Shown: positions 1-64,000 of the stretch, piece after piece
Position numbering within the stretch: the stretch's first letter is position 1
Layout of the letters: every line of letters starts with the position of its first letter
DNA from: Cohaesibacter marisflavi
GTDB lineage: Bacteria; Pseudomonadota; Alphaproteobacteria; Rhizobiales; Cohaesibacteraceae
Reading direction: 5' to 3'
DNA: 64,000 nt
Assembly: GCF_900115225.1 (NCBI RefSeq)
Contig: NZ_FOVR01000002.1
Location: 558,001 to 622,000, forward strand
Translations under genes and position numbers: made by a program
Notes under the pieces: model-generated
What the model was told of the DNA's origin: nothing
What the model saw: only the letters and a program-made list of their open reading frames with translations
Database searches by the model: none

Positions 1-513
1 CAGCCCTGCACCCTTCACGGCATTCTGTTCTGCCGAATAGGCTTCTTGTGCCCACATGGAACCGGTATAGCCATTGTTATGCTGATTATAGCGCTTGAAC
101 AGCTGCTTGGCGCGATCGAACCGCTTTTGCACGTCTTCGGTGAATTCGAAGCGGATGGACCCGGCAGCACCGGTGCCGCGACGCGAATTTTCAAAAATCC
201 GCACCTTGCGAACATCCTTGAGATCAATCTGGAACTCGTTGAAGCGCGCCGTCGGAGAGCCTGCGCAATCGCCCGTGCTGTTCAGCCGGTAGGTGATCTT
301 GCAATTGTTCACCTGCACCTGATCGCTGAAGGGATTGAAATAGGCCATATTCGATTCAAGGAAGGATTCAATCTTGCTTTCCGCTTCCTGCTTCTCGGCA
401 GAAGTCAAACGTGTACCATTGAGCTGATTGGAGTTTGCCGGAGTCTCGTATGTGAGAATGATGCCTGTGATAAAGCAGGCCGTTAAAATGCAAACCGCGA
501 GGAGCTTTTTCAT
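1..513 (-). CDS. Secreted or lipid-anchored hypothetical protein, C-terminus cut by window edge
   Basis: A 171-codon reading frame runs off the left end of the window with no stop. It begins with ATG at 513, with a weak AGGAA about 13 bases upstream. The N-terminus is a signal-like segment, MKKLLAVCILTACFITG, in which LTAC fits a lipobox and would put the lipidated Cys at position 13; the hydrophobic stretch continues past it, so a plain membrane anchor is also possible. The rest is soluble and polar, with two Cys about 14 residues apart (NNCKITY and GDCAGS), which could form a disulfide in the periplasm. I do not recognise the family. No neighbour on its strand is visible. Confidence 0.7.
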   Translation of the reverse strand, partial: MKKLLAVCILTACFITGIILTYETPANSNQLNGTRLTSAEKQEAESKIESFLESNMAYFNPFSDQVQVNNCKITYRLNSTGDCAGSPTARFNEFQIDLKDVRKVRIFENSRRGTGAAGSIRFEFTEDVQKRFDRAKQLFKRYNQHNNGYTGSMWAQEAYSAEQNAVKGAGL

Positions 514-851
514 CTAAGACACTATTGTTCCTGGTTGGCCATATAGCAATGGCGCCTGCTGTCGTCAGACGCCTTCTGTCAAGGTGTGTCCAATATTAGT
601 AGACTTCCCTATTTCTGCGGTAAAAATAAAAGCTAAAATTTGAACCAACTGCCCATTTGTGCACAACTACAAATGTGTCTATGCATTTCTGGACTATCTG
701 CTCACGCAATGAAGGCATGACGCTGCCGCTATGCGAGCATAGCGCAGGAGGTTCGCCCCTTCATGGGCCGGTTCTGGCCCGCTTTCTGGCTGGTTGCCCA
801 AGGGCACTATCCCTGTTAAACAACATGAAAACGCAATGAACGGGCCTATGC
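514..851. other. Intergenic region with two inverted repeats
   Basis: This 338-base divergent space separates the secreted protein from the dCTP deaminase and carries no convincing gene. It holds an inverted repeat with arms CATTTGT at 654-660 and ACAAATG at 669-675, and a tight palindrome CGCTATGC-GA-GCATAGCG at 727-744. Either could be an operator, but repeats of this size also arise by chance in 64 kb. Confidence 0.4.
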
Positions 852-1952
852 ATGACTGATTTCTCCTTTACCGGAAGCGGTATTCTCAATGACGCCGATA
901 TTACCCAACTGGTCGAAGGCGAGGGGATCCGGTTTGCCTGTCCTCCCGATGCCGATCAGATCCAGCCCGCCAGTCTGGATTTGCGCCTTGGAGCCACCGC
1001 CTATCGTGTGCGCGCCTCCTTCCTGCCCGGTCCCAACGAGACCGTTGAAGAGAAACTGGAGCGGTTGCAGCTCCACCAGATTGACCTGACAGAAGGGGCT
1101 GTGCTGGAAACCGGCTGTGTTTACATTGTGCCGTTGATGGAAAGTCTGGCCCTGCCAGATTTCATCGAGGCGGCCGCCAATCCCAAGAGCTCCACCGGAC
1201 GGCTAGACATTTTTACCCGTGTCATTGCAGACAGGTCCCGCCAATTCGATACCATCCCAACCGGTTATCGCGGCCAGCTCTTTCTGGAAGTCAGCCCGCG
1301 CACATTTCCCATTGTGGTCCGTGCCGGTAGCCGCTTGACACAGATCCGCTTCCGGCAGGGGCGTTCGCGCCTCAGTGATGCCGAACATCTGGCGCTCCAT
1401 AACAGCGAAAGCCTTGTCATTGCCTCCGATGATCCCTTTATCGACAACGGCATTGCAGTGTCGATCGATCTGGAAGGAGAAGGCATCATCGGCTATCGCG
1501 CCAAGCGCCATAGTGCTGTTATTGATGTCGACAAGCGCGATGCACTCGATATGCTCGATTTCTGGGAACCTATAGCGGGGCGCGGCAAGAATGCACTTAT
1601 TCTGGACCCGGACCAGTTCTATATTCTGGTCTCGCGCGAAGCGGTGCATGTTCCCCCCTGTTATGCCGCCGAGATGGTACCGTTCGACCCGCTTATGGGC
1701 GAATTCCGGGTGCATTATGCTGGCTTCTTCGACCCCGGCTTCGGCGCCTCGGAAGCTGGAGGCAAGGGGAGCCGTGCCGTGCTGGAAGTGCGCAGCCATG
1801 AAGTGCCCTTCATTGTGGAGCATGGCCAGTTGATCGGACGTCTCGCCTATGAACGCATGCGGGCACGTCCGACCCGCCTCTATGGCACGGGCATCGGGTC
1901 CAACTATCAGGCGCAGGGGTTGAAACTGTCCAAGCATTTCCGGATGGCATGA
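852..1952 (+). CDS. 2'-deoxycytidine 5'-triphosphate deaminase, long two-domain form
   Basis: Predicted to deaminate dCTP to dUTP in the cytosol, feeding dUMP and thymidylate synthesis. The 366-residue length matches the long alphaproteobacterial form with two dUTPase-fold halves; the short enterobacterial Dcd is about 190 residues. The first half carries QPASLDLRLGATAYRV and NPKSSTGRLD, the latter like the family's SS(L/T)GR signature. The second half begins near residue 200 and contains YAGFFDPGFG, a dUTPase-like motif. ATG 852 lacks a clear ribosome binding site; an ATG at 848 is out of frame and stops after three codons. The YigZ-family gene follows after 4 bases, suggesting one transcript. 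Confidence 0.9.
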   Translation: MTDFSFTGSGILNDADITQLVEGEGIRFACPPDADQIQPASLDLRLGATAYRVRASFLPGPNETVEEKLERLQLHQIDLTEGAVLETGCVYIVPLMESLALPDFIEAAANPKSSTGRLDIFTRVIADRSRQFDTIPTGYRGQLFLEVSPRTFPIVVRAGSRLTQIRFRQGRSRLSDAEHLALHNSESLVIASDDPFIDNGIAVSIDLEGEGIIGYRAKRHSAVIDVDKRDALDMLDFWEPIAGRGKNALILDPDQFYILVSREAVHVPPCYAAEMVPFDPLMGEFRVHYAGFFDPGFGASEAGGKGSRAVLEVRSHEVPFIVEHGQLIGRLAYERMRARPTRLYGTGIGSNYQAQGLKLSKHFRMA

Positions 1953-1956
1953 TGCC

Positions 1957-2532
1957 ATGCTGCAAACAATCGAAACCGAATTCTATGCCGAGCTTGAGGA
2001 GAAAAAGTCCAAATTTCTGGCTTTCCTCGTGCCTATCGAGCAGTTCGAAGCCCGTCTCGAAGACTTGCGCATAGAGCATCGCAAGGCCAACCATCATGTA
2101 ACCGCTTTCCGCCTCATTCATGAGGATGATCATATCGAGGAAGGTGCCAAGGATGACGGGGAACCTGCGGGTACCTCTGGCATGCCGATGCTCAAGGTGT
2201 TGATCGGGCGTGAAATCATCAATTGTGGCGTGATCGTTGTGCGCTATTTTGGTGGCACCAAGCTGGGGGCAGGGGGATTGGCGCGTGCCTATTCCGGTGT
2301 GGCCTCCATGGCACTGGACGCGGCCACGTTGGTGCCCTGGCAACGCATCGTTCAAAAGACCTTTACGGGCCGGTTCGACCAGACCAGCGAAATAGAGCGC
2401 CAGATCGCCATGTTGCAGCTGCGCGTGCTTGATCGCAGCTATCATGAAGCCGGTGTCGATATCTTGTTAGAAGGGCCCAAATCAACCATTGAGAGCATGG
2501 CTGCTTTCATGCATGAGCTTAATCTCTACTGA
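1957..2532 (+). CDS. YigZ/IMPACT family protein
   Basis: A 191-residue member of the IMPACT/YigZ (UPF0029) family. The N-terminal domain shows the signature KDDGEPAGTSGMPMLKVL followed by VVRYFGGTKLGAGGL, and the last 70 residues fit the DUF1949 ferredoxin-like domain. Eukaryotic IMPACT binds GCN1; the bacterial role is not settled, with ribosome-associated or peptidase roles proposed. It follows the dCTP deaminase by 4 bases, so co-transcription is likely, though no functional link is obvious. Length is normal and the frame is intact. Confidence 0.9.
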   Translation: MLQTIETEFYAELEEKKSKFLAFLVPIEQFEARLEDLRIEHRKANHHVTAFRLIHEDDHIEEGAKDDGEPAGTSGMPMLKVLIGREIINCGVIVVRYFGGTKLGAGGLARAYSGVASMALDAATLVPWQRIVQKTFTGRFDQTSEIERQIAMLQLRVLDRSYHEAGVDILLEGPKSTIESMAAFMHELNLY

Positions 2533-2736
2533 CACTCTTGAACTTCTCCTCAAACTCCCTCGAATTTTCGTCGCAGTTACCGCGCGTATCTCAAAACGTG
2601 TATAAACAAGTAAATTAAATACCTATTATGCAACTTTCTGGTGTTTTTGCCTGAACGATTCACGATTGCTTATCTTCTCTATGAAATGGTTAGGCCGTAA
2701 CACTTCTCATTGACCAAAAAGTTGCAGGCAATTGTT

Positions 2737-3825
2737 ATGCTTGAGTTGAGCGTATGTTCAAGTTTTGATTTTCTTTCCGAGGAATATAAGGCCCTGTTTG
2801 ATCAGGCCGATGTCACAGCTTTTCAGCATCCGCTTTGGCATCATGCTATGCAGCAGTATTTGAAGAATTTTCCGGACATTGAGGAGCGCACATTGCAAAT
2901 GCGCTGCAAGAAATCCGGCTGTCTTGTTGGGCTCGTCCCTCTGATCGCTCGCAAAAAGCTCGGGGCGACCATCCTCGAATATGCCAATATGTGTCTGGTC
3001 GACTATGCTTTGCCGACGATGCACAAAGATATCGGAAACTGGATCCCTGACCCGGACTATCTGAGCAAACGACTCCTTGAAACGTTGGGTGCCTACGACG
3101 TGCTACGTGTCAAGCACATGCCTGTCAACGATCCTGCCGTGTTGCGACTGTTCCCTTCGGGGCATTTCCAGCGCGCGGAATTTTCCGCCTATATCACGCA
3201 ACTCGGTCCGGACTATCAGGAATGGCGCCTTGCCAATATTTCCAAAAGCGAGCGCAAACATCGCGACAAGAAAAGGCGCGCGATGATGCGAGAGGGCAAC
3301 TGGCAAATGCATCGCCTTGTCGATGAAGAGCCCATCCGGGTGGCCATGGATCATCTGAGAGAGTTCCATAAGGAGCGCTACAAGGATCGCCCCGGTGAGG
3401 ACCTCATTCAGACACAGCACACCTTCGATTTTTATGTCAATCTGGCAATCGAGAATGCCGCAAGCGGCTATGTGCGCCTGTACCAGTTCACCTACGACGA
3501 TCAGATCGTCGCCGTTCAATATGCCATTGAGCATAATGGTCGCTATCTGATGCTGATGATGGGACTCGATTTCGAGCGGGTGGGGCGCTATTCCCCCGGT
3601 CTGCTCATGACGGAAGACCTGATTGAGGAATGCGTCAAGGAAGGTATGAAGGTCTTTGACTTCACCGTTGGAGATGAGCCCTACAAGCTCAAGTTCGGCA
3701 CGCGTAAAGTGCCCATCTTCACGCTTTGGCATACCCATTCCATGCTTGGCAATGTTGGCCTAACGGTTGCCGAAGCGGTGAACAGGACCGCCATGTCCGA
3801 GCGTCTACGTCGCTGGGTATCCTGA
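2737..3825 (+). CDS. FemAB/BioF2-like GNAT family N-acyltransferase
   Basis: A soluble protein of 362 residues with the BioF2-like acetyltransferase (FemAB/CelD type) architecture. The C-terminal part has the family hallmark FDFTVGDEPYKLKFGTR, preceded by FYVNLAIENAASGYVRLY and an acyl-CoA-fold beta strand pattern. Relatives acylate polysaccharide or peptide amines and often sit with exopolysaccharide genes; here it stands alone, so the substrate is unknown. A TTG at 2710 would add nine residues; I prefer ATG 2737 because the family usually starts near the ELSV..FDFL segment. A basic patch, KSERKHRDKKRRAMMR, lies mid-protein. Confidence 0.8.
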   Translation: MLELSVCSSFDFLSEEYKALFDQADVTAFQHPLWHHAMQQYLKNFPDIEERTLQMRCKKSGCLVGLVPLIARKKLGATILEYANMCLVDYALPTMHKDIGNWIPDPDYLSKRLLETLGAYDVLRVKHMPVNDPAVLRLFPSGHFQRAEFSAYITQLGPDYQEWRLANISKSERKHRDKKRRAMMREGNWQMHRLVDEEPIRVAMDHLREFHKERYKDRPGEDLIQTQHTFDFYVNLAIENAASGYVRLYQFTYDDQIVAVQYAIEHNGRYLMLMMGLDFERVGRYSPGLLMTEDLIEECVKEGMKVFDFTVGDEPYKLKFGTRKVPIFTLWHTHSMLGNVGLTVAEAVNRTAMSERLRRWVS

Positions 3826-3865
3826 TAGGGAAGGCAAGCGTCCTGCCCGCCTTTCGTCTTCATTG

Positions 3866-4537
3866 TCAAAGGTGCCTGGGGGCGGGAAACAGCGTAACGG
3901 GATCGCCTTCCTGCCACACAGGCCACTTGCAGAAAATACTCATGAACAATTCCGAGGTTTCGTGCCCGACGAGCCATTTGCGCAGGGCTATAGGTGCATT
4001 GGTGTCGAACCAGTCCCTATCGGTATTGGCAAATTGCCGCACAAACGGAAAAAGCGCGATATCGGCAAGGCTCGGGCGCGAGCCGAACAAATGAGGCGAA
4101 AGCTCAAGGCGCGCCTGCAGCGAGGCCAGAGCCACCATGGCCATGGACCGATGCACCACCTCATCGGCATTCTCATATCGACTTGAATATTTGTAGCGGT
4201 CCAGATGATGCTTGAAGGAGCCATCTAGCTCCCCAATCAGGGCCAGCATGTCATCCAACGTCTCTTCTTCTGGTGAGAGCCAGTCCTGCGGGTCATTCTG
4301 CTTGAGGGCCCAGAGCATGATATCAAGGCTCTCTTCGATCACCGTCCCGTCGGGCAAAAGCAGCACCGGTACCGTGCCCTTGGGGGAGATTTCCAGCATA
4401 TGAGCCGGCTTGTCCCTTAGAACGATCTCTCTGAGTTCGACAGGAATGCCAGACGCAAACAGCCCCATTCGTCCGCGCATGGCATAGGGGCAGCGGCGAA
4501 AGGAATAGAGAATGGGAAGGGTATTGGAGCTAGGCAT
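3866..4537 (-). CDS. Glutathione S-transferase family protein
   Basis: A 223-residue GST-fold protein. The thioredoxin-like N-terminal domain opens with LYSFRRCPYAMRGRMGL, whose CPYA motif resembles omega/GrxB-like transferases using a catalytic Cys; KGTVPVLLLPDGTVIEESLDI is the cis-proline glutathione-binding region. The all-helical C-terminal domain follows, with RPSLADIALFPFVRQFA. ATG 4537 gives the usual family length; upstream ATGs at 4642 and 4660 would add 35-41 residues without family support. It lies downstream of the sodium channel gene on the same strand with about 130 bases between. Function is probably dehalogenation, reduction or detoxification, not resolvable from sequence. Confidence 0.87.
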   Translation of the reverse strand: MPSSNTLPILYSFRRCPYAMRGRMGLFASGIPVELREIVLRDKPAHMLEISPKGTVPVLLLPDGTVIEESLDIMLWALKQNDPQDWLSPEEETLDDMLALIGELDGSFKHHLDRYKYSSRYENADEVVHRSMAMVALASLQARLELSPHLFGSRPSLADIALFPFVRQFANTDRDWFDTNAPIALRKWLVGHETSELFMSIFCKWPVWQEGDPVTLFPAPRHL

Positions 4538-4671
4538 TCTGGTTGTAAATCCCGTCTTGTGGATGGTCCACTGACCAAAGCCCCCAATCAAGGCAGCAAA
4601 ATGACTGCGCAAGGCAGGGTGTGAAAAGCCTGTTGCTTGCATTCTGCCTTTCGACCCCATTCTAGAAGCTG

Positions 4672-5505
4672 TTACTTGCCGCTGCCTTGCGCCTTGATCA
4701 GGGTACGCAGCTCGGAAATCTCGGTGCGTAGGGCCTTGACCTCGGCCATCACGCCTTCGGTTTCCGAATGCAGCGCCGCACGGTCGGCTTCTGCCGTGGC
4801 TTCATGTTCGGACTGCATCGCCGAAACGATGATACCGATAAAGAGGTTCAACACCGTAAAGGAGGTCGCAAGAATGAAGGGCACAAAGAAGAGCCAGGCA
4901 TAGGGGTGGGCTTCCATAACCGGTCGCACGATGCCCATGGACCAGCTTTCCAGTGTCATCACCTGAAACAGCGTATAGGCCGACTCGCCAAGACTGCCGA
5001 ACCAGTCGGGGAACTCTGCGCCATAAAGCTTGGTCGCCATCACGGCAAACACGAAATAGAGCAAACCCAGAAGCAAGGTGATCGACCCCAGCCCGGGCAA
5101 TGCTTCCAACAATGCACCCACCACGCGCCGTAAGGATGGCACAAAACTGATGAGCCGCAGAACACGCAGCACTCTGAAGGCACGCAACACTGAAAGAGCG
5201 CCGGTCGTCGGCATAAGGGAAACGGCGACCACCGAGAAATCAAACAGGGACCATGGATCGGTGAAAAAGCGCTGCCGGTGAACCAGCAACCGCATGGCTA
5301 TTTCCACCACAAAGACCACGAGAATGGTCCGGTCGACAATATGGAACAGGCCACCAAAACGGGCTTCCGCCGCAGGCCATGTTTCCAGTGCCAGAGTGAT
5401 CGCATTCAGAACGATAAGCCCGGTAATGCCGAGTTCGAAGGGCCGGGAGCCGAGAATTGTTTTGATGCGGTCCAACATACGAATGAAATCCTGTCGCAAA
5501 GCCAT
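4672..5505 (-). CDS. Bacterial voltage-gated sodium channel (NaChBac/NavMs type)
   Basis: A 277-residue six-helix ion channel subunit that would assemble as a tetramer in the inner membrane and pass Na+ on depolarisation. The S4 voltage sensor shows Arg at 108, 111, 114 and 117 (LRAFRVLRVLRLI). The selectivity filter TLESWS at 184-189, in the context TLFQVMTLESWSMGIVRP, is typical of BacNav channels, Glu186 being the ring that favours Na+. S6 is VLNLFIGIIVSAM. The C-terminal 45 residues are charged with heptad spacing (VMAEVKALRTEISELRTLI), matching the tetramerising coiled coil of this family. In known relatives such channels affect motility and pH responses; no motility gene is adjacent here. 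Confidence 0.94.
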   Translation of the reverse strand: MALRQDFIRMLDRIKTILGSRPFELGITGLIVLNAITLALETWPAAEARFGGLFHIVDRTILVVFVVEIAMRLLVHRQRFFTDPWSLFDFSVVAVSLMPTTGALSVLRAFRVLRVLRLISFVPSLRRVVGALLEALPGLGSITLLLGLLYFVFAVMATKLYGAEFPDWFGSLGESAYTLFQVMTLESWSMGIVRPVMEAHPYAWLFFVPFILATSFTVLNLFIGIIVSAMQSEHEATAEADRAALHSETEGVMAEVKALRTEISELRTLIKAQGSGK

Positions 5506-5720
5506 TTAGGTTTGAAGAAACAAAAGCGTTAACTGGCAGAAATTGGGTACTTGAAAAGAGAATTCAAGATGGAAATAGGTAGTTTCATGCATAAGGCGCT
5601 GCGGTTTGTCAAATGACGTGCGCAAAGCCCGTTCTCTCCTTCGAGCGTTAAGCGAATGGGAGGCAGAAAAGAAAACTGTTCGCACCGTCAAAAAACTGAC
5701 AAAAAAGCAGCTCTGCCATC

Positions 5721-5748
5721 TTGAGCAAATGGCTCAGTGTGATAGATA
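5721..5748 (+). promoter_or_regulatory. Possible sigma-70-type promoter for tRNA-Gly
   Basis: TTGAGC at 5721-5726 and TAGATA at 5743-5748 are separated by 16 bases and lie about 43 bases before the tRNA. A short inverted repeat (GATAG/CTATC, 5741-5757) overlaps the -10 element. The fit is reasonable but based on sequence alone. Confidence 0.35.
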
Positions 5749-5790
5749 CACTCTATCCTGATGCGATGCCCGATTGGGCGTTGCCAGAAG

Positions 5791-5864
5791 GCGGGTGTAG
5801 CTCAATGGTAGAGCAGGAGCTTCCCAAGCTTAAGACGAGGGTTCGATTCCCTTCACCCGCTCCA
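5791..5864 (+). tRNA. tRNA-Gly, anticodon CCC
   Basis: The 74-base sequence folds as a tRNA: acceptor stem GCGGGTG with CACCCGC, D arm GCTC...GAGC, anticodon loop TTCCCAA giving CCC (reads GGG), T arm GAGGG-TTCGATT-CCCTT, discriminator T and an encoded CCA end. The top of the anticodon stem has one weak or mismatched pair (G with A). It stands alone between the sodium channel gene and the DUF2332 gene. Confidence 0.96.
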
Positions 5865-5907
5865 ACCGGCTCTTTCCAAACAAGCAAACTCGGCTCAGTC
5901 ATCCAGA

Positions 5908-6888
5908 TCACAGCCACTCGATAAACTGGCCATGCGGACCGGTGCGGGCAATTGCATGTCCATTGCGGGACAAGACGAAGGCGCCGGGATGAGCCTCGAG
6001 TATTGCGGAGGGCGCCACATCGGGAAGCGTACGCACGCTTTCATTGGCCAGCCACTCTGCTCCCAAATCCTTCACCAGTACAGCAAATTCCTTTCGCGCC
6101 TCTGGTGAGACATAGGTCAGCACGGCCGTGTGAAAGATAACGAGACGCGTTCCCGACGGGGCCTCGGAGGCTAGAGCTTCAGTCTGCGCAATAAGATCTC
6201 CGGCGATGACGCGGGGCGGCTGGCTTTTCGCCATCTCAATCGCTGCCTCCAGTCTGGTGCGCCGTGTTTTCTGTTCTGGCCAGACAAGTGTCTTTAGCCA
6301 ATCCATGTCTTCATCCTTGCCAACATCCAGTGGATTGAGATCCAGACCCGCTCGCCATGCGATTTGTGGATGGGCGTGCGGGAGTGGCGTTTGTGCCGAG
6401 GCTTGGCAAGGGAAGACAGGACCACCCTGTCTAGCCGGGGCCAGAACCGAGCGTCCATAGTCGTAGCCATAGAGGTCGGGCAACAGGCAGAGGCCAGCGG
6501 ATGCTCCAACCTCAAGAATCGCCAGAGGCCCCTCGAGCTGGGCGAAAGCTGGAAGAAAACAGGCACAACGCCCCGGTTCATTGGTTTGCGTTGAGCGAGA
6601 CAGAATAACCGGCACGATCGCGTCCCAGGCGCCCAGAGCATGTCGAGCGAAGTCCGTATCCTGATCGGGCAAGCCGATCACATGGCGTGTTGCGGCAAAT
6701 AGCAGGTTAGGCTGTTGCTTGCCCGAAGGGAGCTGCAAAAGCAACTCGAGAAGTGTCCCGCTTTCGGCAACCGAACAGGCATAGGCTTCATAGGTTGGAG
6801 AAATGCCACTGGCTTCGCGCTTGGCAAAGGTACGGTAGCTATCGGCGAGTGTTTCCATCCTCATCATAGGCCTTGTCTTGTCCTTCAT
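5908..6888 (-). CDS. DUF2332 family protein
   Basis: A 326-residue cytosolic protein matching the DUF2332 family: the N-terminal segment YRTFAKREASGISPTYEAYA and the motif KQQPNLLFAATRH are characteristic. A central GASAGLCLLPDLYGYDY stretch resembles a SAM-methyltransferase glycine loop, so a methyltransferase-like fold is possible, but no activity is established for the family. ATG 6888 is preceded by GGGACC; a TTG at 6915 would add nine residues. It is divergent from the LysE-type exporter gene, sharing about 125 bases of upstream DNA. Confidence 0.83.
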   Translation of the reverse strand: MKDKTRPMMRMETLADSYRTFAKREASGISPTYEAYACSVAESGTLLELLLQLPSGKQQPNLLFAATRHVIGLPDQDTDFARHALGAWDAIVPVILSRSTQTNEPGRCACFLPAFAQLEGPLAILEVGASAGLCLLPDLYGYDYGRSVLAPARQGGPVFPCQASAQTPLPHAHPQIAWRAGLDLNPLDVGKDEDMDWLKTLVWPEQKTRRTRLEAAIEMAKSQPPRVIAGDLIAQTEALASEAPSGTRLVIFHTAVLTYVSPEARKEFAVLVKDLGAEWLANESVRTLPDVAPSAILEAHPGAFVLSRNGHAIARTGPHGQFIEWL

Positions 6889-7013
6889 GGTGGTCCCGTA
6901 AATAAGGTGGGGCAATCGCTGCCTGTCTTTTCAGGCTTGGCTGCACAAGAAACGGGTCGCCTTCATGACCGGCTGACTGGGATAAGTAAGCACCAATTCA
7001 AGGGGTGTTTGCA

Positions 7014-7610
7014 ATGATACAAACTGTGATGGAACTCGTCGTTTTCCTCTTTCCGCTCGCCTATAGCCCGGGGCCTGGCAATATGTTCTTTGCCGCAAAT
7101 GGCGCAAGATTCGGCTTTCGGGCGACGATGCCGGCAAATCTCGGCTATCACATCGCCACATGGCTGGTTACTGCCGCAATCGGATTTGGCTTTCTGGCGG
7201 CAATGGAGCGGGTCCCCCACTTGCTGGCTTATCTGAAAGTGGCCGGATCTCTCTATGTTTTCTGGATTGCGTGGACCCTGCTAAGGGCCGGTGTCTTGAA
7301 GGGGAGTGCAACGCCAAAAGCTGCGGGCTTTGGGGATGGTGCATTGCTGCTGATTTTAAATCCAAAAGCCTACGTCATCATTGCCTTGATGTTTACGCAG
7401 TTTCTTGAAGGGGACAGCGGTGAGCAGATTGGCCAGATTATGCTCATAACGACCGTGTTCACGGTGAACAACATGGTCGCCTTTGTGCTTTGGACCCTGA
7501 CGGGAGACACCCTTGGGGTCATCTTTCGTGCACCCCATAGCTCCAGACACCTGAATTTGGTGTTCGGCAGCCTCTTGGCCGGGGTTGCCTTATGGATGTT
7601 GGTCTCGTGA
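7014..7610 (+). CDS. LysE/RhtB family amino acid exporter
   Basis: A 198-residue inner membrane protein with six predicted helices. The N-terminal PLAYSPGPGNMFFAANGARFGF is the LysE/RhtB signature, and LLILNPKAYVIIALMF matches the conserved NPK segment before helix 4. These proteins export amino acids or related compounds by proton exchange. The start at ATG 7014 has an AAGGGG ribosome binding site 8 bases away, better than the GTG at 7005. It ends convergently with the nucleoside hydrolase gene about 90 bases away. The substrate cannot be told. Confidence 0.9.
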   Translation: MIQTVMELVVFLFPLAYSPGPGNMFFAANGARFGFRATMPANLGYHIATWLVTAAIGFGFLAAMERVPHLLAYLKVAGSLYVFWIAWTLLRAGVLKGSATPKAAGFGDGALLLILNPKAYVIIALMFTQFLEGDSGEQIGQIMLITTVFTVNNMVAFVLWTLTGDTLGVIFRAPHSSRHLNLVFGSLLAGVALWMLVS

Positions 7611-7701
7611 GGCCCATATACTCTGAGGGCCCCACGCAATTCCTGCGAAGCTTTGGGGTAAGGAGGCGCGTGAGCCAGCGTTTCGCCAAAGCTGGATAGC
7701 C

Positions 7702-8649
7702 TTATTGGTCGAACACGGAGAAAAAGGTGTGCCGAATTGCATCGGCATCGCAGCCGAGGGCGACGTGGGACGGCAATCGGGTCTTGGATTGACTGCGGCA
7801 TGTTTGCCCGCTGGCTTCCCCTTCCATAACGGCTTCAAGCGCCATGGACTCCATGGTAAAAAGTCCCGGATAAAGAGCCGCGATGATCGCCATCGGATCA
7901 TGCAGGCCGCAACCGGATAGGCCAATGCTTTTATAAAAGTCCAGATAGAAGGCCCCGAGCTCTTTGAGAAACGGGCCGACCGGGTGCTTTCTGGTGGCAA
8001 TATGGCTGAAGTCCTGCTCATCAAGTAGCACTTTGAGCGTCACATCAAGACCCACCATGGTGACATTTGCCCCTGAGGCCAAAACGACGTCCAGCGCATG
8101 AGGATCATGGAAGGCATTGGCCTCCGCATAGGGTGAAACATTGCCGCGCACATCCAGCGCTCCACCCATGAAAACGATCTTGTCCACATTTCGTGCAAAG
8201 TTTGTATCCATTTGGAGAGCACGGGCGATATTGGTGATCGGGCCGATCGGGCAAATGACCAACTTCCCCCGGTGGCGCTCTGCCATCTCGCATAGAAACT
8301 GAGCTGCGGCCAGCGGGCTGGCTGTGCCTGTGGGGGCGGGAGCAGGCAAATGGCCCAGTCCTTCAAGGCCATGAACCCGTGTTTTGGGAGCAAAGGGAGG
8401 AAGCGTCAACGGCTTTTCAGCCCCGGATGCAACGGGAATGGAAAGTCCCATTTTTTCCGCAAGATAGAGAGCGTTACGAGTCGCCTGCGCTGTGGTCACA
8501 TTGCCAAAAATCGTGGTCAGACCGAGCAACTCAATGTCTGGATGCAGGGCGGCATAGGCAATGGCCAGGGCATCATCAATGCCCGGGTCCGTATCAATAA
8601 TCAGCTTCACAGAAGTTAAATCCCAAATAGAAATCGTCTTTGGGCACAT
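7702..8649 (-). CDS. Nucleoside hydrolase (inosine-uridine preferring type)
   Basis: A 315-residue cytosolic enzyme predicted to split ribonucleosides into base and ribose. The N-terminal Ca2+-binding motif IIDTDPGIDDALA gives the Asp cluster, and the C-terminal HDPMAI supplies the conserved His/Asp; PIGPITNIARAL and EANAFHDPHA are also family features. ATG 8649 has a strong GGAGG four bases upstream; a GTG at 8610 directly before KLIIDTDPG is an alternative. It is divergent from the ABC-importer cluster, with a 176-base shared region containing repeats, so it may be co-regulated with that cluster and contribute the nucleobase step. Confidence 0.92.
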   Translation of the reverse strand: MCPKTISIWDLTSVKLIIDTDPGIDDALAIAYAALHPDIELLGLTTIFGNVTTAQATRNALYLAEKMGLSIPVASGAEKPLTLPPFAPKTRVHGLEGLGHLPAPAPTGTASPLAAAQFLCEMAERHRGKLVICPIGPITNIARALQMDTNFARNVDKIVFMGGALDVRGNVSPYAEANAFHDPHALDVVLASGANVTMVGLDVTLKVLLDEQDFSHIATRKHPVGPFLKELGAFYLDFYKSIGLSGCGLHDPMAIIAALYPGLFTMESMALEAVMEGEASGQTCRSQSKTRLPSHVALGCDADAIRHTFFSVFDQ

Positions 8650-8709
8650 CCTGCCTCCGGCCCCGTCAAAAAATGACAAGACGGACACAGCGAGGCCAAG
8701 AGCGCTACT

Positions 8710-8754
8710 TTGCACAGGATTTGGTCAAAATCAACGCTTGCACAATTCCGTGCA
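8710..8754. promoter_or_regulatory. Possible operator region: TTGCACA direct repeats
   Basis: TTGCACA occurs at 8710-8716 and 8738-8744, starts 28 bases apart and so nearly on one helix face. The second copy forms an imperfect palindrome, TGCAC-aattcc-GTGCA (8739-8754). It sits between the divergent nucleoside hydrolase and binding-protein genes. The cluster's own XRE-cupin regulator is the natural candidate to bind here, which is inference. Confidence 0.3.
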
Positions 8755-8825
8755 TTTTGTATTTACTCGATATTTCCAACAGGAAAATTCTTTTCCAGCT
8801 CGAAAAAACAGGAACATTCCCCGCT

Positions 8826-9860
8826 ATGCTGTCTTTTTCTTCTTCCATCCGCGCAACGACTGTTGCGATCGCTCTGACCCTTCCTGCTTTCGCGCATGCG
8901 CAAGATACACTGGTGGTCTCCAACTGGGGCTATTCTAACAATTTCTACCAGCCCTTCGTGTTTGAGCCATTTGAAAAAGCCCACAATGTCAAGATTGTCA
9001 CGGAAAGCGGCGGCGCTCCGGAACGCCTGAACAAGGCTCGCATTCGCGGCGGTGTCGACGTTATCCTGCTGACCGATAAATTTTCCCAGATCGGCATCAA
9101 TCAGGGCGCTTTCGAGACCATCGATTCTTCCAAGCTGACCCATCTTGATGAGCTGTATGAAGTGGCCAAGCATCCGCAGGGTGAATATGGTCCTGCCTAC
9201 ACCTTCGGTCGCTATGGCATTGTCTATGACAAGACCCGCACCGACACGCCGATCACATCCTGGTGCGATCTGTGGCGTGATGATTTCAAAGACTCCGTCG
9301 CCATGCCTGCCTTCAACACGACCGGTGGTCCGCTCACCGTGATGATGGCTGCGAAATGCGCAGGCACAGATGCCTTCAAGGATCCTGAAGCTGCTTTTGC
9401 CAAAATGGCCGAGTTGAAGCCGAATATCGTCAAGACCTTCTCTTCAGGCTCCGAGCTGACCAACCTGCTGTCCACCGGCGAAGCCTTTATCGGCCTTGCT
9501 CAGGATTATGCCTTCCCTGCCATCAAGGCAGCCAACCCGAATATCGGTTGGGCGGAGCTTGACGAAGGCGACTTCGCCATGATGAACACCTACAACATTC
9601 CGAAAAATTCCAAGAACAAGGAATTGGCGCTGAAATTCATCGATTTCTCGATCTCTGCACAGGTGCAGAAAGACGGAGCTGTCGAACTCGGTGCAGGCTC
9701 TGGCCCGATCAACAAAACGGTCGAGTTGACCGACGAACAGGCTAGCGGCCTGGTTTACGGACAGGACCAGGTTGAGAAAATGCAGACCACTCCCATCAAG
9801 CAACTGCTTGAAGTGAATGATGCATGGGAAAAACTCTGGAACAAGACATTCGGGTTCTGA
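8826..9860 (+). CDS. ABC transporter periplasmic binding protein, spermidine/putrescine (PotD) type
   Basis: First gene of the importer cluster. The 344-residue product has a signal peptide, MLSFSSSIRATTVAIALTLP, cut after AFAHA, and a mature domain of the PotD-like group (TLVVSNWGYSNNFYQPFVFEPFEK, then YGPAYTFGRYGIVYDKTR). It should deliver a small cationic or polar solute to the two permeases that follow. ATG 8826 has AGGAA upstream and places the signal peptide at the N-terminus; longer frames starting at 8640 have no family support. The permease start lies within a few bases of its stop. With carbamoylase and amidohydrolase genes downstream, the true ligand may not be a polyamine. Confidence 0.9.
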   Translation: MLSFSSSIRATTVAIALTLPAFAHAQDTLVVSNWGYSNNFYQPFVFEPFEKAHNVKIVTESGGAPERLNKARIRGGVDVILLTDKFSQIGINQGAFETIDSSKLTHLDELYEVAKHPQGEYGPAYTFGRYGIVYDKTRTDTPITSWCDLWRDDFKDSVAMPAFNTTGGPLTVMMAAKCAGTDAFKDPEAAFAKMAELKPNIVKTFSSGSELTNLLSTGEAFIGLAQDYAFPAIKAANPNIGWAELDEGDFAMMNTYNIPKNSKNKELALKFIDFSISAQVQKDGAVELGAGSGPINKTVELTDEQASGLVYGQDQVEKMQTTPIKQLLEVNDAWEKLWNKTFGF

Positions 9861-9861
9861 T

Positions 9862-10731
9862 TTGTCTACACAACCTTCTTTATCGATAACAAAGCGCATG
9901 GCCGCTTTGGGCCCATGGTTGCTGGTTCTGCCAGCAACCATGTTGCTTTTTCTGCTCCTTGTGTTGCCCGTTGCCGGCACGCTCAAGGAGAGCTTTGACG
10001 GTGCGTCAGGCGGCTTGTTGGACAACTATCAGGCATTCTTTGCCGATGAGTTCAATCGCGTTGTTCTGATCCGCAGCTTCAAGATTGCTTTCATGTCCAC
10101 GTTCGTGTCACTCGTGGCGGGCTTTCTGGGCGCTTATATGATCGCCAATGCCTCACCCAACCTCAAGCGCGTGTTGCTGATCCTGTCGGTCTTCCCGCTG
10201 CTGACCAGTGTTGTTGTGCGGTCTTTCTCCTTCATGGCAATCCTTGGGCGTAACGGGGTGGTCAACACGCTCTTCCTCAAGATCGGACTGATCGACCAGC
10301 CGCTGGAACTGCTGTTCACGCAAGGCGCGGTGGTGGCCGGTCTTGCCTATCTCTTCACGCCCCTGATGATCCTGTCGCTGGTTGGTGTGTTGGAGAATAT
10401 CGACGACGATCTTTATGCCGCTGCGGGCTCGCTTGGCGCCAGCCCGGTTGGTGTTTTCTTCCAAGTGACGCTGCCGCTTGCGGTGCCGGGCATGATCGTT
10501 GGTTCGATCCTTGTCTTTACCGGCAGTCTGGCGACCTTCGTTACGCCCGTTCTGCTTGGGGGCGAACAACAGATGACCCTGTCTACCCTGCTTTATCGCA
10601 AGGCCATGATTTCATTTGACTGGGCTGCGGCCAATACCATCGCTGCGATCATGATGGCCATCACCATCACATGCGTGATCGCCATGGGGGCACTTGCGAA
10701 CCGGATCGCCGCGGGGAGGAAAATGCGATGA
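9862..10731 (+). CDS. ABC transporter permease 1 (PotB-like)
   Basis: An integral membrane protein with six predicted helices and the binding-protein-dependent transport signature near residues 175-195 (DDDLYAAAGSLGASPVGVFF: the EAA loop, which docks on the ATPase). The start is uncertain: TTG 9862, one base after the preceding stop, gives 289 residues; ATG 9898 gives 277; both lack a strong ribosome binding site, which suggests translational coupling to the upstream gene. The stop overlaps the next permease start (ATGA), confirming an operon. Confidence 0.88.
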   Translation: MSTQPSLSITKRMAALGPWLLVLPATMLLFLLLVLPVAGTLKESFDGASGGLLDNYQAFFADEFNRVVLIRSFKIAFMSTFVSLVAGFLGAYMIANASPNLKRVLLILSVFPLLTSVVVRSFSFMAILGRNGVVNTLFLKIGLIDQPLELLFTQGAVVAGLAYLFTPLMILSLVGVLENIDDDLYAAAGSLGASPVGVFFQVTLPLAVPGMIVGSILVFTGSLATFVTPVLLGGEQQMTLSTLLYRKAMISFDWAAANTIAAIMMAITITCVIAMGALANRIAAGRKMR

Positions 10732-11519
10732 GCGCCAGAAAGATCAATCCTCTCTCCAAAATTGCAGGCTGGCTGGTGGTCTTCTATCTGGCCGGACCGA
10801 TCATTATCGTGATCGGCACCTCTGTCAGTGATACGCCTTTTCTGGCCTTTCCGCCTCAGGGCTTTACGCTGAAATGGTATCACAAGGTTTTCGAGCTCAA
10901 CAATTTCGTTGAAAGTTTCATCACGTCCATGGAAGTGGCGTTCGGCGGAACAATGATTGCGCTGATCGCAGGCCTCGCCGCTGCCTATGCCCTGTCGCGC
11001 TATAAGGTGCGGCTGCCCGCTTGGTATGGCTCTATCTTCTTCCTGCCCTTCTTCATCCCCGAGATCGTGTTCGGCTTTTCCATGCTCAAGACGCTGATCG
11101 TGCAGTTCGATTTACCGATCCTGCCTTCACTGATGCTGGGCCACGCGATCCTGTGTTTGCCCTATATCGTACGGGTCATCGGGGCGAGCCTTGCCGGGTT
11201 CGATTTCTCCATTCAGGAAGCGGCCGTCAGCCTTGGCATGCATCCGGTCAAGGCCTTCTGGTCCATCGTGCTGCCCAACATCCGCTCCGGCGTCATCGCG
11301 GGTGCCGTCTTGGCCTTCATTACTTCGCTGAACGACATGGCGGTGGCCCTGTTTCTTACGGGACCGGGGGTTTCCACCTTGCCGATTGAAGTCTTCACCT
11401 ATGTTCAGCAGTTTTTCGATCCGACCGTCAGCGCCGTGTCCGTGCTGCTCATGGCCGTGACCATTGGTGTCATGGCTCTCATCGAGCGCAGTCTGGGCCT
11501 GTCCAAGACGATTAAATAA
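10728..11519 (+). CDS. ABC transporter permease 2 (PotC-like)
   Basis: A 263-residue permease with six predicted helices and an EAA loop (DFSIQEAAVSLGMHPVKAFW). It starts at ATG 10728, overlapping the first permease's stop by four bases, with GGAGG 10 bases upstream. It should pair with permease 1 to form the membrane channel, with the ATPase encoded 11 bases downstream. Confidence 0.92.
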   Translation: MSARKINPLSKIAGWLVVFYLAGPIIIVIGTSVSDTPFLAFPPQGFTLKWYHKVFELNNFVESFITSMEVAFGGTMIALIAGLAAAYALSRYKVRLPAWYGSIFFLPFFIPEIVFGFSMLKTLIVQFDLPILPSLMLGHAILCLPYIVRVIGASLAGFDFSIQEAAVSLGMHPVKAFWSIVLPNIRSGVIAGAVLAFITSLNDMAVALFLTGPGVSTLPIEVFTYVQQFFDPTVSAVSVLLMAVTIGVMALIERSLGLSKTIK

Positions 11520-11530
11520 CAGGAGCTGAA

Positions 11531-12598
11531 ATGGCACAGAACGCCGTTATCCTACAAGATCTTGTTGCTCACTATGGCCCGACGCAGGTGCTGCACGGGC
11601 TTAATCTGACCATTGCCGAGGGCGAGCTGGTTTCCTTGCTTGGCTCTTCTGGTTGCGGCAAGACCACAACCCTGCGCCTGCTGGCGGGCTTCCTTCAGCC
11701 AACCAGCGGCCAGATCACCGTTGCGGGCAAGGATGTCACCAAGCTGCCGCCGCATAAGCGCGACGCGGGCATCGTGTTCCAGAATTACGCCCTTTTCCCC
11801 CATCTCACTGTGGCTGAGAATGTCGGCTTCGGGCTCAAACAGCGAAAGGTGGCCGCGCCGGAACGCAAGGCCCGTGTGGATGCCATGCTGGAGCGTGTGG
11901 GACTTGTTGACTATGCCAATCGCTTACCAGCGGCCCTTTCTGGCGGTCAGCGTCAGCGCGTGGCCTTGGCACGTGCTCTGGCCATCAATCCGCCGCTGTT
12001 GATGTTCGATGAACCGCTCTCGAACCTTGACGCAAAGCTGCGCGTGGATATGCGCGTGGAAATTCGCGAGCTGCAAAAGGCCAATGGCCGCACCGCAATC
12101 TATGTGACCCACGATCAGGAAGAGGCTTTCTCCATTTCCGATCGTGTTGCCATCATGAATGCAGGCCGCATCGTCCAGCTTGATACCCCCGAAGTGCTCT
12201 ATCGTCGCCCCAACAGTGCCTTTGTCGCCCGTTTCGTCGGCTTTGACAATCTCATTGAGATGAAAGTGGTCAAACGCGAAGGCGATCTGGTCACCGCAGA
12301 AGTCGAGGGCGGGGCATTGATCACCCTGTCGCAAGCCGAAACCGGCCCGCTTGAGGATCGCTTCGTGGTTGGTGCCCGCCCCGAGGGCATAGAGCTTACG
12401 GCCGATCCTTCCAACGCCATCGCGGGCAAGCTTTTGACCCGCTCCTATCTTGGCCGCTCCTACCAATATAAGGTCGACACGCCGACCGGCATGCTGATTG
12501 CTAACGCCCCGCTGACGCAATTGCATGAAGAGGGCGGCGCCATCAATCTGAAATTCAATTTCGAGCATTGCTGCATTCTGCCGGTAGAGGAAAACTGA
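11531..12598 (+). CDS. ABC transporter ATP-binding protein (PotA-like)
   Basis: The 355-residue ATPase of the importer. Visible are Walker A GSSGCGKTT (about residues 38-46), the Q-loop in FQNYALFPHLTV, the signature LSGGQRQR, Walker B LLMFDEPLSNLD and the switch His in THDQEEA. The last 110 residues form the TOBE-type regulatory domain usual for polyamine, iron and sugar importers. AGGAG seven bases before ATG 11531 is a strong ribosome binding site. The carbamoylase gene starts 1 base after its stop, tying import to catabolism. Confidence 0.95.
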   Translation: MAQNAVILQDLVAHYGPTQVLHGLNLTIAEGELVSLLGSSGCGKTTTLRLLAGFLQPTSGQITVAGKDVTKLPPHKRDAGIVFQNYALFPHLTVAENVGFGLKQRKVAAPERKARVDAMLERVGLVDYANRLPAALSGGQRQRVALARALAINPPLLMFDEPLSNLDAKLRVDMRVEIRELQKANGRTAIYVTHDQEEAFSISDRVAIMNAGRIVQLDTPEVLYRRPNSAFVARFVGFDNLIEMKVVKREGDLVTAEVEGGALITLSQAETGPLEDRFVVGARPEGIELTADPSNAIAGKLLTRSYLGRSYQYKVDTPTGMLIANAPLTQLHEEGGAINLKFNFEHCCILPVEEN

Positions 12599-12599
12599 T

Positions 12600-13547
12600 A
12601 TGTCCCGTTCCATTGTTGCCGCCGCCGCACAGCTGGGGCCAATCCAGCGCAGTGATGACCGCAAGTCTGTCGTCAAGCGCCTCATTGCCTTGCTGGAAGA
12701 AGCTGCGAGCCGGGGCGCTGAGCTGGTTGTCTTCCCCGAACTGGCGCTGACCACTTTCTTTCCCCGCTGGCACCTGACTGACAGGGAAGAAATCGATGCC
12801 TTCTATGAAAAGCAGATGCCGGGGCCGGAAACCCAGCCCCTGTTCGATGCCGCCAAGCGGCTTGGTATTGGCTTCTATCTCGGCTATGCCGAAATCGCCG
12901 TCGAAGACGGAGAGACCAACCATTACAACACTGCCATATTGGTGGATCGGGCTGGCACACTTGTCGGCAAATATCGCAAGGTTCATTTGCCCGGATGGGA
13001 CGAGCCGCAAGCCGATCTGGAAGCTCAGCATCTGGAGAAATATTTCTTCAAGCCGGGCAATTATGGTTTCAAGGTCTGGAAGACCATGGGCACCCGTATC
13101 GGCATGTGCATTTGCAATGACCGGCGCTGGGCTGAAACCTACCGTGTAATGGCCTTGAAGGGCGCGGAAATGATTCTTGTGGGCTATAACACTCCCATTG
13201 ATCACACCGGCGTCTATGATTTTGACAGCTTGACGGAATTCCACAATCAGCTCTCCATTCAGGCCGGTGCCTACCAGAATTCCACCTGGGTTGTGGCAAC
13301 CGCCAAGGCTGGTTTGGAAGAAGGCTCCAACATGATCGGGCAGTCGATGATCGTTGCGCCTTCCGGTCAGATTGCTGCCATGGCTCTGGGCACGGGCGAC
13401 GAGGTGATCACTGCGCGGTGCGACCTTGATATGGCTGCGCTCTACCGCCGGACCATCTTCGACTTTGCCCGCCATCGCGAGCCAAAGCATTATGGTATCA
13501 TCACCCAGACCAAGGGACCGATCATCAGCGATGATGACGAGGCCTGA
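12600..13547 (+). CDS. N-carbamoyl-D-amino-acid hydrolase (nitrilase superfamily)
   Basis: A 315-residue cytosolic amidase predicted to hydrolyse N-carbamoyl-D-amino acids, or a close analogue, to amino acid, CO2 and ammonia. The nitrilase triad is Glu47 (VVFPELALTTF), Lys127 (GKYRKVHLPGWDEP) and Cys172 (GMCICNDRRWAETYRV), at positions that agree with those known for Agrobacterium D-carbamoylases; CNDRRW and GYNTP are hallmarks of that branch. It begins 1 base after the ATPase stop, so it is translationally coupled to the importer. In hydantoin pathways this enzyme follows a ring-opening hydantoinase; here the adjacent amidohydrolase is of a different family. Confidence 0.92.
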   Translation: MSRSIVAAAAQLGPIQRSDDRKSVVKRLIALLEEAASRGAELVVFPELALTTFFPRWHLTDREEIDAFYEKQMPGPETQPLFDAAKRLGIGFYLGYAEIAVEDGETNHYNTAILVDRAGTLVGKYRKVHLPGWDEPQADLEAQHLEKYFFKPGNYGFKVWKTMGTRIGMCICNDRRWAETYRVMALKGAEMILVGYNTPIDHTGVYDFDSLTEFHNQLSIQAGAYQNSTWVVATAKAGLEEGSNMIGQSMIVAPSGQIAAMALGTGDEVITARCDLDMAALYRRTIFDFARHREPKHYGIITQTKGPIISDDDEA

Positions 13548-13562
13548 TCAAGGATGGCTCTC

Positions 13563-14231
13563 ATGAGCCGACACAAAGGGGATAGAACCGTGTCCGTGGA
13601 CCAAGACATGTCATTTGTGAAACCGGAGGAGAGACAATCTTCCGTGTCCCAGATCATCTCGGACTTGCGTAAGAAGAATGGTTGGACCCTGGCTGAAATG
13701 TCCAAGCGGACTGGTGTTTCCATCTCCTCTTTGTCGAAAATCGAAAATGGTCAGAGCCAACCGGCCTATAGCGTTCTGACCCGTCTGGCCTCCGGCCTTG
13801 ATGTCGATTTTGCCGAGCTGGTGGGAGCAGAAGCCCCCAAGCAGCGCTGTGTTGGCGCGGCACGCACCATCAGTCGGGCAGGGGAGGGCAAGAAGCTCTC
13901 CAATGACATGGGGCTCTATGAATTGCTCTCGACCGAGCTGGCGGCCAAGCTGCTCCAGCCCATGGTCATCGAGGTCAATCCGCGCGTCAGCGGACATCCG
14001 GCTCCGCAAAGCGCCCATTCGGGCGAAGAGTTCGTCTATGTGCTCGAAGGGGATGTCATTTTCGAGATGGACCCTTATGCACCGACGCTGATGTCGACCG
14101 GCGACTCGGTCTATTTCGATGCAGCCCAGACCCATAGCTTCTATGCTGTGGGCCCCAAGACAGGGCGTATCCTGTCCATTTGCTCGGCCGATACCGTTGA
14201 CCTGCTGACAAAAAATCTGGATAAAAAATGA
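13563..14231 (+). CDS. XRE family transcriptional regulator with C-terminal cupin domain
   Basis: The 222-residue product has an N-terminal helix-turn-helix (SQIISDLRKKNGWTLAEMSK, then TGVSISSLSKIENGQSQPAYSVL, about residues 28-75) and a C-terminal cupin (HSGEEFVYVLEGDVIFEMD to GDSVYFDAAQTHSFYAVG, about residues 145-200) that likely binds the inducer. Such regulators control amino acid, polyamine and aldehyde catabolism. ATG 13563 has AAGG nine bases upstream; ATG 13554 is directly adjacent to that sequence and so less likely. Its stop overlaps the next gene's start (ATGA), so the regulator is made with its targets, allowing autoregulation. Confidence 0.9.
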   Translation: MSRHKGDRTVSVDQDMSFVKPEERQSSVSQIISDLRKKNGWTLAEMSKRTGVSISSLSKIENGQSQPAYSVLTRLASGLDVDFAELVGAEAPKQRCVGAARTISRAGEGKKLSNDMGLYELLSTELAAKLLQPMVIEVNPRVSGHPAPQSAHSGEEFVYVLEGDVIFEMDPYAPTLMSTGDSVYFDAAQTHSFYAVGPKTGRILSICSADTVDLLTKNLDKK

Positions 14232-16069
14232 TCACAGCAAAATCCGAAGTTCAAATCCGCCAGCAACTGACCCTCGTTGCGCTGGGCAAAGCGCCTGCCG
14301 ATCTTGTGCTGCATGTGGGCAAGCTGCTCGACACTGCCACGCGCACATGGTCGAGCGCACAGGAAATCGTAATCAAGGGCGACCGGATCGCCTATGTCGG
14401 TCCTATTGGCTCGTGGACAGGGGCTTGCGAAACCATCGTCAAACGCCCTGACCTGATGGCCATTCCGGGGCTTGGCGAAGTGCATAAGCATATTGAAAGC
14501 TCGCATTTGACGCCGGAGTGGGAAGCCGCCCTCGTGTTGCCTCGTGGCAATACATGGACCTGCGAAGCCAGCCACGAATTCTCCAACGTGCGCGGGTCGC
14601 GCACCGTGGAATTCTGGCTTGAAGCCCGCAAGCAGGGTTCACCCCTCAAGATTTTCCCTCTTCCCGGCTCTGCTGTGCCCCCCACCGCCTATGAACATGG
14701 CGGCGGATATCTGGGCTATGACGAGCAGAAAGACTTCATCGGCAATTCCATGATGGTGGCGGGCTTGGACGAAGTCATGGACTGGCCAGCCGTCTGGAAC
14801 CCGGAAAACGCCTCTCACAAGCGGCTCTGGGGTATGATCGAAGCAACCTTTGAAGCCCGTGGCGTGGTCGAAGGTCATGCAGCAGGCCTCAAGGACCTGC
14901 CCACCATCAATGCCTTTGCCGCAGCAGGCCTTGCTTCGGACCATGAAGCATGGACCGCTGAGGAATTCTGGGACAAGCTGACCCACGGTCTGTTCATCGA
15001 ATTGCGCCCCCATTCCATGCCGGAGGTCTTGCAGGGCCTCATCGAAAAGGGGCTTGGAGACTGGTCCCAGATTGCCTTTACCACCGATGACCGTTCGGCC
15101 TCGGAAACACTGGAAAAAGGCGCAACCGATTACAATGTTCGTCTCGCTATCCAATCTGGCCTGAAGCCGGAAATCGCCATTCAGTGCGTGACCATCAACC
15201 CGGCGCGCCACATGCGGCTCACCCCATGGGTGGGCTCTCTTACGCCGGGGCGTTTTGCCGATATCGTGCTGCTCTCCGATCTGGAAAGCTTCGAGATCGC
15301 TGAAGTCTGGGCCGATGGACGGCAGGTCTCTGAAGGCAAGCGCTTCACTGACCCTGTGCCCGAAATCAACTGGCCGGACTGGGCGCGCAACACGGTGCAA
15401 GTCGGCGGCACACTCAGCGCTGCGGATTTTGCCATTCCCGCGAAGGCCGGACGGGAAACGATGTCAGCGGCGGTGCTGCGCCCGTTCCATTGGGAGGAGG
15501 ACTTCCTCACCTATGAGCTGCCGGTGAAAGACGGTTTGGTTCAGCGGGATGTCAGCCGCAACATCACCAAATTTGCCATTGTTGACCGGTTCTCCGGCAC
15601 AAAATCCCTCTCGAAAATGTTCTGGGCAGGCACTGGGCCGAGCACGCCCGATTGCGCGCTTGCCAGCTCTCTGGCGCATGACAAGCATAATGTCTGGTGC
15701 GTTGGCTCGTCCGATGAAGCGATGGCCATGGCCGTCAATGCCTTGTCAGAAATCGGTGGCGGCTGGGCTCTAGTGCGGGACAACAAGGTCGTTGCCACCG
15801 TGCGCTATGAGGTGGCCGGGCTGATGTCCTCCCGCTCCGCAGAAGCGCTGGATGCGGACATGCAAAAGCTCTATGCGGAGGGCGCAAAGATCGACTGGAT
15901 GTTCGAGCCCTCTTCTTCGCCGCGCTGGTGGGCTGGTTTCCCCGAGCGGTTAGCCTTTGCCACCCTTACCTGTGCTCCATGGCGCTGGGTGCTGGTTGCT
16001 CCCGCTGAGGGCATCCCGGAGGGGCTCGTCAATGTTGCGACCGGTGAAACCCATCCGGTGGTCTGGTAA
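14228..16069 (+). CDS. Adenine deaminase-like metal-dependent amidohydrolase
   Basis: A 613-residue amidohydrolase with the two-part layout of adenine deaminase (Ade). The metal-binding HxH is present as VHKHIESS near residue 87, where classic enzymes have DAHLHIESS. EGHAAG supplies the next His, and TTDDRSA the catalytic Asp pair. NPARHMRLTPWVGSLTPGRFADIVLLSD and the C-terminal domain (HDKHNVWCVGSSDEAMAMAVN) also fit. Departures from the E. coli-type sequence (GLGEVHKH for GFIDAHLH, SHEFSNV for PHEIVNV, EGHAAG for DGHCPG) suggest the substrate may differ from adenine. It overlaps the regulator by four bases and precedes the M20 hydrolase, so ring deamination or opening of the imported compound is likely. 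Confidence 0.87.
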   Translation: MITAKSEVQIRQQLTLVALGKAPADLVLHVGKLLDTATRTWSSAQEIVIKGDRIAYVGPIGSWTGACETIVKRPDLMAIPGLGEVHKHIESSHLTPEWEAALVLPRGNTWTCEASHEFSNVRGSRTVEFWLEARKQGSPLKIFPLPGSAVPPTAYEHGGGYLGYDEQKDFIGNSMMVAGLDEVMDWPAVWNPENASHKRLWGMIEATFEARGVVEGHAAGLKDLPTINAFAAAGLASDHEAWTAEEFWDKLTHGLFIELRPHSMPEVLQGLIEKGLGDWSQIAFTTDDRSASETLEKGATDYNVRLAIQSGLKPEIAIQCVTINPARHMRLTPWVGSLTPGRFADIVLLSDLESFEIAEVWADGRQVSEGKRFTDPVPEINWPDWARNTVQVGGTLSAADFAIPAKAGRETMSAAVLRPFHWEEDFLTYELPVKDGLVQRDVSRNITKFAIVDRFSGTKSLSKMFWAGTGPSTPDCALASSLAHDKHNVWCVGSSDEAMAMAVNALSEIGGGWALVRDNKVVATVRYEVAGLMSSRSAEALDADMQKLYAEGAKIDWMFEPSSSPRWWAGFPERLAFATLTCAPWRWVLVAPAEGIPEGLVNVATGETHPVVW

Positions 16070-16105
16070 TCGGGTGCGCAGCGAACGAGCAAGAAGCAAG
16101 AGACT

Positions 16106-17338
16106 ATGACAAGTAACCTTCATATCAATTCCGACCGCCTGTGGCAGAGCCTTGAAGACATGGCCAAAATCGGCCCCGGTGTGGCAGGCGGCAACAATCG
16201 CCAGGCCGTGACGGACGCAGATGGCGAGGCCCGAACCCTGTTTGCCGATTGGTGCAAACAGGCTGGCCTGACCATGGCTGTCGATACAGTCGGCAACATG
16301 TTCATGATGCGACCGGGAACCGACCCTGACGCCTTGCCCGTTTATCTTGGCTCTCATCTGGATACCGTTCCTGCAGGGGGCCGTTATGACGGTGTACTCG
16401 GGGTGTTGGCCGGGCTTGAACTGGTGCGCACGCTCAATGAGGCTGACATCAATACCAGACACCCAATCGTGGTGGTCAACTGGTCCAACGAAGAAGGCGC
16501 TCGGTTTCATCCAGCCATGCTTGGCTCGGGCACCTTCATCGGCAAGCAGGATCAAGCCTTTGCCTATGGGCGCGAAGATATGGATGGCAAACGCTTTGGC
16601 GATGAATTGAAGCGCATCGGCTGGGCGGGGGATGAAGCCCCCGGAAACCGCAAGATGAAATCCTATTTCGAGCTGCATATCGAGCAGGGGCCGGTGCTGG
16701 AAGCTGCGGGCAAGGAAATCGGCGTCATCACCCATTGTCAGGGCATGAAGCGCCCGCAATATACTCTCACTGGCAAAGCGGTGCATACCGGCTCGACCCC
16801 GATGCATATGCGCATCAATGCGGGCCTCGCTGCAGCCCGTATCACCGAAGTGGTGCAGGAAGTCGCAATGGCCGAGCAGCCGAACGCCGTGGCCGGGATC
16901 GGCAAGATGGTCTATGAGCCTTGTTCACCCAACGTGCTGCCGTCGACTGTGCTCTTCACCATCGATATTCGCACTGTGGATGCTGCCAAGCTGCAACGCA
17001 TGTATGACACCATCTGGCAAAGAACGGAAAAAATCTGCGCTGACCTGGGTGTTGGCTGTGCGGTGGAAGAGGTCGGCTCTTTTGATCCGGTCACCTTTGC
17101 ACCAGAGCTGGTGGATATCGTGCGGACCTCCGCCGAGGGGTTAGGGCATGAGCATATGGATATGGTGTCCGGCTCAGGCCATGATGCCTGCTGGATTGCC
17201 GAAGTGGCTCCCGCAGCGATGATCATGTGTCCCTGTGTCGATGGCCTGTCACACAATGAGGCCGAATCCATTTCGCCTGAATGGGCCGCTGCCGGTGCCG
17301 ATGTGCTGCTTCACTCGGTGTTGAAGGTCGCAGGCTAA
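16106..17338 (+). CDS. M20 family Zn-dependent amidohydrolase (allantoate / N-carbamoyl-L-amino acid type)
   Basis: The 410-residue product belongs to the M20 branch holding allantoate amidohydrolase, beta-ureidopropionase and N-carbamoyl-L-amino-acid hydrolase. Metal ligands are visible in GSHLDTVPAGGRYDGVLG, NWSNEEGARFHPAMLGSG and ELHIEQGPVLE; a dimerisation domain with KAVHTGSTPMHMR follows, and the C-terminal ligand lies in GLSHNEAE. It closes the importer cluster, 36 bases after the deaminase-like gene. Having both a D-type carbamoylase and this L-type/ureide hydrolase in one transcript points to a substrate with one or more carbamoyl groups. The exact substrate is not determinable here. 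Confidence 0.9.
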   Translation: MTSNLHINSDRLWQSLEDMAKIGPGVAGGNNRQAVTDADGEARTLFADWCKQAGLTMAVDTVGNMFMMRPGTDPDALPVYLGSHLDTVPAGGRYDGVLGVLAGLELVRTLNEADINTRHPIVVVNWSNEEGARFHPAMLGSGTFIGKQDQAFAYGREDMDGKRFGDELKRIGWAGDEAPGNRKMKSYFELHIEQGPVLEAAGKEIGVITHCQGMKRPQYTLTGKAVHTGSTPMHMRINAGLAAARITEVVQEVAMAEQPNAVAGIGKMVYEPCSPNVLPSTVLFTIDIRTVDAAKLQRMYDTIWQRTEKICADLGVGCAVEEVGSFDPVTFAPELVDIVRTSAEGLGHEHMDMVSGSGHDACWIAEVAPAAMIMCPCVDGLSHNEAESISPEWAAAGADVLLHSVLKVAG

Positions 17339-17694
17339 GCCGATCAACCATGATCCTTTGTTGCGGAGCCAGAGATGGGAGTGTTTCGCGTAATTCATTA
17401 AGCGAAATGCCAAGAAATAAATTTCATCGGGTTGGGGAAAGATTGGGGGGGCTTCAGGCTTCAAGCGGGGCATTTTGAGGTTTTTCAGCGCGGTTTAAGA
17501 AAAAGCGGACAAAGAAAACCGCAGCGCAAAAACAAAATTGAATTTCGCGCAAAGCTATCCGTCGACTGAAAAAGTCGCCTGCAAACATGTCTTGTTTATA
17601 GCTATTCTAATATCATAAGTCCATTGCCTGGCACAATGCGACAAAGTTTCCCTCCCGCTAGAATAGGCGTGTCATAACCGACTGGGAGGACCTT
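17339..17694. other. Intergenic region with possible iron-responsive element
   Basis: This 356-base stretch between the catabolic cluster and the dihaem peroxidase is AT-rich and has no credible gene. TTATAGCTATTCTAA at 17596-17610 is AT-rich with loose dyad symmetry and has a half-site like the Irr (ICE) boxes of Rhizobiales. The peroxidase ribosome binding site GGGAGGACC ends the region. Confidence 0.35.
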
Positions 17695-18750
17695 ATGACC
17701 ACAAAAAGCCTAAGGTCAATGCTTGCCTGCGCTGTTTTCCTGGCAGTGCCGACAGCTGCATTGTCCAACGATCTGTTGGAAGAAGCAAAAGACTATTTCG
17801 AACCGATCCCGTCTGTTGTTCCTTCAGTGAAGAACAACGCCGTAACGGGTGACAAGATTGAATTGGGCAAAATGCTCTTTTTCGATCCGCGTCTCTCCTC
17901 ATCGGCCCTGATTTCTTGCAATACTTGTCACAATCTGGGCATGGGGGGCGACGATAATTTGGAAACATCGATCGGTCACGGTTGGCAGAAGGGACCACGC
18001 AATGCACCCACCGTGCTGAATGCCGTGTTCAACATCGCCCAATTCTGGGATGGCCGTGCCGAAGATCTCAAGGCTCAGGCCAAGGGGCCGGTGCAAGCCG
18101 GTGTTGAAATGGCCTCCTCGCCAGCTCGTGTCGAAGCAACGCTTAAAAGCATGCCTGCTTATGAAGTCGCGTTTGCCAAGGCATTCCCGGGAGAAGACAG
18201 CCCGATCAGTTTCGACAATATGGCCAAGGCCATCGAAGCCTTCGAAGCAACCCTGATTACGCCCTATTCACGCTTTGACCAGTTTCTGGAAGGAAACACA
18301 AAGGTGATGAATGAGGAGGAGCAGGCCGGTCTGCAGCTCTTCATCGATACGGGCTGCGCTTCCTGCCATGCAGGGGTCAATCTCGGAGGCGAAGGCTACT
18401 ATCCGTTTGGAGTTGTCGAAAAACCGGGGGCAGACGTTCTGCCCGCAGGTGACAAGGGCCGCTTTGCTGTGACACAGACAGCCGATGAAGAATATGTTTT
18501 TCGCGCTGGACCGTTGCGTAATATCGAGTTGACCGCACCTTATTTCCATTCCGGCAAGGTTTGGGATCTTGAACAGGCTGTCGCCATTATGGGGACAAGC
18601 CAGTTGGGTGAGGATTTGTCTGATGACGAGATCAAGAAGATCACGGCCTTCTTGAAAACGCTAACCGGAGAACAGCCAAGAGTAGATTATCCAATTCTTC
18701 CGGTTGAAACATCTGAAACACCAAAGCCAGAGTTGATGGTTGTAAAATAA
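17695..18750 (+). CDS. Dihaem cytochrome c peroxidase (CcpA/MauG family)
   Basis: A periplasmic 351-residue protein with a signal peptide ending near ALS-N at residue 25. Two haem-binding CxxCH motifs are present: CNTCH (about residue 75) in the peroxidase half and CASCH (about residue 220) in the electron-transfer half. The segments GPRNAPTVLNAVFNIAQFWDGRA and FRAGPLRNIELTAPYFHSG are typical. It should reduce H2O2 with electrons from a small cytochrome or cupredoxin. ATG 17695 follows a strong GGGAGG. A terminator lies just after the stop, so the gene is probably monocistronic. Confidence 0.94.
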   Translation: MTTKSLRSMLACAVFLAVPTAALSNDLLEEAKDYFEPIPSVVPSVKNNAVTGDKIELGKMLFFDPRLSSSALISCNTCHNLGMGGDDNLETSIGHGWQKGPRNAPTVLNAVFNIAQFWDGRAEDLKAQAKGPVQAGVEMASSPARVEATLKSMPAYEVAFAKAFPGEDSPISFDNMAKAIEAFEATLITPYSRFDQFLEGNTKVMNEEEQAGLQLFIDTGCASCHAGVNLGGEGYYPFGVVEKPGADVLPAGDKGRFAVTQTADEEYVFRAGPLRNIELTAPYFHSGKVWDLEQAVAIMGTSQLGEDLSDDEIKKITAFLKTLTGEQPRVDYPILPVETSETPKPELMVVK

Positions 18751-18781
18751 CTCAGTTTTAGTGTGTTTGCAGTAATAGCCT

Positions 18782-18816
18782 GACCTTTCCGGAGTATTTC
18801 GGGAAGGTTATTTTGT
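18782..18816 (+). terminator. Rho-independent terminator after the peroxidase gene
   Basis: The stem ACCTTTCCG (18783-18791) pairs with CGGGAAGGT (18800-18808) with one G-T pair and an eight-base loop, followed by TATTTTGTATTT. It lies 32 bases after the peroxidase stop. Confidence 0.75.
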
Positions 18817-18999
18817 ATTTATACCACTTAAGAGTTGTGGGTGTATCTGATGTTTTCCAAACTGAGTTTGGATGTAACGAGAAAAATGTGAATTAATGGA
18901 TTTATTGTTTCTTAAATACTATATTAACTACGATCTATAACCCGCCCTTTAGGCTTTCTAAATAGAATTAACAGCTATTATCAAAGCAAGGGATGATTT

Positions 19000-20526
19000 A
19001 TGGGTGTCGCTTCAGGTCGTCAGAAAGTGAATTTTGGGGCCATTGTCATTGTGGCCTGTGTTGGCGTTTTTCTCGCCCTGACCTTCTCCAATGTCTTTTT
19101 GCTGAACCGCTCTGGCGAAATCGCCAATACAGTGCGTCATCAACAGGAGCGCAAGCTTGTTGAGCACGAGCTGAATAATTTCCTGATCCTGTTTGCCCAT
19201 GCCCAATCGCAGATTTCCGATTGGGATGCCTCCTATGATGCCTTCATGGGAGAGATTGATGACGAGTTTGTCTTTGACAATATCACTGACTGGCTGTGGG
19301 GGGACTTCGGCATTCTGATGACCTATGTGGTTACCCCGGCCAACAAAACCAAAGTGGCAGTTCTCAAAGAGACGCGGCTCAAGGCGGGGCAGGGTGAATA
19401 TATCATTGAGGAAAATATTGATCTGGTAGAAGAAGCGCGGGCGAAATTCCAAAAGGAATTCACCACAGACAAGCCCATGCCGGCAGCTCAATTGCTCAAG
19501 GACATTCTGGCTGGTCCTGAGGAAGGACGCTTCGCTTGGTCCATTCGCCCCGTCAATGGTCGCCTGTCCTATGTTATCGCTCAGGCTGTCGCGCCAAACC
19601 GGGCCGTTGAGTTGGGTAACTATGAACCGGATGTGCTATTTACAGTCAAGCAGATCAACAAGGATTACATTGCGGCAGCCAGTGAAAAGCTGGTTGTTGA
19701 AGACTTTCATTTCGACTATCTCGATAGCGTGAAAAATGAAATCGGATATTTACCGCTTGTTACCTTGCCCGATGGGCGTATCGCCCACGCTCGTTGGACG
19801 CCAGACGATCCTTCAAGAGCCATTTGGCAGCAGACACTGCCAGTTCTGGCTGTTCCTTTCTTCATCACCGCGCTTGCGCTTGTTGCCATCGCGTGGCGGT
19901 TCAGCTTTATGCTGCGCGCGCTGCAGAAAAGCGAGGAACAGAACCGGTTTCTGGCGCTTCATGATGCCTTGACGGGGTTGCCCAACCGCCTGTTCTTTGA
20001 TCGGGAGCTGGAAGAAACGATCCTGCAGAGAAAACAGAAGCGGTGTGCCATCATCAGCCTTGATCTGGATCGCTTTAAAGCCGTCAATGACAATTATGGG
20101 CATCAGGCGGGTGATATGGTTCTGTCTACCGTCTCTGAGCGTATCTCGGAGCGTCTGGGCTCATCGGGCATGGCGTCGCGGGTAGGGGGCGATGAATTCG
20201 GCATTCTGCTTTATGATCATCTGGAGCAGGATAAGTTGGAATGTTTGTGCGAGGATCTCATCGTTGCCGTGAACATTCCGGTTCCTGTGCCCGGTGGTGT
20301 TGCTGAAGTTGGCGCGTCGATTGGCGTGGCACGCTGGCCCGAGGATGCCTTTACAGTGAAAGCCATTTTGCGCCGTGCCGACGAAGCACTCTATATTTCA
20401 AAGCAAAATGGCCGAGGACGGGTTACATTCGTTTCGCAGCAGGAAAAGGCAACCCCGCGCTCCGATCCCGAGGAGGAAGGCCGGCGCATTCAACAGCTCA
20501 AGGCCCTGCTCGCCAAAACCGGTTAG
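19000..20526 (+). CDS. Diguanylate cyclase with periplasmic CHASE4-type sensor
   Basis: A 508-residue membrane protein: helix 1 at about residues 10-32, a periplasmic sensor of about 240 residues resembling CHASE4 (SDWDASYDAF near residue 75), helix 2 at about 276-300, then a GGDEF domain. The active-site GGDEF is intact (SRVGGDEFGILLYD, near residue 397), so it should make cyclic di-GMP in response to an extracellular signal. The RxxD inhibitory site expected nine residues before GGDEF is absent. It ends convergently with the ArsC/Spx-like gene, their stop codons overlapping by a few bases. Confidence 0.92.
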   Translation: MGVASGRQKVNFGAIVIVACVGVFLALTFSNVFLLNRSGEIANTVRHQQERKLVEHELNNFLILFAHAQSQISDWDASYDAFMGEIDDEFVFDNITDWLWGDFGILMTYVVTPANKTKVAVLKETRLKAGQGEYIIEENIDLVEEARAKFQKEFTTDKPMPAAQLLKDILAGPEEGRFAWSIRPVNGRLSYVIAQAVAPNRAVELGNYEPDVLFTVKQINKDYIAAASEKLVVEDFHFDYLDSVKNEIGYLPLVTLPDGRIAHARWTPDDPSRAIWQQTLPVLAVPFFITALALVAIAWRFSFMLRALQKSEEQNRFLALHDALTGLPNRLFFDRELEETILQRKQKRCAIISLDLDRFKAVNDNYGHQAGDMVLSTVSERISERLGSSGMASRVGGDEFGILLYDHLEQDKLECLCEDLIVAVNIPVPVPGGVAEVGASIGVARWPEDAFTVKAILRRADEALYISKQNGRGRVTFVSQQEKATPRSDPEEEGRRIQQLKALLAKTG

Positions 20527-20867
20527 CTCTTGAGAAGAGCGTCCTGCTGTGCCTTGCCAAAGCCGACGATGATGGTGTCCGCCGTTTCAATGACAGGACG
20601 CTTGATGAGTGTGGGGGAGGCGAGCATCAGCGCGCGCGCCTTGCCTCCATCCAGATCCTGTTTCTCTGTGTCATCCAGCGCGCGCCAAGATGTGGAGCGT
20701 CGATTGAGCAGCGCCTCCCAGCCCAAAACAGAAAGCCAACGATCCAGATCTTCGCCAGTAAAATCGCCGCTGCGAAGATCCATAAACGATACCGGCCTGC
20801 CGGCGTTTTCCAGTGCTTTGAGCGCCTTGCGGCAGGTGTCGCATGTCTTGATACCGAATAGCTTCAT
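20523..20867 (-). CDS. ArsC/Spx family (YffB-like) thioredoxin-fold protein
   Basis: A 114-residue protein with MKLFGIKTCDTCRKALKALE, where a CxxC (CDTC) replaces the single catalytic Cys of true arsenate reductases, as in YffB-like ArsC-family members. TLIKRPVIE is the cis-proline substrate loop. The likely role is a thiol reductase; arsenate reduction is not implied. ATG 20867 has AAGGA ten bases upstream; ATG 20876 sits too close to that site. A second ArsC-family gene with a different motif lies at 42110. Confidence 0.88.
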   Translation of the reverse strand: MKLFGIKTCDTCRKALKALENAGRPVSFMDLRSGDFTGEDLDRWLSVLGWEALLNRRSTSWRALDDTEKQDLDGGKARALMLASPTLIKRPVIETADTIIVGFGKAQQDALLKS

Positions 20868-20975
20868 GGTGTCCATATCCTTCTGCCAAGGAGGGAATCA
20901 ATCAGTCGTCGGCCAGAGCCTAGGCAAAGCCTGAACAAGAAGAAAGGACTATTCGGACTTTGCGACAGGGTGATG

Positions 20976-21599
20976 CTATTTCTTCTCGATACCCATCATA
21001 GCTTCATCGCCCCAAAGCTCTTCTATCCGTGCATCGCGGCCGCAGGCAAAGCGATAATAGGTGTAGCGAATGGGGTTCTTGTTATAATAGTCCTGATGAT
21101 AGTCCTCGGCGGCAAAAAATGGTGCTGCGGGACTGATTTCCGTTGCAATCGGAGCTCCAAGCTTCCCGCTTTCCTCCAGCGCTTTCTTCGACGCTTCTGC
21201 GATTTTGGCCTGTTCGTCATCAAGTGTATAGATAGCGGTGGTGTAGCTATGGCCGCGGTCGCAGAACTGGCCACCTCCATCCGTCGGATCGACCGAGCGC
21301 CAGAAAATGTCCAACAACTTGTCGTAGCTGACCTTGTTGCTGTCATAGGTGATGCGCACAACTTCGCGGTGGCCTGCTGCGCTGTGGTTCTTGTAGGTCA
21401 CATTGTCGGTCGTGCTTCCGCCCGAATAGCCAGACACTGTTTCCAGCACGCCGGGCACATGGTCAAAATCGCTCTCCACGCACCAGAAGCACCCGCCAGC
21501 AAAAATGGCGGTCTTGGGCGCCTGCTGCGCTTGACCTAGAGTTGGGGCTGCGATCACACACAAGGCGAGCAGGGCGGACTTAAAAAGGTGAGCAAACAT
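20976..21599 (-). CDS. msrA: Exported peptide-methionine (S)-S-oxide reductase
   Basis: A 207-residue MsrA with an N-terminal signal peptide (MFAHLFKSALLALCVIAAPT, cleavage near GQA-Q), so it should repair oxidised methionine in periplasmic proteins. The catalytic Cys is Cys37 in AIFAGGCFWC; the family segments GYSGGSTTDNVTYKNHSAAGH and FFAAEDYHQDYY follow. A likely resolving Cys lies near the end (FACGRDAR). ATG 21599 has GGAGG six bases upstream. Cytosolic MsrA lacks such a leader, so this is the extracytoplasmic form. Confidence 0.93.
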   Translation of the reverse strand: MFAHLFKSALLALCVIAAPTLGQAQQAPKTAIFAGGCFWCVESDFDHVPGVLETVSGYSGGSTTDNVTYKNHSAAGHREVVRITYDSNKVSYDKLLDIFWRSVDPTDGGGQFCDRGHSYTTAIYTLDDEQAKIAEASKKALEESGKLGAPIATEISPAAPFFAAEDYHQDYYNKNPIRYTYYRFACGRDARIEELWGDEAMMGIEKK

Positions 21600-21793
21600 C
21601 ATATTCCTCCGAAGACGTGAGACGGGATAGGCCCTGGGGGCCTTCCGCCCGAACGGCAAGGAAAAGCCCTGTTCAGACCAGTGTGGCAGCAGATTGCGGC
21701 AATGTCTCGCCGCAATGGGCCGTCTCACGGGAGTTTGAGAGGATGTGATGGAGCTGTGCCTGACTCATGGCGCAAATTTGTCAGGAAGCCGGG

Positions 21794-22942
21794 TCAGGCC
21801 GCAACCTTGAAGTCTTCAATTTCAACACGGTCACGGCCCTGATGCTTGGCCTCATAGAGCTTCTTGTCGGCAGCATTGATCAATTCTTGCAGTGTTTCGC
21901 ATTGCTGATCGGCAATCGCGGCGCCGATGCTCACCGTAATGGAGATTGTTTCATCGCCAGAGACTATGGGCTCGGAGCCAATGGCGTGGCGAATACGTTC
22001 ACAAACGACTTCAGCCTGCTGTGCGCCTGTGTTTGGCAACAGCACGATGAACTCTTCGCCGCCATACCGCGCCAGTAGATCTTGTGAGCGCATGCAATGT
22101 TTGATCCGGCTCGCTACAGTCTTGAGCACCACATCACCAGCAATATGCCCGAAGCGGTCATTGACCTTTTTGAAATGATCAAGGTCGAGCAGCAGCACCA
22201 CGTCTCCAGGATTGGGAGTCGCGATGAAATGCATGAAAAAGGACCGACGATTGGAGATGCCTGTGAGGTGATCGGTGTCCGCCTGTCGCCTTAGCTTCGT
22301 ATGGGCCCTGTCCGAAATCATCACTGCGGTGAAGAGCACCAGCGTAAAGTTAAGCACAATAACAAAGAAGAAGACGGACAGCGGAGTGAGAAGCATCAGG
22401 CGCGGATCGATAAAGCCGAGCCCGGCTGCAAGCGCGAGCAATCCGGCAAGACCATTGATCGCAATCATCATTTGCCGTGAGCGCAGAGGGTCGTTCTTGA
22501 AGTCGATGGCATATTGCACAGCACTGGCAAGGAAAGCCGTTGCGGCCACCAGATTGAAGGTTGCCGCGCGGTAGGCATTGACCTCTTCAAAATGGGTAAC
22601 AATCGCAACGATGATGATGAGAGTTGCCGGGGCAAGCGAAAGCATGCTCAACCGAGTGAACCGTCGCTGGCTCAATGCCTTTTGTCCCATCCAGATAAAG
22701 GCGTAGCCCCACAGGCCGAGTGAGAGGCTACCCAGCTGCCACATTCTTTCCGATATTCTCCCCCATTCGCCTATGCCGGCCAACGTAGAGCCCACAGCCA
22801 TAATGGCGAAGCCGATGGCTAAAAGAATGAGGGAAGCTTGCTTCGAAGAGGTAAGCCACAGATAAACAAAGGTAACCACGCCAACAATGTAGGCGGTTTT
22901 CTGCAGTAGGATTACCGTCGCAAGGTCAAGGTTGTTTGGCAT
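21794..22942 (-). CDS. Membrane diguanylate cyclase (multi-helix sensor plus GGDEF)
   Basis: A 382-residue protein with six or so membrane helices in the first 210 residues and no large periplasmic loop, then a GGDEF domain with GGEEF (ARYGGEEFIVLLP) and an intact inhibitory site RSQD five residues before it. It should synthesise cyclic di-GMP under product feedback. The start is taken at ATG 22942 (MPNNLDLA); an extension to 23023 lacks support. A 14-base palindrome lies 30 bases upstream of the start. The recQ gene lies upstream on the same strand, about 116 bases away. Confidence 0.9.
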   Translation of the reverse strand: MPNNLDLATVILLQKTAYIVGVVTFVYLWLTSSKQASLILLAIGFAIMAVGSTLAGIGEWGRISERMWQLGSLSLGLWGYAFIWMGQKALSQRRFTRLSMLSLAPATLIIIVAIVTHFEEVNAYRAATFNLVAATAFLASAVQYAIDFKNDPLRSRQMMIAINGLAGLLALAAGLGFIDPRLMLLTPLSVFFFVIVLNFTLVLFTAVMISDRAHTKLRRQADTDHLTGISNRRSFFMHFIATPNPGDVVLLLDLDHFKKVNDRFGHIAGDVVLKTVASRIKHCMRSQDLLARYGGEEFIVLLPNTGAQQAEVVCERIRHAIGSEPIVSGDETISITVSIGAAIADQQCETLQELINAADKKLYEAKHQGRDRVEIEDFKVAA

Positions 22943-22971
22943 GTTCACTCTATACACAGCGTGCCGCGAGA

Positions 22972-22985
22972 CCGTAAATTTACGG
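22972..22985. promoter_or_regulatory. Palindrome CCGTAAATTTACGG, possible operator
   Basis: A perfect 14-base palindrome lies 30 bases before the start of the multi-helix diguanylate cyclase, in the space between that gene and recQ. Its position suits a repressor site over the cyclase promoter. No matching regulator is encoded nearby. Confidence 0.3.
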
Positions 22986-23058
22986 CCAATTCCGCAGAAT
23001 ATTACCACTGTAACTATTAACAATATATATAGCTGAATTAGAGTGCCTTATAGAGCGG

Positions 23059-24987
23059 CTATATATTCAGCCACGCCTCGATAACGTCGATAAAGGAATC
23101 TGCGAATTTTCGTTGTTTTGAACTGCCGACACCGTGAATGAGCAAAAAATCAGGGCGGGTCGTTGGCTTGTGGATGGCCATTTCGGCCAGCGTCTTGTCC
23201 GTGAAAATCACATAGGCGGGCACTTTATGCTCGCGAGCCAAGTCCGAGCGGGCGGCACGGAGTGCTTCATAGAGATCCTTGTCCGCCGCATCCAGCTCCG
23301 GCAGGCTGGATTTGGTGCGCTTGGGCCGACTAAGCTCGCTTGGTGCCATGACGTCGGTGCGATAGGAAAAGCGGATGTCCCCCTTTTTCAGCGCTTCCGA
23401 TTTGGCGGTCAGTTTGAGAGCCCCATGGCCCTGAATGTCGAGCCTGAGCATATTGGCTGCCACCATCTGACGCAGAATGGCGCGCCAGTCTTCCTTGGAT
23501 GTGCCTTTGCCGGAGCCATGGCAGGGAAGCGTATGGTGATTATATTTCTTGATCTTCTCATGGGTGAGCCCACGCAGAATGTCGATCAGCTGCACTGCGC
23601 CGAATATCTCGCCCGTCTGCTCGGCTACATCGATAAGGCTTAGTGCTTCAGCCGTGCCTTCTTTCAGTTCGGGTGGGTCAAGGCAGACGTCGCAATTGTT
23701 GCAGGGCTCAATCGTCTCGCCGAAATAGGACAGCAGCGATTGCCGACGACAGGTTGGCGCTTCACAATAGGCTATCAGTGCATCAAGCCGCTTGTGCTCG
23801 CGGGCGAGATGATCCTCGTCGCCCCCTTCGTTGTCGATGAAACTGCGGCGCATGCGAATATCATCAAGCCCATAAAGCATCATGGCCTCGGAGGGTTCGC
23901 CATCGCGGCCTGCACGCCCGATCTCCTGGGAATAGGCTTCCATATTCGAAGGCAGATTGGTGTGAAACACATAGCGTACATCGGGCTTGTCGATGCCCAT
24001 GCCAAAGGCGATGGTGGCCACCATCACGGTTCCTGATTCCCGCATGAACAGGGCCTGATGAGCGGCCCGTATGCTGCTATCCATGCCCGCATGATAGGCA
24101 AAGGCCTTGATGCCGTGCTCCTTTAGAAACTCGGCAGCTTCCTCGGTCTTGCGGCGCGAGAGGCAATAGACGATGCCTGATTGCTCGGCCCGTGCCTCGA
24201 CAAATTCCAGCAATTGCTTTTTCCAGTCCTTGCGGAGCTGAACCGACAGGCGGATGTTGGGGCGATCGAAACCGGAAACAATGACCTTGCCGTCGCGCTG
24301 GCCATCAAGCGTGCGCGGGAAGAGTTTTTCGGCGATGTCTTCACGCGTCGCTTCGTCAGCCGTTGCCGTAAGGGCCGCAATGGGCGCTCCGGGGAAGAAA
24401 TCCGTCAGCCGTGTCAGCCCTTCATAATCAGGGCGGAAACTTGGCCCCCAGCGCGAAATGCAGTGGGCTTCATCAATCGCGATTAGGCGGATAGGCAGCT
24501 TGGCAAGTGCCGCAAGCATGCGTTCGGTCATCAGCCGTTCCGGCGCAATATAGAGCAGGCTCACCTCACCGGCAGCCACGCGTCGCCAGACGGAGACATT
24601 CTCTTCGCGCGAGCGGGAACTGTTGATGCTGTCAGCTGCGATGCCCAGAAGCTTGAGCGCCATCACCTGATCTTCCATCAGGGCTACCAGAGGCGAGATG
24701 ACCAGCGTCAGGCCACCAAACAGCAGGGCAGGGATCTGGAAGCAGACACTCTTGCCCATCCCCGTCGGCATGACTGCAAGCGTGCTTTTGCCTTCCAGCA
24801 GGCTATCGATCACTTCGGCTTGTCTGCCACGAAACTGGTCGTAACCATAAACGGTCTTGAGCATCTCCAGCGCTCGCTCGCCCGGACTGGCTTCGCTATC
24901 CATAGGCATGGCCTGTGTCGCAGCAATAAGGTCTTGCTCAAGCGGTTCGACATCACTGGCGAGAAGAGGCTGGGCTGGAGGAGGCAT
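23059..24987 (-). CDS. recQ: ATP-dependent DNA helicase RecQ
   Basis: A 642-residue 3'-5' helicase for recombination and repair. Motif I is MPTGMGKS (residues 73-80), motif II DEAH at 172-175 followed by the RecQ aromatic loop region CISRWGPSFRPDY, and motif VI is EIGRAGRDGEPS. The Zn-binding Cys cluster (EAPTCRRQSLL, then CNNCDVCLD) and RQC region follow. A C-terminal HRDC domain (about residues 565-640) carries KPTTRPDFLLIHGVGSSK. An N-terminal extension of about 35 residues precedes the helicase core; ATG 24906 or 24900 could be the true start. It overlaps nothing and reads towards the diguanylate cyclase. Confidence 0.95.
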   Translation of the reverse strand: MPPPAQPLLASDVEPLEQDLIAATQAMPMDSEASPGERALEMLKTVYGYDQFRGRQAEVIDSLLEGKSTLAVMPTGMGKSVCFQIPALLFGGLTLVISPLVALMEDQVMALKLLGIAADSINSSRSREENVSVWRRVAAGEVSLLYIAPERLMTERMLAALAKLPIRLIAIDEAHCISRWGPSFRPDYEGLTRLTDFFPGAPIAALTATADEATREDIAEKLFPRTLDGQRDGKVIVSGFDRPNIRLSVQLRKDWKKQLLEFVEARAEQSGIVYCLSRRKTEEAAEFLKEHGIKAFAYHAGMDSSIRAAHQALFMRESGTVMVATIAFGMGIDKPDVRYVFHTNLPSNMEAYSQEIGRAGRDGEPSEAMMLYGLDDIRMRRSFIDNEGGDEDHLAREHKRLDALIAYCEAPTCRRQSLLSYFGETIEPCNNCDVCLDPPELKEGTAEALSLIDVAEQTGEIFGAVQLIDILRGLTHEKIKKYNHHTLPCHGSGKGTSKEDWRAILRQMVAANMLRLDIQGHGALKLTAKSEALKKGDIRFSYRTDVMAPSELSRPKRTKSSLPELDAADKDLYEALRAARSDLAREHKVPAYVIFTDKTLAEMAIHKPTTRPDFLLIHGVGSSKQRKFADSFIDVIEAWLNI

Positions 24988-25141
24988 AAAGGCGCTGAAT
25001 TTTCAGTTGAAGAAAGGGTTAACGGGACCGTATCTGATTTGCAGCGCTTTGGTAAACCGAATTGTTGCGCTTGCCGCGATGCTGTGAAGAGCGTTCCTCA
25101 TAAAGGGGAGGGGGCGAGCCCCTCAACCCGGTTTCTCTGTC

Positions 25142-28100
25142 CTATTCCTCAAGAGCCCGCACCAGATAGGGCAGGCAGACATCCATGCGATAATCGATGG
25201 AGGAATGGTTGTCGGGGAATTCCTCATAAACGTGGTCAACGCCAGCGGCTTCCAGCTTGCTGTGCAAGCGGCGGGCGCCGTAAAGCAGATTATACTGGTC
25301 AACATAGCCACATTCTAGCCAAAGGCCCTTCATGGACTTGAGATTGGCAATCACCTCGGGCTGATCGGCCAGAACCACAGGGTCCCATTCCAGCCAGTTT
25401 GCCCAGCGCTCTTGGATGAGCGAGCAATCATGCATATTGACCGGCAGCCGGATGCCGAAATAGGAGTCCGGATCAGGATCGTAGCTAGCAGCCATGGCGA
25501 GTGTCATCAAAGCATGGATGTCCTTACCGTCATATTTCGGACCTTCTTCAAATTCGGTCAGGAACCGCTCGATGGAATTGTTCTTCTTGGCCAGCGCGCG
25601 CAGCAGGTTCGGCATATCGGGCAGATAGCAAAGCTCGAAGGCCATATCGCCGGAGAGGCAGGCCGCAGCCGACCAGAAATCGGCATGTTTCATGGCATGA
25701 AGGATAGAGCCATAGCCGCCGGATGATTTGCCAAACAGTCCGCGCTTGCCCGGTCCACCACAGCCGATCTGTGTTTCGATGGCCGGTGTCATGTCTTCGA
25801 TCAGGAAATCTTCCCAATTGCCCAAAGCTGCGGAATTGACATACTGATTGCCGCCAAGCCGGGTGAAGCAATCGGGGAATGCCACCACGGCAGGGGGCAT
25901 CTCTCCTGAAGCGATGAGCCGATCCAGCCGTTCGGGCACATTCTCGCCGAAATTCTTCCAGTTCACATGCGCAGGTCCACCAGCAGTGAAGCCGACGAGA
26001 TCGACCAGCAAGGGCAATCCCGCTCCATCATGGCCATGGGGCGTGTAGATGATAACCTCGCGTTCGCAGCTATCTCCCAGCAGATTGTTTTCCAGTGCTT
26101 TGGAAGAAACAGTGATGGTTTGCAGGGTGCCTTTTGGCGTTGAGGGATCGCGGCGCATGGAAAAAGGTCTCCGTTTGAAATGGCTGCCAAGTTTTGGAAA
26201 AATTGCCATATTGGATGGCTTTATACCAGAGCTAACCTTGGCATGGGGCAAACGGCTGCGTGTTGAAGATAGGCCGTGGTCGGTTTTCTCCCAATGATGC
26301 GGATCATGTATCAGTTGATAGAGCGCGCGCCAGGCCGCCGGTGTCATCAAAAGCCAATAGAGGGGCATTTCCAATATGGCCCGCCAGCCAAAGCCATAGC
26401 GTTTGCCCGCCCATTTGCGCCCCAGCACCATGACGCCGCCATACCCCAGTACCAGATTGATGCTGTTAATGGCCAGCAAGACAAAAAACAGCGAGCCGTT
26501 CTGGCTGCCATAGAGGGCCAGATTCCAAGCGGATATGCCAAATGTCAAAAAATAGAGCGGATGCACAAGCGTCGACAAAAGCATGCTGCCGATCATGATA
26601 TGGAACGAGAAAAATCGGTCGCTGCCCAATTTTCTATAAAGATAGCGAGGCCGGCGCATATGCACGATCCATGTCTGCATCCAGCCCTTGAACCAGCGTG
26701 TCCTTTGCTTGAGCCAGACAGCGTAGCTTTCCGGCGCTTCCTCCCATGTGTCGCTTCTGATGGTCTCGATGTCATAGCCTAAGCGGGAAAGGCGCAAGCC
26801 AAGATCGGCATCTTCCGTCACATTATAGGGGTCCCAGCCGCCGATCTGCTTCAACACGCGGGTTTTGAAATGGTTTGACGTGCCCCCCAGCGGCACCACC
26901 AGCCGGTCAAAGGCCAGAAAGGGCAGAAGACCATCAAAGAGCGCTGAATATTCCACGGCAAACTGACGCGTCAAAAAGTTGGTGCGCGCATTGTCAACGG
27001 CCAATTGGGCTTGCAGACAGGCAAGGGAAGGGCGCCCGCTTAACATATGCAGCGCAGCGATTTTCAACTGGTGCGGGTCCGGCCTGTCTTCTGCGTCATA
27101 AATGACAGTGAGATCGGATTGCACAAAGGAGAGTGCATAATTGAGCGCCTTGGGCTTGGTTTGTGGTCCGCCTTTGGGAATATCAACCAGTTCGATAAAT
27201 GCAGGTAACGTGATCTTGGCAAGTGCTGCTCTGGTTTCCTCGTCCTCTTCTTCCAGCAGGAGATAACAGGTGAGACGGTCGCGCGGATAATCCAACCGGC
27301 AGAGCGACTGGATCAAATCCGGAACCACGCGTCCCTCCCGAAAGAGTGGCACAAAAACCGAGTAGCTTGGCCAGTCTGAAGACGCTTCGGTTTTCTTGGT
27401 TGTATTAAGCAGAGAGAGAACGCGGCTTGCCTGCGTTGTGCGGGTGTGGGGCAAGCGGAAAACGGATATGAGCCGCAAGATACTCATTGTCAGGAAGATC
27501 ATGATGGTAATCAGATTGATCCCGATGCCAATGGACGAGAAGACAAGGCTGCTGCCGATCAGGGCGATAAGAGTAATTGCGAGATAATAGGAATGGAATG
27601 GCTTGAACTTGCCGTGTGCGGACAGATCCGGCATTGTCTGCTTGAGTCGGAACACATGATGGTCCATCGCCGCTTTTGAGGCGGAGGCTCGCTGCAGGCG
27701 CCGCAATTGTCGCGGAGTGGTTATCCGCACGCGTTGCCTGAATTGCGGGTCCAGTGCCATTTTCTCAGCCAGAGCGTCAAGCTCTTTGCCATGGGGTGCG
27801 CACAGATAGAGGCTGTCGGCCACAGGAGGCGCGTGATCCAGCTTGGCAAATGGCCTGATCAAGATCCACGATAGATCACGCAGTTTCTCTAGCGGCCAGT
27901 TATCAGGCAGGGGGTAGAGGCCAGAAGTGGATGGCTGCGCGACAAAGGGAACCCCCAGTCTCTTTGCCGCGCATGCAAAATAAAGTGTTTCATCCAGTTT
28001 GCCCTCCCGTGTCCAGCGCTCGATCAGAGGATCGCCCGTTTGCGCGGCACTCTTGAGGGCCTGTTGCAGGGAGGGACTTTTGAAAGCCTGTAAGGAATCC

Positions 28101-28288
28101 AGAATAGAAAGATGAAACGGCAAACGGGATGAAAACTCGGCTTCAGAAGATAGACCGGGTTGAACGGATTTTGCGGACTGTGGTGTTTCCCGCCATTCTC
28201 TGCCATGCTCATCATAGGCGACGGCGGCTTGGTCTAAAGCCGCTGCTTCAAGAGCTGCCGGATCTGGGGCTTTGTTCAGAAAGTTCAT
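25142..28288 (-). CDS. Membrane glycosyltransferase family 2 fused to a C-terminal esterase D-like domain
   Basis: An unbroken 1048-residue frame with two enzymes. Residues 1-215 resemble the regulatory N-terminus of large alphaproteobacterial GT2 proteins; two membrane helices follow. The catalytic GT2 domain has IYDAEDRPD near residue 396, the TED motif (NVTEDADLGLRL, about 491) and QRTRWFKGW (about 530), as in processive cellulose/hyaluronan-type synthases; more helices run to about 680. From about residue 711 (an internal Met) comes an alpha/beta hydrolase of the putative esterase family: nucleophile loop FGKSSGGYGS near 855 and a catalytic His candidate in FPDNHSS near 1027. The esterase should lie in the cytosol unless the helix count is odd. 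A GGAG 12 bases before Met711 might also allow separate translation. The substrate is presumably an exopolysaccharide or lipid-linked sugar. Confidence 0.88.
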   Translation of the reverse strand: MNFLNKAPDPAALEAAALDQAAVAYDEHGREWRETPQSAKSVQPGLSSEAEFSSRLPFHLSILDSLQAFKSPSLQQALKSAAQTGDPLIERWTREGKLDETLYFACAAKRLGVPFVAQPSTSGLYPLPDNWPLEKLRDLSWILIRPFAKLDHAPPVADSLYLCAPHGKELDALAEKMALDPQFRQRVRITTPRQLRRLQRASASKAAMDHHVFRLKQTMPDLSAHGKFKPFHSYYLAITLIALIGSSLVFSSIGIGINLITIMIFLTMSILRLISVFRLPHTRTTQASRVLSLLNTTKKTEASSDWPSYSVFVPLFREGRVVPDLIQSLCRLDYPRDRLTCYLLLEEEDEETRAALAKITLPAFIELVDIPKGGPQTKPKALNYALSFVQSDLTVIYDAEDRPDPHQLKIAALHMLSGRPSLACLQAQLAVDNARTNFLTRQFAVEYSALFDGLLPFLAFDRLVVPLGGTSNHFKTRVLKQIGGWDPYNVTEDADLGLRLSRLGYDIETIRSDTWEEAPESYAVWLKQRTRWFKGWMQTWIVHMRRPRYLYRKLGSDRFFSFHIMIGSMLLSTLVHPLYFLTFGISAWNLALYGSQNGSLFFVLLAINSINLVLGYGGVMVLGRKWAGKRYGFGWRAILEMPLYWLLMTPAAWRALYQLIHDPHHWEKTDHGLSSTRSRLPHAKVSSGIKPSNMAIFPKLGSHFKRRPFSMRRDPSTPKGTLQTITVSSKALENNLLGDSCEREVIIYTPHGHDGAGLPLLVDLVGFTAGGPAHVNWKNFGENVPERLDRLIASGEMPPAVVAFPDCFTRLGGNQYVNSAALGNWEDFLIEDMTPAIETQIGCGGPGKRGLFGKSSGGYGSILHAMKHADFWSAAACLSGDMAFELCYLPDMPNLLRALAKKNNSIERFLTEFEEGPKYDGKDIHALMTLAMAASYDPDPDSYFGIRLPVNMHDCSLIQERWANWLEWDPVVLADQPEVIANLKSMKGLWLECGYVDQYNLLYGARRLHSKLEAAGVDHVYEEFPDNHSSIDYRMDVCLPYLVRALEE

Positions 28289-28367
28289 GACAAAGGTGGA
28301 TCAATAATTTTATATCAAATAGATGTCGAAAAATAATCTGTTTAGACTAGATCAAAAAGAGTGATCA

Positions 28368-29450
28368 ATGGATTGTGCAACCGTATTAAATCCACTGTTA
28401 ATTGTTAAAATTGTACGTAATGCGAGCATTTGCCGCATGCGGACAGGTGGAGTTGCAACCCAAGACCGGCTTTCGCAGGGGGGTGGGCTGAGCTGGACAT
28501 TCTTTTTGGCGATGCTCTCTGCCTTTTGTCTTTTTCTATTGGCCGTGACGGATGGTCTGGCTCAGACGCTCACAGAAGAGGGCCAGAGCGAGGTCGTCGT
28601 TGAACAACCAACGAATGTGGAAGCAACCCGCTCGCCCCGGTCTGGTGAGGGCGATGAGCCTGTAACCAGCGAGGATTGGGCCAAGGCAGATTTTTATGGC
28701 TTCATCGATATTCACCAGCGCCTGCGTCAACCCAGCGAGACGGTGATGGACAATGGTCTGCGCCTTCTTACCGCGCCGGACTTCCCACCCTTCAACTACC
28801 GCAACAAAGCAGGTGCTCCTGTGGGCTATCATGTGGAGTTGGCACGCGCTTTTTGTGAGCAGCTCAACATCGCCTGCACCATGAAGGTGGTGCCGTTTGA
28901 TGCCATACCTGACCTGCTGGCAAGCGATGAGGCGGACGCAGCGCTTGCCGGTCTGGTGCGCCATCCGGAATTACAGGGCAGGGTCACTTTCTCAAATGTG
29001 TTCCTGAAGCGGCCCGGCCGTTTTCTGCATCTCAAAGACGATGGGGTGTCGACGGATAAGGACGCCCTGCAAGGAAAACCGGTCGCCGTTATCGGTGGCT
29101 CTGCGCATGAGGCCTTTTTGCGCGCCTATTTCGATGGGGTCAATCGAGTGCCAGTCAACGATCTGCATGCAGCGCGTGAGCTGTTGGAAGAAGGCAAGGT
29201 GGTGGCGATCTTCGGCGATGCGTTCCAGCTTCTGCACATTGCCACTCAGCGCAATGGTATCTTCAGCTTTGCCGGTGAGCCTTATTATGACGATCATTTC
29301 TTCGGCGATGGCATGGCCTTCGCCTACAAGGCTGGCCGGACAGATATCGGCAATCTGCTCAATTTCGGCCTTCAAAAGCTCGCCCAGAGCGGACGTCTGG
29401 CCGAACTCTATGCGCGGCACTTCGCCTTTGATGTTTACGCTTCCTATTGA
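28368..29450 (+). CDS. Periplasmic solute-binding-like protein (SBP_bac_3 type)
   Basis: A 360-residue protein with an uncleaved or long signal region (hydrophobic SWTFFLAMLSAFCLFLLAV at about residues 42-60, ending DGLAQ), a low-complexity acidic linker, and then an amino-acid-type binding domain: LRLLTAPDFPPFNYRNKAGA, GYHVELARAFCEQL and YDDHFFGDGMAFAYKAG. No permease or ATPase genes are nearby, so it may be a stand-alone sensor or envelope protein. It is divergent from the glycosyltransferase-esterase gene with 79 bases between. ATG 28437 is an alternative start. The last codons and stop lie in a 13-base tandem duplication. Confidence 0.8.
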   Translation: MDCATVLNPLLIVKIVRNASICRMRTGGVATQDRLSQGGGLSWTFFLAMLSAFCLFLLAVTDGLAQTLTEEGQSEVVVEQPTNVEATRSPRSGEGDEPVTSEDWAKADFYGFIDIHQRLRQPSETVMDNGLRLLTAPDFPPFNYRNKAGAPVGYHVELARAFCEQLNIACTMKVVPFDAIPDLLASDEADAALAGLVRHPELQGRVTFSNVFLKRPGRFLHLKDDGVSTDKDALQGKPVAVIGGSAHEAFLRAYFDGVNRVPVNDLHAARELLEEGKVVAIFGDAFQLLHIATQRNGIFSFAGEPYYDDHFFGDGMAFAYKAGRTDIGNLLNFGLQKLAQSGRLAELYARHFAFDVYASY

Positions 29451-29470
29451 GGCTGGCTATTGAGGCTGGC
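29445..29470 (+). repeat. 13-base tandem duplication spanning a stop codon
   Basis: TATTGAGGCTGGC occurs twice in direct succession (29445-29457 and 29458-29470). The first copy holds the TGA stop of the binding-protein gene, the second lies just after it. It looks like a simple slippage duplication. Confidence 0.85.
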
Positions 29471-29495
29471 TCATCAGCTAAGCACCAAGCTTGAT

Positions 29496-30314
29496 TTAGC
29501 GGCGGAAGAAGGGGAGCAGTAGCGACCAGAAAAACTGGTTTGGCTTCTCGTCCTGATACGGGTCAAGACCGATGGTCATGCCCTCATGCCCGTCCTGTGG
29601 CTGGGCCACATAGGTGCGGAACATCCTGTCCCAGATGGAGAGATTGAAACCGAAATTGGAGTGGGTTTCCCGTGGCCGGTTGGAATGATGCACCCGATGC
29701 ATATCCGGGGTGACCACCAGCAGCCGCAACAGCCGATCCACTTTTTCGGGGAGGCGCACATTGGCGTGATTGAACAGCGCCGCCGCATTGAGCACCACTT
29801 CAAACAGGAACACGGCAATTGCCGGCGCGCCAAATACCAACACCCAAACAATCTTGTAGAGAAGCGACAAGAGGATCTCGATTGGATGAAAGCGCAAGGC
29901 TGTCGAAACATCGATATCCCGGTCGACATGATGCACCTTGTGCAGTTTCCAGAATATCGGAATTCGGTGTGAGAGCAGATGCTGCAGCCAGATGGCAAAA
30001 TCAAGAATAAGAAAGGCAATGAGAATGGAGAGCCAGGCAGGCAGCGAAACCCAGTTCAGAAGCCCCCACCCCTGATCGGCAGCATAGATGGCCACGCCGA
30101 TGGGCAGGATCGGCATGACAAGGCGCGTCACCACGCTATCGAGAATGACAATCCCCCAGTTTGTCACCCAGCGCCGCCCTTGCCCCATGGTGCGATCCCG
30201 CTTGGGCAGGGCCCATTCGGCCAGTGCCATGATAACAAAGACAGACAGGAATACCCCAAGGCGCAGGCTGCTTTCGCCAAGCCCGAAAAGGGAAAAGAGA
30301 TCATTATTCTCCAT
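29496..30314 (-). CDS. Fatty acid hydroxylase / sterol desaturase family protein
   Basis: A 272-residue membrane di-iron oxygenase. Three histidine clusters are present: HLLSH, HKVHH (WKLHKVHHVDRDIDVSTALRFHP) and HRVHH (DMHRVHHSNRPRETHSNFGF). At least four membrane helices surround them. Family members hydroxylate or desaturate lipid chains, sterols, carotenoids or ornithine lipids; the substrate is not shown by context. It is followed by no co-oriented gene and is divergent from the TEX30-like hydrolase (about 250 bases of shared upstream DNA). Confidence 0.9.
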   Translation of the reverse strand: MENNDLFSLFGLGESSLRLGVFLSVFVIMALAEWALPKRDRTMGQGRRWVTNWGIVILDSVVTRLVMPILPIGVAIYAADQGWGLLNWVSLPAWLSILIAFLILDFAIWLQHLLSHRIPIFWKLHKVHHVDRDIDVSTALRFHPIEILLSLLYKIVWVLVFGAPAIAVFLFEVVLNAAALFNHANVRLPEKVDRLLRLLVVTPDMHRVHHSNRPRETHSNFGFNLSIWDRMFRTYVAQPQDGHEGMTIGLDPYQDEKPNQFFWSLLLPFFRR

Positions 30315-30562
30315 CTTGCACCTTCAAATGCTACCCGCCTTGCCATAGGTCTTGCTGTCGGCTCGGGACATAGTTTCGCTTTTCTGCATCTATAGCCAGA
30401 AGCATAGCTTAGCGCAAATTGCAAGTTGGTCGTAGCCTCTCACTTTGTCGTGACGCCAAAAGCGCTCCTGCACAAGCGGGAGGATCTGCAGATTCCCTTT
30501 GCCTTTTGCAATGAAACTGATAGAAAGCCCCTCACGCCACCCGAACCAAAGATGATTGCACC

Positions 30563-31336
30563 ATGTCCAGTCCCGCACCGATCACCGCTGACAGCCCATT
30601 TGATTTTCTCATCAACGAGCCGGAAGGAACCCCGCGCGCGGTTCTGATGCTGGCCCATGGCGCAGGCGCTCCGATGGATGCTTCCTTCATGGAGCGGATC
30701 GCGGCCATGCTCACCGAGAATGGCATTGTCGTTGTGCGGTTTGAGTTTTCCTACATGGCTCGCCGCCGCGTCGATGGCAAACGCCGCCCGGCAGGTCGTG
30801 CAGAACGCTGGACGCACCATTATTTCCGCGCCGTGGAAGAATTGCTGCAGGGCGAGAGTTGGAACAGCGCTTGGGATGGTTTGCCATTGTTGATCGGTGG
30901 CAAGAGCATGGGCGGCCGCGTGGCGGCGATGCTCGCTTGCGATGAAGATCTCGATCTGGCGGTCAAGGGCGTTGTGGTTCTGGGCTATCCCTTCCATCCG
31001 ATCGGAAAATCCGAGCCGGAAAACTGGCGCCTTGAGCCTCTTGAAAAGAGCCTGCTGCCGGTGTTGATCTGTCAGGGTGAGCGCGATGATTTCGGCTGGT
31101 GGGATGAAGTGGATGCCATTGAGCTTCCCCCACAAGTGACCCTCGAATGGATCGCCAATGGCAGCCACGATCTCGGTCCGACCGGGAAATCCGAAGCGAC
31201 CATGAAGAGCAACATGCAGCATGCCGCCCGCCTTGCGGCAGACTTCGCGGCCAATCCGCCGATTCTGGAAATGGATTTCGGCCCGGATCAGCCGATTGAC
31301 GATTTTGATGATGAGGATGACGACGACGAGGCGTAA
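30563..31336 (+). CDS. Alpha/beta hydrolase of the KANL3/TEX30 type
   Basis: A 257-residue cytosolic alpha/beta hydrolase. VLMLAHGAGAPMDASFM is the N-terminal oxyanion region, GGKSMGGRVAAM the nucleophile elbow (Ser in KSMGG), and ICQGERDDFG plus ANGSHDLGP give the Asp and His regions, all features of the KANL3/TEX30 branch. Its C-terminus is a strongly acidic tail (DDFDDEDDDDEA). No clear ribosome binding site precedes ATG 30563. It ends 24 bases from the convergent DUF930 gene. Confidence 0.88.
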   Translation: MSSPAPITADSPFDFLINEPEGTPRAVLMLAHGAGAPMDASFMERIAAMLTENGIVVVRFEFSYMARRRVDGKRRPAGRAERWTHHYFRAVEELLQGESWNSAWDGLPLLIGGKSMGGRVAAMLACDEDLDLAVKGVVVLGYPFHPIGKSEPENWRLEPLEKSLLPVLICQGERDDFGWWDEVDAIELPPQVTLEWIANGSHDLGPTGKSEATMKSNMQHAARLAADFAANPPILEMDFGPDQPIDDFDDEDDDDEA

Positions 31337-31360
31337 AGCCCAAGGCGTGAATTAATCGCT

Positions 31361-32041
31361 CTACTTATACTGGGTGAGATAATAGTCTTCCCAATCGCTC
31401 TTGGGCACGATGGTGCCCACCGCGAAGGCAAGATTGAGCACCGTGCTCTGATCATCAGACAGCTCGCAGTCGAATTTCACGCGGTGCCAATTGTCGTGGC
31501 TCCAGAAAACAGCCCCGTCCGCGATCATGTGGTTGCCCTCATAGCGCACCTCTTCAAAGGTGTAGGTGACCATGCGTTCGGGCTTATAGGCATCGCTCCA
31601 GGCGGCGATCTGCTCAAGGGCTTCCAGCGAGCAGAGCTGCTCGCGCTGTTCATCACCGGTGAGATTGCGATAGTCGTGGAGGGCCTCTTCGTTGCCCGTT
31701 CGCGCGAGAACTTTCCCAGAATAAATCTGGCTGGAGCGGATCATTCCGTCGTCCGGTGCCTTTGCTTCCGGACTGGCTTCGGGCTCGGGTGGAATTTCCT
31801 CGATAGGCTCCGAGGTGGCGATCGGCTCGGCTGGTGCATTTTGAGCTACAGTTGGTGGTGGTGGCGGTGGCGGAGGGGACGCGATGATCTCTACCGCAAT
31901 CGGGTCTTCAGGGGGCAGAGATGGCAGTAGCTTGGGAGCGATGGTCATGAGCGCAAACAGGAAGAGCCCGTGCAGGAGAAGGGAGGCAACAACGCCTCCA
32001 TAGCCGGGATTCTCGGGTCTGTTTGGCTCACATGGTCGCAT
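31361..32041 (-). CDS. DUF930 family protein with TonB-like N-terminus
   Basis: A 226-residue protein with a short cytosolic N-terminus, one membrane helix (VVASLLLHGLFLFALMTIA, about residues 17-35), a proline-rich linker including eight consecutive Pro and many Pro/Glu pairs, and a C-terminal DUF930 domain with two Cys (EQLCSLEAL, KFDCELSDD). The layout resembles TonB/TolA-like periplasm-spanning proteins. Function is unknown. ATG 32041 is chosen to place the helix near the N-terminus; an upstream start at 32098 would add 19 residues. Confidence 0.82.
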   Translation of the reverse strand: MRPCEPNRPENPGYGGVVASLLLHGLFLFALMTIAPKLLPSLPPEDPIAVEIIASPPPPPPPPTVAQNAPAEPIATSEPIEEIPPEPEASPEAKAPDDGMIRSSQIYSGKVLARTGNEEALHDYRNLTGDEQREQLCSLEALEQIAAWSDAYKPERMVTYTFEEVRYEGNHMIADGAVFWSHDNWHRVKFDCELSDDQSTVLNLAFAVGTIVPKSDWEDYYLTQYK

Positions 32042-32172
32042 GGTCCGGCTCGCTGAAGAAGGACGTTCTCCGCAAGGTAAGCCAGAGCGGTGTGGCAATG
32101 TCCACGGCTCTTTCCCTCATGGAAAAACGTATCGGTGTGCCTTTACAATCCACCTGTGGCAACAGCATGGCC

Positions 32173-32808
32173 TTATGCGTCAAATGGCAGGTCTCCTTGT
32201 GGATCAGAGCGGTCTGCATCGCCTAGATCCTTCTCGGCCCAGTGCTTGCGACAAAGGGAAACATAGCTTTCCTCTCCGCCAATCACCACCTGATCGCCTT
32301 CATCGATGATCTTGCCGTCATGGTCGATACGCACCACCATGGACGCCTTGCGTCCACACCAGCAGATGGTGCGCGCCTCGCGCAGTTCGTCAGCCCATGC
32401 CAGAAGGCATTTCGAACCGGGGAACAGATTGCCCTGAAAATCGGTTCTGAGCCCGTAGCACATGACAGGGATGCGCAAGCTATCGGCCACCCGGCAGAGC
32501 TGCCAGACCTGATCTTCCGACAGGAACTGCGCCTCATCGAAAAAGATGCAGTCCGGCTTTTTCTCGCCCGTTTCCACGTTGAACTGCTTTGAAATATGGT
32601 CGAACAGATCCGTTTCCAGCGTGAACACGAAGGCCTCGGCCCCAAGCCCGATACGTGAGGAAATCTCACCCACCTTGGTGCGATTGTCGAGCGCTGCGGT
32701 ATAAAGCAAGGTTCGCATGCCCCGTTCGACATAGTTATAGGATGCCTGCAACAGCAAGGTGGACTTGCCTGCATTCATTGCCGAATAGGTGAAATAGAGC
32801 TTGGCCAT
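32173..32808 (-). CDS. tdk: Thymidine kinase (TK1 type)
   Basis: A 211-residue cytosolic enzyme that phosphorylates thymidine for salvage. The P-loop is SAMNAGKST (residues 9-17); FFDEAQFL is the Walker B-like motif, and the lid and thymidine-binding region is [12 protein letters not shown]. The Zn site is visible as TICWCG and [10 protein letters not shown] 32808 places the P-loop at the usual distance; an extension to 32919 has no family support. Thymidine salvage complements the dCTP deaminase route near the left end of the window, though the two are not linked. Confidence 0.95.
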
Positions 32809-32991
32809 GCGGGAATCGTCTTTTCGCAAACAAATGGGATTGTCTGTTGCTAAATCCGCTTGTGCCAATATGCAAGGGTGCTGCTCATCCCGCAACGCGA
32901 TATGTGGATGAGGCGGCATGAGGCAGGCATGAGGAAGGGTAGGGGCAGAGCGTATGCTGGTTCCGGGCGGAAAAGGAGACGGTTGAAGAAA

Positions 32992-33942
32992 TTACGCTTT
33001 CGGATCAAAGGCCCGTTCCGGCTGTTTGGGCAGGACTCGCTCCACATAGGTCTGCATCTTTGTCGCCATTTCATCCTGATCGCCCAGCAGGCTGTCCGGA
33101 TCAATCGGCTCACCAAAGGTGATATGGAACTTGGCGCCATACTTATTCTGCAGCTCGCGTATCGACTGGATATCCCGCAATTCTGTCGAAATCTGGCTGA
33201 GGGCATAAAAGGCGAGCGAGTTGCGTGCCCTTATATGTCCCGGAATGATGGGGATCTTGTGCTTTTTGGCCATACGCAGAAAGCTCGAATTCCATGGCCG
33301 CTCCTTGAGGCGCACACCATTCCAGTAGGAAAGCCGCCCCGAGGGAAAGATACCCACGCAGCGATCATCCCGAAAGGCCTGAGCCGCGATCGACATCGTG
33401 CGCCGCATGGCCGAGCGGTCGCGCAGATTGGGCCGCCATTCGACGGGGATCATCAGATCGGCAGCGTTGGGATTGATCGAAAGCAGATCGGCAAAGACAA
33501 ACAGGGCTAGATCCTGCCGTACATGGCGCACCTGATCAAACAGTGCCAGTCCATCGGGTAGGCCCGTGGGATGGTTGGTGGCTACCAGGCATCCCCCATT
33601 TTGGGGCAGTTTTTCCAAGCCGGTCGTCGTCACCCGAGGCTGCATCAAATCCAGCATGGCTTCGGCCATCTCATAGCCGGATTCATTATAGCGCCAGCCG
33701 GAGACCAGCCTGCAGAGATTGTCGTAGCGTACGGCCTTGCGGATCAATGGCGCATAGGCCTTGCCGAAGCGACCGGTTACCAGATGGCGGGCGCGGACTT
33801 CGATATACCAGTCCACCAACTCCCTCACATCGTCAGAGATATGGGCTGTGCGTTCCATTTGGCGGCGGGTTTGGCGGTCTGCAAGGGAAGACTGGGCCTT
33901 GCTCACCCTGTCATATATGACGCGCATGGACTTCTGTGTCAT
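32992..33942 (-). CDS. Lysophospholipid acyltransferase family protein
   Basis: A 316-residue PlsC-like acyltransferase. Motif I appears as NHPTGLPDG, with five residues between His and Asp as in the hemolysin-like branch, and motif III as FPSGRLSYWN. A second Gly-rich PIIPGHI matches motif IV. It should acylate a lysolipid at the inner membrane face. ATG 33942 has GGGGGA five bases upstream, better than the ATG at 33954. The N-terminal 60 residues are charged and helical and lack an obvious membrane anchor. Confidence 0.87.
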   Translation of the reverse strand: MTQKSMRVIYDRVSKAQSSLADRQTRRQMERTAHISDDVRELVDWYIEVRARHLVTGRFGKAYAPLIRKAVRYDNLCRLVSGWRYNESGYEMAEAMLDLMQPRVTTTGLEKLPQNGGCLVATNHPTGLPDGLALFDQVRHVRQDLALFVFADLLSINPNAADLMIPVEWRPNLRDRSAMRRTMSIAAQAFRDDRCVGIFPSGRLSYWNGVRLKERPWNSSFLRMAKKHKIPIIPGHIRARNSLAFYALSQISTELRDIQSIRELQNKYGAKFHITFGEPIDPDSLLGDQDEMATKMQTYVERVLPKQPERAFDPKA

Positions 33943-34275
33943 AGTTTCCCCCATAGCTCATCGTTCCCTTGATACGCTTTTGCGCATCTCTGCTCACCAT
34001 TTCAGGTCTTGTCAGAGGCCAACCATAAAATGGACAAATCTGTCATCATCAAGGCTGATTGAATTTATCAAGCTTGCAACAAATAGATGACATGGAGGCC
34101 AAATTGGCGCCAGATGAACAAAGGTAGTGCCAAAAAGGCCCAGTTATTCAGATCTAATCCAAACAAATGTCGGATAGTGAGCCCGAACGTATCTAGCAAG
34201 ATTGGGAGCCATCACGCCGCTCGCGCAGAGGCTTGCTGGCGGGCGGAGTGATGTGACCTGTGCCGCAAGGGCCTT
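33943..34275. other. Intergenic region with a long hairpin downstream of the TerB-like gene
   Basis: No gene is visible in these 333 bases. CATCACGCCGC at 34210-34220 pairs with GCGGAGTGATG at 34243-34253 with a single mismatch, downstream of the TerB-like gene on the minus strand. No T-tract follows, so it may be an mRNA 3'-end structure, not a classic terminator. Confidence 0.4.
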
Positions 34276-34686
34276 CTAGATGCGGCGATAGCGAACGCGA
34301 GCGCTGTGTTCGATGGCACCGACATGCAACCGGTCAAGCTCCAGTTCATCGCGCAGCAGCAGCAGAAACTGCAATTCATCCTGCTCTACCTGCAAGTCGG
34401 CCGCAGCCACTTCGATGGCCAGCGCATAGGCTGTCTCGCGCAGTTTGATCGGCAGGCTGGCACGGACAACCTTGAGGACGAGATCGACACCGCCCTCGGC
34501 AAGCAGGTCCGAGCAATCGCGAGAAACCGTCACGAGGCGTTCATGGTCGAAATCCGAGAAGACAGGCAGCGTCTGCACTTCTTCTCCGATTTTCATGAGT
34601 TCTGAGTCCGTCATGGTCCGGTCCGCAGCAGATGTGGACACCATCACATAGATCAGGGCTTCTTCCGGCGAGACGATCTTGGTCAT
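34276..34686 (-). CDS. TerB-like tellurite resistance family protein
   Basis: A 136-residue all-helical cytosolic protein of the TerB-like type: EEALIYVMVSTSAADRTMTDSEL, then RETAYALAIEVAAADLQVEQDEL, with paired acidic residues that could bind metal as in TerB. ATG 34686 is preceded by AGGAAAAGAAG, a good ribosome binding site. It is divergent from lysS with 390 bases between. The family is common beside housekeeping genes and its role outside tellurite resistance is unclear. Confidence 0.85.
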   Translation of the reverse strand: MTKIVSPEEALIYVMVSTSAADRTMTDSELMKIGEEVQTLPVFSDFDHERLVTVSRDCSDLLAEGGVDLVLKVVRASLPIKLRETAYALAIEVAAADLQVEQDELQFLLLLRDELELDRLHVGAIEHSARVRYRRI

Positions 34687-35076
34687 TCTTCTTTTCCTGT
34701 TTCGGGCGCAAAAGTTGCGCAAAAGGGCACAGTTGCCCGACTTTTCATCAAGTCATTTGAACTTATGCATCAAAGACGTTCGGATCAAGCTCTGCTTCTG
34801 GCCTTTCTTGCGGGATGGGGGCATATGAGCGGGCTTTCATCCCAGCCAATAGCAAACTCCATTGGGAATGGCTGGGTGCGAGGCCAAAAAGTCCCTTTTC
34901 TTGGGCTTGTCTATCAGCTAGAACAGCGCTGACGGCCTGCCCGGACGGCGGGCCGTCAGCTGTTTATTGTCGTAACTTCATCTGGCCGCATGGGATGCTG
35001 CCAATCTGGGATCTGGCAGAATGCTTGCCGTTGGTGGCGCCTGCCTGATTATCAAGGACACTCAAGGAACCTGACT
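34687..35076 (+). other. Structured leader region upstream of class I lysyl-tRNA synthetase
   Basis: The 390-base space contains two strong hairpins in the direction of lysS: CCCAGCCA (34841-34848) with TGGCTGGG (34869-34876), and GCTGACGGCC with GGCCGTCAGC (34928-34960), the second followed by TGTTTATTG. No protein-coding gene is credible. The layout suggests a transcribed leader or a small RNA ending before lysS. Confidence 0.45.
34928..34969 (+). terminator. Strong GC hairpin with partial T-tract: terminator or attenuator
   Basis: A perfect ten-base stem, GCTGACGGCC with GGCCGTCAGC, is followed by TGTTTATTG. No gene on this strand precedes it within the window, so it either ends a small RNA or acts as an attenuator for lysS, whose start is 117 bases further. 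Confidence 0.5.
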
Positions 35077-36699
35077 ATGACTTCGCAAACCGCCCTTCCG
35101 CTCGCGCTCTCCGATGACCTCGTCGAAGCAGCTGCAACGTCCAAGGCCTGGCCGTTTGAAGAGGCGCGAAAGCTGGTCAAACGGTATCAGAAGTCTGGCA
35201 TGCCCGATGAGGTGCTGTTCGAAACCGGCTACGGCCCTTCTGGTCTGCCCCATATTGGCACCTTCGGTGAAGTGGCGCGCACGTCCATGGTCCGTACGGC
35301 CTTCCGCGCCCTCACCAAGGATGAAGTGAAGACCCGTATGCTGTGCTTCTCTGATGATATGGACGGTTTCCGCAAGGTGCCGACCAATCTGCCCAATCAG
35401 GAGATGCTGGCCCAGCATTTGGGCCTGCCGCTTACGCAAGTGCCAGATCCATTCGGCACTCATGAAGGCTTCGCCCAGCATAACAATGCCCGTCTGTGCA
35501 ATTTCCTTGATCAGTTCGGCTTCGACTATGAGTTCGCGTCCTCGACCGACTATTATACCTCCGGCCGGTTCGATGAGACCCTTTTGAAAATGCTGGACGT
35601 CTATGACAAGGTCATGGACATTATCCTGCCGACGCTGGGCAAGGAACGTCAGGCGACCTATTCGCCCTTCCTGCCGGTTTGCCCGCGCACCGGCAAGGTG
35701 CTGCAAGTGCCAATGATTGAGCGGAATGTCTCCAAGGGCACCGTGGTCTATGTGGACCCGGAAACCAATGAGAAAGTGGAAGTGCCGGTCACCGGTGGTG
35801 CCGTCAAATGCCAGTGGAAGGCCGACTGGGCCATGCGCTGGGCAGCCCTTGATGTGGCCTATGAAATGAGCGGCAAGGATCTGATCGACAGCGTCAAGCT
35901 CTCCACCAAGATTTGCCGCGCCCTTGGCAAGCCGCAGCCGGAAAGCCTGTCCTACGAGCTGTTCCTTGACGATGAGGGCGCCAAGATTTCCAAATCCAAG
36001 GGCAATGGCCTCACCATTGAGGAATGGCTGACCTATGCCTCGCCGGAAAGCCTGTCGCTTTATATGTATCAGAAGCCCAAGACGGCCAAGAAGCTCTATT
36101 TCGATGTGATCCCGAAGGCGGTGGACGAGTATTTCACCTTCCTTGGCAATATCGAAAAGGAAGATCTGCCCAAGCAGCTCAACAACCCGACATGGCATAT
36201 TCACTCTGGCAATCCGCCAAAAGCCAATATGCCCATCAGCTTTGCTCTGTTGCTCAATCTGGTTAGCGCAGCCAACGCTCAGGACAAGGATGTCCTGTGG
36301 GGCTTCATCTCGCGCTATGTGCCCGGCGCCAACGCCGAAACCCATCCAAAACTGGATGAACTGGTCGGCTATGCCATCCGCTATTTCGAGGATTTCGTCA
36401 AACCCAAGAAGGTGTTCCGCGCAGCAACCGAGATGGAAGCAACCGCCATGCAGGATCTGGCAACCCGCCTTGCCGGCATGACCGATGTAACCGACGCCGA
36501 AGAGTTGCAGACGGAAGTCTTCGCGGTGGGCAATTCCTACGAGTTTGGCAATTTGCGCGACTGGTTCAAGGCGCTCTATCAGGTTCTGCTGGGGCAGGAT
36601 CAGGGCCCGCGCTTTGGCTCCTTCATCGCCCTTTACGGGGTTGAGAATACCATCGCCCTGATTGAAAAAGGTTTGAAGGGCGAATTGCTGAACGTGTAA
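35077..36699 (+). CDS. lysS: Lysyl-tRNA synthetase, class I
   Basis: A 540-residue class I LysRS, the form typical of alphaproteobacteria and archaea and unrelated to the class II enzyme of E. coli. The HIGH motif is [11 protein letters not shown] (HIGT at 59-62) and the KMSKS motif is KISKSKGNG. It charges tRNA-Lys in the cytosol. ATG 35077 has AAGGA eight bases upstream; an upstream ATG at 34990 lies in a segment without family similarity. The preceding leader carries strong hairpins. The secreted hydrolase gene follows after 35 bases and may be read from the same transcript. Confidence 0.96.
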
Positions 36700-36734
36700 T
36701 CAGCCCTCATTCACCGTGATCGGGAGCCAAATAG

Positions 36735-38228
36735 ATGAAAACCGGCAGCAAGAGACAGAGACGCCTTCTTCTGCCGGTTTTTCTTATGGCTGTGTGGGCT
36801 GTGCTGGCTTACGCCAGCAGTTATGTCCTCCCGACTGGGGTGCCTGAAGCACTGGCTGAAGACAGCCATGTGCCGCTTGAACCCATTGATTGTCCCGCCG
36901 AGGCCTCTGAAGGGCAGGACGTGGTCTGCTTCCTCTTCCATGTGCCGTCTGACTGGAATGACATAGCCAATCGCCCCATGGAATTGCCGGTCATGCGCTT
37001 TGCCCCGTTGGGGCCGGAGGCGAGCAAGCCGCCGCTGCTCATATTGGCTGGCGGGCCGGGGCAATCGGCCATCACCCTTCAGAAAAACATCGTCAAGAAT
37101 CTCCAATATCTGCGTGAGGACCGTGAGATCATTCTTATGGATCAGCGCGGCACCGGTCCTCTGGCTGAAGATATGCTGTGCCCTGAGGCGCTGGGCGAGG
37201 GAGAAGCCATCGATGTTGATGCACTGGTTGCCTGCGTCAAAACCGCAGATGCCGACGGAGTGCGGCTTTCCGATTATCGCACGGCCTTTGCTGTCGAGGA
37301 TTATCGAGCCCTGCGCTATGCGCTCAGAATAGGCAAATGGGCCATCATCGCCAGCTCCTATGGCGCGCGGGTAGCACAAGGGCTGGTGCGTCGGGATAAT
37401 GAGGGCATTGACCGTATCCTTTTCAACGGTCCGCTCTTTCTGGCAACCCGCCTGTTTGACTGGAAGCCGGAAGGAAAAATAGACGATCTCATCGACGCAT
37501 GTAACGAAGATGATGACTGCCGGAATGCCTTTCCAGATCTCTATTGGGACTATCAGCGCCTTCCCTTTGCCATGCGCAAGGTGAAGCTGGCTGAAGATGC
37601 GGTTTACCCAGCAGAAGCTCAGCCCTATTTCTATCAGAACAGGCTCAACGCCCTTCTAGCGCGCAACAAGGCCGCGCTCGTTCCTGCTGATATTGCCGCC
37701 ACAGTGACCAGCGTCGACAAGGCTCTGGCGGAGGATGCCATCTGGACGCCACCTGATCCGTTGCCTCAATCCATGAAGCGCATCAGCCTGTTGATGCATT
37801 TCGCGGTTGCTTGCGCCGAAGAGATTGCACCGCTTGCCGACCAGTCGGAGATCGATTTTCAGCAACCTCTGACCATGCGATTTTACCGCAAGGCCTGTGA
37901 CCGCATCGCGGAGGTGACATCTCACACGGTAAAACTTGAAAAAGGATGGGACAAGGCGAGCAAAACGGCGCGCCCAACGCTCATTCTGAATGGTGCGTTC
38001 GACACCATCGTTTATCCGGATGCCGTCGCAGACAGCTTGCCATTCTTCACCGACGCCTCATGGGTGACTTTGCCGTTTGGTGGCCATGATGTGCTTAGCG
38101 TCAATCCGTGCGCCCGAACGCTGGCGGGTGCGTTCCTTGCTGGCACCGAGCCTGAAAAGCTGGATACCGCCTGCGCTCAGAATGCGGATCTCTCATTTCT
38201 GCTGACCCCGCAACTGGCCAGAAAATAG
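36735..38228 (+). CDS. Secreted alpha/beta hydrolase, tripeptidyl aminopeptidase-like
   Basis: A 497-residue exported protein with an N-terminal hydrophobic helix (RLLLPVFLMAVWAVLAYASS) and an alpha/beta hydrolase domain of the TAP/proline iminopeptidase type. ILAGGPGQSA is the oxyanion segment, MDQRGTG the conserved DQRG box, IIASSYGARVA the nucleophile elbow, NGAFDTIV the Asp and FGGHDV the His. The elbow has Ala where GxSxG has the first Gly. Several Cys pairs suggest disulfides and a periplasmic site. GGAG lies ten bases before ATG 36735. Confidence 0.87.
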   Translation: MKTGSKRQRRLLLPVFLMAVWAVLAYASSYVLPTGVPEALAEDSHVPLEPIDCPAEASEGQDVVCFLFHVPSDWNDIANRPMELPVMRFAPLGPEASKPPLLILAGGPGQSAITLQKNIVKNLQYLREDREIILMDQRGTGPLAEDMLCPEALGEGEAIDVDALVACVKTADADGVRLSDYRTAFAVEDYRALRYALRIGKWAIIASSYGARVAQGLVRRDNEGIDRILFNGPLFLATRLFDWKPEGKIDDLIDACNEDDDCRNAFPDLYWDYQRLPFAMRKVKLAEDAVYPAEAQPYFYQNRLNALLARNKAALVPADIAATVTSVDKALAEDAIWTPPDPLPQSMKRISLLMHFAVACAEEIAPLADQSEIDFQQPLTMRFYRKACDRIAEVTSHTVKLEKGWDKASKTARPTLILNGAFDTIVYPDAVADSLPFFTDASWVTLPFGGHDVLSVNPCARTLAGAFLAGTEPEKLDTACAQNADLSFLLTPQLARK

Positions 38229-38281
38229 CGCCTTGCCTATTGGGCGCATCATGACTGCTGGCTAGCTCCCACAACGCAGAA

Positions 38282-39424
38282 TTAGCGCATTTCAAAGCCG
38301 GGCGGGAGCGGCAACTCCTTTTCCTCTTCCGGCTCGGAAGGGGGCGTCATGATGGACAGCGCACCGGCATTGGCTCCGGCCAACAGATCCGGCGCGGTAA
38401 TCGGCCCGATATCCTGTGACTGGGCATTAAGCGAGGAAGAAAGCGCGTCGGCTTCCTTCTGCCTCGCCATGATGTCGCTGCCGCTTGCGGTGGCCTTGGT
38501 GGCAAACAGGCCGCGCTTGGCCTGTTTGGCTTCAAAATATTCGTCCTGATAATAGCCCTCTTCGGGTATGGCCCAACCAAGGCGCACAATATAGCTGGCC
38601 AGGTCGGTCACATTGACCGGCGGCTCCCCTGCCTTGAACTGCTTGATGCCCGGCCCCAGATAGCAGGTCGCGCTATCCGACCCCTCTTTGGCTTTCTCGT
38701 CATTGGTGGCCCCGTCTGCCCCGATCCAGTCACAGCGTACAGAGCGGGCGCGGATGAAGCGTTTGAGCGCCGTGGCACCCAGCTTGTCGCATTTGGCCGC
38801 CCTGCCAGCCATCCAGCATTCTTTCGCGCTATCGGAAGCCTGAAGATGGGCGAGATTGACATCCACCTCGCGATATTTGCTGACCATCAAGGTGAGCTTG
38901 GTGGGCGCTTGCACGGCAACCCGTCGGAAAATCTCCGGCAGAGGTTCCGGTTCTGGCTCGGGCGGAAGAGGCATGCCTTGCTCGCGCTCGAGGGGAGCGG
39001 CCTGATAATAAGGGGAAAGCGCAAAGCCCGGTGTCACATTGCGCTTGGGTGGAGCCACAAGCTTGCCGGCCTGCGGTCCCTGCAACAACACTTGCATGTT
39101 GGATGAGGCTTCATCGTCAGACTTGGCGTCACGGGGCGGGGCGGTCTGTTGCTGTCCGGTTTGGGGTCTCTTCGCGGTCTCGGACGCGCTTTGTTCGTCT
39201 GCCTTCTTGCGCTCTTGCGTTGAGAGATAGGCATCCTGCGGCGCGGAAGGGGAGCCCTGCCAATACCAGAAAAGATAAAAGACCAGAGCCGTCAACGCAA
39301 AGGCTGAGCCGACCAGCATGACATTGCCCAGAAGCCTGTCCAGCCATGAACGCTCGGGAGCCGGTTGCCGAGCGGCATAGTGATCGTCCGCCGGTGTGCC
39401 AATTGTTCGCCTTTTTCTGCCCAT
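38282..39424 (-). CDS. Membrane-anchored protein with degenerate thermonuclease-like domain
   Basis: A 380-residue protein: basic N-terminus, one membrane helix (VMLVGSAFALTALVFYLFWYW, about residues 35-55), a Pro/Gln-rich periplasmic linker, and a C-terminal region with the pattern of staphylococcal-nuclease-like (SNase) domains (AAKCDKLGATALKRFI, ASYIVRLGWAIPEEGYYQDEYFEAKQAKRGLF). The SNase catalytic acid and Arg motif (DAPE and YGR) is not recognisable, and four Cys replace parts of it, so it is probably not a nuclease. Function is unknown. It is convergent with the upstream hydrolase gene. Confidence 0.75.
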   Translation of the reverse strand: MGRKRRTIGTPADDHYAARQPAPERSWLDRLLGNVMLVGSAFALTALVFYLFWYWQGSPSAPQDAYLSTQERKKADEQSASETAKRPQTGQQQTAPPRDAKSDDEASSNMQVLLQGPQAGKLVAPPKRNVTPGFALSPYYQAAPLEREQGMPLPPEPEPEPLPEIFRRVAVQAPTKLTLMVSKYREVDVNLAHLQASDSAKECWMAGRAAKCDKLGATALKRFIRARSVRCDWIGADGATNDEKAKEGSDSATCYLGPGIKQFKAGEPPVNVTDLASYIVRLGWAIPEEGYYQDEYFEAKQAKRGLFATKATASGSDIMARQKEADALSSSLNAQSQDIGPITAPDLLAGANAGALSIMTPPSEPEEEKELPLPPGFEMR

Positions 39425-39595
39425 GACCTGACTATACTCAACACCCTGGTTTTAACTCGGCTTGTTGCCGCGCCTGCAAAGGAGAGCCTCGAACGCAGAC
39501 ATGGGGAGAATATAACCTCAAAAACAGAGAATTAAAGGCAGCAGTTCTGACAAGGGTCTTTTCCCTTGCCACGCATGCTCAAACCCTGCTGGGAG

Positions 39596-40315
39596 TCATT
39601 GGCTGGCCCAAAGGATTTTGGCCAAGCGTACCTTATTGTCGTCTGTCACTGGCAGCGCAGATTGGGCTTGGTCCAGAGGGGCGAGATAAAATGCCCCGTC
39701 ATGATCGGCAGATATATCACCCACGATGATACTGCTTTCCTGTTCGTCACAACAGAAGAAGACCACGCGATCTCCCTCTGTAATCGGACAACAAAGGCCC
39801 AGCAGAAGGGATGCTCCCTCCTTGTAGAAAGGAGTGAAGCGGTCGTCCTCGACTTTGAACAGGAAGACCCGCTCATCTGGTGATAACGCCACATTTTCTG
39901 GGGCTGTTTGCGGGGGATCTCCTTGCAGGGAGGAGATCCTATCAAGGGAGGGAGTATGGCGCATGTGAGCGCTTTCACCCCAACAAAATTGGGAAGGAAG
40001 GGGAACGGCATGATTAAGAACAGGGATCTCCGCTGCCGCGGTTTGATCAAGGATGTTCTGATAGGACCAGACGACACACCGTCGCTCGCCGAGCAATTCC
40101 ACGAAAAAGGATTCCACTGACACCTGTGTTGCATCCAGAATGCGGGCGATCGACTCTGTGGATGGCCAGCGGGGACGCCCATTGGGCTGGAACCGCTTGG
40201 AGCGGTTGAATATGCTGGCATCCAACCCCGCCATACGAGCCAGGGAGGTGGTTGATACCCCCTCCCTGGCCGCTAGCGCATCTATGGCTTGCCATAGGCG
40301 TTTGTGAGATAGCAT
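39596..40315 (-). CDS. XRE-type transcriptional regulator with S24-like C-terminal domain
   Basis: A 239-residue regulator. The N-terminal helix-turn-helix runs through STTSLARMAGLDASIFNRSKR, followed by RWPSTESIARILDATQVSVESF. The C-terminal half has the S24/LexA-like beta fold (FLFKVEDDRFTPFYKEGASLLL, then ITEGDRVVFF), but the catalytic Ser of the usual DSMxP motif is replaced, so self-cleavage is unlikely. Two CC pairs (GLCCPI and FFCCDE) are unusual. A long divergent region separates it from the DUF952 gene. The target genes are unknown. Confidence 0.84.
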   Translation of the reverse strand: MLSHKRLWQAIDALAAREGVSTTSLARMAGLDASIFNRSKRFQPNGRPRWPSTESIARILDATQVSVESFFVELLGERRCVVWSYQNILDQTAAAEIPVLNHAVPLPSQFCWGESAHMRHTPSLDRISSLQGDPPQTAPENVALSPDERVFLFKVEDDRFTPFYKEGASLLLGLCCPITEGDRVVFFCCDEQESSIIVGDISADHDGAFYLAPLDQAQSALPVTDDNKVRLAKILWASQ

Positions 40316-40614
40316 TGGTGATTCTCAATAAACTCATATGAATGCTTAAACCATAGGGGGAAAAATAATAAATACAATCAATAGTTGTGTTTTGCACAAG
40401 GTAATCGGATCTGTTGTTGACAATCCCGCATCCAGACAGAATGCCGTTAAGCCTTTTTCGCATAGCTGCGAGCGACGGGATTTTGCCACTTTCAACCTGG
40501 GCGACCGGCTGCTATTAGAAATCCGACGAGTTCGCCTTCAGATATCTGCCAGCAATAAGGGGCGCGAGGCGGTGGCGAGCGGAGCGGACGACCTTTCTCG
40601 GAGCATGTTGCCCT

Positions 40615-40974
40615 ATGGCAAAACGGATCTATAAACTGGTTACCAAAGACCAATGGAACGAGGCAAAGGCCAAGGGTGTCTTCGAAGGGGCGCCTGTCGA
40701 CCTGGCCGATGGCTTCATTCATTTTTCGACCAAAGAGCAGGTGGAAGAGACTGCCAGAAAGCATTTCAAGGGCATTGATGATCTTCTGCTGCTTGGTGTC
40801 TCCGTTGAGAAGCTGGAGCGCTGTGCCGGTCCGGTGACATGGGAACCTTCGCGTGGTGGCGCCCTGTTCCCGCATCTATATCACTCCATGCCCCTGGAGG
40901 CCGTAAGCGAAGAGAGCGTTTTGCCCATGACGCCTGACGGACATCATCGCTTCCCACAGTTGCAAGAAGAATAG
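40615..40974 (+). CDS. DUF952 family protein
   Basis: A 119-residue protein with the DUF952 features: MAKRIYKLVTKDQWNEA at the start, DGFIHFSTKEQVEETARKHF, and HLYHSMPLEAV near the end. The fold resembles an ADP-ribosyltransferase-like half barrel in related structures, but no activity is established. It precedes pyrD by 17 bases, a common alphaproteobacterial arrangement, so it is probably co-transcribed. Confidence 0.88.
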   Translation: MAKRIYKLVTKDQWNEAKAKGVFEGAPVDLADGFIHFSTKEQVEETARKHFKGIDDLLLLGVSVEKLERCAGPVTWEPSRGGALFPHLYHSMPLEAVSEESVLPMTPDGHHRFPQLQEE

Positions 40975-40991
40975 AACAAGAGCAAACGACC

Positions 40992-42092
40992 ATGTCTAAC
41001 CCCTTTCTCGATACGCTGGCGCGCAAGGCCCTCTTCACCCTGAACCCCGAGCTGGCTCACAAGATAAGCATTCAGTTGCTCAAGACAGGGCTCGTGCGTG
41101 GCCCCAGATTGCCGGACGACCCTGCGCTGAAAATCAAGCTTTGGGATCTGGAATTTCCCAACCCGTTGGGGATGGCTGCTGGGTTTGACAAAAATGCCGA
41201 GGTACCTGATGCAACCCTCGCTCTCGGTTTTGGTGCAACGGAAATCGGCACCATCACGCCGCTCCCGCAAGGAGGAAATCCCAAGCCGCGTCTCTTTCGT
41301 CTGATCGAGGACGATGCGGTCATCAATCGCATGGGCTTCAATAATGAGGGGCATGCTGCAGCCCATGCGCGATTGGCTGCGCGCAAGGCCAAAAATGGCA
41401 TTATCGGTGTGAATGTGGGCGCCAACAAGGACAGCAAGGATCGTATGCAGGATTATGTGAAGGGCATCGCCGCCTTTGCGGATCTGGCGTCTTTCTTCAC
41501 AATCAATATTTCTTCGCCCAACACGCCGGGGTTGCGCGACTTGCAGGCGCGGGAAGCGCTGGACACTCTGCTGGCCCGCGTTCTGGAAGAACGCAACACC
41601 CAGACCAAATGGGTCGGCCGCTCGGTTCCGGTTCTGCTGAAGATCGCGCCGGATGTGGATGAATTCGGCCTTGATGATATTTGCGCGGTGGCTGTCGCCC
41701 GTGGCGTTGATGGCATGGTGGTTTCCAACACCACCCTCGACCGACCCAATCATCTCGCCTGCCAGAAGCAATTGTCAGAAGCCGGTGGGCTATCCGGTAA
41801 ACCGCTGTTTGACAAGTCGACCATCGCATTGGCCAAAACCCGCAAGCGCGTCGGGCCGACCATGCCTCTGGTGGGCGTTGGCGGCATCACGGACGCCATC
41901 TCCGCTATCGAGAAGATCCGGGCTGGTGCCAATCTTGTGCAATTCTACACCTCCATGGTCTATGGCGGTGTTTCCATGGTCAGCCTTATGGTGATGGAAA
42001 TGTCGGCCATCCTTGCCGAACGTGGTGTTTCACATCTGGATCAAATCCGCGGCGAAAGCTGCGATGACTGGGCCAAGCATCCGTTGGCCTGA
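40992..42092 (+). CDS. pyrD: Dihydroorotate dehydrogenase (quinone), class 2
   Basis: A 366-residue inner-membrane-associated enzyme that oxidises dihydroorotate to orotate in pyrimidine synthesis. The N-terminal helical segment that binds quinone (LARKALFTLNPELAHKISIQ) marks class 2. The FMN-binding and catalytic parts are NPLGMAAGFDKNAE, INRMGFNNEGH, the catalytic Ser in NISSPNTPGLRDLQ, and VGVGGITDA. It sits between DUF952 and arsC, spaced 17 bases from each. Confidence 0.96.
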   Translation: MSNPFLDTLARKALFTLNPELAHKISIQLLKTGLVRGPRLPDDPALKIKLWDLEFPNPLGMAAGFDKNAEVPDATLALGFGATEIGTITPLPQGGNPKPRLFRLIEDDAVINRMGFNNEGHAAAHARLAARKAKNGIIGVNVGANKDSKDRMQDYVKGIAAFADLASFFTINISSPNTPGLRDLQAREALDTLLARVLEERNTQTKWVGRSVPVLLKIAPDVDEFGLDDICAVAVARGVDGMVVSNTTLDRPNHLACQKQLSEAGGLSGKPLFDKSTIALAKTRKRVGPTMPLVGVGGITDAISAIEKIRAGANLVQFYTSMVYGGVSMVSLMVMEMSAILAERGVSHLDQIRGESCDDWAKHPLA

Positions 42093-42109
42093 AGATTAGG
42101 GGAATAATC

Positions 42110-42454
42110 ATGAGCACAACCATCTGGCACAATCCGCGCTGCTCGAAATCGCGTGAGACTCTGTCTCTCATCGAAGAAAAAGGCGAACAGCCAACCATTC
42201 GCAAATACCTCGAAGATGCGCCAAGCATCGAGGAAATTCGGGACATTCTGGAGCTCTTGGGCATTGAACCGCGTGCGCTGATGCGCACCAAGGAGGCGCT
42301 CTACAAGGAGTTGGGCCTTGCCGATGTGGCCGATGATGAAACGCTGATCAAGGCGATGGCGGACAATCCCAAGCTAATCGAACGCCCGGTTGTGATCAAG
42401 AATGGCAAGGCGCGTCTGGGCCGTCCGCCAGAAGCCGTGCTTGAGATTCTCTAA
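42110..42454 (+). CDS. arsC: Arsenate reductase (glutaredoxin-dependent)
   Basis: A 114-residue ArsC. IWHNPRCSKSRETLSLIEE carries the catalytic Cys, and ERPVVIKNGKARLGRPPE has the Arg residues and cis-proline loop of true glutaredoxin-type arsenate reductases. It converts arsenate to arsenite; no arsenite exporter is adjacent. AGGGGAATAATC before ATG 42110 is a good ribosome binding site. It is the third gene of the DUF952-pyrD-arsC unit and is followed by a terminator. Confidence 0.92.
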   Translation: MSTTIWHNPRCSKSRETLSLIEEKGEQPTIRKYLEDAPSIEEIRDILELLGIEPRALMRTKEALYKELGLADVADDETLIKAMADNPKLIERPVVIKNGKARLGRPPEAVLEIL

Positions 42455-42523
42455 GCTAGCCAGGGTGCCCCTCCTTTTGAGGGGCCGTAGCCTGAAGCCG
42501 CAAAGAAATGAGCCAAACCAAAA

Positions 42524-42552
42524 GGGGGCGCATGGAGTGCGGCCCCGTTTTT
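42524..42552 (+). terminator. Rho-independent terminator after arsC
   Basis: GGGGC-GCA pairs with TGC-GGCCCC around a five-base loop with one bulged base, followed by GTTTTTG. It lies between the convergent arsC and MATE genes. A weaker hairpin (GCCCCTC/GAGGGGC, 42467-42485) sits just upstream without a T-tract. Confidence 0.7.
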
Positions 42553-42584
42553 GTATCAGGACGGTGCTTAAGGGCGCCTCATTT

Positions 42585-43922
42585 TCAAGAAAAGGTGCGC
42601 GCCATCCGCCGGGGTAGCATCAGACCAAGGCTGATACCGCGCGCCGCCAGAAAGCACATAAGTCCCAGCCACAGCCCGTGATTGCCCAGATGGGGCATTG
42701 CCACATATTGCACAACGAAGAAAACGCTGGTGGCAAGAATGGACACATTGCGCATGGTCGACGACCATGTCGCGCCCACATAGATGCCATCCAACTGGAA
42801 GGCAAAAGTTGCAATGAAGGGCGTGAGGGCAGCCCAGAATAGATAGACCCTTGCCAACTCGCGCACGGCAGGCGCCGTGGTCAGTGCATCGATGATCATT
42901 GGGCCAAGCAGTAGCATGATCAGGCTGAGGCCGATGCCAAGGCCCAATCCCCAGACGAGGGTCAGCTTGACGGTGCGCTCGAAGGCCGGACGATAACGAG
43001 CACCGATGGCCCGCCCACCCAGCTGTTCGGCGGCCGTGGCGATGCCATCCAGAAAGAATCCGCCGAACATGAAGAATTTCATCAGCAGTTCGTTGGCGGC
43101 CAGAATTGCGTCGGTCTGGCGGGCGCTCAACGCAGTGAATAGGGTGAAAGAAAACAGCATCACCATGGATCGAATGAAGATGTCGCTGTTCACCGCCAGA
43201 AAACGGGCAAAGGCTTCTTTATGGAAAAGCCTTGGCAGTGGCACCCGCCAATCGGCCCGCAGATGGTGGGCCATCATGCCAAGCCCGACAAACGTTGCCA
43301 CAGCCTCTGCGGCAACCGAGCCAAAGGCCGCTCCGGCAACACCCAGATCAAGTCCGAGCACGAACCAGACCGTCAAAATGACATTGATGCTGTTTTGAAG
43401 GATCAGCAAGGCCATCCCCTTGCGTGATTTGCCGAGGCCGAAAAGCCAGCCGAAAATGGCAAAGTTGCCCAAGCTGAAGGGCATCGCAAAAAGCCGGATG
43501 AGCAGATAGGTTTGCGCCGCTTCATTCACCGCGTCAGATCCGCCCATTGCCGCCAGCGCCCAAGGGGTGACCAATGGGCCAATGACAATCGTCATCAGGC
43601 CAAGCAAGAGTGCAATCATCAAAGCGCGATAGGCGACGGCTCGCTGGGAGATCGTGTCTCCTGCTCCGAGCGCCTGCGCGGTGAGCCCTGTGGTTCCCAT
43701 GCGCAGAAAATTGAACGAGGAGGCCACGATGTCAAACAGCGATGAGCCGATGGCGATGCCGCCCATCAGGGAAGCGCTCCCCAATTGTCCGATGACCGCC
43801 ATGTCGACGATCCCCACCAAAGGCACCGTGATAAGCCCAAGGGTCATGGGCACAGCAATCCCCAGAACCAGCTTATGGGTGACGGAAAAAGAGCGCTTGT
43901 TCTCTGAAGGCGCAATGTCCAT
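42585..43922 (-). CDS. MATE family multidrug efflux protein
   Basis: A 445-residue inner membrane protein with about 12 helices in two similar halves. IAVPMTLGLITVPLVGIVDMAVIGQLG and GATTGLTAQA-like FNFLRMGTTGLTAQALGAGD near the N-terminus are MATE/DinF signatures. It likely exports cationic compounds by Na+ or H+ exchange. ATG 43922 is used; a TTG at 43931 would add three residues. It is convergent with arsC. The upstream region contains a terminator-like hairpin and a possible small RNA on the same strand. Confidence 0.92.
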   Translation of the reverse strand: MDIAPSENKRSFSVTHKLVLGIAVPMTLGLITVPLVGIVDMAVIGQLGSASLMGGIAIGSSLFDIVASSFNFLRMGTTGLTAQALGAGDTISQRAVAYRALMIALLLGLMTIVIGPLVTPWALAAMGGSDAVNEAAQTYLLIRLFAMPFSLGNFAIFGWLFGLGKSRKGMALLILQNSINVILTVWFVLGLDLGVAGAAFGSVAAEAVATFVGLGMMAHHLRADWRVPLPRLFHKEAFARFLAVNSDIFIRSMVMLFSFTLFTALSARQTDAILAANELLMKFFMFGGFFLDGIATAAEQLGGRAIGARYRPAFERTVKLTLVWGLGLGIGLSLIMLLLGPMIIDALTTAPAVRELARVYLFWAALTPFIATFAFQLDGIYVGATWSSTMRNVSILATSVFFVVQYVAMPHLGNHGLWLGLMCFLAARGISLGLMLPRRMARTFS

Positions 43923-44457
43923 TGAAAGCAATCCAGTGAGGCCGGAATGACCGGAAGAGATAGGAAGGGACTACGTCAGGCGTAGCTCGGAGCCTTCTTC
44001 CTCTAGCATCGCTCGCCAAGCAAGGAAAGCGCAAAGATACCCCTTGCGTCAGCAGGAAGAGGCCACGCCGGACGCAAACAGAAGAAAAAGAAGGCGACTG
44101 AAGGATTGGATCTGACACGGAAGGCATTGGGCAAGGCCATAAAAACAATCAACCGCCGCACGGGGACCATTCGCGCGACGGTTGATTTGCAGTGTCAAAT
44201 CTCAGGTCCTACCAATAAAAGGTACTGGGGACGGACCGGAGACAGGCACTCTGGCTAGAGAGTTGGTTTGACCGGAGAAACCACCTCTCATTCAATCCCG
44301 AAACGCTGCCTGAAAGATCAGTCAGCTTCCTGTGTTTCAGGATCATTGCTGTTGAGTTGAGTATTGCTCAGCCACCTTGTCATGTCATCTTAAACATATG
44401 TAATGTCTTGGAAAGGTTTGCCAAGTGGAACGACAAGAGGGGAGGCAAAGGGGCTTG
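43923..44457. other. Intergenic region with candidate small RNA
   Basis: No protein gene is credible in these 535 bases. On the minus strand a promoter-like pair (TTGGCA and TACATA, 16 bases apart, + coordinates 44397-44424) is followed about 210 bases later by a hairpin with a T-tract. Between them are further small inverted repeats. This is consistent with an independent small RNA of roughly 240 bases. Confidence 0.4.
44141..44187 (-). terminator. Rho-independent terminator reading on the minus strand
   Basis: On the minus strand AATCAACCGTCG pairs with CGGCGGTTGATT (+ arms 44147-44158 and 44176-44187, one G-T pair), followed by GTTTTTATGG. The nearest minus-strand gene ends 270 bases upstream, so it may instead end a small RNA. 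It insulates the MATE gene from upstream transcription. Confidence 0.7.
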
Positions 44458-44736
44458 TCAGTCGTCCCGGCGGCCAACCTTGAGAAGGCGCATGATCAAC
44501 CAGATAGGGAAGACGATCAGCGCGCCAAGCAGGAAATATTCCACCGCCCAATGCACTGCATCAAAGCCCATATAATAAATATGCTGTACAAGACTCGTAA
44601 GATACGTAAGCACCTGCCGAGGATGGAGGTTGAGTGCGCTGAGCACAATGCCGACCACGACGGAAAGGCCGATCAACCGTAAGATCACAGGGCCGGGCGA
44701 GCCGCCGAAAAAGCGCGAAAGTTTCGAATCGGTCAC
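44458..44736 (-). CDS. DUF6460 small membrane protein
   Basis: A 92-residue protein with two membrane helices: VILRLIGLSVVVGIVLSALN (about residues 17-36) and FLLGALIVFPIWLIMRLLKV (about 68-87). The sequence SPGPVILRLIGLSVVVGIVL fits the DUF6460 family of alphaproteobacteria, whose role is unknown. The start is GTG 44736, with GGGAG about eight bases upstream. It is divergent from the diguanylate cyclase gene at 45025. Confidence 0.83.
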   Translation of the reverse strand: MTDSKLSRFFGGSPGPVILRLIGLSVVVGIVLSALNLHPRQVLTYLTSLVQHIYYMGFDAVHWAVEYFLLGALIVFPIWLIMRLLKVGRRDD

Positions 44737-45024
44737 AATGTTTCTCCCTGTATTCTGAAACCGGCATGATTGACAATTCTTCCAAGGGTATTCGTTCCCG
44801 CAAGGACATCATAAACGAGCATGTAGTCAACTTGGAAGGTGGCATCAACCTTTGATTAAGCATATAGCTTGAATTCGGGCGATAAGAGGGCGTATATATG
44901 CGTACAAACTACCGCTATACGGGTGTAATTTCCTCTCTCAAGAGTCATAAGGCTGAGCACAGACATCAGCATGAGATCGTTCCGCATCTTTGGAGCGCGC
45001 TGAAGAGCAGGGGTACTGGGCACA

Positions 45025-45873
45025 ATGATGAGTGAAGAGTATCTGGATAGCTTTTGCCGCTATCTTGGAAGGATCAAAACCACACGCCACATGTTGCTTG
45101 TCGCTGGACTGTTTGCTGCCGTTTGCAGTCTGCTCTCCTTGTTCAGCACGCATTTCATTTTGGTGTTTGTTGGCTCGCCCATTGAGCCTCTGGTCAAATT
45201 CTTGTCTTACATCCTGCCATTCTCTCTGGTTTTTGCGTCCAGTTTTCTGCTCATTCGTGGCTTTTCTGCTGTGCATACCAAAAACGAATATCTCTGGGAG
45301 ATTGCCGAGCGGGATGATTTAACCCGACTGGTCAACCGAGCCGGTTTCCTGCGCAGGGGGCGAAATCTTGCCATGAAAGCTGAACGCGACATGTCTTCCT
45401 TGTCCATGATCATGTTCGATGTCGATCATTTCAAGACAATCAATGACACGCGCGGGCATTCCGCTGGCGATATGGCCCTCAGGCATCTGTCGGACCTTTT
45501 GCGCCAGATCTGCCGCGATGGCGATGTGGTTGCCCGTTGGGGCGGGGAAGAGTTTGCGATCATCTTGCCCAATGCCAACGCCCAGGGTGCGACCATCTGG
45601 GGGGAACGCTTGCGTGAGAAGATCGCCAAGACGCCATTCATCTGGAAAGACAGGGCCATGTGCCTGACCATCAGCGCCGGTGTGACAGAATGGACGCATG
45701 AGGGCGATAGTCTGGAAGCCATGGTCGAGCGCGCAGACAAAGGGCTCTATCTGGCCAAGGCCGCCGGGCGCAATCGGGTCCATCTTCTGCGAAACCATCT
45801 GGAGACCGTGCCTGCTTTCGAACAGGATGTCATGTTTAGTGATGAACAGGGTACTCCGGGACATGTCGCGTAA
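45025..45873 (+). CDS. Small membrane diguanylate cyclase (GGDEF)
   Basis: A 282-residue protein with two membrane helices at about residues 27-75 and hardly any external loop, followed by a GGDEF domain with GGEEF (ARWGGEEFAIILPNA) and an intact feedback site RDGD. It should produce cyclic di-GMP. ATG 45025 and 45028 are adjacent. The helicase gene follows after 45 bases. Confidence 0.9.
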   Translation: MMSEEYLDSFCRYLGRIKTTRHMLLVAGLFAAVCSLLSLFSTHFILVFVGSPIEPLVKFLSYILPFSLVFASSFLLIRGFSAVHTKNEYLWEIAERDDLTRLVNRAGFLRRGRNLAMKAERDMSSLSMIMFDVDHFKTINDTRGHSAGDMALRHLSDLLRQICRDGDVVARWGGEEFAIILPNANAQGATIWGERLREKIAKTPFIWKDRAMCLTISAGVTEWTHEGDSLEAMVERADKGLYLAKAAGRNRVHLLRNHLETVPAFEQDVMFSDEQGTPGHVA

Positions 45874-45918
45874 AGCAAACGGATAGACAACGCCCGGCCT
45901 CTGTCCCATAGTCTTTAT

Positions 45919-48540
45919 ATGATTGAGATGCCACCCAACCCAGAAATCTCCAAACATCCAGACGACGACCGACTCTCCAATCCTGCAGGGCGGTTGGTGA
46001 CGCGCTTTGCCTTTTCTTGCGACGATAAAGACAGCCCGCTTCTTCCTGCCGTCTTTGATGATTGGCTCAAGAACAAGGGCTGGCAATTGCGTCCGCATCA
46101 AAGAGCGATGTTGATGGCGCAGGTAGAGGGGCAGCCGACCCTGCTCATCGCGCCCACAGGCGCTGGCAAGACGCTGTCCGGCTTTCTGCCCTCGTTGATC
46201 GAGCTGGAAAGGGATCGGCGCGAAGGGGGAGGTGAGCGCTGGCACGAACAGTTACACACCCTCTATATCTCTCCCCTCAAGGCTCTGGCGGTGGATATTG
46301 CGCGCAATCTGGAAACGCCCATTGCCGAGATGGGGCTCGATATAACGGTCGAAACCCGCACCGGCGACACGCCTGCTCACAAACGCCAGAGACAAAAACA
46401 GCGTCCGCCAAATTTTCTGCTGACAACGCCGGAGCAATTGGCGCTGCTGCTGGCCTCACGGGAGGCCGAAACCCTGTTTGCCTCTCTCAAGACCATCGTG
46501 CTGGACGAGCTGCATGCTCTGGTCACCTCCAAAAGGGGGGAGCTACTGAGCCTTGGTTTGTCCCGTCTGCGCAGCCTTGCGCCGGATGCTCGCCCTGTGG
46601 GCCTCTCGGCGACGGTGGCCGATCCGCTGGAGCTCGGGCATTGGTTGGTGCCTCATGCTGAAGGGAAACCGCAGCGCGAACCACAGATCATCCAGTTGAA
46701 AGGAGGCACAAGCCCGGATATCGAGGTTCTGGAATCTGAAGAACCGATCCCGTGGGCTGGCCATAGTGCCCGCTATTCTCTGCCCGATCTCTATGTCCTG
46801 ATTAAGGCTCACAAGACCACATTGCTGTTTGTGAATACCCGCTCGCAGGCTGAATTCCTGTTCCAGTCCCTCTGGACCATCAATGAGGATACCCTGCCCA
46901 TTGCCCTTCATCATGGCTCGCTGGATGTAAGCCAGCGCCGCAAGGTGGAAGCGGCCATGGCGGCGGGCAGCCTGAGGGCTGTGGTCTGTACCTCGACCCT
47001 TGATCTGGGTATCGACTGGGGCGATGTGGATCTGGTGATCAATATCGGCGCGCCGAAAGGCGCTAGCCGCCTGGCCCAGCGCATCGGACGGGCAAACCAT
47101 CGCCTTGATGAGCCTTCCAAAGCCATTCTCGTGCCTTCCAACTGCTTCGAGCTTCTGGAATGCCGTGCAGCACTTGACGCCAACTATATTGGCGATCAGG
47201 ACACGCCACCGGTGCGCAAGGGCGGGCTTGATGTGCTTGCCCAGCATATTCTAGGCCGCGCCTGTGCCGGTCCCTTTAACCCGCTCGATCTCTATCGTGA
47301 GGTTACCGCCTCCTATCCCTATCGGGCCCTGCCGGGGGAGCTGTTTGAGCAGGCTATCGATTTCGTCGCAACGGGTGGCTATGCCATGCGGGCTTATGAG
47401 CAATTTGCCAAGCTCAAACCCATGAAGGACAAGGAGACAGGTCAAATCCTCTGGCGCCTGTCTCATCCGAAGCGGGCGCAGCAATATCGGCTCAATATCG
47501 GCACCATCGTCGAGGAAGCGATGATCAAGGTGCGTCTTACCTCATGGAAGGGTGGCAGCGGCGAGCAGAAGCGGCTGGGGCGCTTTGGGCGCGTGTTGGG
47601 GGAAGTGGAAGAGGGCTTTATCGAGGGGCTTGCGCCGGGGGACAGTTTTCTCTTTGCCGGTCAGGTCTTGCGCTTTGAGCGGTTGGAAGAGAATTCTGCG
47701 CTGGTAACAAGAACCCAGCATCGCGAGCCAAAGGTGCCAGCCTATAATGGCGGCAAGTTTCCCCTCTCGACCTATCTGGCCTCGCGGGTCAGGGCCATGT
47801 TGGCCGATCCTGAGAGCTGGTCAAGATTACCCGAGCAGGTCCAGCATTGGCTGGCGCTGCAAAAGCAGCATTCGATCATTCCCTCTGCAGATCAGATGCT
47901 GATCGAGACCTTCCCGCGATCGGGCAAATTCTATCTCACACTCTATGCCTTCGAGGGTCGGTTGGCGCTGCAGACGCTGGGTATGCTGCTGACGCGCCGT
48001 CTGGAAAGGGCAGGGGCACGGCCCCTTGGCTTTGTGGCATCTGATTATGCCCTGATGATCTGGGGCCTGAGGGATCTGGCCAAGTTGGAAGAGGAGCTCG
48101 GTTGGAGCTTTGCGCAGCTTTTTGACGAAGACATGCTCGGGGATGATCTGGAAAGCTGGCTGGCCGAATCCGCCATGCTCAAGCGCACCTTCCGCAATTG
48201 CGCCGTCATTTCCGGCATGATCGAGCGGCGGCATCCGGGAATGGAAAAGTCTGGTCGCCAGATCACCATGTCCTCTGATCTCATCTATAATGTGCTCAAG
48301 GATCACGAGCCCGATCACCTGTTGCTGAAAGCCACATGGGATGATGCAGCCAGTGGTCTGTTGGATATTGCCCGCCTTGGGGCTATGCTCCAGCGCATCA
48401 AGGGCCGAATCGTCCACGCGCCTCTGGACAGTCCGTCCCCGCTTGCCATTCCGGTGTTGCTGGAAATCGGCAGAGAGCCCATCTATGGTGAGGCGGAGGA
48501 CGAAATGCTGCTCGAAGCGGCCGAGGAAATGGGGCTGTGA
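45919..48540 (+). CDS. Ligase-associated DNA damage response DEXH-box helicase (Lhr-like)
   Basis: An 873-residue superfamily 2 helicase. Motif I is IAPTGAGKTLSGFLPSL (near residue 76), motif II LDELHALV, motif III LSATV, and motif VI QRIGRANHR. The long C-terminal region after residue 400 is the Lhr-type winged-helix and DUF-type extension that marks the 'ligase-associated' subfamily. These helicases are usually found with an ATP-dependent DNA ligase, an exonuclease and the PdeM phosphoesterase as a repair set. Here PdeM follows 45 bases downstream but no ligase or exonuclease gene is in the window. Confidence 0.93.
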   Translation: MIEMPPNPEISKHPDDDRLSNPAGRLVTRFAFSCDDKDSPLLPAVFDDWLKNKGWQLRPHQRAMLMAQVEGQPTLLIAPTGAGKTLSGFLPSLIELERDRREGGGERWHEQLHTLYISPLKALAVDIARNLETPIAEMGLDITVETRTGDTPAHKRQRQKQRPPNFLLTTPEQLALLLASREAETLFASLKTIVLDELHALVTSKRGELLSLGLSRLRSLAPDARPVGLSATVADPLELGHWLVPHAEGKPQREPQIIQLKGGTSPDIEVLESEEPIPWAGHSARYSLPDLYVLIKAHKTTLLFVNTRSQAEFLFQSLWTINEDTLPIALHHGSLDVSQRRKVEAAMAAGSLRAVVCTSTLDLGIDWGDVDLVINIGAPKGASRLAQRIGRANHRLDEPSKAILVPSNCFELLECRAALDANYIGDQDTPPVRKGGLDVLAQHILGRACAGPFNPLDLYREVTASYPYRALPGELFEQAIDFVATGGYAMRAYEQFAKLKPMKDKETGQILWRLSHPKRAQQYRLNIGTIVEEAMIKVRLTSWKGGSGEQKRLGRFGRVLGEVEEGFIEGLAPGDSFLFAGQVLRFERLEENSALVTRTQHREPKVPAYNGGKFPLSTYLASRVRAMLADPESWSRLPEQVQHWLALQKQHSIIPSADQMLIETFPRSGKFYLTLYAFEGRLALQTLGMLLTRRLERAGARPLGFVASDYALMIWGLRDLAKLEEELGWSFAQLFDEDMLGDDLESWLAESAMLKRTFRNCAVISGMIERRHPGMEKSGRQITMSSDLIYNVLKDHEPDHLLLKATWDDAASGLLDIARLGAMLQRIKGRIVHAPLDSPSPLAIPVLLEIGREPIYGEAEDEMLLEAAEEMGL

Positions 48541-48584
48541 TGTCCCGGATTGAGTGAGCCAACGCGCATCAGGAGGCCCGTATC

Positions 48585-49445
48585 ATGGGGTGGCAAAAAC
48601 GTCTGCAGCAATGCTCCCTTTCATCAAGCTTGCCCGAGGGCTTTGAAGAGCGACAGCCGGACGGTGAAACCCCGACGTCATCCGATCCTGAGCCTGCCAG
48701 CCCAGTCGAATATGCCTTCTCTCATGCCGGTGAAGCCTTTGTTGCCAGCCTTTCCGGCGCGCTTTACTGGCCTGAGCAGAAAACCCTGCTCGTCGCCGAT
48801 CTGCATCTGGAAAAGGGGTCTTCCTTTGCGAGGCTCGGACAGTTCCTGCCCCCTTATGACAGCCAACGTACACTGGCCCTGTTGGCGCTCGATATTGCCC
48901 ATTTCAAGCCTGATACCGTCATCTGCCTTGGGGACTCTTTCCATGATGTTGATGGCCCCAAACGGTTGCCTACCAGCGTTGCCGATCGGTTGCAGGCATT
49001 GACCTCTGCGCATCAATGGATTTGGCTGACCGGCAACCATGATCCGCTCAGTTCTATCGATCTGGGAGGGGAGATTTGCGATATCCGGCAGATGGAGGGT
49101 GCTGGACGCGCCGTCATCCTTTGCCATGAACCCGGAGAGAGTGCCGGTCTTGAGGTGTCAGGGCAACCGGATATGCCCTGTCTGGAGATTTGCGGCCATC
49201 TGCATCCGGTGGCCAGAATTCCCGGGCGTGGCCGCACCTTGCGTCGCAAATGTTTCGTGCTGGCCAAGGATCGCATCATCATGCCCGCCTATGGCAGTTA
49301 TACCGGTGGTTTGGAGCTGTGTGAAGAAGCCTTCGCGCCTTATATGTCCGAGGATGCCAAATTGCTAGTCATCGGCCGCCAGACCCTTGCGATGCATGGC
49401 GCAAGCATCTCTGTACCCAGATCCTCTTCAAGACGCAGGCGCTAG
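48585..49445 (+). CDS. pdeM: Ligase-associated DNA damage response endonuclease PdeM
   Basis: A 286-residue metallophosphoesterase. The metal-binding motifs are in order: DLHLEKGSSFA, GDSFHDVDG, GNHDP, CHEP and GHLHPVA. In the known set this enzyme partners the Lhr-like helicase. An extra N-terminal segment of about 45 polar residues precedes the fold. AGGAGG eight bases before ATG 48585 is a strong ribosome binding site. The frame ends with a basic tail (SSSRRRR). Confidence 0.92.
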   Translation: MGWQKRLQQCSLSSSLPEGFEERQPDGETPTSSDPEPASPVEYAFSHAGEAFVASLSGALYWPEQKTLLVADLHLEKGSSFARLGQFLPPYDSQRTLALLALDIAHFKPDTVICLGDSFHDVDGPKRLPTSVADRLQALTSAHQWIWLTGNHDPLSSIDLGGEICDIRQMEGAGRAVILCHEPGESAGLEVSGQPDMPCLEICGHLHPVARIPGRGRTLRRKCFVLAKDRIIMPAYGSYTGGLELCEEAFAPYMSEDAKLLVIGRQTLAMHGASISVPRSSSRRRR

Positions 49446-49490
49446 CGCTGGCGGCGACAAAAGAGCTCTAAAGGCCGAAAGAGCGAAAGA

Positions 49491-50294
49491 TCAGTTCTTG
49501 CGGAAGACCACTCCGGTGAGCCAGCCGGTGAATAGAGCGATCAACACACAGGCCAGACCGTAGAAGAATTCATGATCCCGCGCCAGCGTGAAGGCGTGTT
49601 GCTCAAAGCCCGTTTTGGCGACATGCAGCTTTTGCGTTGACGAATGCAGCAATGCGCCGCCACGCAGCAGATGAACCGTCACTTCATATTCTCCCACCTC
49701 CACGTTGGAAGGAATGGGGATCGTGCTGCGGAAAAGGGATTTGCTGAGAAATGTAACCGAGGACGGATCGTCCGTATAAAGCCCTTTTTCCCGCATTTGC
49801 CTCAAGGCAGCCACGCGGAACGGGTCGTAGGTCGCAAATCTGTCCTGCGGCTTGAAGGTCGGGGGCAACAACAGGTAACGTGTGCCGATCTGCAATTTGG
49901 CCAACAGCGAAGGATGGGCGATATCAACCAGCTTTCGCGTTGTCGACATGGCATAGAAATTGGGCGCATTGCTATAGAGCCTGCGGTCCTGATTGATCCA
50001 GATGCCAAAGGTGCGCGCCTTGCGACGGGAGACCAGCGTCTGGTCCCAGCCTCTTACGACAACAACCAGATCATAGGGCTCGCCGCGGGACACCGTTGCC
50101 CGATCACGCTCAATCGTTCCGAAGATTACGATGTCCGATCCGGTGAAATTGGAAGAGATCTTGATGACCCGCTCGGAAAGATCAGCCACGATGCGTTCAC
50201 TATGGGCGGCGCTTATGGTTCCTCCCATGCATACGCCAAGCCAGAGCAGCAATCTGGCCCCGAAGATCGCTCTTGAGAGGCGCGACAGGATCAT
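49491..50294 (-). CDS. TIGR02186 family envelope protein
   Basis: A 267-residue protein with an N-terminal signal peptide (LLLWLGVCMGGTISAAHS), a periplasmic beta-rich domain and one C-terminal membrane helix (FYGLACVLIALFTGWLTGVVF). It fits TIGR02186, which is almost always next to a TauE-type transporter. It overlaps the transporter's stop by four bases, so the two are translated together and may work together. The biochemical role is unknown. Confidence 0.88.
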   Translation of the reverse strand: MILSRLSRAIFGARLLLWLGVCMGGTISAAHSERIVADLSERVIKISSNFTGSDIVIFGTIERDRATVSRGEPYDLVVVVRGWDQTLVSRRKARTFGIWINQDRRLYSNAPNFYAMSTTRKLVDIAHPSLLAKLQIGTRYLLLPPTFKPQDRFATYDPFRVAALRQMREKGLYTDDPSSVTFLSKSLFRSTIPIPSNVEVGEYEVTVHLLRGGALLHSSTQKLHVAKTGFEQHAFTLARDHEFFYGLACVLIALFTGWLTGVVFRKN

Positions 50295-51214
50295 CTGCTC
50301 ACCTCCATCACCTCGGTGCTGTAATGGTCCGTCGGTTCGAGGATGAGATCCACAGCGAAGCGCATACCAACCATGAGCACGAGAATGCCCAATAGGGCAC
50401 GCAATTGTTCGCCCTTCATCTTCTGGCCGATCTGGGCGCCAAACTGGGCGCCAATGGTGCCGCCAACCATCAGAATGAGAGCCAGCACGATATCGACGGA
50501 ATGGTTGGTCGTGGCATGCAGAATGGTAGCAACGCCCATCGTCACCAGAATCTGGTAGAGCGATGTGCCGATCACAACGGCGGTGGGCACGCGCAGCAGA
50601 TAGATCAGGGCTGGCACCAGCATGAAGCCGCCGCCGATACCCAGAACGGTTCCCAGAAAGCCGATGCTGCCGCCAATGGCAATCACCGGCAGGATGCTGA
50701 CATAGATTTTGGACTTCTTGAAGCGCATCTTGAGCGGTAGCCCGTGAATCCAGTTATGCTGGCCCGGTTTGCGTGTCGTGACGATGCCTTTGCGGGCCTT
50801 GACGATGGCACGGACACTTTCCATGACCATGAGTGTGCCCACGGCACCAAGAAAGGTCACGTAGGAAACGGAGATGATCAGGTCCAACTGCCCAAGCGCG
50901 CGCAGCTGCTTGAACACAAAGACCCCGATTGTCGACCCCGTTATGCCAGCGGAAAAGAGCACCGTTCCCAGTTTGAGGTCGAGATTGCCGGTTCGAAGAT
51001 AGGCCAGGGCGCCGGTCGTGGAAGAAGCCGTGATCTGGGCTGTTACCGAAGCAACAGCAACCGCGGGGGAAATTCCATAGAAGATCAATAGAGGCGTGAG
51101 CAAAAAACCGCCGCCAACCCCGAAAATGCCCGAGAGAAACCCGACCGTGCCTCCCATGCCAAGGATGACAAAGATGTTGACAGGCATTTCAGCGATAGGC
51201 AGGTAGAGCTCCAC
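50291..51214 (-). CDS. Sulfite exporter TauE/SafE family transporter
   Basis: A 307-residue inner membrane protein with about eight helices. GGTVGFLSGIFGVGGGFLLTPLL near the N-terminus and FLGTVLGIGGGFMLVPALIYLL in the second half are the two repeats of the TauE/SafE family. It is expected to move sulfite or sulfonate-like anions. The start is GTG 51214, with AGGAG seven bases before it. Paired by overlap with the TIGR02186 protein. Confidence 0.92.
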   Translation of the reverse strand: MELYLPIAEMPVNIFVILGMGGTVGFLSGIFGVGGGFLLTPLLIFYGISPAVAVASVTAQITASSTTGALAYLRTGNLDLKLGTVLFSAGITGSTIGVFVFKQLRALGQLDLIISVSYVTFLGAVGTLMVMESVRAIVKARKGIVTTRKPGQHNWIHGLPLKMRFKKSKIYVSILPVIAIGGSIGFLGTVLGIGGGFMLVPALIYLLRVPTAVVIGTSLYQILVTMGVATILHATTNHSVDIVLALILMVGGTIGAQFGAQIGQKMKGEQLRALLGILVLMVGMRFAVDLILEPTDHYSTEVMEVSR

Positions 51215-51669
51215 GCGCTACTCCTGTTTTCCAGCCGCCAGTTCTGCCGTTTGTCAGGAAACTCACTCCCTGACGACTGCGGCAGCATGCTCAAGAACAA
51301 ATTGCCTCAAGCCTTGCCCGCTCAAGGTGTGGCCCGATAGGCTATTTGTGATTTGGTCTGTTTCAAAGCGCCGTTCATGCGTCGCTCCAAACACGAGATA
51401 CATGTCTTCATGCATCCCATATAGAGCGCCCCGGTGTCAACGAAACATCTCGCAAATAACGTTAAATTGCACTGCCTTGCCAGAAAGAGTCGCGTTTGAG
51501 GCGCTTGCTCGGTGTTTATCCCGATAAGGGTCTATACGTGCGAGGCGGGCATGCGGATCAGGGCATGCCGCAGCTATAGGCATTCGCAGCCACAATGGGG
51601 GTGCGAATGCGTGTCAGGACCAGTTGGTCTCCTCATATGCCGCAGTGCCGGCGGCGTCGCTAGAGCGGA
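51215..51669. other. Intergenic region with tandem hairpins
   Basis: No credible gene lies in these 455 bases. Two adjacent hairpins, GCGGGCATGC/GCATGCCGC (51545-51571) and GCATTCGCA/TGCGAATGC (51580-51610), lie just beyond the stop of the PodJ-like gene on the minus strand, with no T-tract. They probably protect or end that long message. Confidence 0.45.
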
Positions 51670-54600
51670 TCAGATGACCCGCTGTGCCAGCGCTTCAAGG
51701 AGAGGCGCATCGATTTCGCCCGTAACCTTCAATCCTGCAATTTCCTGGAAATTACGGATCGCGGTGCGCGTGCGCGGGCCCATCTGTCCATCTGCCGGTC
51801 CGGCATTGTAACCAAGAGCGCCAAGCATTGACTGGGCTTTGGCAATCACTCTCGGGTCTGCACCGAGACGTTTGTTGGCCTTGGCCAGTTGCTCGGGCGT
51901 TGTGGCGACCCATTCAGGCGGCAGTGCGGACAGTTGGTTCACGGAGGCCTTGGCCACTTTGGGAACCCAGGCAGCAACCAGCGCTTTGGCGGCCTTCTGC
52001 TGTGGCCCCTTGAGCACGCTCAGGATTTCGTCGCGTTTGGCTTCAGCGCCCTTGTCGCCCTGCTTGGCTGCAATGGCAAACCATTTGTAGCTCTGCAGCA
52101 GGTCTTGCTTGACGCCCATGCCCCGGGCAAACAGGATGGCGAGATTATACTGGCTATCTTTGAGGCCATGGTCAGCTGCCTTAAGGAACCATTGGACAGC
52201 CTGCTTGAAATCGGGCTTGCCCAGACCACCCTCGGCATACAGCACTGCCAGATTATGCATGGACTTCACATTGCCTTGATCAGCTGCGCGTTGATACCAA
52301 AGCCGCGCCACTTGCAGGTCTTTTTTGACGCCATGGCCTTTCTCGTACAGATTGGCCAGACTATATTGCGCCTGCGGCATGTTGAGGTTGGCGGCCTTTT
52401 CGAACCATTTGGCTGCTTCCTTGAGATCAACCTCTACGCCTTCGCCCACGGTAAAGCGGCGGCCCAGCTCAAACTGCGCCAGTACATTGCCACTGGTCGC
52501 AGCCTGCATGATCGGCGTTTGCTCTTGAGTGCCGCTATCGCTGCCCAGATTGGCGCTGGACTGATTATCATCCCCGCCGGAGACGACCGGAGGCATCGGC
52601 TGTGACTTCGCTTGCTCTTGCAAGGCGTCATAGTTGCCAAGTTTGGTGTCCTTGGGGATGGAACTTGTTGGCGTCAGGTCAATGCCCTGATTGCCTGGCT
52701 GATTGAGCATGGCCTTGGCTTTTGCCATGGCTGCATCATGAGAAAGAGGCTGTGCGGCTGGCTTGCTGACGCGTGGACCAGCCAGCTTGTCCTGAGCTAG
52801 GGTCGGCTGCGAGAAGGCAATCGCGCGTGTAGCCTCTTCATCACTCATGCTCGGAGCAACGCTGCCCGAGGACGGCGTGATGCTGGATTGCGGGCCCGCA
52901 GATGCCGGCTCGGAAGCAACGGGAGCTTCCGGCAAGTCTGGAGTGCTTTGAGCCGGTGCAGACGAACCAGCCGGGGCCACGGTCTCACCACTGTCTCCAA
53001 AGCCTGGTACAGAGTCATCGGATTGCGTTTGTGCCGTATCGGTATTGAACAGGCCATAGAGGCTTGAATCCGGATTTTTCACCAACTGGATCGTCGTGAT
53101 GGCGAGCAGAATGGCTGCCGCTGCCATGAGCAACGGGCGACTATGGCGCGAGAAGGTCTGACCCAGTTTGGCGAACAGACTGTTGCTGGCCTCTTCATTC
53201 TCAAGCAGATGAACCGCGCTTTCCTCAATAGCCGCAGCATCAGCGGAGCCATTTGCGGTCTCCTTCTGCATCTTCTTGGCCATGCGGGCGGCTTCTTTGA
53301 TGGCTGCCCGGCGCTCTTTGCGGCTCATGCCTTTGGCTTTGTCTTCTTCGTTCGTTACAGGTGCCTGCGCTTCAACCTCGGTCGCAGGCTTTTTGCTGCC
53401 CTTGAAGCGGGAGAGGAAGCTTCCGCCTGCTCCCTGTTCCTTTTCGACCTGAGCGCTCTCCTGTGCGGCGGCCTGTGCTGCACGTCGAGCGGCTGCAATG
53501 AAGTCGGCTTTGGACTGCCCCTGATCGCGCTGAGAGCCGCTTCTGGCACTCTGGCTGCTCTGTGCTGCCTGTGAGCCCGGTGCGCCTTGCACGATACGGG
53601 CGGTTCTCGGCTTGGCTGCAGGGGCTTCCTGCTCGGCATTCTTGAGGGCAACGTTGCCCGTCACCTGCGGCTGCGCCTGAGCGCTTTCGCCAGGCTGGCG
53701 CGCTGTTGCGCTATCGGTCTGTGCCTTGGAAACACTGACCGCCTTGCCTGAGAGGTAAATACCCGGCTGTCTGCTTTCACCAGAAGAAACTTGCGGAGCG
53801 GAGGATCCGGCTGAGGCTGCGGCGGGCATTCCCTGTTGCGGCCCAACTGATGCACCAGCGCGGCTGCGGGTTGGCGCAGACGTTGCACTGGCGTCGCTCT
53901 GTTGCCTGCGCGAAGGCTGTCTACCACGATTTTGCAGCAGCTCGCTGGCGCTGAGGGGCTGGCCCTGTTGCCCTTGCGGGGCTGCCTCGGCTGCATCCGG
54001 CGCACTCTTTGCCTTGCGGCGGCGCAGAATATTGCCGAGACCGCGACTTTTCGGCTCTTCAGAGGCAGGCTCTGCGATTGGCTCTAGCGGCGCGTCAGGC
54101 AGTGCAGCCTGCTGCGGTTTCAGTTCTTCTGCGCGCACCTGCTCTTCGAGCTTGCCGAGACGATCGACAATTGCATTGAGCATGGAGCTGACGCCATTAA
54201 GGCTTTGCTGGGTCGAGGTTTCGCTTGTCTCTGCGAAACGGCGCAAGCCGTGCAGATCGTCCTTGAGCCCATCAATAATGGCTTCAAGCGCGGCGTCGCT
54301 GCCACCTCCGGCAATCGGGCCAACCTGTTGGAGAGCCTTGATCGCGGCCTGTTCGGCCACCTGAGCAGCGTTGGCGCCGCCAGAGGCACCAGAGCTGCTG
54401 TTCGCAGCGAGCTTGCGAATATCTTCGCCAATACGATCAACGGCGTCAAAGCGGGTCTGCGTGCGCGAAAATTCAGCGGCCAGCGTATCCAGCCGTTCCG
54501 TCAGCATCTCGAAAAACTGATGGTCGTCAGAAACCTGACTGGCATTGTCAAGGCGCTGGGCAAGATCGATGATCTGGCGTTCAAGCTGCGAAATCGCACC

Positions 54601-56328
54601 GCTGGAAAGAGCCGAGCCATCTGTTGCGGAAGCGGTTTGCGGTGCGCTGCGCAAAATATCTTCCTGCGCTTCCATACGGTCGGCAAGACGCGACAGGCTG
54701 CGCTCGAGTGCCCCCAGATCAGAGCTTTCCATCTTGTTGGCGAGCATGTCATCGATGCGCGCAAGCGTCTGCTCCACCTGCTCAAAGCGGCGTTCAGAAA
54801 CGGCCGGGGCTTGTTCCGTGCGGACAAACTGGTCCAGATTGGTTACCCGTTCGGCCAATGTGGCCAGAATATCGAGCTGATCGCGATGGGTGCCCTGATC
54901 GGTCAATTCCACAAGGCTTTCCACTTGACGGGCAAGAGCCTCAAGGGGCTTGTGAATGCTGGCGTGGTCGGAGCCATTCTCCAGGCGGTCAGCCAGAGCC
55001 GACAGTTGGTTCTCCAGATTGATCAACCGGTCATTCGGATCAAGCCGCTCGATCAGCGCCTGCATTTGGGAAAGGCGCTGCTCAAGGCCATTCTGTTCCG
55101 CAAAATTCGGATCAGATGCGTTGGCGCGCTTGACGTCATTCTCCAGCGTGGCAAGCCGCTCGATCAATTCGTTTATCTGACCGGAGATGCTCGAAAGATG
55201 CTGCATATCGGGCTGCGTGGCGAGAATTTCGCGCAAATGGTCCATCTGTTCGGACAATTTGGCGAAGTCTTCCTCATGCCCACCGGCATCCATATCATCA
55301 AGCTTGGCCAGAATGCGGTCGAACTGTGCGTTGATGGACGGATCCTGCGCGGAACGGTCAAGCAAGGCGCGCACATCGCGCATTGTCTCGAGAATGGCGG
55401 GATCTTCACGGGTTTCGGAAATGGCGGTCGACAATTGTTCAATACGACCCGAGAGACTGGCGATCTCGCGCAGAACCTGATCGGAGGCTCCTGTCAGATT
55501 GGCTTCTTCAATCAGCTTGCGCAGGGACGTTACATCGTCTCGCAGCATGGCGAGACTGTCGTCCTGAGCTTGCAATTTGGCCAGCTTGTCAAGGGCATCA
55601 CGATAGGTGCCTTGCGAATCCTGTGCTGCGCTCAAGGCATCCTGCGCTGTGCGCGTTACCTGGGAAACGGAGGCTTCCGCCTTGCGGGCGACCTGTTCAT
55701 TCAATGTCTGGCTGCGATCGAACATTTGGCGCATCGCCGAATCAAGAGAGACAGACGGGCCTGTCGTTCCTGTCTGGGCAGATAGACGGTCCTGATAGGA
55801 GGGCATATGTTCGCGGGCCACAGGATGGTCAGAGACGGTGCCCGTAGAATAGGCTGACCGCGCCGGTGTACGCTCTGGCCGCAGGCTGGAACGGGGCCGC
55901 GCCATCTGGCTGCCCCCTTTTCTTTCCAATGCCTGATCCACACGCTGCAACTGGGCTTCAATGCGTTCAAGAGCGTTGCCATAATTGGCCTGATCCAGAG
56001 TGGAGGGGACACCACGTGCTCTGCCGCGACGGGGAGACGAGCCAAAGTCTCCTCTTGTGTCCCGTCGGGTACGGGAGGCGCGATAGTCTTGTGGGGTATC
56101 TTCGCGTTCAAAGGGCATGTCGGGGGACTGAGCCGCTTCACCCGCCAATGCATGAAGCTGGGCTTCGATATCCTCAATAGCATCCAGAAGAGCCGAATTC
56201 TGACGAGGCCGACCTTTGGGCGCGGTTGCACGGAGGCTGTCATGCGCACCTCTGTTACGATCCGTACCTCGAAGACCTTCTATATACTCGCCTACATCGC
56301 GATCGGTGTGATATGTGTCATCAATCAT
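51670..56328 (-). CDS. PodJ-like polar localisation protein: coiled coils, SEL1 repeats, peptidoglycan-binding domain
   Basis: A 1552-residue protein. Residues 1-200 are polar and disordered; 200-720 are heptad-rich coiled coil; 730-1050 are low-complexity, Ala/Gln/Ser-rich and basic; a single membrane helix lies near 1058-1080 (LLMAAAAILLAITTIQLV). The outer part has four SEL1 repeats (about 1271-1433, for example AAKWFEKAANLNMPQAQYSLA) and a C-terminal peptidoglycan-binding domain (about 1493-1551, DGQMGPRTRTAIRNFQ). This order matches PodJ, which organises the cell pole in Caulobacter and relatives. The N-terminus here lacks the WxVxGxxxExRxxAxxAARR-like start I would expect of PodJ-type proteins. 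It stands alone and is divergent from the MerR gene. Confidence 0.88.
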   Translation of the reverse strand: MIDDTYHTDRDVGEYIEGLRGTDRNRGAHDSLRATAPKGRPRQNSALLDAIEDIEAQLHALAGEAAQSPDMPFEREDTPQDYRASRTRRDTRGDFGSSPRRGRARGVPSTLDQANYGNALERIEAQLQRVDQALERKGGSQMARPRSSLRPERTPARSAYSTGTVSDHPVAREHMPSYQDRLSAQTGTTGPSVSLDSAMRQMFDRSQTLNEQVARKAEASVSQVTRTAQDALSAAQDSQGTYRDALDKLAKLQAQDDSLAMLRDDVTSLRKLIEEANLTGASDQVLREIASLSGRIEQLSTAISETREDPAILETMRDVRALLDRSAQDPSINAQFDRILAKLDDMDAGGHEEDFAKLSEQMDHLREILATQPDMQHLSSISGQINELIERLATLENDVKRANASDPNFAEQNGLEQRLSQMQALIERLDPNDRLINLENQLSALADRLENGSDHASIHKPLEALARQVESLVELTDQGTHRDQLDILATLAERVTNLDQFVRTEQAPAVSERRFEQVEQTLARIDDMLANKMESSDLGALERSLSRLADRMEAQEDILRSAPQTASATDGSALSSGAISQLERQIIDLAQRLDNASQVSDDHQFFEMLTERLDTLAAEFSRTQTRFDAVDRIGEDIRKLAANSSSGASGGANAAQVAEQAAIKALQQVGPIAGGGSDAALEAIIDGLKDDLHGLRRFAETSETSTQQSLNGVSSMLNAIVDRLGKLEEQVRAEELKPQQAALPDAPLEPIAEPASEEPKSRGLGNILRRRKAKSAPDAAEAAPQGQQGQPLSASELLQNRGRQPSRRQQSDASATSAPTRSRAGASVGPQQGMPAAASAGSSAPQVSSGESRQPGIYLSGKAVSVSKAQTDSATARQPGESAQAQPQVTGNVALKNAEQEAPAAKPRTARIVQGAPGSQAAQSSQSARSGSQRDQGQSKADFIAAARRAAQAAAQESAQVEKEQGAGGSFLSRFKGSKKPATEVEAQAPVTNEEDKAKGMSRKERRAAIKEAARMAKKMQKETANGSADAAAIEESAVHLLENEEASNSLFAKLGQTFSRHSRPLLMAAAAILLAITTIQLVKNPDSSLYGLFNTDTAQTQSDDSVPGFGDSGETVAPAGSSAPAQSTPDLPEAPVASEPASAGPQSSITPSSGSVAPSMSDEEATRAIAFSQPTLAQDKLAGPRVSKPAAQPLSHDAAMAKAKAMLNQPGNQGIDLTPTSSIPKDTKLGNYDALQEQAKSQPMPPVVSGGDDNQSSANLGSDSGTQEQTPIMQAATSGNVLAQFELGRRFTVGEGVEVDLKEAAKWFEKAANLNMPQAQYSLANLYEKGHGVKKDLQVARLWYQRAADQGNVKSMHNLAVLYAEGGLGKPDFKQAVQWFLKAADHGLKDSQYNLAILFARGMGVKQDLLQSYKWFAIAAKQGDKGAEAKRDEILSVLKGPQQKAAKALVAAWVPKVAKASVNQLSALPPEWVATTPEQLAKANKRLGADPRVIAKAQSMLGALGYNAGPADGQMGPRTRTAIRNFQEIAGLKVTGEIDAPLLEALAQRVI

Positions 56329-56621
56329 AGTACTGGCTCAACTCTTTGCGGTTCTCGGCATCCGCTGCGCAATGCGGGCACCCGACGCCCCGCGAAAACG
56401 GTCTTTTCCCAGAGTACTGTGATAAGTTAGGGTAAATAACGCGTTAATCCTGATGCGTATTGCGAAAAATACTGACCGCTTTAATCATTTGCTCACCATA
56501 TTCTTCCGATTTCTGCTGGTTGTTTAGTGTCTCACCCTTCAATCAAGGGGCGTATATGCGAAGGGAGCGTTGACAGGCGGCATACAGGGTGGTTTACCCA
56601 CGGGTAAGCTCACGACAGGCA

Positions 56622-57143
56622 ATGGAAATAGACCACATTGCCAACAAACGGTCTGGGGAGACGGTTTTGAAAGAGGAAAAAACGCCCGTACCTGCTGCAG
56701 AGGCCGGCAAGGACGAAGGCAACGATGTGCTCAGCGCGGCCACCAACCAGTCTGGCCCGCTCTCCTATTCCATCGGGGATCTTGCCAAGGAATTTGGTGT
56801 TACGTTGCGCACTTTGCGCTTTTATGAAGACAAGAACCTGCTTAATCCGCGCCGGGACGGCGTCAATAGGGTGTATAGCCGGCGAGACCGGGCACGCCTG
56901 AAGCTAGTTTTGATGGGTAAAAAGGTCGGCTTTTCACTGACCGAAATCAAGGAAATGCTCGATCTGTATGATCTGCGCGATGGACAGGTGCCTCAGTTGC
57001 GTTCTGCTCTGGATCGCTTCAGCCTGCATATCACTATCCTGCGCCAACAAAGGGCCGATGTGGATCAGGCCATTGCCGATCTGGAACGGACGGTGGAAGT
57101 CGTCTCCGGCATGCTGCGCGAAAAGGAAAAGAAGGAAGGCTAA
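56622..57143 (+). CDS. MerR family transcriptional regulator
   Basis: A 173-residue regulator. The winged helix-turn-helix is SIGDLAKEFGVTLRTLRFYED followed by NRVYSRRDRARLKLVLMGKK (about residues 50-100), then a dimerisation coiled coil (RQQRADVDQAIADLERTVEVV). About 45 polar residues precede the DNA-binding domain, and no metal-binding Cys are present, which favours the LiuR/PetN-like branch over metal sensors. The start is taken at ATG 56622; the upstream frame from 56589 is less likely. It is convergent with the Nudix gene. Confidence 0.87.
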   Translation: MEIDHIANKRSGETVLKEEKTPVPAAEAGKDEGNDVLSAATNQSGPLSYSIGDLAKEFGVTLRTLRFYEDKNLLNPRRDGVNRVYSRRDRARLKLVLMGKKVGFSLTEIKEMLDLYDLRDGQVPQLRSALDRFSLHITILRQQRADVDQAIADLERTVEVVSGMLREKEKKEG

Positions 57144-57188
57144 AAAAGCCCTCAATCGCCTTTAGCCACAAGCAAGGCAGGGACTGGC

Positions 57189-57752
57189 TTAGTCGCCAAG
57201 CCCAGCTTTCAACTTCCAATAGCCCAGAGCGGCCATGGAATTGGCATCCGGCATGGCGCCTTTCTCGAACATGGCCATTATCTCGTCCATGCTGAAGGCA
57301 GCTGTTTCCATGTCGGTTTCGGTTGCTTCGCGGCTGGTTGCGCCTTCTGTCAAATCATGCGCCAGAAATATGTGGCACAGTTGGTTGAGAAGGCCGCCTG
57401 CGGGGAACATTTCTCCGATCTTTTCCATGCGTCCGGCGCGATAGCCTGTTTCTTCGGCCAGTTCTCCGCGCGCGAGTGTTTCCGGATCGCTATCAGGCGT
57501 GTCTTCCCACGTCCCTTGTGGCAACTCCCAGCAGCGCCGGCCGATGGGATAGCGAAATTGCTGAACCATCTGGATGCGGCCGTCGGAATGGACGGGAATG
57601 ATGATGGCAAAGGGAGGTTTTTCGACTACACCATAAATGCCTTCGAAGCCTGCGGGGAAAAGCACCTTGTCTTCATTCACCTGCATCCAACGGTTCTGAT
57701 AGACCGTGCGTCGGGAAAGCTGGATGATTTCCTTGTCGTTCTTTATTTCCAT
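57189..57752 (-). CDS. Nudix hydrolase, ADP-ribose pyrophosphatase-like
   Basis: A 187-residue enzyme. The Nudix box starts at ELPQGTWED and continues through ARGELAEETGYRAG, with the REUxEE core present as GELAEE. The preceding RIQMVQQFRYPIGRRCWELP fits nucleotide-sugar/ADP-ribose hydrolases. It should split a nucleoside diphosphate derivative using Mg2+. ATG 57752 is used; a TTG at 57764 would add four residues. A palindrome TTGCCA-agttta-TGGCAA (57784-57801) is 32 bases upstream. Confidence 0.9.
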   Translation of the reverse strand: MEIKNDKEIIQLSRRTVYQNRWMQVNEDKVLFPAGFEGIYGVVEKPPFAIIIPVHSDGRIQMVQQFRYPIGRRCWELPQGTWEDTPDSDPETLARGELAEETGYRAGRMEKIGEMFPAGGLLNQLCHIFLAHDLTEGATSREATETDMETAAFSMDEIMAMFEKGAMPDANSMAALGYWKLKAGLGD

Positions 57753-58132
57753 CGGATCAGTCAACTCGATTTCTAAAACATTATTGCCAAGTTTATGGCA
57801 ACCAAAATAAGATTTTCAGTCAGGCTCCAGATCATGATGCTCTAATATGGCAGAAAAACAACCATGTCCAAAAATTGCGAAAATCCGCCATGTCTGATCC
57901 CGCCGGACACCGGAGCCAAAGACTTGGAAATATTCTGAAGACCGGAAAAAAGGGCAAAGAGTAACAACAATTTAACTGAATATGGAGATCTCCTTAAGAA
58001 TTTAATCCTATTCTCAAGTTGCGCGCATTTCTTGCGCGTTGTGTTATTGGTGAAATGGGCAAGTCTGAGCTTCGTGCTTTAACAAAAAAGGGTGCATGCT
58101 CTTTGGCTGCAGTCGTGCTTTTTGGGGAATTC
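57753..58132. other. Divergent intergenic region with inverted repeat
   Basis: This space between the Nudix gene and the DUF2336 gene holds the inverted repeat TTGCCA-agttta-TGGCAA at 57784-57801, near the Nudix start, and is AT-rich towards the DUF2336 gene. In-frame TTG and ATG codons at 58019 and 58055 could extend the DUF2336 protein but lack good ribosome binding sites. No other gene is visible. Confidence 0.4.
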
Positions 58133-59197
58133 ATGACGGACGATATCGTCGATCAGTTTCAGTCTCTGGCTCGGGAAAAAGACCCCTCGGCCCGCTCCTT
58201 GCTGGTGCGTAAGGTGGCCGCTGAATATGTGCGCCGTACAGGGCACGAGCCGACGGATGCCGAACGGGAACTATTCTCGTCGCTCGTGCTGGATCTGTAT
58301 GACCAGATCGACCTTTCCGTGCGTCGTGACATCATCACCTTGCTGGCTCGCACCAGGCATATCTCCACGCCGCTCGCCGAAAAGCTTGCAGGCGAGAATG
58401 ATGAGCTGGTTACGACCCTTTATGAATATTCTCCCATGCTCAGTCAGGAAACATTGCTACAGGCAGCAAGGGAGCGTAGCGAAAGCGTGTTGCGCGCCAT
58501 TGCTCGCCGCCAGCGGGTGCCAGAGCCGGTGGTGGATGCTCTGATGTCTCGCGGGCAAAATGAAGTGGTGTGCGAATTGCTGCGCAATCTGGGCAGTGAC
58601 TTCTCCAGTAATGCCCTTTTGCTGTGCGCCATCATTTGCCAGACCTCTCTTGAAATCCAGTCGCTCATGGCAGCTCGTGGTTTGGCTGATCAGGTCTTCC
58701 AGCAACGCATGCGTCGCCATGCCGAACAGGGCTGCCCGTTCCTGCCAGATCCGCTCTCTCGCGCCACCCTTGATGGCACGCTTGAACAGCTGGTCGCCGA
58801 TATGGAAGCAAGGCTTTTCCAAACGGACGAGTTGAGCGACGATCCGACGCGCGATGAACTGCTGGTCAAAATCAATCTCGGTGAACTGACCTTCGACAAT
58901 CTGCTGGAAACCCTGATCTCCAAGGAAGGCAAGGAGGATGTGATTTGGCTGCTGAAGGATGCCCCGGGCCTGTCGACCAATGCCATGGAGCATCTGCTGG
59001 CCAGTGAAACCAACCGTATTCTCACCCGATTGTTGCTAGAGCAGGATGTTTCGGTCAAAACCTTTGCGGCCCTTACCAAATGGCGGGTCGAGCATGTGGG
59101 CTTTCCTACCCGGCATGTGCATCGCGAGGTAGAGAATTACCGACAATCGATGTCCCAGAAGCGCAAGAGCGAAAAACAGATGCACGGCGCGATCTGA
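58133..59197 (+). CDS. DUF2336 domain-containing protein
   Basis: A 354-residue all-helical protein matching DUF2336: LVRKVAAEYVRRTGHEPTDAE, then LVLDLYDQIDLSVRRDIITLLA, with HEAT-like helical repeats and a central RAIARRQRVPEPVVDALMSRG segment. Function is unknown; alphaproteobacteria carry several copies, sometimes linked to cell-cycle or stress regulation. ATG 58133 has GGGGA five bases upstream. A longer frame from TTG 58019 is possible but unsupported. Confidence 0.86.
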   Translation: MTDDIVDQFQSLAREKDPSARSLLVRKVAAEYVRRTGHEPTDAERELFSSLVLDLYDQIDLSVRRDIITLLARTRHISTPLAEKLAGENDELVTTLYEYSPMLSQETLLQAARERSESVLRAIARRQRVPEPVVDALMSRGQNEVVCELLRNLGSDFSSNALLLCAIICQTSLEIQSLMAARGLADQVFQQRMRRHAEQGCPFLPDPLSRATLDGTLEQLVADMEARLFQTDELSDDPTRDELLVKINLGELTFDNLLETLISKEGKEDVIWLLKDAPGLSTNAMEHLLASETNRILTRLLLEQDVSVKTFAALTKWRVEHVGFPTRHVHREVENYRQSMSQKRKSEKQMHGAI

Positions 59198-59435
59198 TTT
59201 TCATCACAATTTTCCCACCTAATCTGATAAAATTCACCCGGACCGTTGGTTTGCGGGAAGATTCGGCTTTGTGTCAAAAGCCCATGCAGAGGGCCACAAA
59301 AGGTTGTTTGACTCCTGTATCTTGATGGTTTGACGCCCAAAAGACTGTGGCTGCCAGTGATGCCCATGGGGAGCGTGTCATGGCGCGTATGTCATGGCCT
59401 GCGTAAATTGCCTGCTCCGGATAAAGGATACGCTC

Positions 59436-60059
59436 ATGTGTGATGCCTTCTCTTGCCCGCTTTTCTCAAGGAACGCTGTTTTTGCAGGATTGGGGGCTGT
59501 CTGCCTCGTTGGTGGCGTGGTGCCATCCGCGCCGGTGCACGCGCAAAGTGCCACTCCAAATGTTTCTCAACAGCAGACGTCAGACAAAGAGACGGAGGCC
59601 CCGACGGTCGTCTCTGAAGATGCGGGCAACTGGCGCGCGCCACTGCTCGCGGAGATGGGGCGCATCGCCAATGATCTTGATGCCCAGCGTCGGCTGAATA
59701 TTCTGCTTGAAGACAAGGTCGACTATATGACCCAACGTCTCGATACGCTGGAGCAGCGCAGCTTGCTGCAGGCCAAACGCATTGAAAGCCTACAGGACGC
59801 CCTGCGTCAGGCATCTGAAGATCAATCCTCCGGCAAGGCCGCGCATGAAAAGTCTTCCGAACAAGCAGAAATGGCTCCGTCCGAAAATGATGTGGCCCCT
59901 GAAAGCGAAGGCAAAAGGCCTTCGTCCCCCTCTGCTGACGAAGATGAGGAAATGGCAAGTGACTTTGAACGCTTCCTTGATATGGGGGAAGCCATGATGC
60001 GGCGCTTCTTTGGCGTTGTGAAAGAGTTCCGCAAGGATTTTGACGACAATCGCGTTTGA
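59436..60059 (+). CDS. Secreted coiled-coil hypothetical protein
   Basis: A 207-residue protein with a signal peptide (SRNAVFAGLGAVCLVGGVVP, cleavage near VHA-Q), then a short coiled coil (RIANDLDAQRRLNILLEDK, TQRLDTLEQRSLLQAKRI, about residues 75-120), an acidic disordered linker and a short C-terminal helix (MRRFFGVVKEFRKDF). I do not recognise the family. AAGGA eight bases before ATG 59436 supports the start. Likely periplasmic. A perfect short palindrome (ATGTCC-gcc-GGACAT, 60064-60078) follows the stop. Confidence 0.75.
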   Translation: MCDAFSCPLFSRNAVFAGLGAVCLVGGVVPSAPVHAQSATPNVSQQQTSDKETEAPTVVSEDAGNWRAPLLAEMGRIANDLDAQRRLNILLEDKVDYMTQRLDTLEQRSLLQAKRIESLQDALRQASEDQSSGKAAHEKSSEQAEMAPSENDVAPESEGKRPSSPSADEDEEMASDFERFLDMGEAMMRRFFGVVKEFRKDFDDNRV

Positions 60060-60122
60060 GGACATGTCCGCCGGACATTGATGGGAAACGGGGCGCTGCC
60101 GTAATCAGTGTATCTTCGCGCT

Positions 60123-61145
60123 TTAGGCGCGTTCAAATCGACCCATGATGATTTCATGATCGGAGAGGGAGCTGCCAATGTCATTGACGGCGGGCAGGAT
60201 ATACGCCCCGTGGCAGGAAAAGCCTCTTGTGCAGAACCAGTCCAGCTTGCATGGCGGCCGGGGCTTGTAGGTTAAAAGGCTTGAGCGGGTTGTTGTGCCC
60301 TGAGCATTATTCTCCCAGCTGTAGCCATGACGTTCCGCCGCCCTAAAAAGAGGCTCTTGCAGTGCGGCACCATTTTCAGGGGTGAAAGCAGTGTTCAGAT
60401 CCCCCGCGATGATAGTGGGAAGAGAAGGGGCAAAGACATCCAGCGCTGCGATCAGGCGCTCCATCTGGGCAAGCCGAATGGAGGGATCATCAAGGCTTTC
60501 AAGATGCACCGACGCAACACAAACGTCGCCCGCTTGCGTCGGCAGGATCGCCGCAACAGCGCAACGTCCGCCAATGCGCGGTTGTTTTGAAACGCTGCTA
60601 TTGCTCAAGCCGTCGTCGGGACAGAACCAGAGCCCGGATGCATCAAGGCGGATGAGAGCCTGGGCAACCGGAGGCACTCTGAAGAGGATGGCGTTTCCGT
60701 GCCAGCCTTTTTCATTGTGATCATCGGCAGCCAGCCGCCTTTCAAGATCATTGCCTAGCCCAAGCTCGAAAAATTCAAGCCCGAATGCATAGCGCATACC
60801 CAGACAGTCAGCGAGCGCGCGTGTTGTGTTGCGCTGATGGGTCCGGGCCATGCCGCAATCCATTTCAGATAGTACGATGACATCGGGCGCATGGGGCCGG
60901 AGCAATTCCGCACTCTGTTCGGGATAAAGGCAGCGCTGCATGTTCCAGCCCATGACGCAGAGGGAGTCGGAAAGGGACGTCTCCTCAAGCACCTCGCCCC
61001 CTGTTTCGAGCAAATGCAGGGCTTCCACTTTATCAAAGAGCGTCTTATGCATCGGGTATGTGCGCTCTGACTGCAAGATGTCTTGTTTGAGTGTGTCGTC
61101 AACCGGGGGTAAATTGGCGCGGGTCGCCATTTCGAACAGTTTCAT
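60123..61145 (-). CDS. Endonuclease/exonuclease/phosphatase family protein
   Basis: A 340-residue protein of the EEP (DNase I-like) superfamily. MGWNMQRCLYPEQ holds the Asn near the first metal site, VIVLSEMDCGMART the conserved Glu, VASVHLES the His, IIAGDLNTAF the Asp/Asn pair, and SLSDHEIIMG the C-terminal catalytic Asp-His. The substrate could be nucleic acid, inositol phosphate or a phospholipid; no leader peptide is present. ATG 61145 has GGGGA about ten bases upstream and places the fold normally; an extension to 61199 is unlikely. Confidence 0.88.
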   Translation of the reverse strand: MKLFEMATRANLPPVDDTLKQDILQSERTYPMHKTLFDKVEALHLLETGGEVLEETSLSDSLCVMGWNMQRCLYPEQSAELLRPHAPDVIVLSEMDCGMARTHQRNTTRALADCLGMRYAFGLEFFELGLGNDLERRLAADDHNEKGWHGNAILFRVPPVAQALIRLDASGLWFCPDDGLSNSSVSKQPRIGGRCAVAAILPTQAGDVCVASVHLESLDDPSIRLAQMERLIAALDVFAPSLPTIIAGDLNTAFTPENGAALQEPLFRAAERHGYSWENNAQGTTTRSSLLTYKPRPPCKLDWFCTRGFSCHGAYILPAVNDIGSSLSDHEIIMGRFERA

Positions 61146-61931
61146 GATCAGATTTCCCCTCGTCTTGGTCGCTTTGGCGTGCTCATGGCTTGATGACACC
61201 CATGACAGCGGACATGGGCAGGCTGCAGGGGAGAAATGACGGCAAGGTGACGGCTAACCGATACACGCCCCAAATGCGCGGGCAATGTAAGGGTGCAATG
61301 TTACGACCAGATGTCTTTGTTTCATGACAAGAAAGCGCTGATGCACTGGTGCTTTATGCTGCAGGCCCTCATGGTGGCGCCTCCGATCTCCCAACAAGGG
61401 GCAGGTGATTCCTGTGGTGTAAAACAACCTAACCGGGATGCAATACGGCAAAATGCTGCCGCTTGGAACAATTTCCCCAAAGAGCCAACTGATTAGAGCG
61501 TTTCCAGCAGAAATATCTGATTAAATGGACTAAATTTTCAATATATCGCAGCTATCACTTGCCAACCGCAATGCAACCGCTCATAGTTTGAACTAAAGTA
61601 GCCGAAGTTTATCTTGGCAACTTATTCGTGTGTTGGGTTTTGTGACACTTTGACAAAACTTGACATGAAGACAGGGACTGCTTGCTTGGCAGTATCGTCA
61701 ACAGGAAACAGGGTGTTGGGCCTTGACTTGTTCTGTTGTCTGTCTTCAAAACCTCTTGTAGAGGGGTCGCTTCATCTGCTGTGAGATGAAGATGACAATA
61801 ATGGTTGCGCGTATTCAAGCAGACAGAAGGCCAGTGGGCTTGAGGACCTGAGAATACGCATCGTGGAATGATAAAGTCTTGTCCTTTGTGAGGTGCCAAT
61901 CATTCCGTTCAGTCGCTGGGGAGGACCGAAA
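61146..61931. other. Long intergenic region upstream of the response regulator
   Basis: A 786-base stretch without a convincing gene, the largest in the window. It contains TTGACA-like elements at 61650-61665, two small hairpins (CCTCT-tgt-AGAGG and TTCATCT-gctgtg-AGATGAA near 61750-61790) and an inverted repeat GGAATGAT (61865-61872) with ATCATTCC (61899-61906) ending 25 bases before the response-regulator start. A long leader or a small RNA is possible. Confidence 0.45.
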
Positions 61932-62603
61932 GTGCAACAGGCTTCGCTTAACATCATTATCGCGGACGATCACCCTTTGTTTCGTGGGGCGCTACGCCAG
62001 ACACTGGAAACAATTTTTGATCAGATAGCCATCCATGAAGCCGGAACGCTGGAAGAGGTGGGCGAGAAGCTCGAACAATTCGAAGATATGGACCTTGTGC
62101 TCCTGGATCTATCCATGCCGGGCGTACGCGGATTTTCCGGACTGCTCTATTTGAGAGCGCAATATCCGGCCATTCCGGTTGTTATTGTCTCTGCCAGTGA
62201 GGATGTGCCGACCATTCGCCGCTGCATGGAGTTCGGCGCGTCGGGCTTCATTCCGAAATCCTTGCCGATTGACGATATCGCCCAAGGCATCCGCGCCGTT
62301 CTGAACGGTGAAACCTGGGTCCCTGAAAGCATCGATCTCAGCGCTCCTTATAGCGATGAAATCACCGATCTTGTAGAACGTCTGAATACTTTGACGCCGC
62401 AACAGGTTCGCGTTTTGATGATGCTCTCCGAAGGGCTTCTGAACAAGCAGATCGCCTATGAGCTTTCCGTTTCCGAAGCCACCGTCAAGGCGCACGTTTC
62501 GGCCATCCTGCAAAAGCTCAATGTAGACAGCCGCACGCAGGCCGTGATTGCTGCCGCCAAGATCGAAGCCGGCCAGTGGCAGGCTATTGGCGCCAAGAGC
62601 TAG
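61932..62603 (+). CDS. LuxR/NarL-type response regulator
   Basis: A 223-residue response regulator: receiver domain (IIIADDHPLFRGALR, phospho-acceptor Asp in LVLLDLSMPG, then SASED and PKSLP) and a C-terminal LuxR-type helix-turn-helix (LTPQQVRVLMMLSEGLLNKQ, then SVSEATVKAHVSAILQKLNV). GTG 61932 is chosen because GGGGAGG lies eight bases upstream; a GTG at 61893 is less suited. It ends at a terminator and faces the hybrid histidine kinase at the window end, which is a likely partner. Confidence 0.93.
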   Translation: MQQASLNIIIADDHPLFRGALRQTLETIFDQIAIHEAGTLEEVGEKLEQFEDMDLVLLDLSMPGVRGFSGLLYLRAQYPAIPVVIVSASEDVPTIRRCMEFGASGFIPKSLPIDDIAQGIRAVLNGETWVPESIDLSAPYSDEITDLVERLNTLTPQQVRVLMMLSEGLLNKQIAYELSVSEATVKAHVSAILQKLNVDSRTQAVIAAAKIEAGQWQAIGAKS

Positions 62604-62660
62604 AGCGCTCTGTTGGCCCTCTTGAAGCCTTGATGAGGCTTCAAGGAAACCTGAATTATA

Positions 62661-62695
62661 AAACCCGCGCCAGTTCGGCTGCGGGTTTTTTATTG
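62661..62695 (+). terminator. Rho-independent terminator after the response regulator
   Basis: AACCCGC pairs with GCGGGTT around a twelve-base loop, followed by TTTTATTG. The A-run before the stem could let it work on both strands for the convergent genes. It lies about 60 bases after the response regulator stop. Confidence 0.85.
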
Positions 62696-62772
62696 TTGGA
62701 TATATATCTTACCCATCCTGTGCCACTTCTTGGCTGGCCGACACTCCACACGACTCTATTCAAGCGGTGCTT

Positions 62773-64000
62773 CTACTGCCCGCGTTTGCGGATGGCGGTC
62801 ATGTTCCAGGTATTGAGCAGAGCTCGCAGCTGGGCCGGTTTGACCGGCTTGTTGAGAATGGCCATGTCTTTGGATTTGGCTTCATCGCGCACCTCTGTGG
62901 TGCGGTCCGCCGTAATCAGACTGGCAGCGATTTCCTGTCCGAATTTGGCGCGGAGCTTTTCGCAAGCCTCAGTACCGAGCATCTCATCAAGATGATAGTC
63001 GATGAGAATACCATCCGGCACCTTCTCGCTTTCCTCAAGCACCTTTTCCGCCTCTTCTAGAGACGAGGCGATCATGACATCACATCCCCAGCCTTCCAGC
63101 ATCACTTTCATGCCATCCTGAATGACCGGTTCGTTATCCACGCACAGAATGCGAAGATCGCTGAGCGGCTGGTTGGCCATGGAACGCGGTGCCTCTGCGC
63201 GGCTGGCGCTGTGGAGCAGGCGGAAGGCTGGCAGCTTGATGGCAAAGGCAGAGCCTTGTCCGGGCGTGGACATCAACCGGATCGGATGGTCGAGCACCTT
63301 GGAAATACGATCCACGATGGAGAGGCCGAGCCCGAGCCCGCTCGCAATACGAGCGCCTTCATCGAGCCGCTGGAATTCGAGGAAAATTTCTTCCTGCTGT
63401 TCGGGCGGAATGCCAACTCCAGTATCATGCACCTGCACTTCAATGGCGCTGTCAAGGCGGCGACAGCCGACCAGAACCGTGCCTTCAGTGGTGTATTTGA
63501 TGGCGTTGGAAATGAGATTCTGCAAAAGCCGCCGAAGCAGATGCTTGTCGGAGCGCACATGCAGCCCGCAAGAGACGATCCTGAGCTTGAGCCCCTTCTC
63601 TTGGGCCAGTGGCTCAAAATCTATACGCATTCGGTCGAGCATCTCGTCTATCGGGAAAGCAGAAAGCTGCGGCTTCATGGCGCCAGAATCCAACCGCGCG
63701 ATATCGAGCAGGGCGGCCAGAATGTCTTCCACCGCCTCAAGCGAGCTATCGATGTTGGTCGACATGACGGCGCTCTCTGCCAGCCCCGCATTGTCTTCAT
63801 CGGCTTTTGAGAGTGCTTCAAGGCGGTTGACTAGTGCCGTCGTATAAAGGCGCGCCGCATTCATGGGCTGCATGATGTCGTGCCCAGCTGCGGCAAGGAA
63901 GCGGGTCTTGGAGACGCTGGCTTCTTCTGCGGCCTGTTTGGCGCTGCGCAAGGCATCGTTCAGATGCATCAGCTCGCGGGTGCGATCCTTCACGCGTCGT
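62773..64000 (-). CDS. Hybrid sensor histidine kinase, N-terminus cut by window edge
   Basis: The visible 408 residues are the C-terminal part of a larger kinase; the frame continues past the right edge (RRVKDRTRELMHLNDALR, a coiled coil as often seen after PAS domains). The phospho-acceptor His lies in AAAGHDIMQPMNAARLY, the N box in LQNLISNAIKYTTEGTV, and the G boxes in HDTGVGIPPEQQ and GLGLGLSIVDRIS. A C-terminal receiver follows (ILCVDNEPVIQDGM, Asp in GILIDYHLDE, then LNKPVKPAQL). It probably passes phosphate to the neighbouring LuxR-type regulator. A GTG near 63993 is not its start. Confidence 0.93.
   Translation of the reverse strand, partial: RRVKDRTRELMHLNDALRSAKQAAEEASVSKTRFLAAAGHDIMQPMNAARLYTTALVNRLEALSKADEDNAGLAESAVMSTNIDSSLEAVEDILAALLDIARLDSGAMKPQLSAFPIDEMLDRMRIDFEPLAQEKGLKLRIVSCGLHVRSDKHLLRRLLQNLISNAIKYTTEGTVLVGCRRLDSAIEVQVHDTGVGIPPEQQEEIFLEFQRLDEGARIASGLGLGLSIVDRISKVLDHPIRLMSTPGQGSAFAIKLPAFRLLHSASRAEAPRSMANQPLSDLRILCVDNEPVIQDGMKVMLEGWGCDVMIASSLEEAEKVLEESEKVPDGILIDYHLDEMLGTEACEKLRAKFGQEIAASLITADRTTEVRDEAKSKDMAILNKPVKPAQLRALLNTWNMTAIRKRGQ

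Follow-up and report, generated by a model that had tools for sequence, protein, structure and literature searches.

The window (the whole stretch of 64,000 nucleotides from Cohaesibacter marisflavi that was analysed) was found to contain an importer encoded together with two carbamoylases and an adenine-deaminase-like amidohydrolase (ADE), and the locus raises the question of which compound is taken up and degraded by this combination of enzymes.

Layout and conservation of the operon

An earlier note on this DNA had described nine same-strand genes between 8826 and 17338. The same-strand cluster was found as described, but eight genes were counted on the + strand (Table 1), and nine are reached only if the nucleoside hydrolase gene of the - strand is included. 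All the kinds of gene named in that note were found in their places. The ATGA overlaps were found between permease 1 and permease 2 (10728-10731) and between the regulator and ADE (14228-14231), followed by the presence of small gaps of 11, 1, 6 and 36 bases at four other junctions. The ATG at 8826 was found to be conserved in an alignment of five same-genus genomes. Two starts are possible for permease 1: ATG 9817, which would overlap the binding-protein gene, and ATG 9898 in the same frame, the more likely of the two. Genes at the loci were called by codon-usage scoring and tblastn; longest-open-frame calls gave antisense frames in GC-rich loci.

Table 1. Features of the operon and its divergent neighbour in the window
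Feature	Position	Strand	Evidence or remark
Nucleoside hydrolase, IunH family	7702..8715	-	PF01156 276.9 bits; divergent from operon
Upstream region common to divergent genes	8716..8825	.	Aligned across five same-genus genomes
Periplasmic binding protein of importer	8826..9860	+	SBP_bac_8; 4edp is best solved relative
Importer permease 1	9817..10731	+	PF00528
Importer permease 2	10728..11519	+	PF00528; ATGA overlap with permease 1
Importer ATPase, TOBE domain	11531..12598	+	PF00005, PF08402
N-carbamoyl-D-amino-acid hydrolase (DCase)	12600..13547	+	8i99 384 bits
XRE-cupin regulator	13554..14231	+	HTH_3 and Cupin_2
ADE, adenine-deaminase-like amidohydrolase	14228..16069	+	Pfam, NCBIfam and PDB matches
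M20 N-carbamoyl-L-amino-acid hydrolase, HyuC type, altered loop	16106..17338	+	TIGR01879, 8apz

The gene order was checked in relatives and was found to be conserved, so that the earlier note's idea of a common pathway withstood this check. The eight-gene order was repeated in three of the four other same-genus genomes containing the amidohydrolase, and the fourth (G001) was found without the M20 gene only. The order is more than chance. The same succession of importer, carbamoylase, regulator and amidohydrolase genes was found in other genera too. The M20 gene directly 3′ of ADE was seen only in the genus of the window; at locus L043 an M20 gene was found about 7.6 kb from ADE on the opposite strand. 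The nucleoside hydrolase was divergent and upstream in all five same-genus clusters (window included), and a divergent upstream nucleoside hydrolase of 39% identity was also present in Aquamicrobium (L063).

The amidohydrolase and its gene company

The label adenine-deaminase-like was found to be apt, with 3nqb as the best solved relative of ADE. ADE scored 294.3 bits against the TIGR01178 cut-off of 472.5 bits, so the model does not name it an adenine deaminase, and judged by its sequence it is probably not an ordinary one. The ADE clade was found to be separate, its members having 61-99% identity to ADE and the ordinary adenine deaminases about 29-36%. The metal ligands H86, H88, E182, H217, H239 and D287/D288, followed by the base-binding R260 and H484-D485-H487, were found to be common to the ADE clade and to at least 90% of 28 ordinary enzymes. 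With residue roles assigned from the excerpt of PMC12133300, ADE is predicted to contain the two-metal site and base-binding residue of an adenine deaminase. The residues K87, W110, W186, W466 and W490 were found in 100 of 100 clade members and in none of the 28 ordinary enzymes, and D185 in all 100 and in 2 of the 28. R289 was dropped as a clade-specific pocket residue and is absent from the list of these residues. ADE contained the fold, both domains, the metal ligands, the base-binding arginine and the histidine motif of Ade/Ade2 (Atu4426, 3nqb; TIGR01178), whereas it differs in falling below the family cut-off, in its many clade-specific residues and in its place in a carbamoylase operon.

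ADE as a diverged adenine deaminase acting on free adenine, in a purine-salvage operon to which carbamoylase genes were added, is a very unlikely reading. The fold is the same (predicted structure of pLDDT 84.6, TM 0.83/0.87 to 3nqb), the metal site is conserved, and locus L038 was found to combine an ordinary-type Ade with a nucleoside hydrolase and a related importer, its binding protein being 31% identical to that of the window. However, the identity of about 30-36%, the score below the cut-off and the clade residues missing from the ordinary enzymes count against it, as do two other Ade paralogs in the same genome and the presence of both types close together at L100 and L128.

Of 80 ADE genes, 59 had this type of importer within 9 kb, 36 had carbamoyl/acyl-amino-acid hydrolase genes and 27 had nucleobase genes, with hydrolase and nucleobase genes together at 16 of the 80. 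Around 20 ordinary Ade controls the corresponding numbers were 0, 0 and 2 (importer, hydrolases, nucleobase genes; also within 9 kb), in a comparison whose reference proteins were drawn from ADE and carbamoylase loci and which favours the test set over the controls. Tested singly against the 20 controls, the importer and the nucleoside hydrolase (p 0.037) were significant, whereas the DCase (p 0.12), the D-serine dehydratase relative (p 0.065), M20a, M20d, M24 and phosphoribosyltransferase were each not significant. No carbamoyl/acyl hydrolase of five kinds was found within 9 kb at 44 of the 80 loci.

The nucleobase theme proposed earlier is real, nucleoside hydrolases, phosphoribosyltransferases and BMP and NCS2 transporters being found around ADE, and a nucleoside hydrolase or BMP-type importer was present at 11 of the 22 loci where DCase adjoins ADE. 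Hydrolases belonging to three fold families, namely nitrilase, M20 (several types) and M24, were found near ADE in different tree branches, with label changes, gains and losses pooled, numbering 8 for DCase with the dehydratase relative, 4 for M20a, 4 for M20d and 1 for M24. A xylose-isomerase-like gene adjoined ADE in 19 Rhizobium-type loci, and a flavin oxidoreductase gene was present in nine ADE loci.

The carbamoylases, the importer and the hydantoin operon

The DCase is predicted to be a D-carbamoylase from its nitrilase-fold Glu-Lys-Cys triad and its similarity to solved members. The triad E47/K127/C172 was correctly placed in the earlier note; neither it nor R175 varied among the 17 clustered carbamoylases compared from operons of this kind, the window included. 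A DCase fragment of 67% identity was present at a contig end in G195.

The M20 protein was likewise found to be a relative of L-carbamoylases (8apz, 623 bits) and a member of the hydantoinase/carbamoylase family (TIGR01879, 385.5 against a cut-off of 204 bits). The loop MKRPQY was conserved in all four operon copies, against LWWLEF in the 68% copy on contig C28 of the same genome. The protein passed the 'allantoate amidohydrolase' subfamily model NF006769 (610.3 against 452 bits). An allantoin/allantoate route was rejected: the nearest solved M20 kin are N-carbamoyl amino acid hydrolases, the operon contained no allantoinase, and the AllC and PRK09290.1-1 scores were far under their cut-offs. 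ErtE, the N-carbamyl-L-glutamate hydrolase of ergothioneine breakdown (NF058540), likewise belongs to M20 and hydrolyses an N-carbamoyl amino acid at a pathway end, but the window protein scored 355.8, under the ErtE cut-off of 520.

For the importer, which is PotABCD-like, the PotA-D scores were all below their cut-offs (326.4/355.6 for TIGR01187, 139.3/348, 137/326 and 77.8/582 bits). No polyamine model among those listed was passed, and polyamine uptake, which would have spoken against the earlier note, is not favoured by these scores. The window binding protein had 43-81% identity to those of ADE loci outside the genus. The nucleoside hydrolase belongs to the IunH family (276.9 bits against a gathering score of 34.2) and scored below all four specific Rih/UriH cut-offs among the models listed, RihA and RihC included.

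Plasmid pSR7 of Aminobacter sp. SR38 was found to contain an importer, a D-carbamoylase, an M20 carbamoylase and a dihydropyrimidinase (HydA) in one row. This hydantoin operon has the same importer type and layout as the window (DCase 64%, M20 carbamoylase 55%), whereas the window contained ADE in place of a hydantoinase, the regulator within the row and the divergent nucleoside hydrolase. No hydantoinase/dihydropyrimidinase gene was found among the eight operon genes, which sets them apart from a hydantoin utilisation operon; the three hydantoinase-like matches of the genome were all on other contigs, and on C28 and C38 such genes were close to carbamoylases or directly adjoined them.

The earlier note had placed the amidohydrolase in the position of a hydantoinase, as a ring-opening or deaminating enzyme. 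The position was borne out by the pSR7 row, from which ADE appears as positionally swapped for HydA. Ring opening as the likely function was not: that ADE opens a hydantoin or other cyclic ureide to N-carbamoyl amino acids for DCase and M20 is the main rival reading, and an unlikely one. Among three DCase relatives (65-66%) whose genomes lack the ADE clade, a hydantoinase-like gene accompanied two (L123 and L124, the latter judged by its first residues) but not the third (L125). D and L carbamoylases together would suit a racemising hydantoin, and creatininase-family genes were found near some ADE genes (L128 and L131 by Pfam; L093, L110 and L127 by similarity; L093 and L128 probably belong to the same contig). 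Against ring opening, ADE keeps the metal and base-reading residues of adenine deaminase, and the window binding protein had 24% identity to that of the hydantoin operon and 44-48% to those of three other ADE loci. The nucleobase genes and transporters nearby also argue against it, as does the finding that no hydantoinase-like gene was present near the 80 ADE genes, while the genome of the window contains them by carbamoylases.

A candidate pathway for N6-ureido-adenine compounds

The substrates offered in the earlier note included a modified purine and a hydantoin as separate options, and both would be covered by a purine to which a ureido-amino acid is attached. From the observed gene content, conservation, catalytic residues, fold and gene company we infer all substrates given here, and it is tentatively proposed, at somewhat less than even confidence, that the operon degrades a purine nucleoside or base with an amino acid urea-linked to adenine N6. 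The best fit is t6A/ct6A. t6A is N6-threonylcarbamoyladenosine, a near-universal tRNA nucleoside carrying L-threonine, and ct6A is its hydantoin form.

The N6-ureido-adenine nucleoside would be taken up by the ABC importer, followed by its splitting into base and ribose by the nucleoside hydrolase. ADE would then act as an N6-ureido-adenine aminohydrolase by adenine-deaminase chemistry, with two metals and attack of water at C6. The inferred cut of the C6-N6 bond would give hypoxanthine and release the entire N6 substituent in the form of an N-carbamoyl amino acid, not ammonia; with t6A the products would be hypoxanthine and N-carbamoyl-threonine. The M20 enzyme on the L form and DCase on the D form would release the free amino acid, CO2 and ammonia, and in related operons the last step may be the use of a D-beta-hydroxy amino acid by an enzyme of the D-serine dehydratase/D-threonine aldolase family.

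DCases are D-specific and t6A carries L-threonine; an epimer would have to feed the D branch, and its supply in nature is uncertain. Epimerisation of ct6A at the alpha carbon leads to D-allo-threonine, and ct6A epimerising in this way would be the source of the D form. In the excerpt of PMC13244150, ring opening of ct6A to t6A is described, and 'epimerization' is worded as between the hydantoin and oxazolone forms. The complete bacterial t6A/ct6A pathway (import, ribose loss, C6-N6 cleavage, L and D carbamoylases and a D-threonine-processing enzyme in related operons) is put forward more tentatively still, as a possibility.

Precedents were found in part. YerA/Bh0637, of the same Ade superfamily as ADE, is reported in the excerpt of PMC12133300 to deaminate N6-methyladenosine, so that an N6-substituted adenine can be processed; it differs from the proposed ADE in that its N6 group is a methyl and adenosine is also accepted, even preferred. 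The NdmH N2,N2-dimethylguanine hydrolases (excerpt of PMC13054789) are likewise amidohydrolases and strip a substituted amine from a modified base, as proposed for ADE, but are of guanine type and belong to another branch of the superfamily. Cytidine deaminases free amides from N4-acylcytidines (excerpt of PMC9897663). Bacterial breakdown of t6A was not described among the open-access titles and abstract openings listed, which is weak evidence of absence, and no degradation route for amino-acid-bearing adenine nucleosides turned up in the open-access literature searched. Such nucleosides are set free by RNA turnover and were measured in urine and serum (ms2t6A, excerpt of PMC9783452).

Counting against the N6-ureido-adenine proposal, the M20 gene was found beside ADE only in the genus of the window and is missing in G001, and carbamoylase activity is not known for the M20a, M20d and M24 partners. 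The 44 loci lacking a hydrolase within 9 kb, the non-significant single tests of the hydrolase partners and the acceptance of plain adenosine by YerA also count against it. ADE relatives with an NCS2 base permease and no partner hydrolase (L036, L037, L111, L115 and L130) are fitted better by a simple base. These loci, together with the many others without a hydrolase, also suit the reading that the substrate deaminated by ADE is a small modified adenine, such as N6-methyladenine or a cytokinin, and that the carbamoylases are a separate co-regulated nitrogen route. YerA is a precedent for it within the family, and many ADE hosts were found to be rhizobia or other plant-associated bacteria. However, this reading is improbable: it leaves unaccounted for the link of ADE with DCase, the M20 types and the D-serine dehydratase relative, and the regulator/ADE overlap inside a carbamoylase operon.

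In related operons the D-serine dehydratase/D-threonine aldolase relative was found where the window has the M20 gene, and this replacement suggests a beta-hydroxy amino acid. Its HxC metal motif was conserved in 17 of 17 copies. The gene, named 'alanine racemase' in databases, is on sequence grounds a member of the D-serine dehydratase family, and the database name is put in question. To our knowledge the physiological role of D-carbamoylases is open, and in the excerpt of PMC4401734 that of D-threonine aldolases is described as largely unknown; if the N6-ureido-adenine proposal is true, natural D-carbamoylases and these relatives would gain such a role. Against the proposal, the relative was also present at 41-48% identity on nine Ensifer/Sinorhizobium plasmids, where the three loci inspected contained no ADE or DCase. 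In its favour, nine records of four species in the plasmid collection carried the relative at 50% identity or more, and by coordinates ADE and DCase adjoined it in all nine.

Operon and clade of the amidohydrolase

The window covers positions 558001-622000 of contig C19. The operon was found to contain eight plus-strand genes with mostly overlapping or near-touching junctions, in the order binding protein, two permeases, ATPase, N-carbamoyl-D-amino-acid hydrolase (DCase), XRE-cupin regulator, adenine-deaminase-like amidohydrolase (ADE, 613 residues) and HyuC-type N-carbamoyl-L-amino-acid hydrolase (M20). Five of the 18 genomes examined in the genus, this one counted, had ADE of at least 91% identity; all five kept the divergent nucleoside hydrolase and the importer-DCase-regulator-ADE order, followed by the M20 gene in four (G001 was without it). 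The MauG-like gene was found behind the operon in two of the four same-genus loci (L119, L120), with no match in L121 and L122.

Positions of the operon and other features (window coordinates unless a contig or locus is named)
Feature	Position	Remark
Nucleoside hydrolase	7702-8715	divergent, upstream of operon
Operon	8826-17338	+ strand
Di-haem cytochrome c peroxidase/MauG-like gene	17695-18750	directly downstream of operon
Long protein	25142-28288	
Adenine-deaminase paralog	C19:51245-52834	same contig, outside window
Adenine-deaminase paralog	C19:57722-59332	same contig, outside window
ADE locus with BMP-family importer	L127: 3302-18239	
Two ADE copies with creatininase-family gene	L128: 8745-13272	

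Judged by sequence, ADE forms a clade apart from ordinary adenine deaminases (Ade), members being 61-91% identical to it in a nine-member alignment and 91-99% within the genus, against about 29-36% for ordinary enzymes. The clade was found in 31 of 397 sampled genomes of the order (E <= 1e-130). An AlphaFold model built from 28 rows matched adenine deaminase 3nqb with TM 0.83/0.87; its mean pLDDT was 84.6, with poor stretches at 150-157, 561-569 and 581-584. Between 100 clade members and 28 ordinary enzymes from the fetched loci, the metal ligands H86, H88, E182, H217, H239 and D287/D288 were found to be common, as were R260 and H484-D485-H487; the Arg equivalent to R260 reads the adenine ring (Arg252 in YerA, Arg260 in Atu4426; PMC12133300). 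Many other residues were invariant in the clade and missing, or almost so, from ordinary enzymes: K87, located between the pair of metal histidines, W110, E113 and S115, D185-W186 close to the bridging Glu, and W466 and W490, followed by a C-terminal block around 567-591. The shared metal and base residues, with the clade-fixed others, argue for, without proving, a deaminase-type attack at purine C6 with an altered leaving-group side. The two paralogs, about 5 kb apart, were 30% and 35% identical to ADE, so ordinary adenine deamination is probably handled by genes other than ADE in this genome.

Genes adjoining ADE

Neighbours within 9 kb were counted at the best 80 of 378 ADE relatives from the contig scan (70-86% identical to ADE; close relatives among them are not independent) and at 20 control Ade picked among those matched in the ADE similarity search. 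The reference proteins were drawn from ADE and carbamoylase loci, which biases the control towards the test set. None of the counted genes was found near the controls, save BMP (2/20) and a hydantoinase-like gene (2/20). The importer and nucleoside hydrolase were significant, and several single-gene associations were not.

Genes within 9 kb of ADE, with p against 20 controls
Gene	Loci of 80	p
Importer binding protein	59	5e-10
Nucleoside hydrolase	15	0.037
TRZ/ATZ-type amidohydrolase	14	
D-serine-dehydratase relative	13	0.065, not significant
DCase	12	0.12, not significant
Regulator	12	
M20 aminoacylase type (M20a)	10	
M20 dipeptidase type (M20d)	10	
Phosphoribosyltransferase	9	
M24	5	
Nucleoside deoxyribosyltransferase-like	4	
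NCS2, BMP, TatD, creatininase	3 each	
Ordinary-type Ade	2	
Window-type M20	1	
Hydantoinase-like gene	0	

At least one carbamoyl/acyl hydrolase (DCase, window-type M20, M20a, M20d or M24) was present near ADE at 36 of the 80 loci, at least one nucleobase gene (nucleoside hydrolase, phosphoribosyltransferase, NCS2, BMP, deoxyribosyltransferase-like, ordinary-type Ade or TRZ/ATZ type) at 27, and both together at 16. DCase stood beside ADE at 22 loci, some near-copies (21 including the window and same-genus loci, plus L126); 11 of them contained a nucleoside hydrolase (window, L119-L122, Aquamicrobium L063) or a BMP-type importer (L033, L034, L047, L066, L126).

BMP-family (PnrA-like) importers adjoined ADE at L127, L133, L126 and L131; L127 also contained a nucleoside hydrolase, a TRZ/ATZ-type amidohydrolase and a creatininase-like gene, the last judged from its first residues. 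At L128, probably on the same contig as L093, a creatininase-family gene that could open a hydantoin-like ring lay between two ADE copies (71% and 65% to window ADE), adjoined by an NCS2 permease and an ordinary-type Ade. A xylose-isomerase-like gene was found behind ADE in 19 Rhizobium-type loci (L077-L113; PF01261 in the one copy searched).

Hydantoin operons and partner hydrolases

Among nine sampled genomes of the order with full-length DCase of at least 65% identity, ADE was beside DCase in six; the three loci without ADE (L123, L124, L125) contained a hydantoinase-like gene in two cases. Plasmid pSR7 of Aminobacter sp. SR38 carries its own PotABCD-like importer, DCase, M20 and dihydropyrimidinase in a single row. 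By position, therefore, ADE replaces the hydantoinase, as the earlier note had proposed. The binding protein, however, departed from the hydantoin type: the window's was 24% identical to Aminobacter's, whereas its identity to the binding proteins at three other ADE loci was 44-48%. It was 31% identical to that of Palleronia locus L038, whose importer is accompanied by a nucleoside hydrolase and an ordinary-type Ade.

Elsewhere in this genome, an M20 carbamoylase adjoined a hydantoinase-like gene on contig C28, and on C38 a DCase stood beside an M20 carbamoylase, some 10 kb from a hydantoinase-like gene. The operon M20 was 68% identical to the C28 copy, whose loop LWWLEF was MKRPQY in all four operon copies; this loop and one other place shown also distinguish the solved chains 8apz and 8aq0, so the loop may bear on substrate choice.

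The M20 position was occupied in Neorhizobium petrolearium, Martelella, Agrobacterium vitis and Rhizobium ruizarguesonis by a gene annotated 'alanine racemase'. The one copy searched had PF01168 and PF14031, and its best solved kin were D-threo-3-hydroxyaspartate dehydratase, D-serine dehydratase, an unnamed 'aldolase or racemase' and D-threonine aldolase, alanine racemases scoring far lower. The metal motif HxC was conserved in all 17 of these D-serine-dehydratase relatives. Dehydratases have Cys at this position, in keeping with the solved-kin alignment. D-threonine aldolase has Asp there (His347, Asp349; PMC4401734). Among 18 plasmid-collection records (E <= 1e-60), nine from four species were at least 50% identical, all with DCase (at least 68%) and ADE (at least 74%) adjoining by coordinates; the other nine (Ensifer, Sinorhizobium) were 41-48% identical, with no tblastn match to ADE or DCase at the three loci examined. 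This genome contained a distant homologue only (26%). The substrates of the D-serine-dehydratase/D-threonine-aldolase family as a whole are D-beta-hydroxy amino acids, and threonine is a beta-hydroxy amino acid.

On a tree of 100 distinct ADE rows and 3 outgroup rows, with gains not distinguished from losses, DCase plus the D-serine-dehydratase relative required 8 changes of label, of which well-supported branches forced at least 6, followed by M20a with 4, M20d with 4 (at least 3 forced), M24 with 1 and the window form, DCase plus M20, with 1; 52 of the 100 rows had none of these partners nearby. Amino-acid-releasing hydrolases from three fold families beside the same enzyme suggest that the ADE product contains an acylated or carbamoylated amino acid.

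A ureido-amino-acid purine as a proposed substrate

An N6-ureido-amino-acid purine, of which t6A is a natural example, would, we infer, link the purine genes both with the carbamoylases and with the putative beta-hydroxy-amino-acid enzyme. Natural t6A has the L configuration, a weak point of this reading; a hydantoin epimerises at its alpha carbon, and such an epimer would suit the pairing of a D carbamoylase with an enzyme for D-amino acids. Further weak points are the many ADE loci without a carbamoylase, the NCS2 loci, consistent with a plain base, and the restriction of window-type M20 beside ADE to one genus. Analogous precedents for deaminases releasing more than ammonia are YerA, an N6-methyladenosine deaminase that also accepts adenosine (PMC12133300), cytidine deaminases that split amides off N4-acylcytidines (PMC9897663) and NdmH, acting on N2,N2-dimethylguanine (PMC13054789).

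The kinds involved, a modified-base aminohydrolase and a carbamoylase operon, are known. In the largely open-access literature searched, no paper with both 'adenine deaminase' and 'carbamoyl-D-amino' was found, and no t6A breakdown was described among the matches listed; the t6A-type reading is novel, specific and testable. Elsewhere in the window, the long protein, by eye, combines one part resembling a glycosyltransferase with another resembling an esterase.
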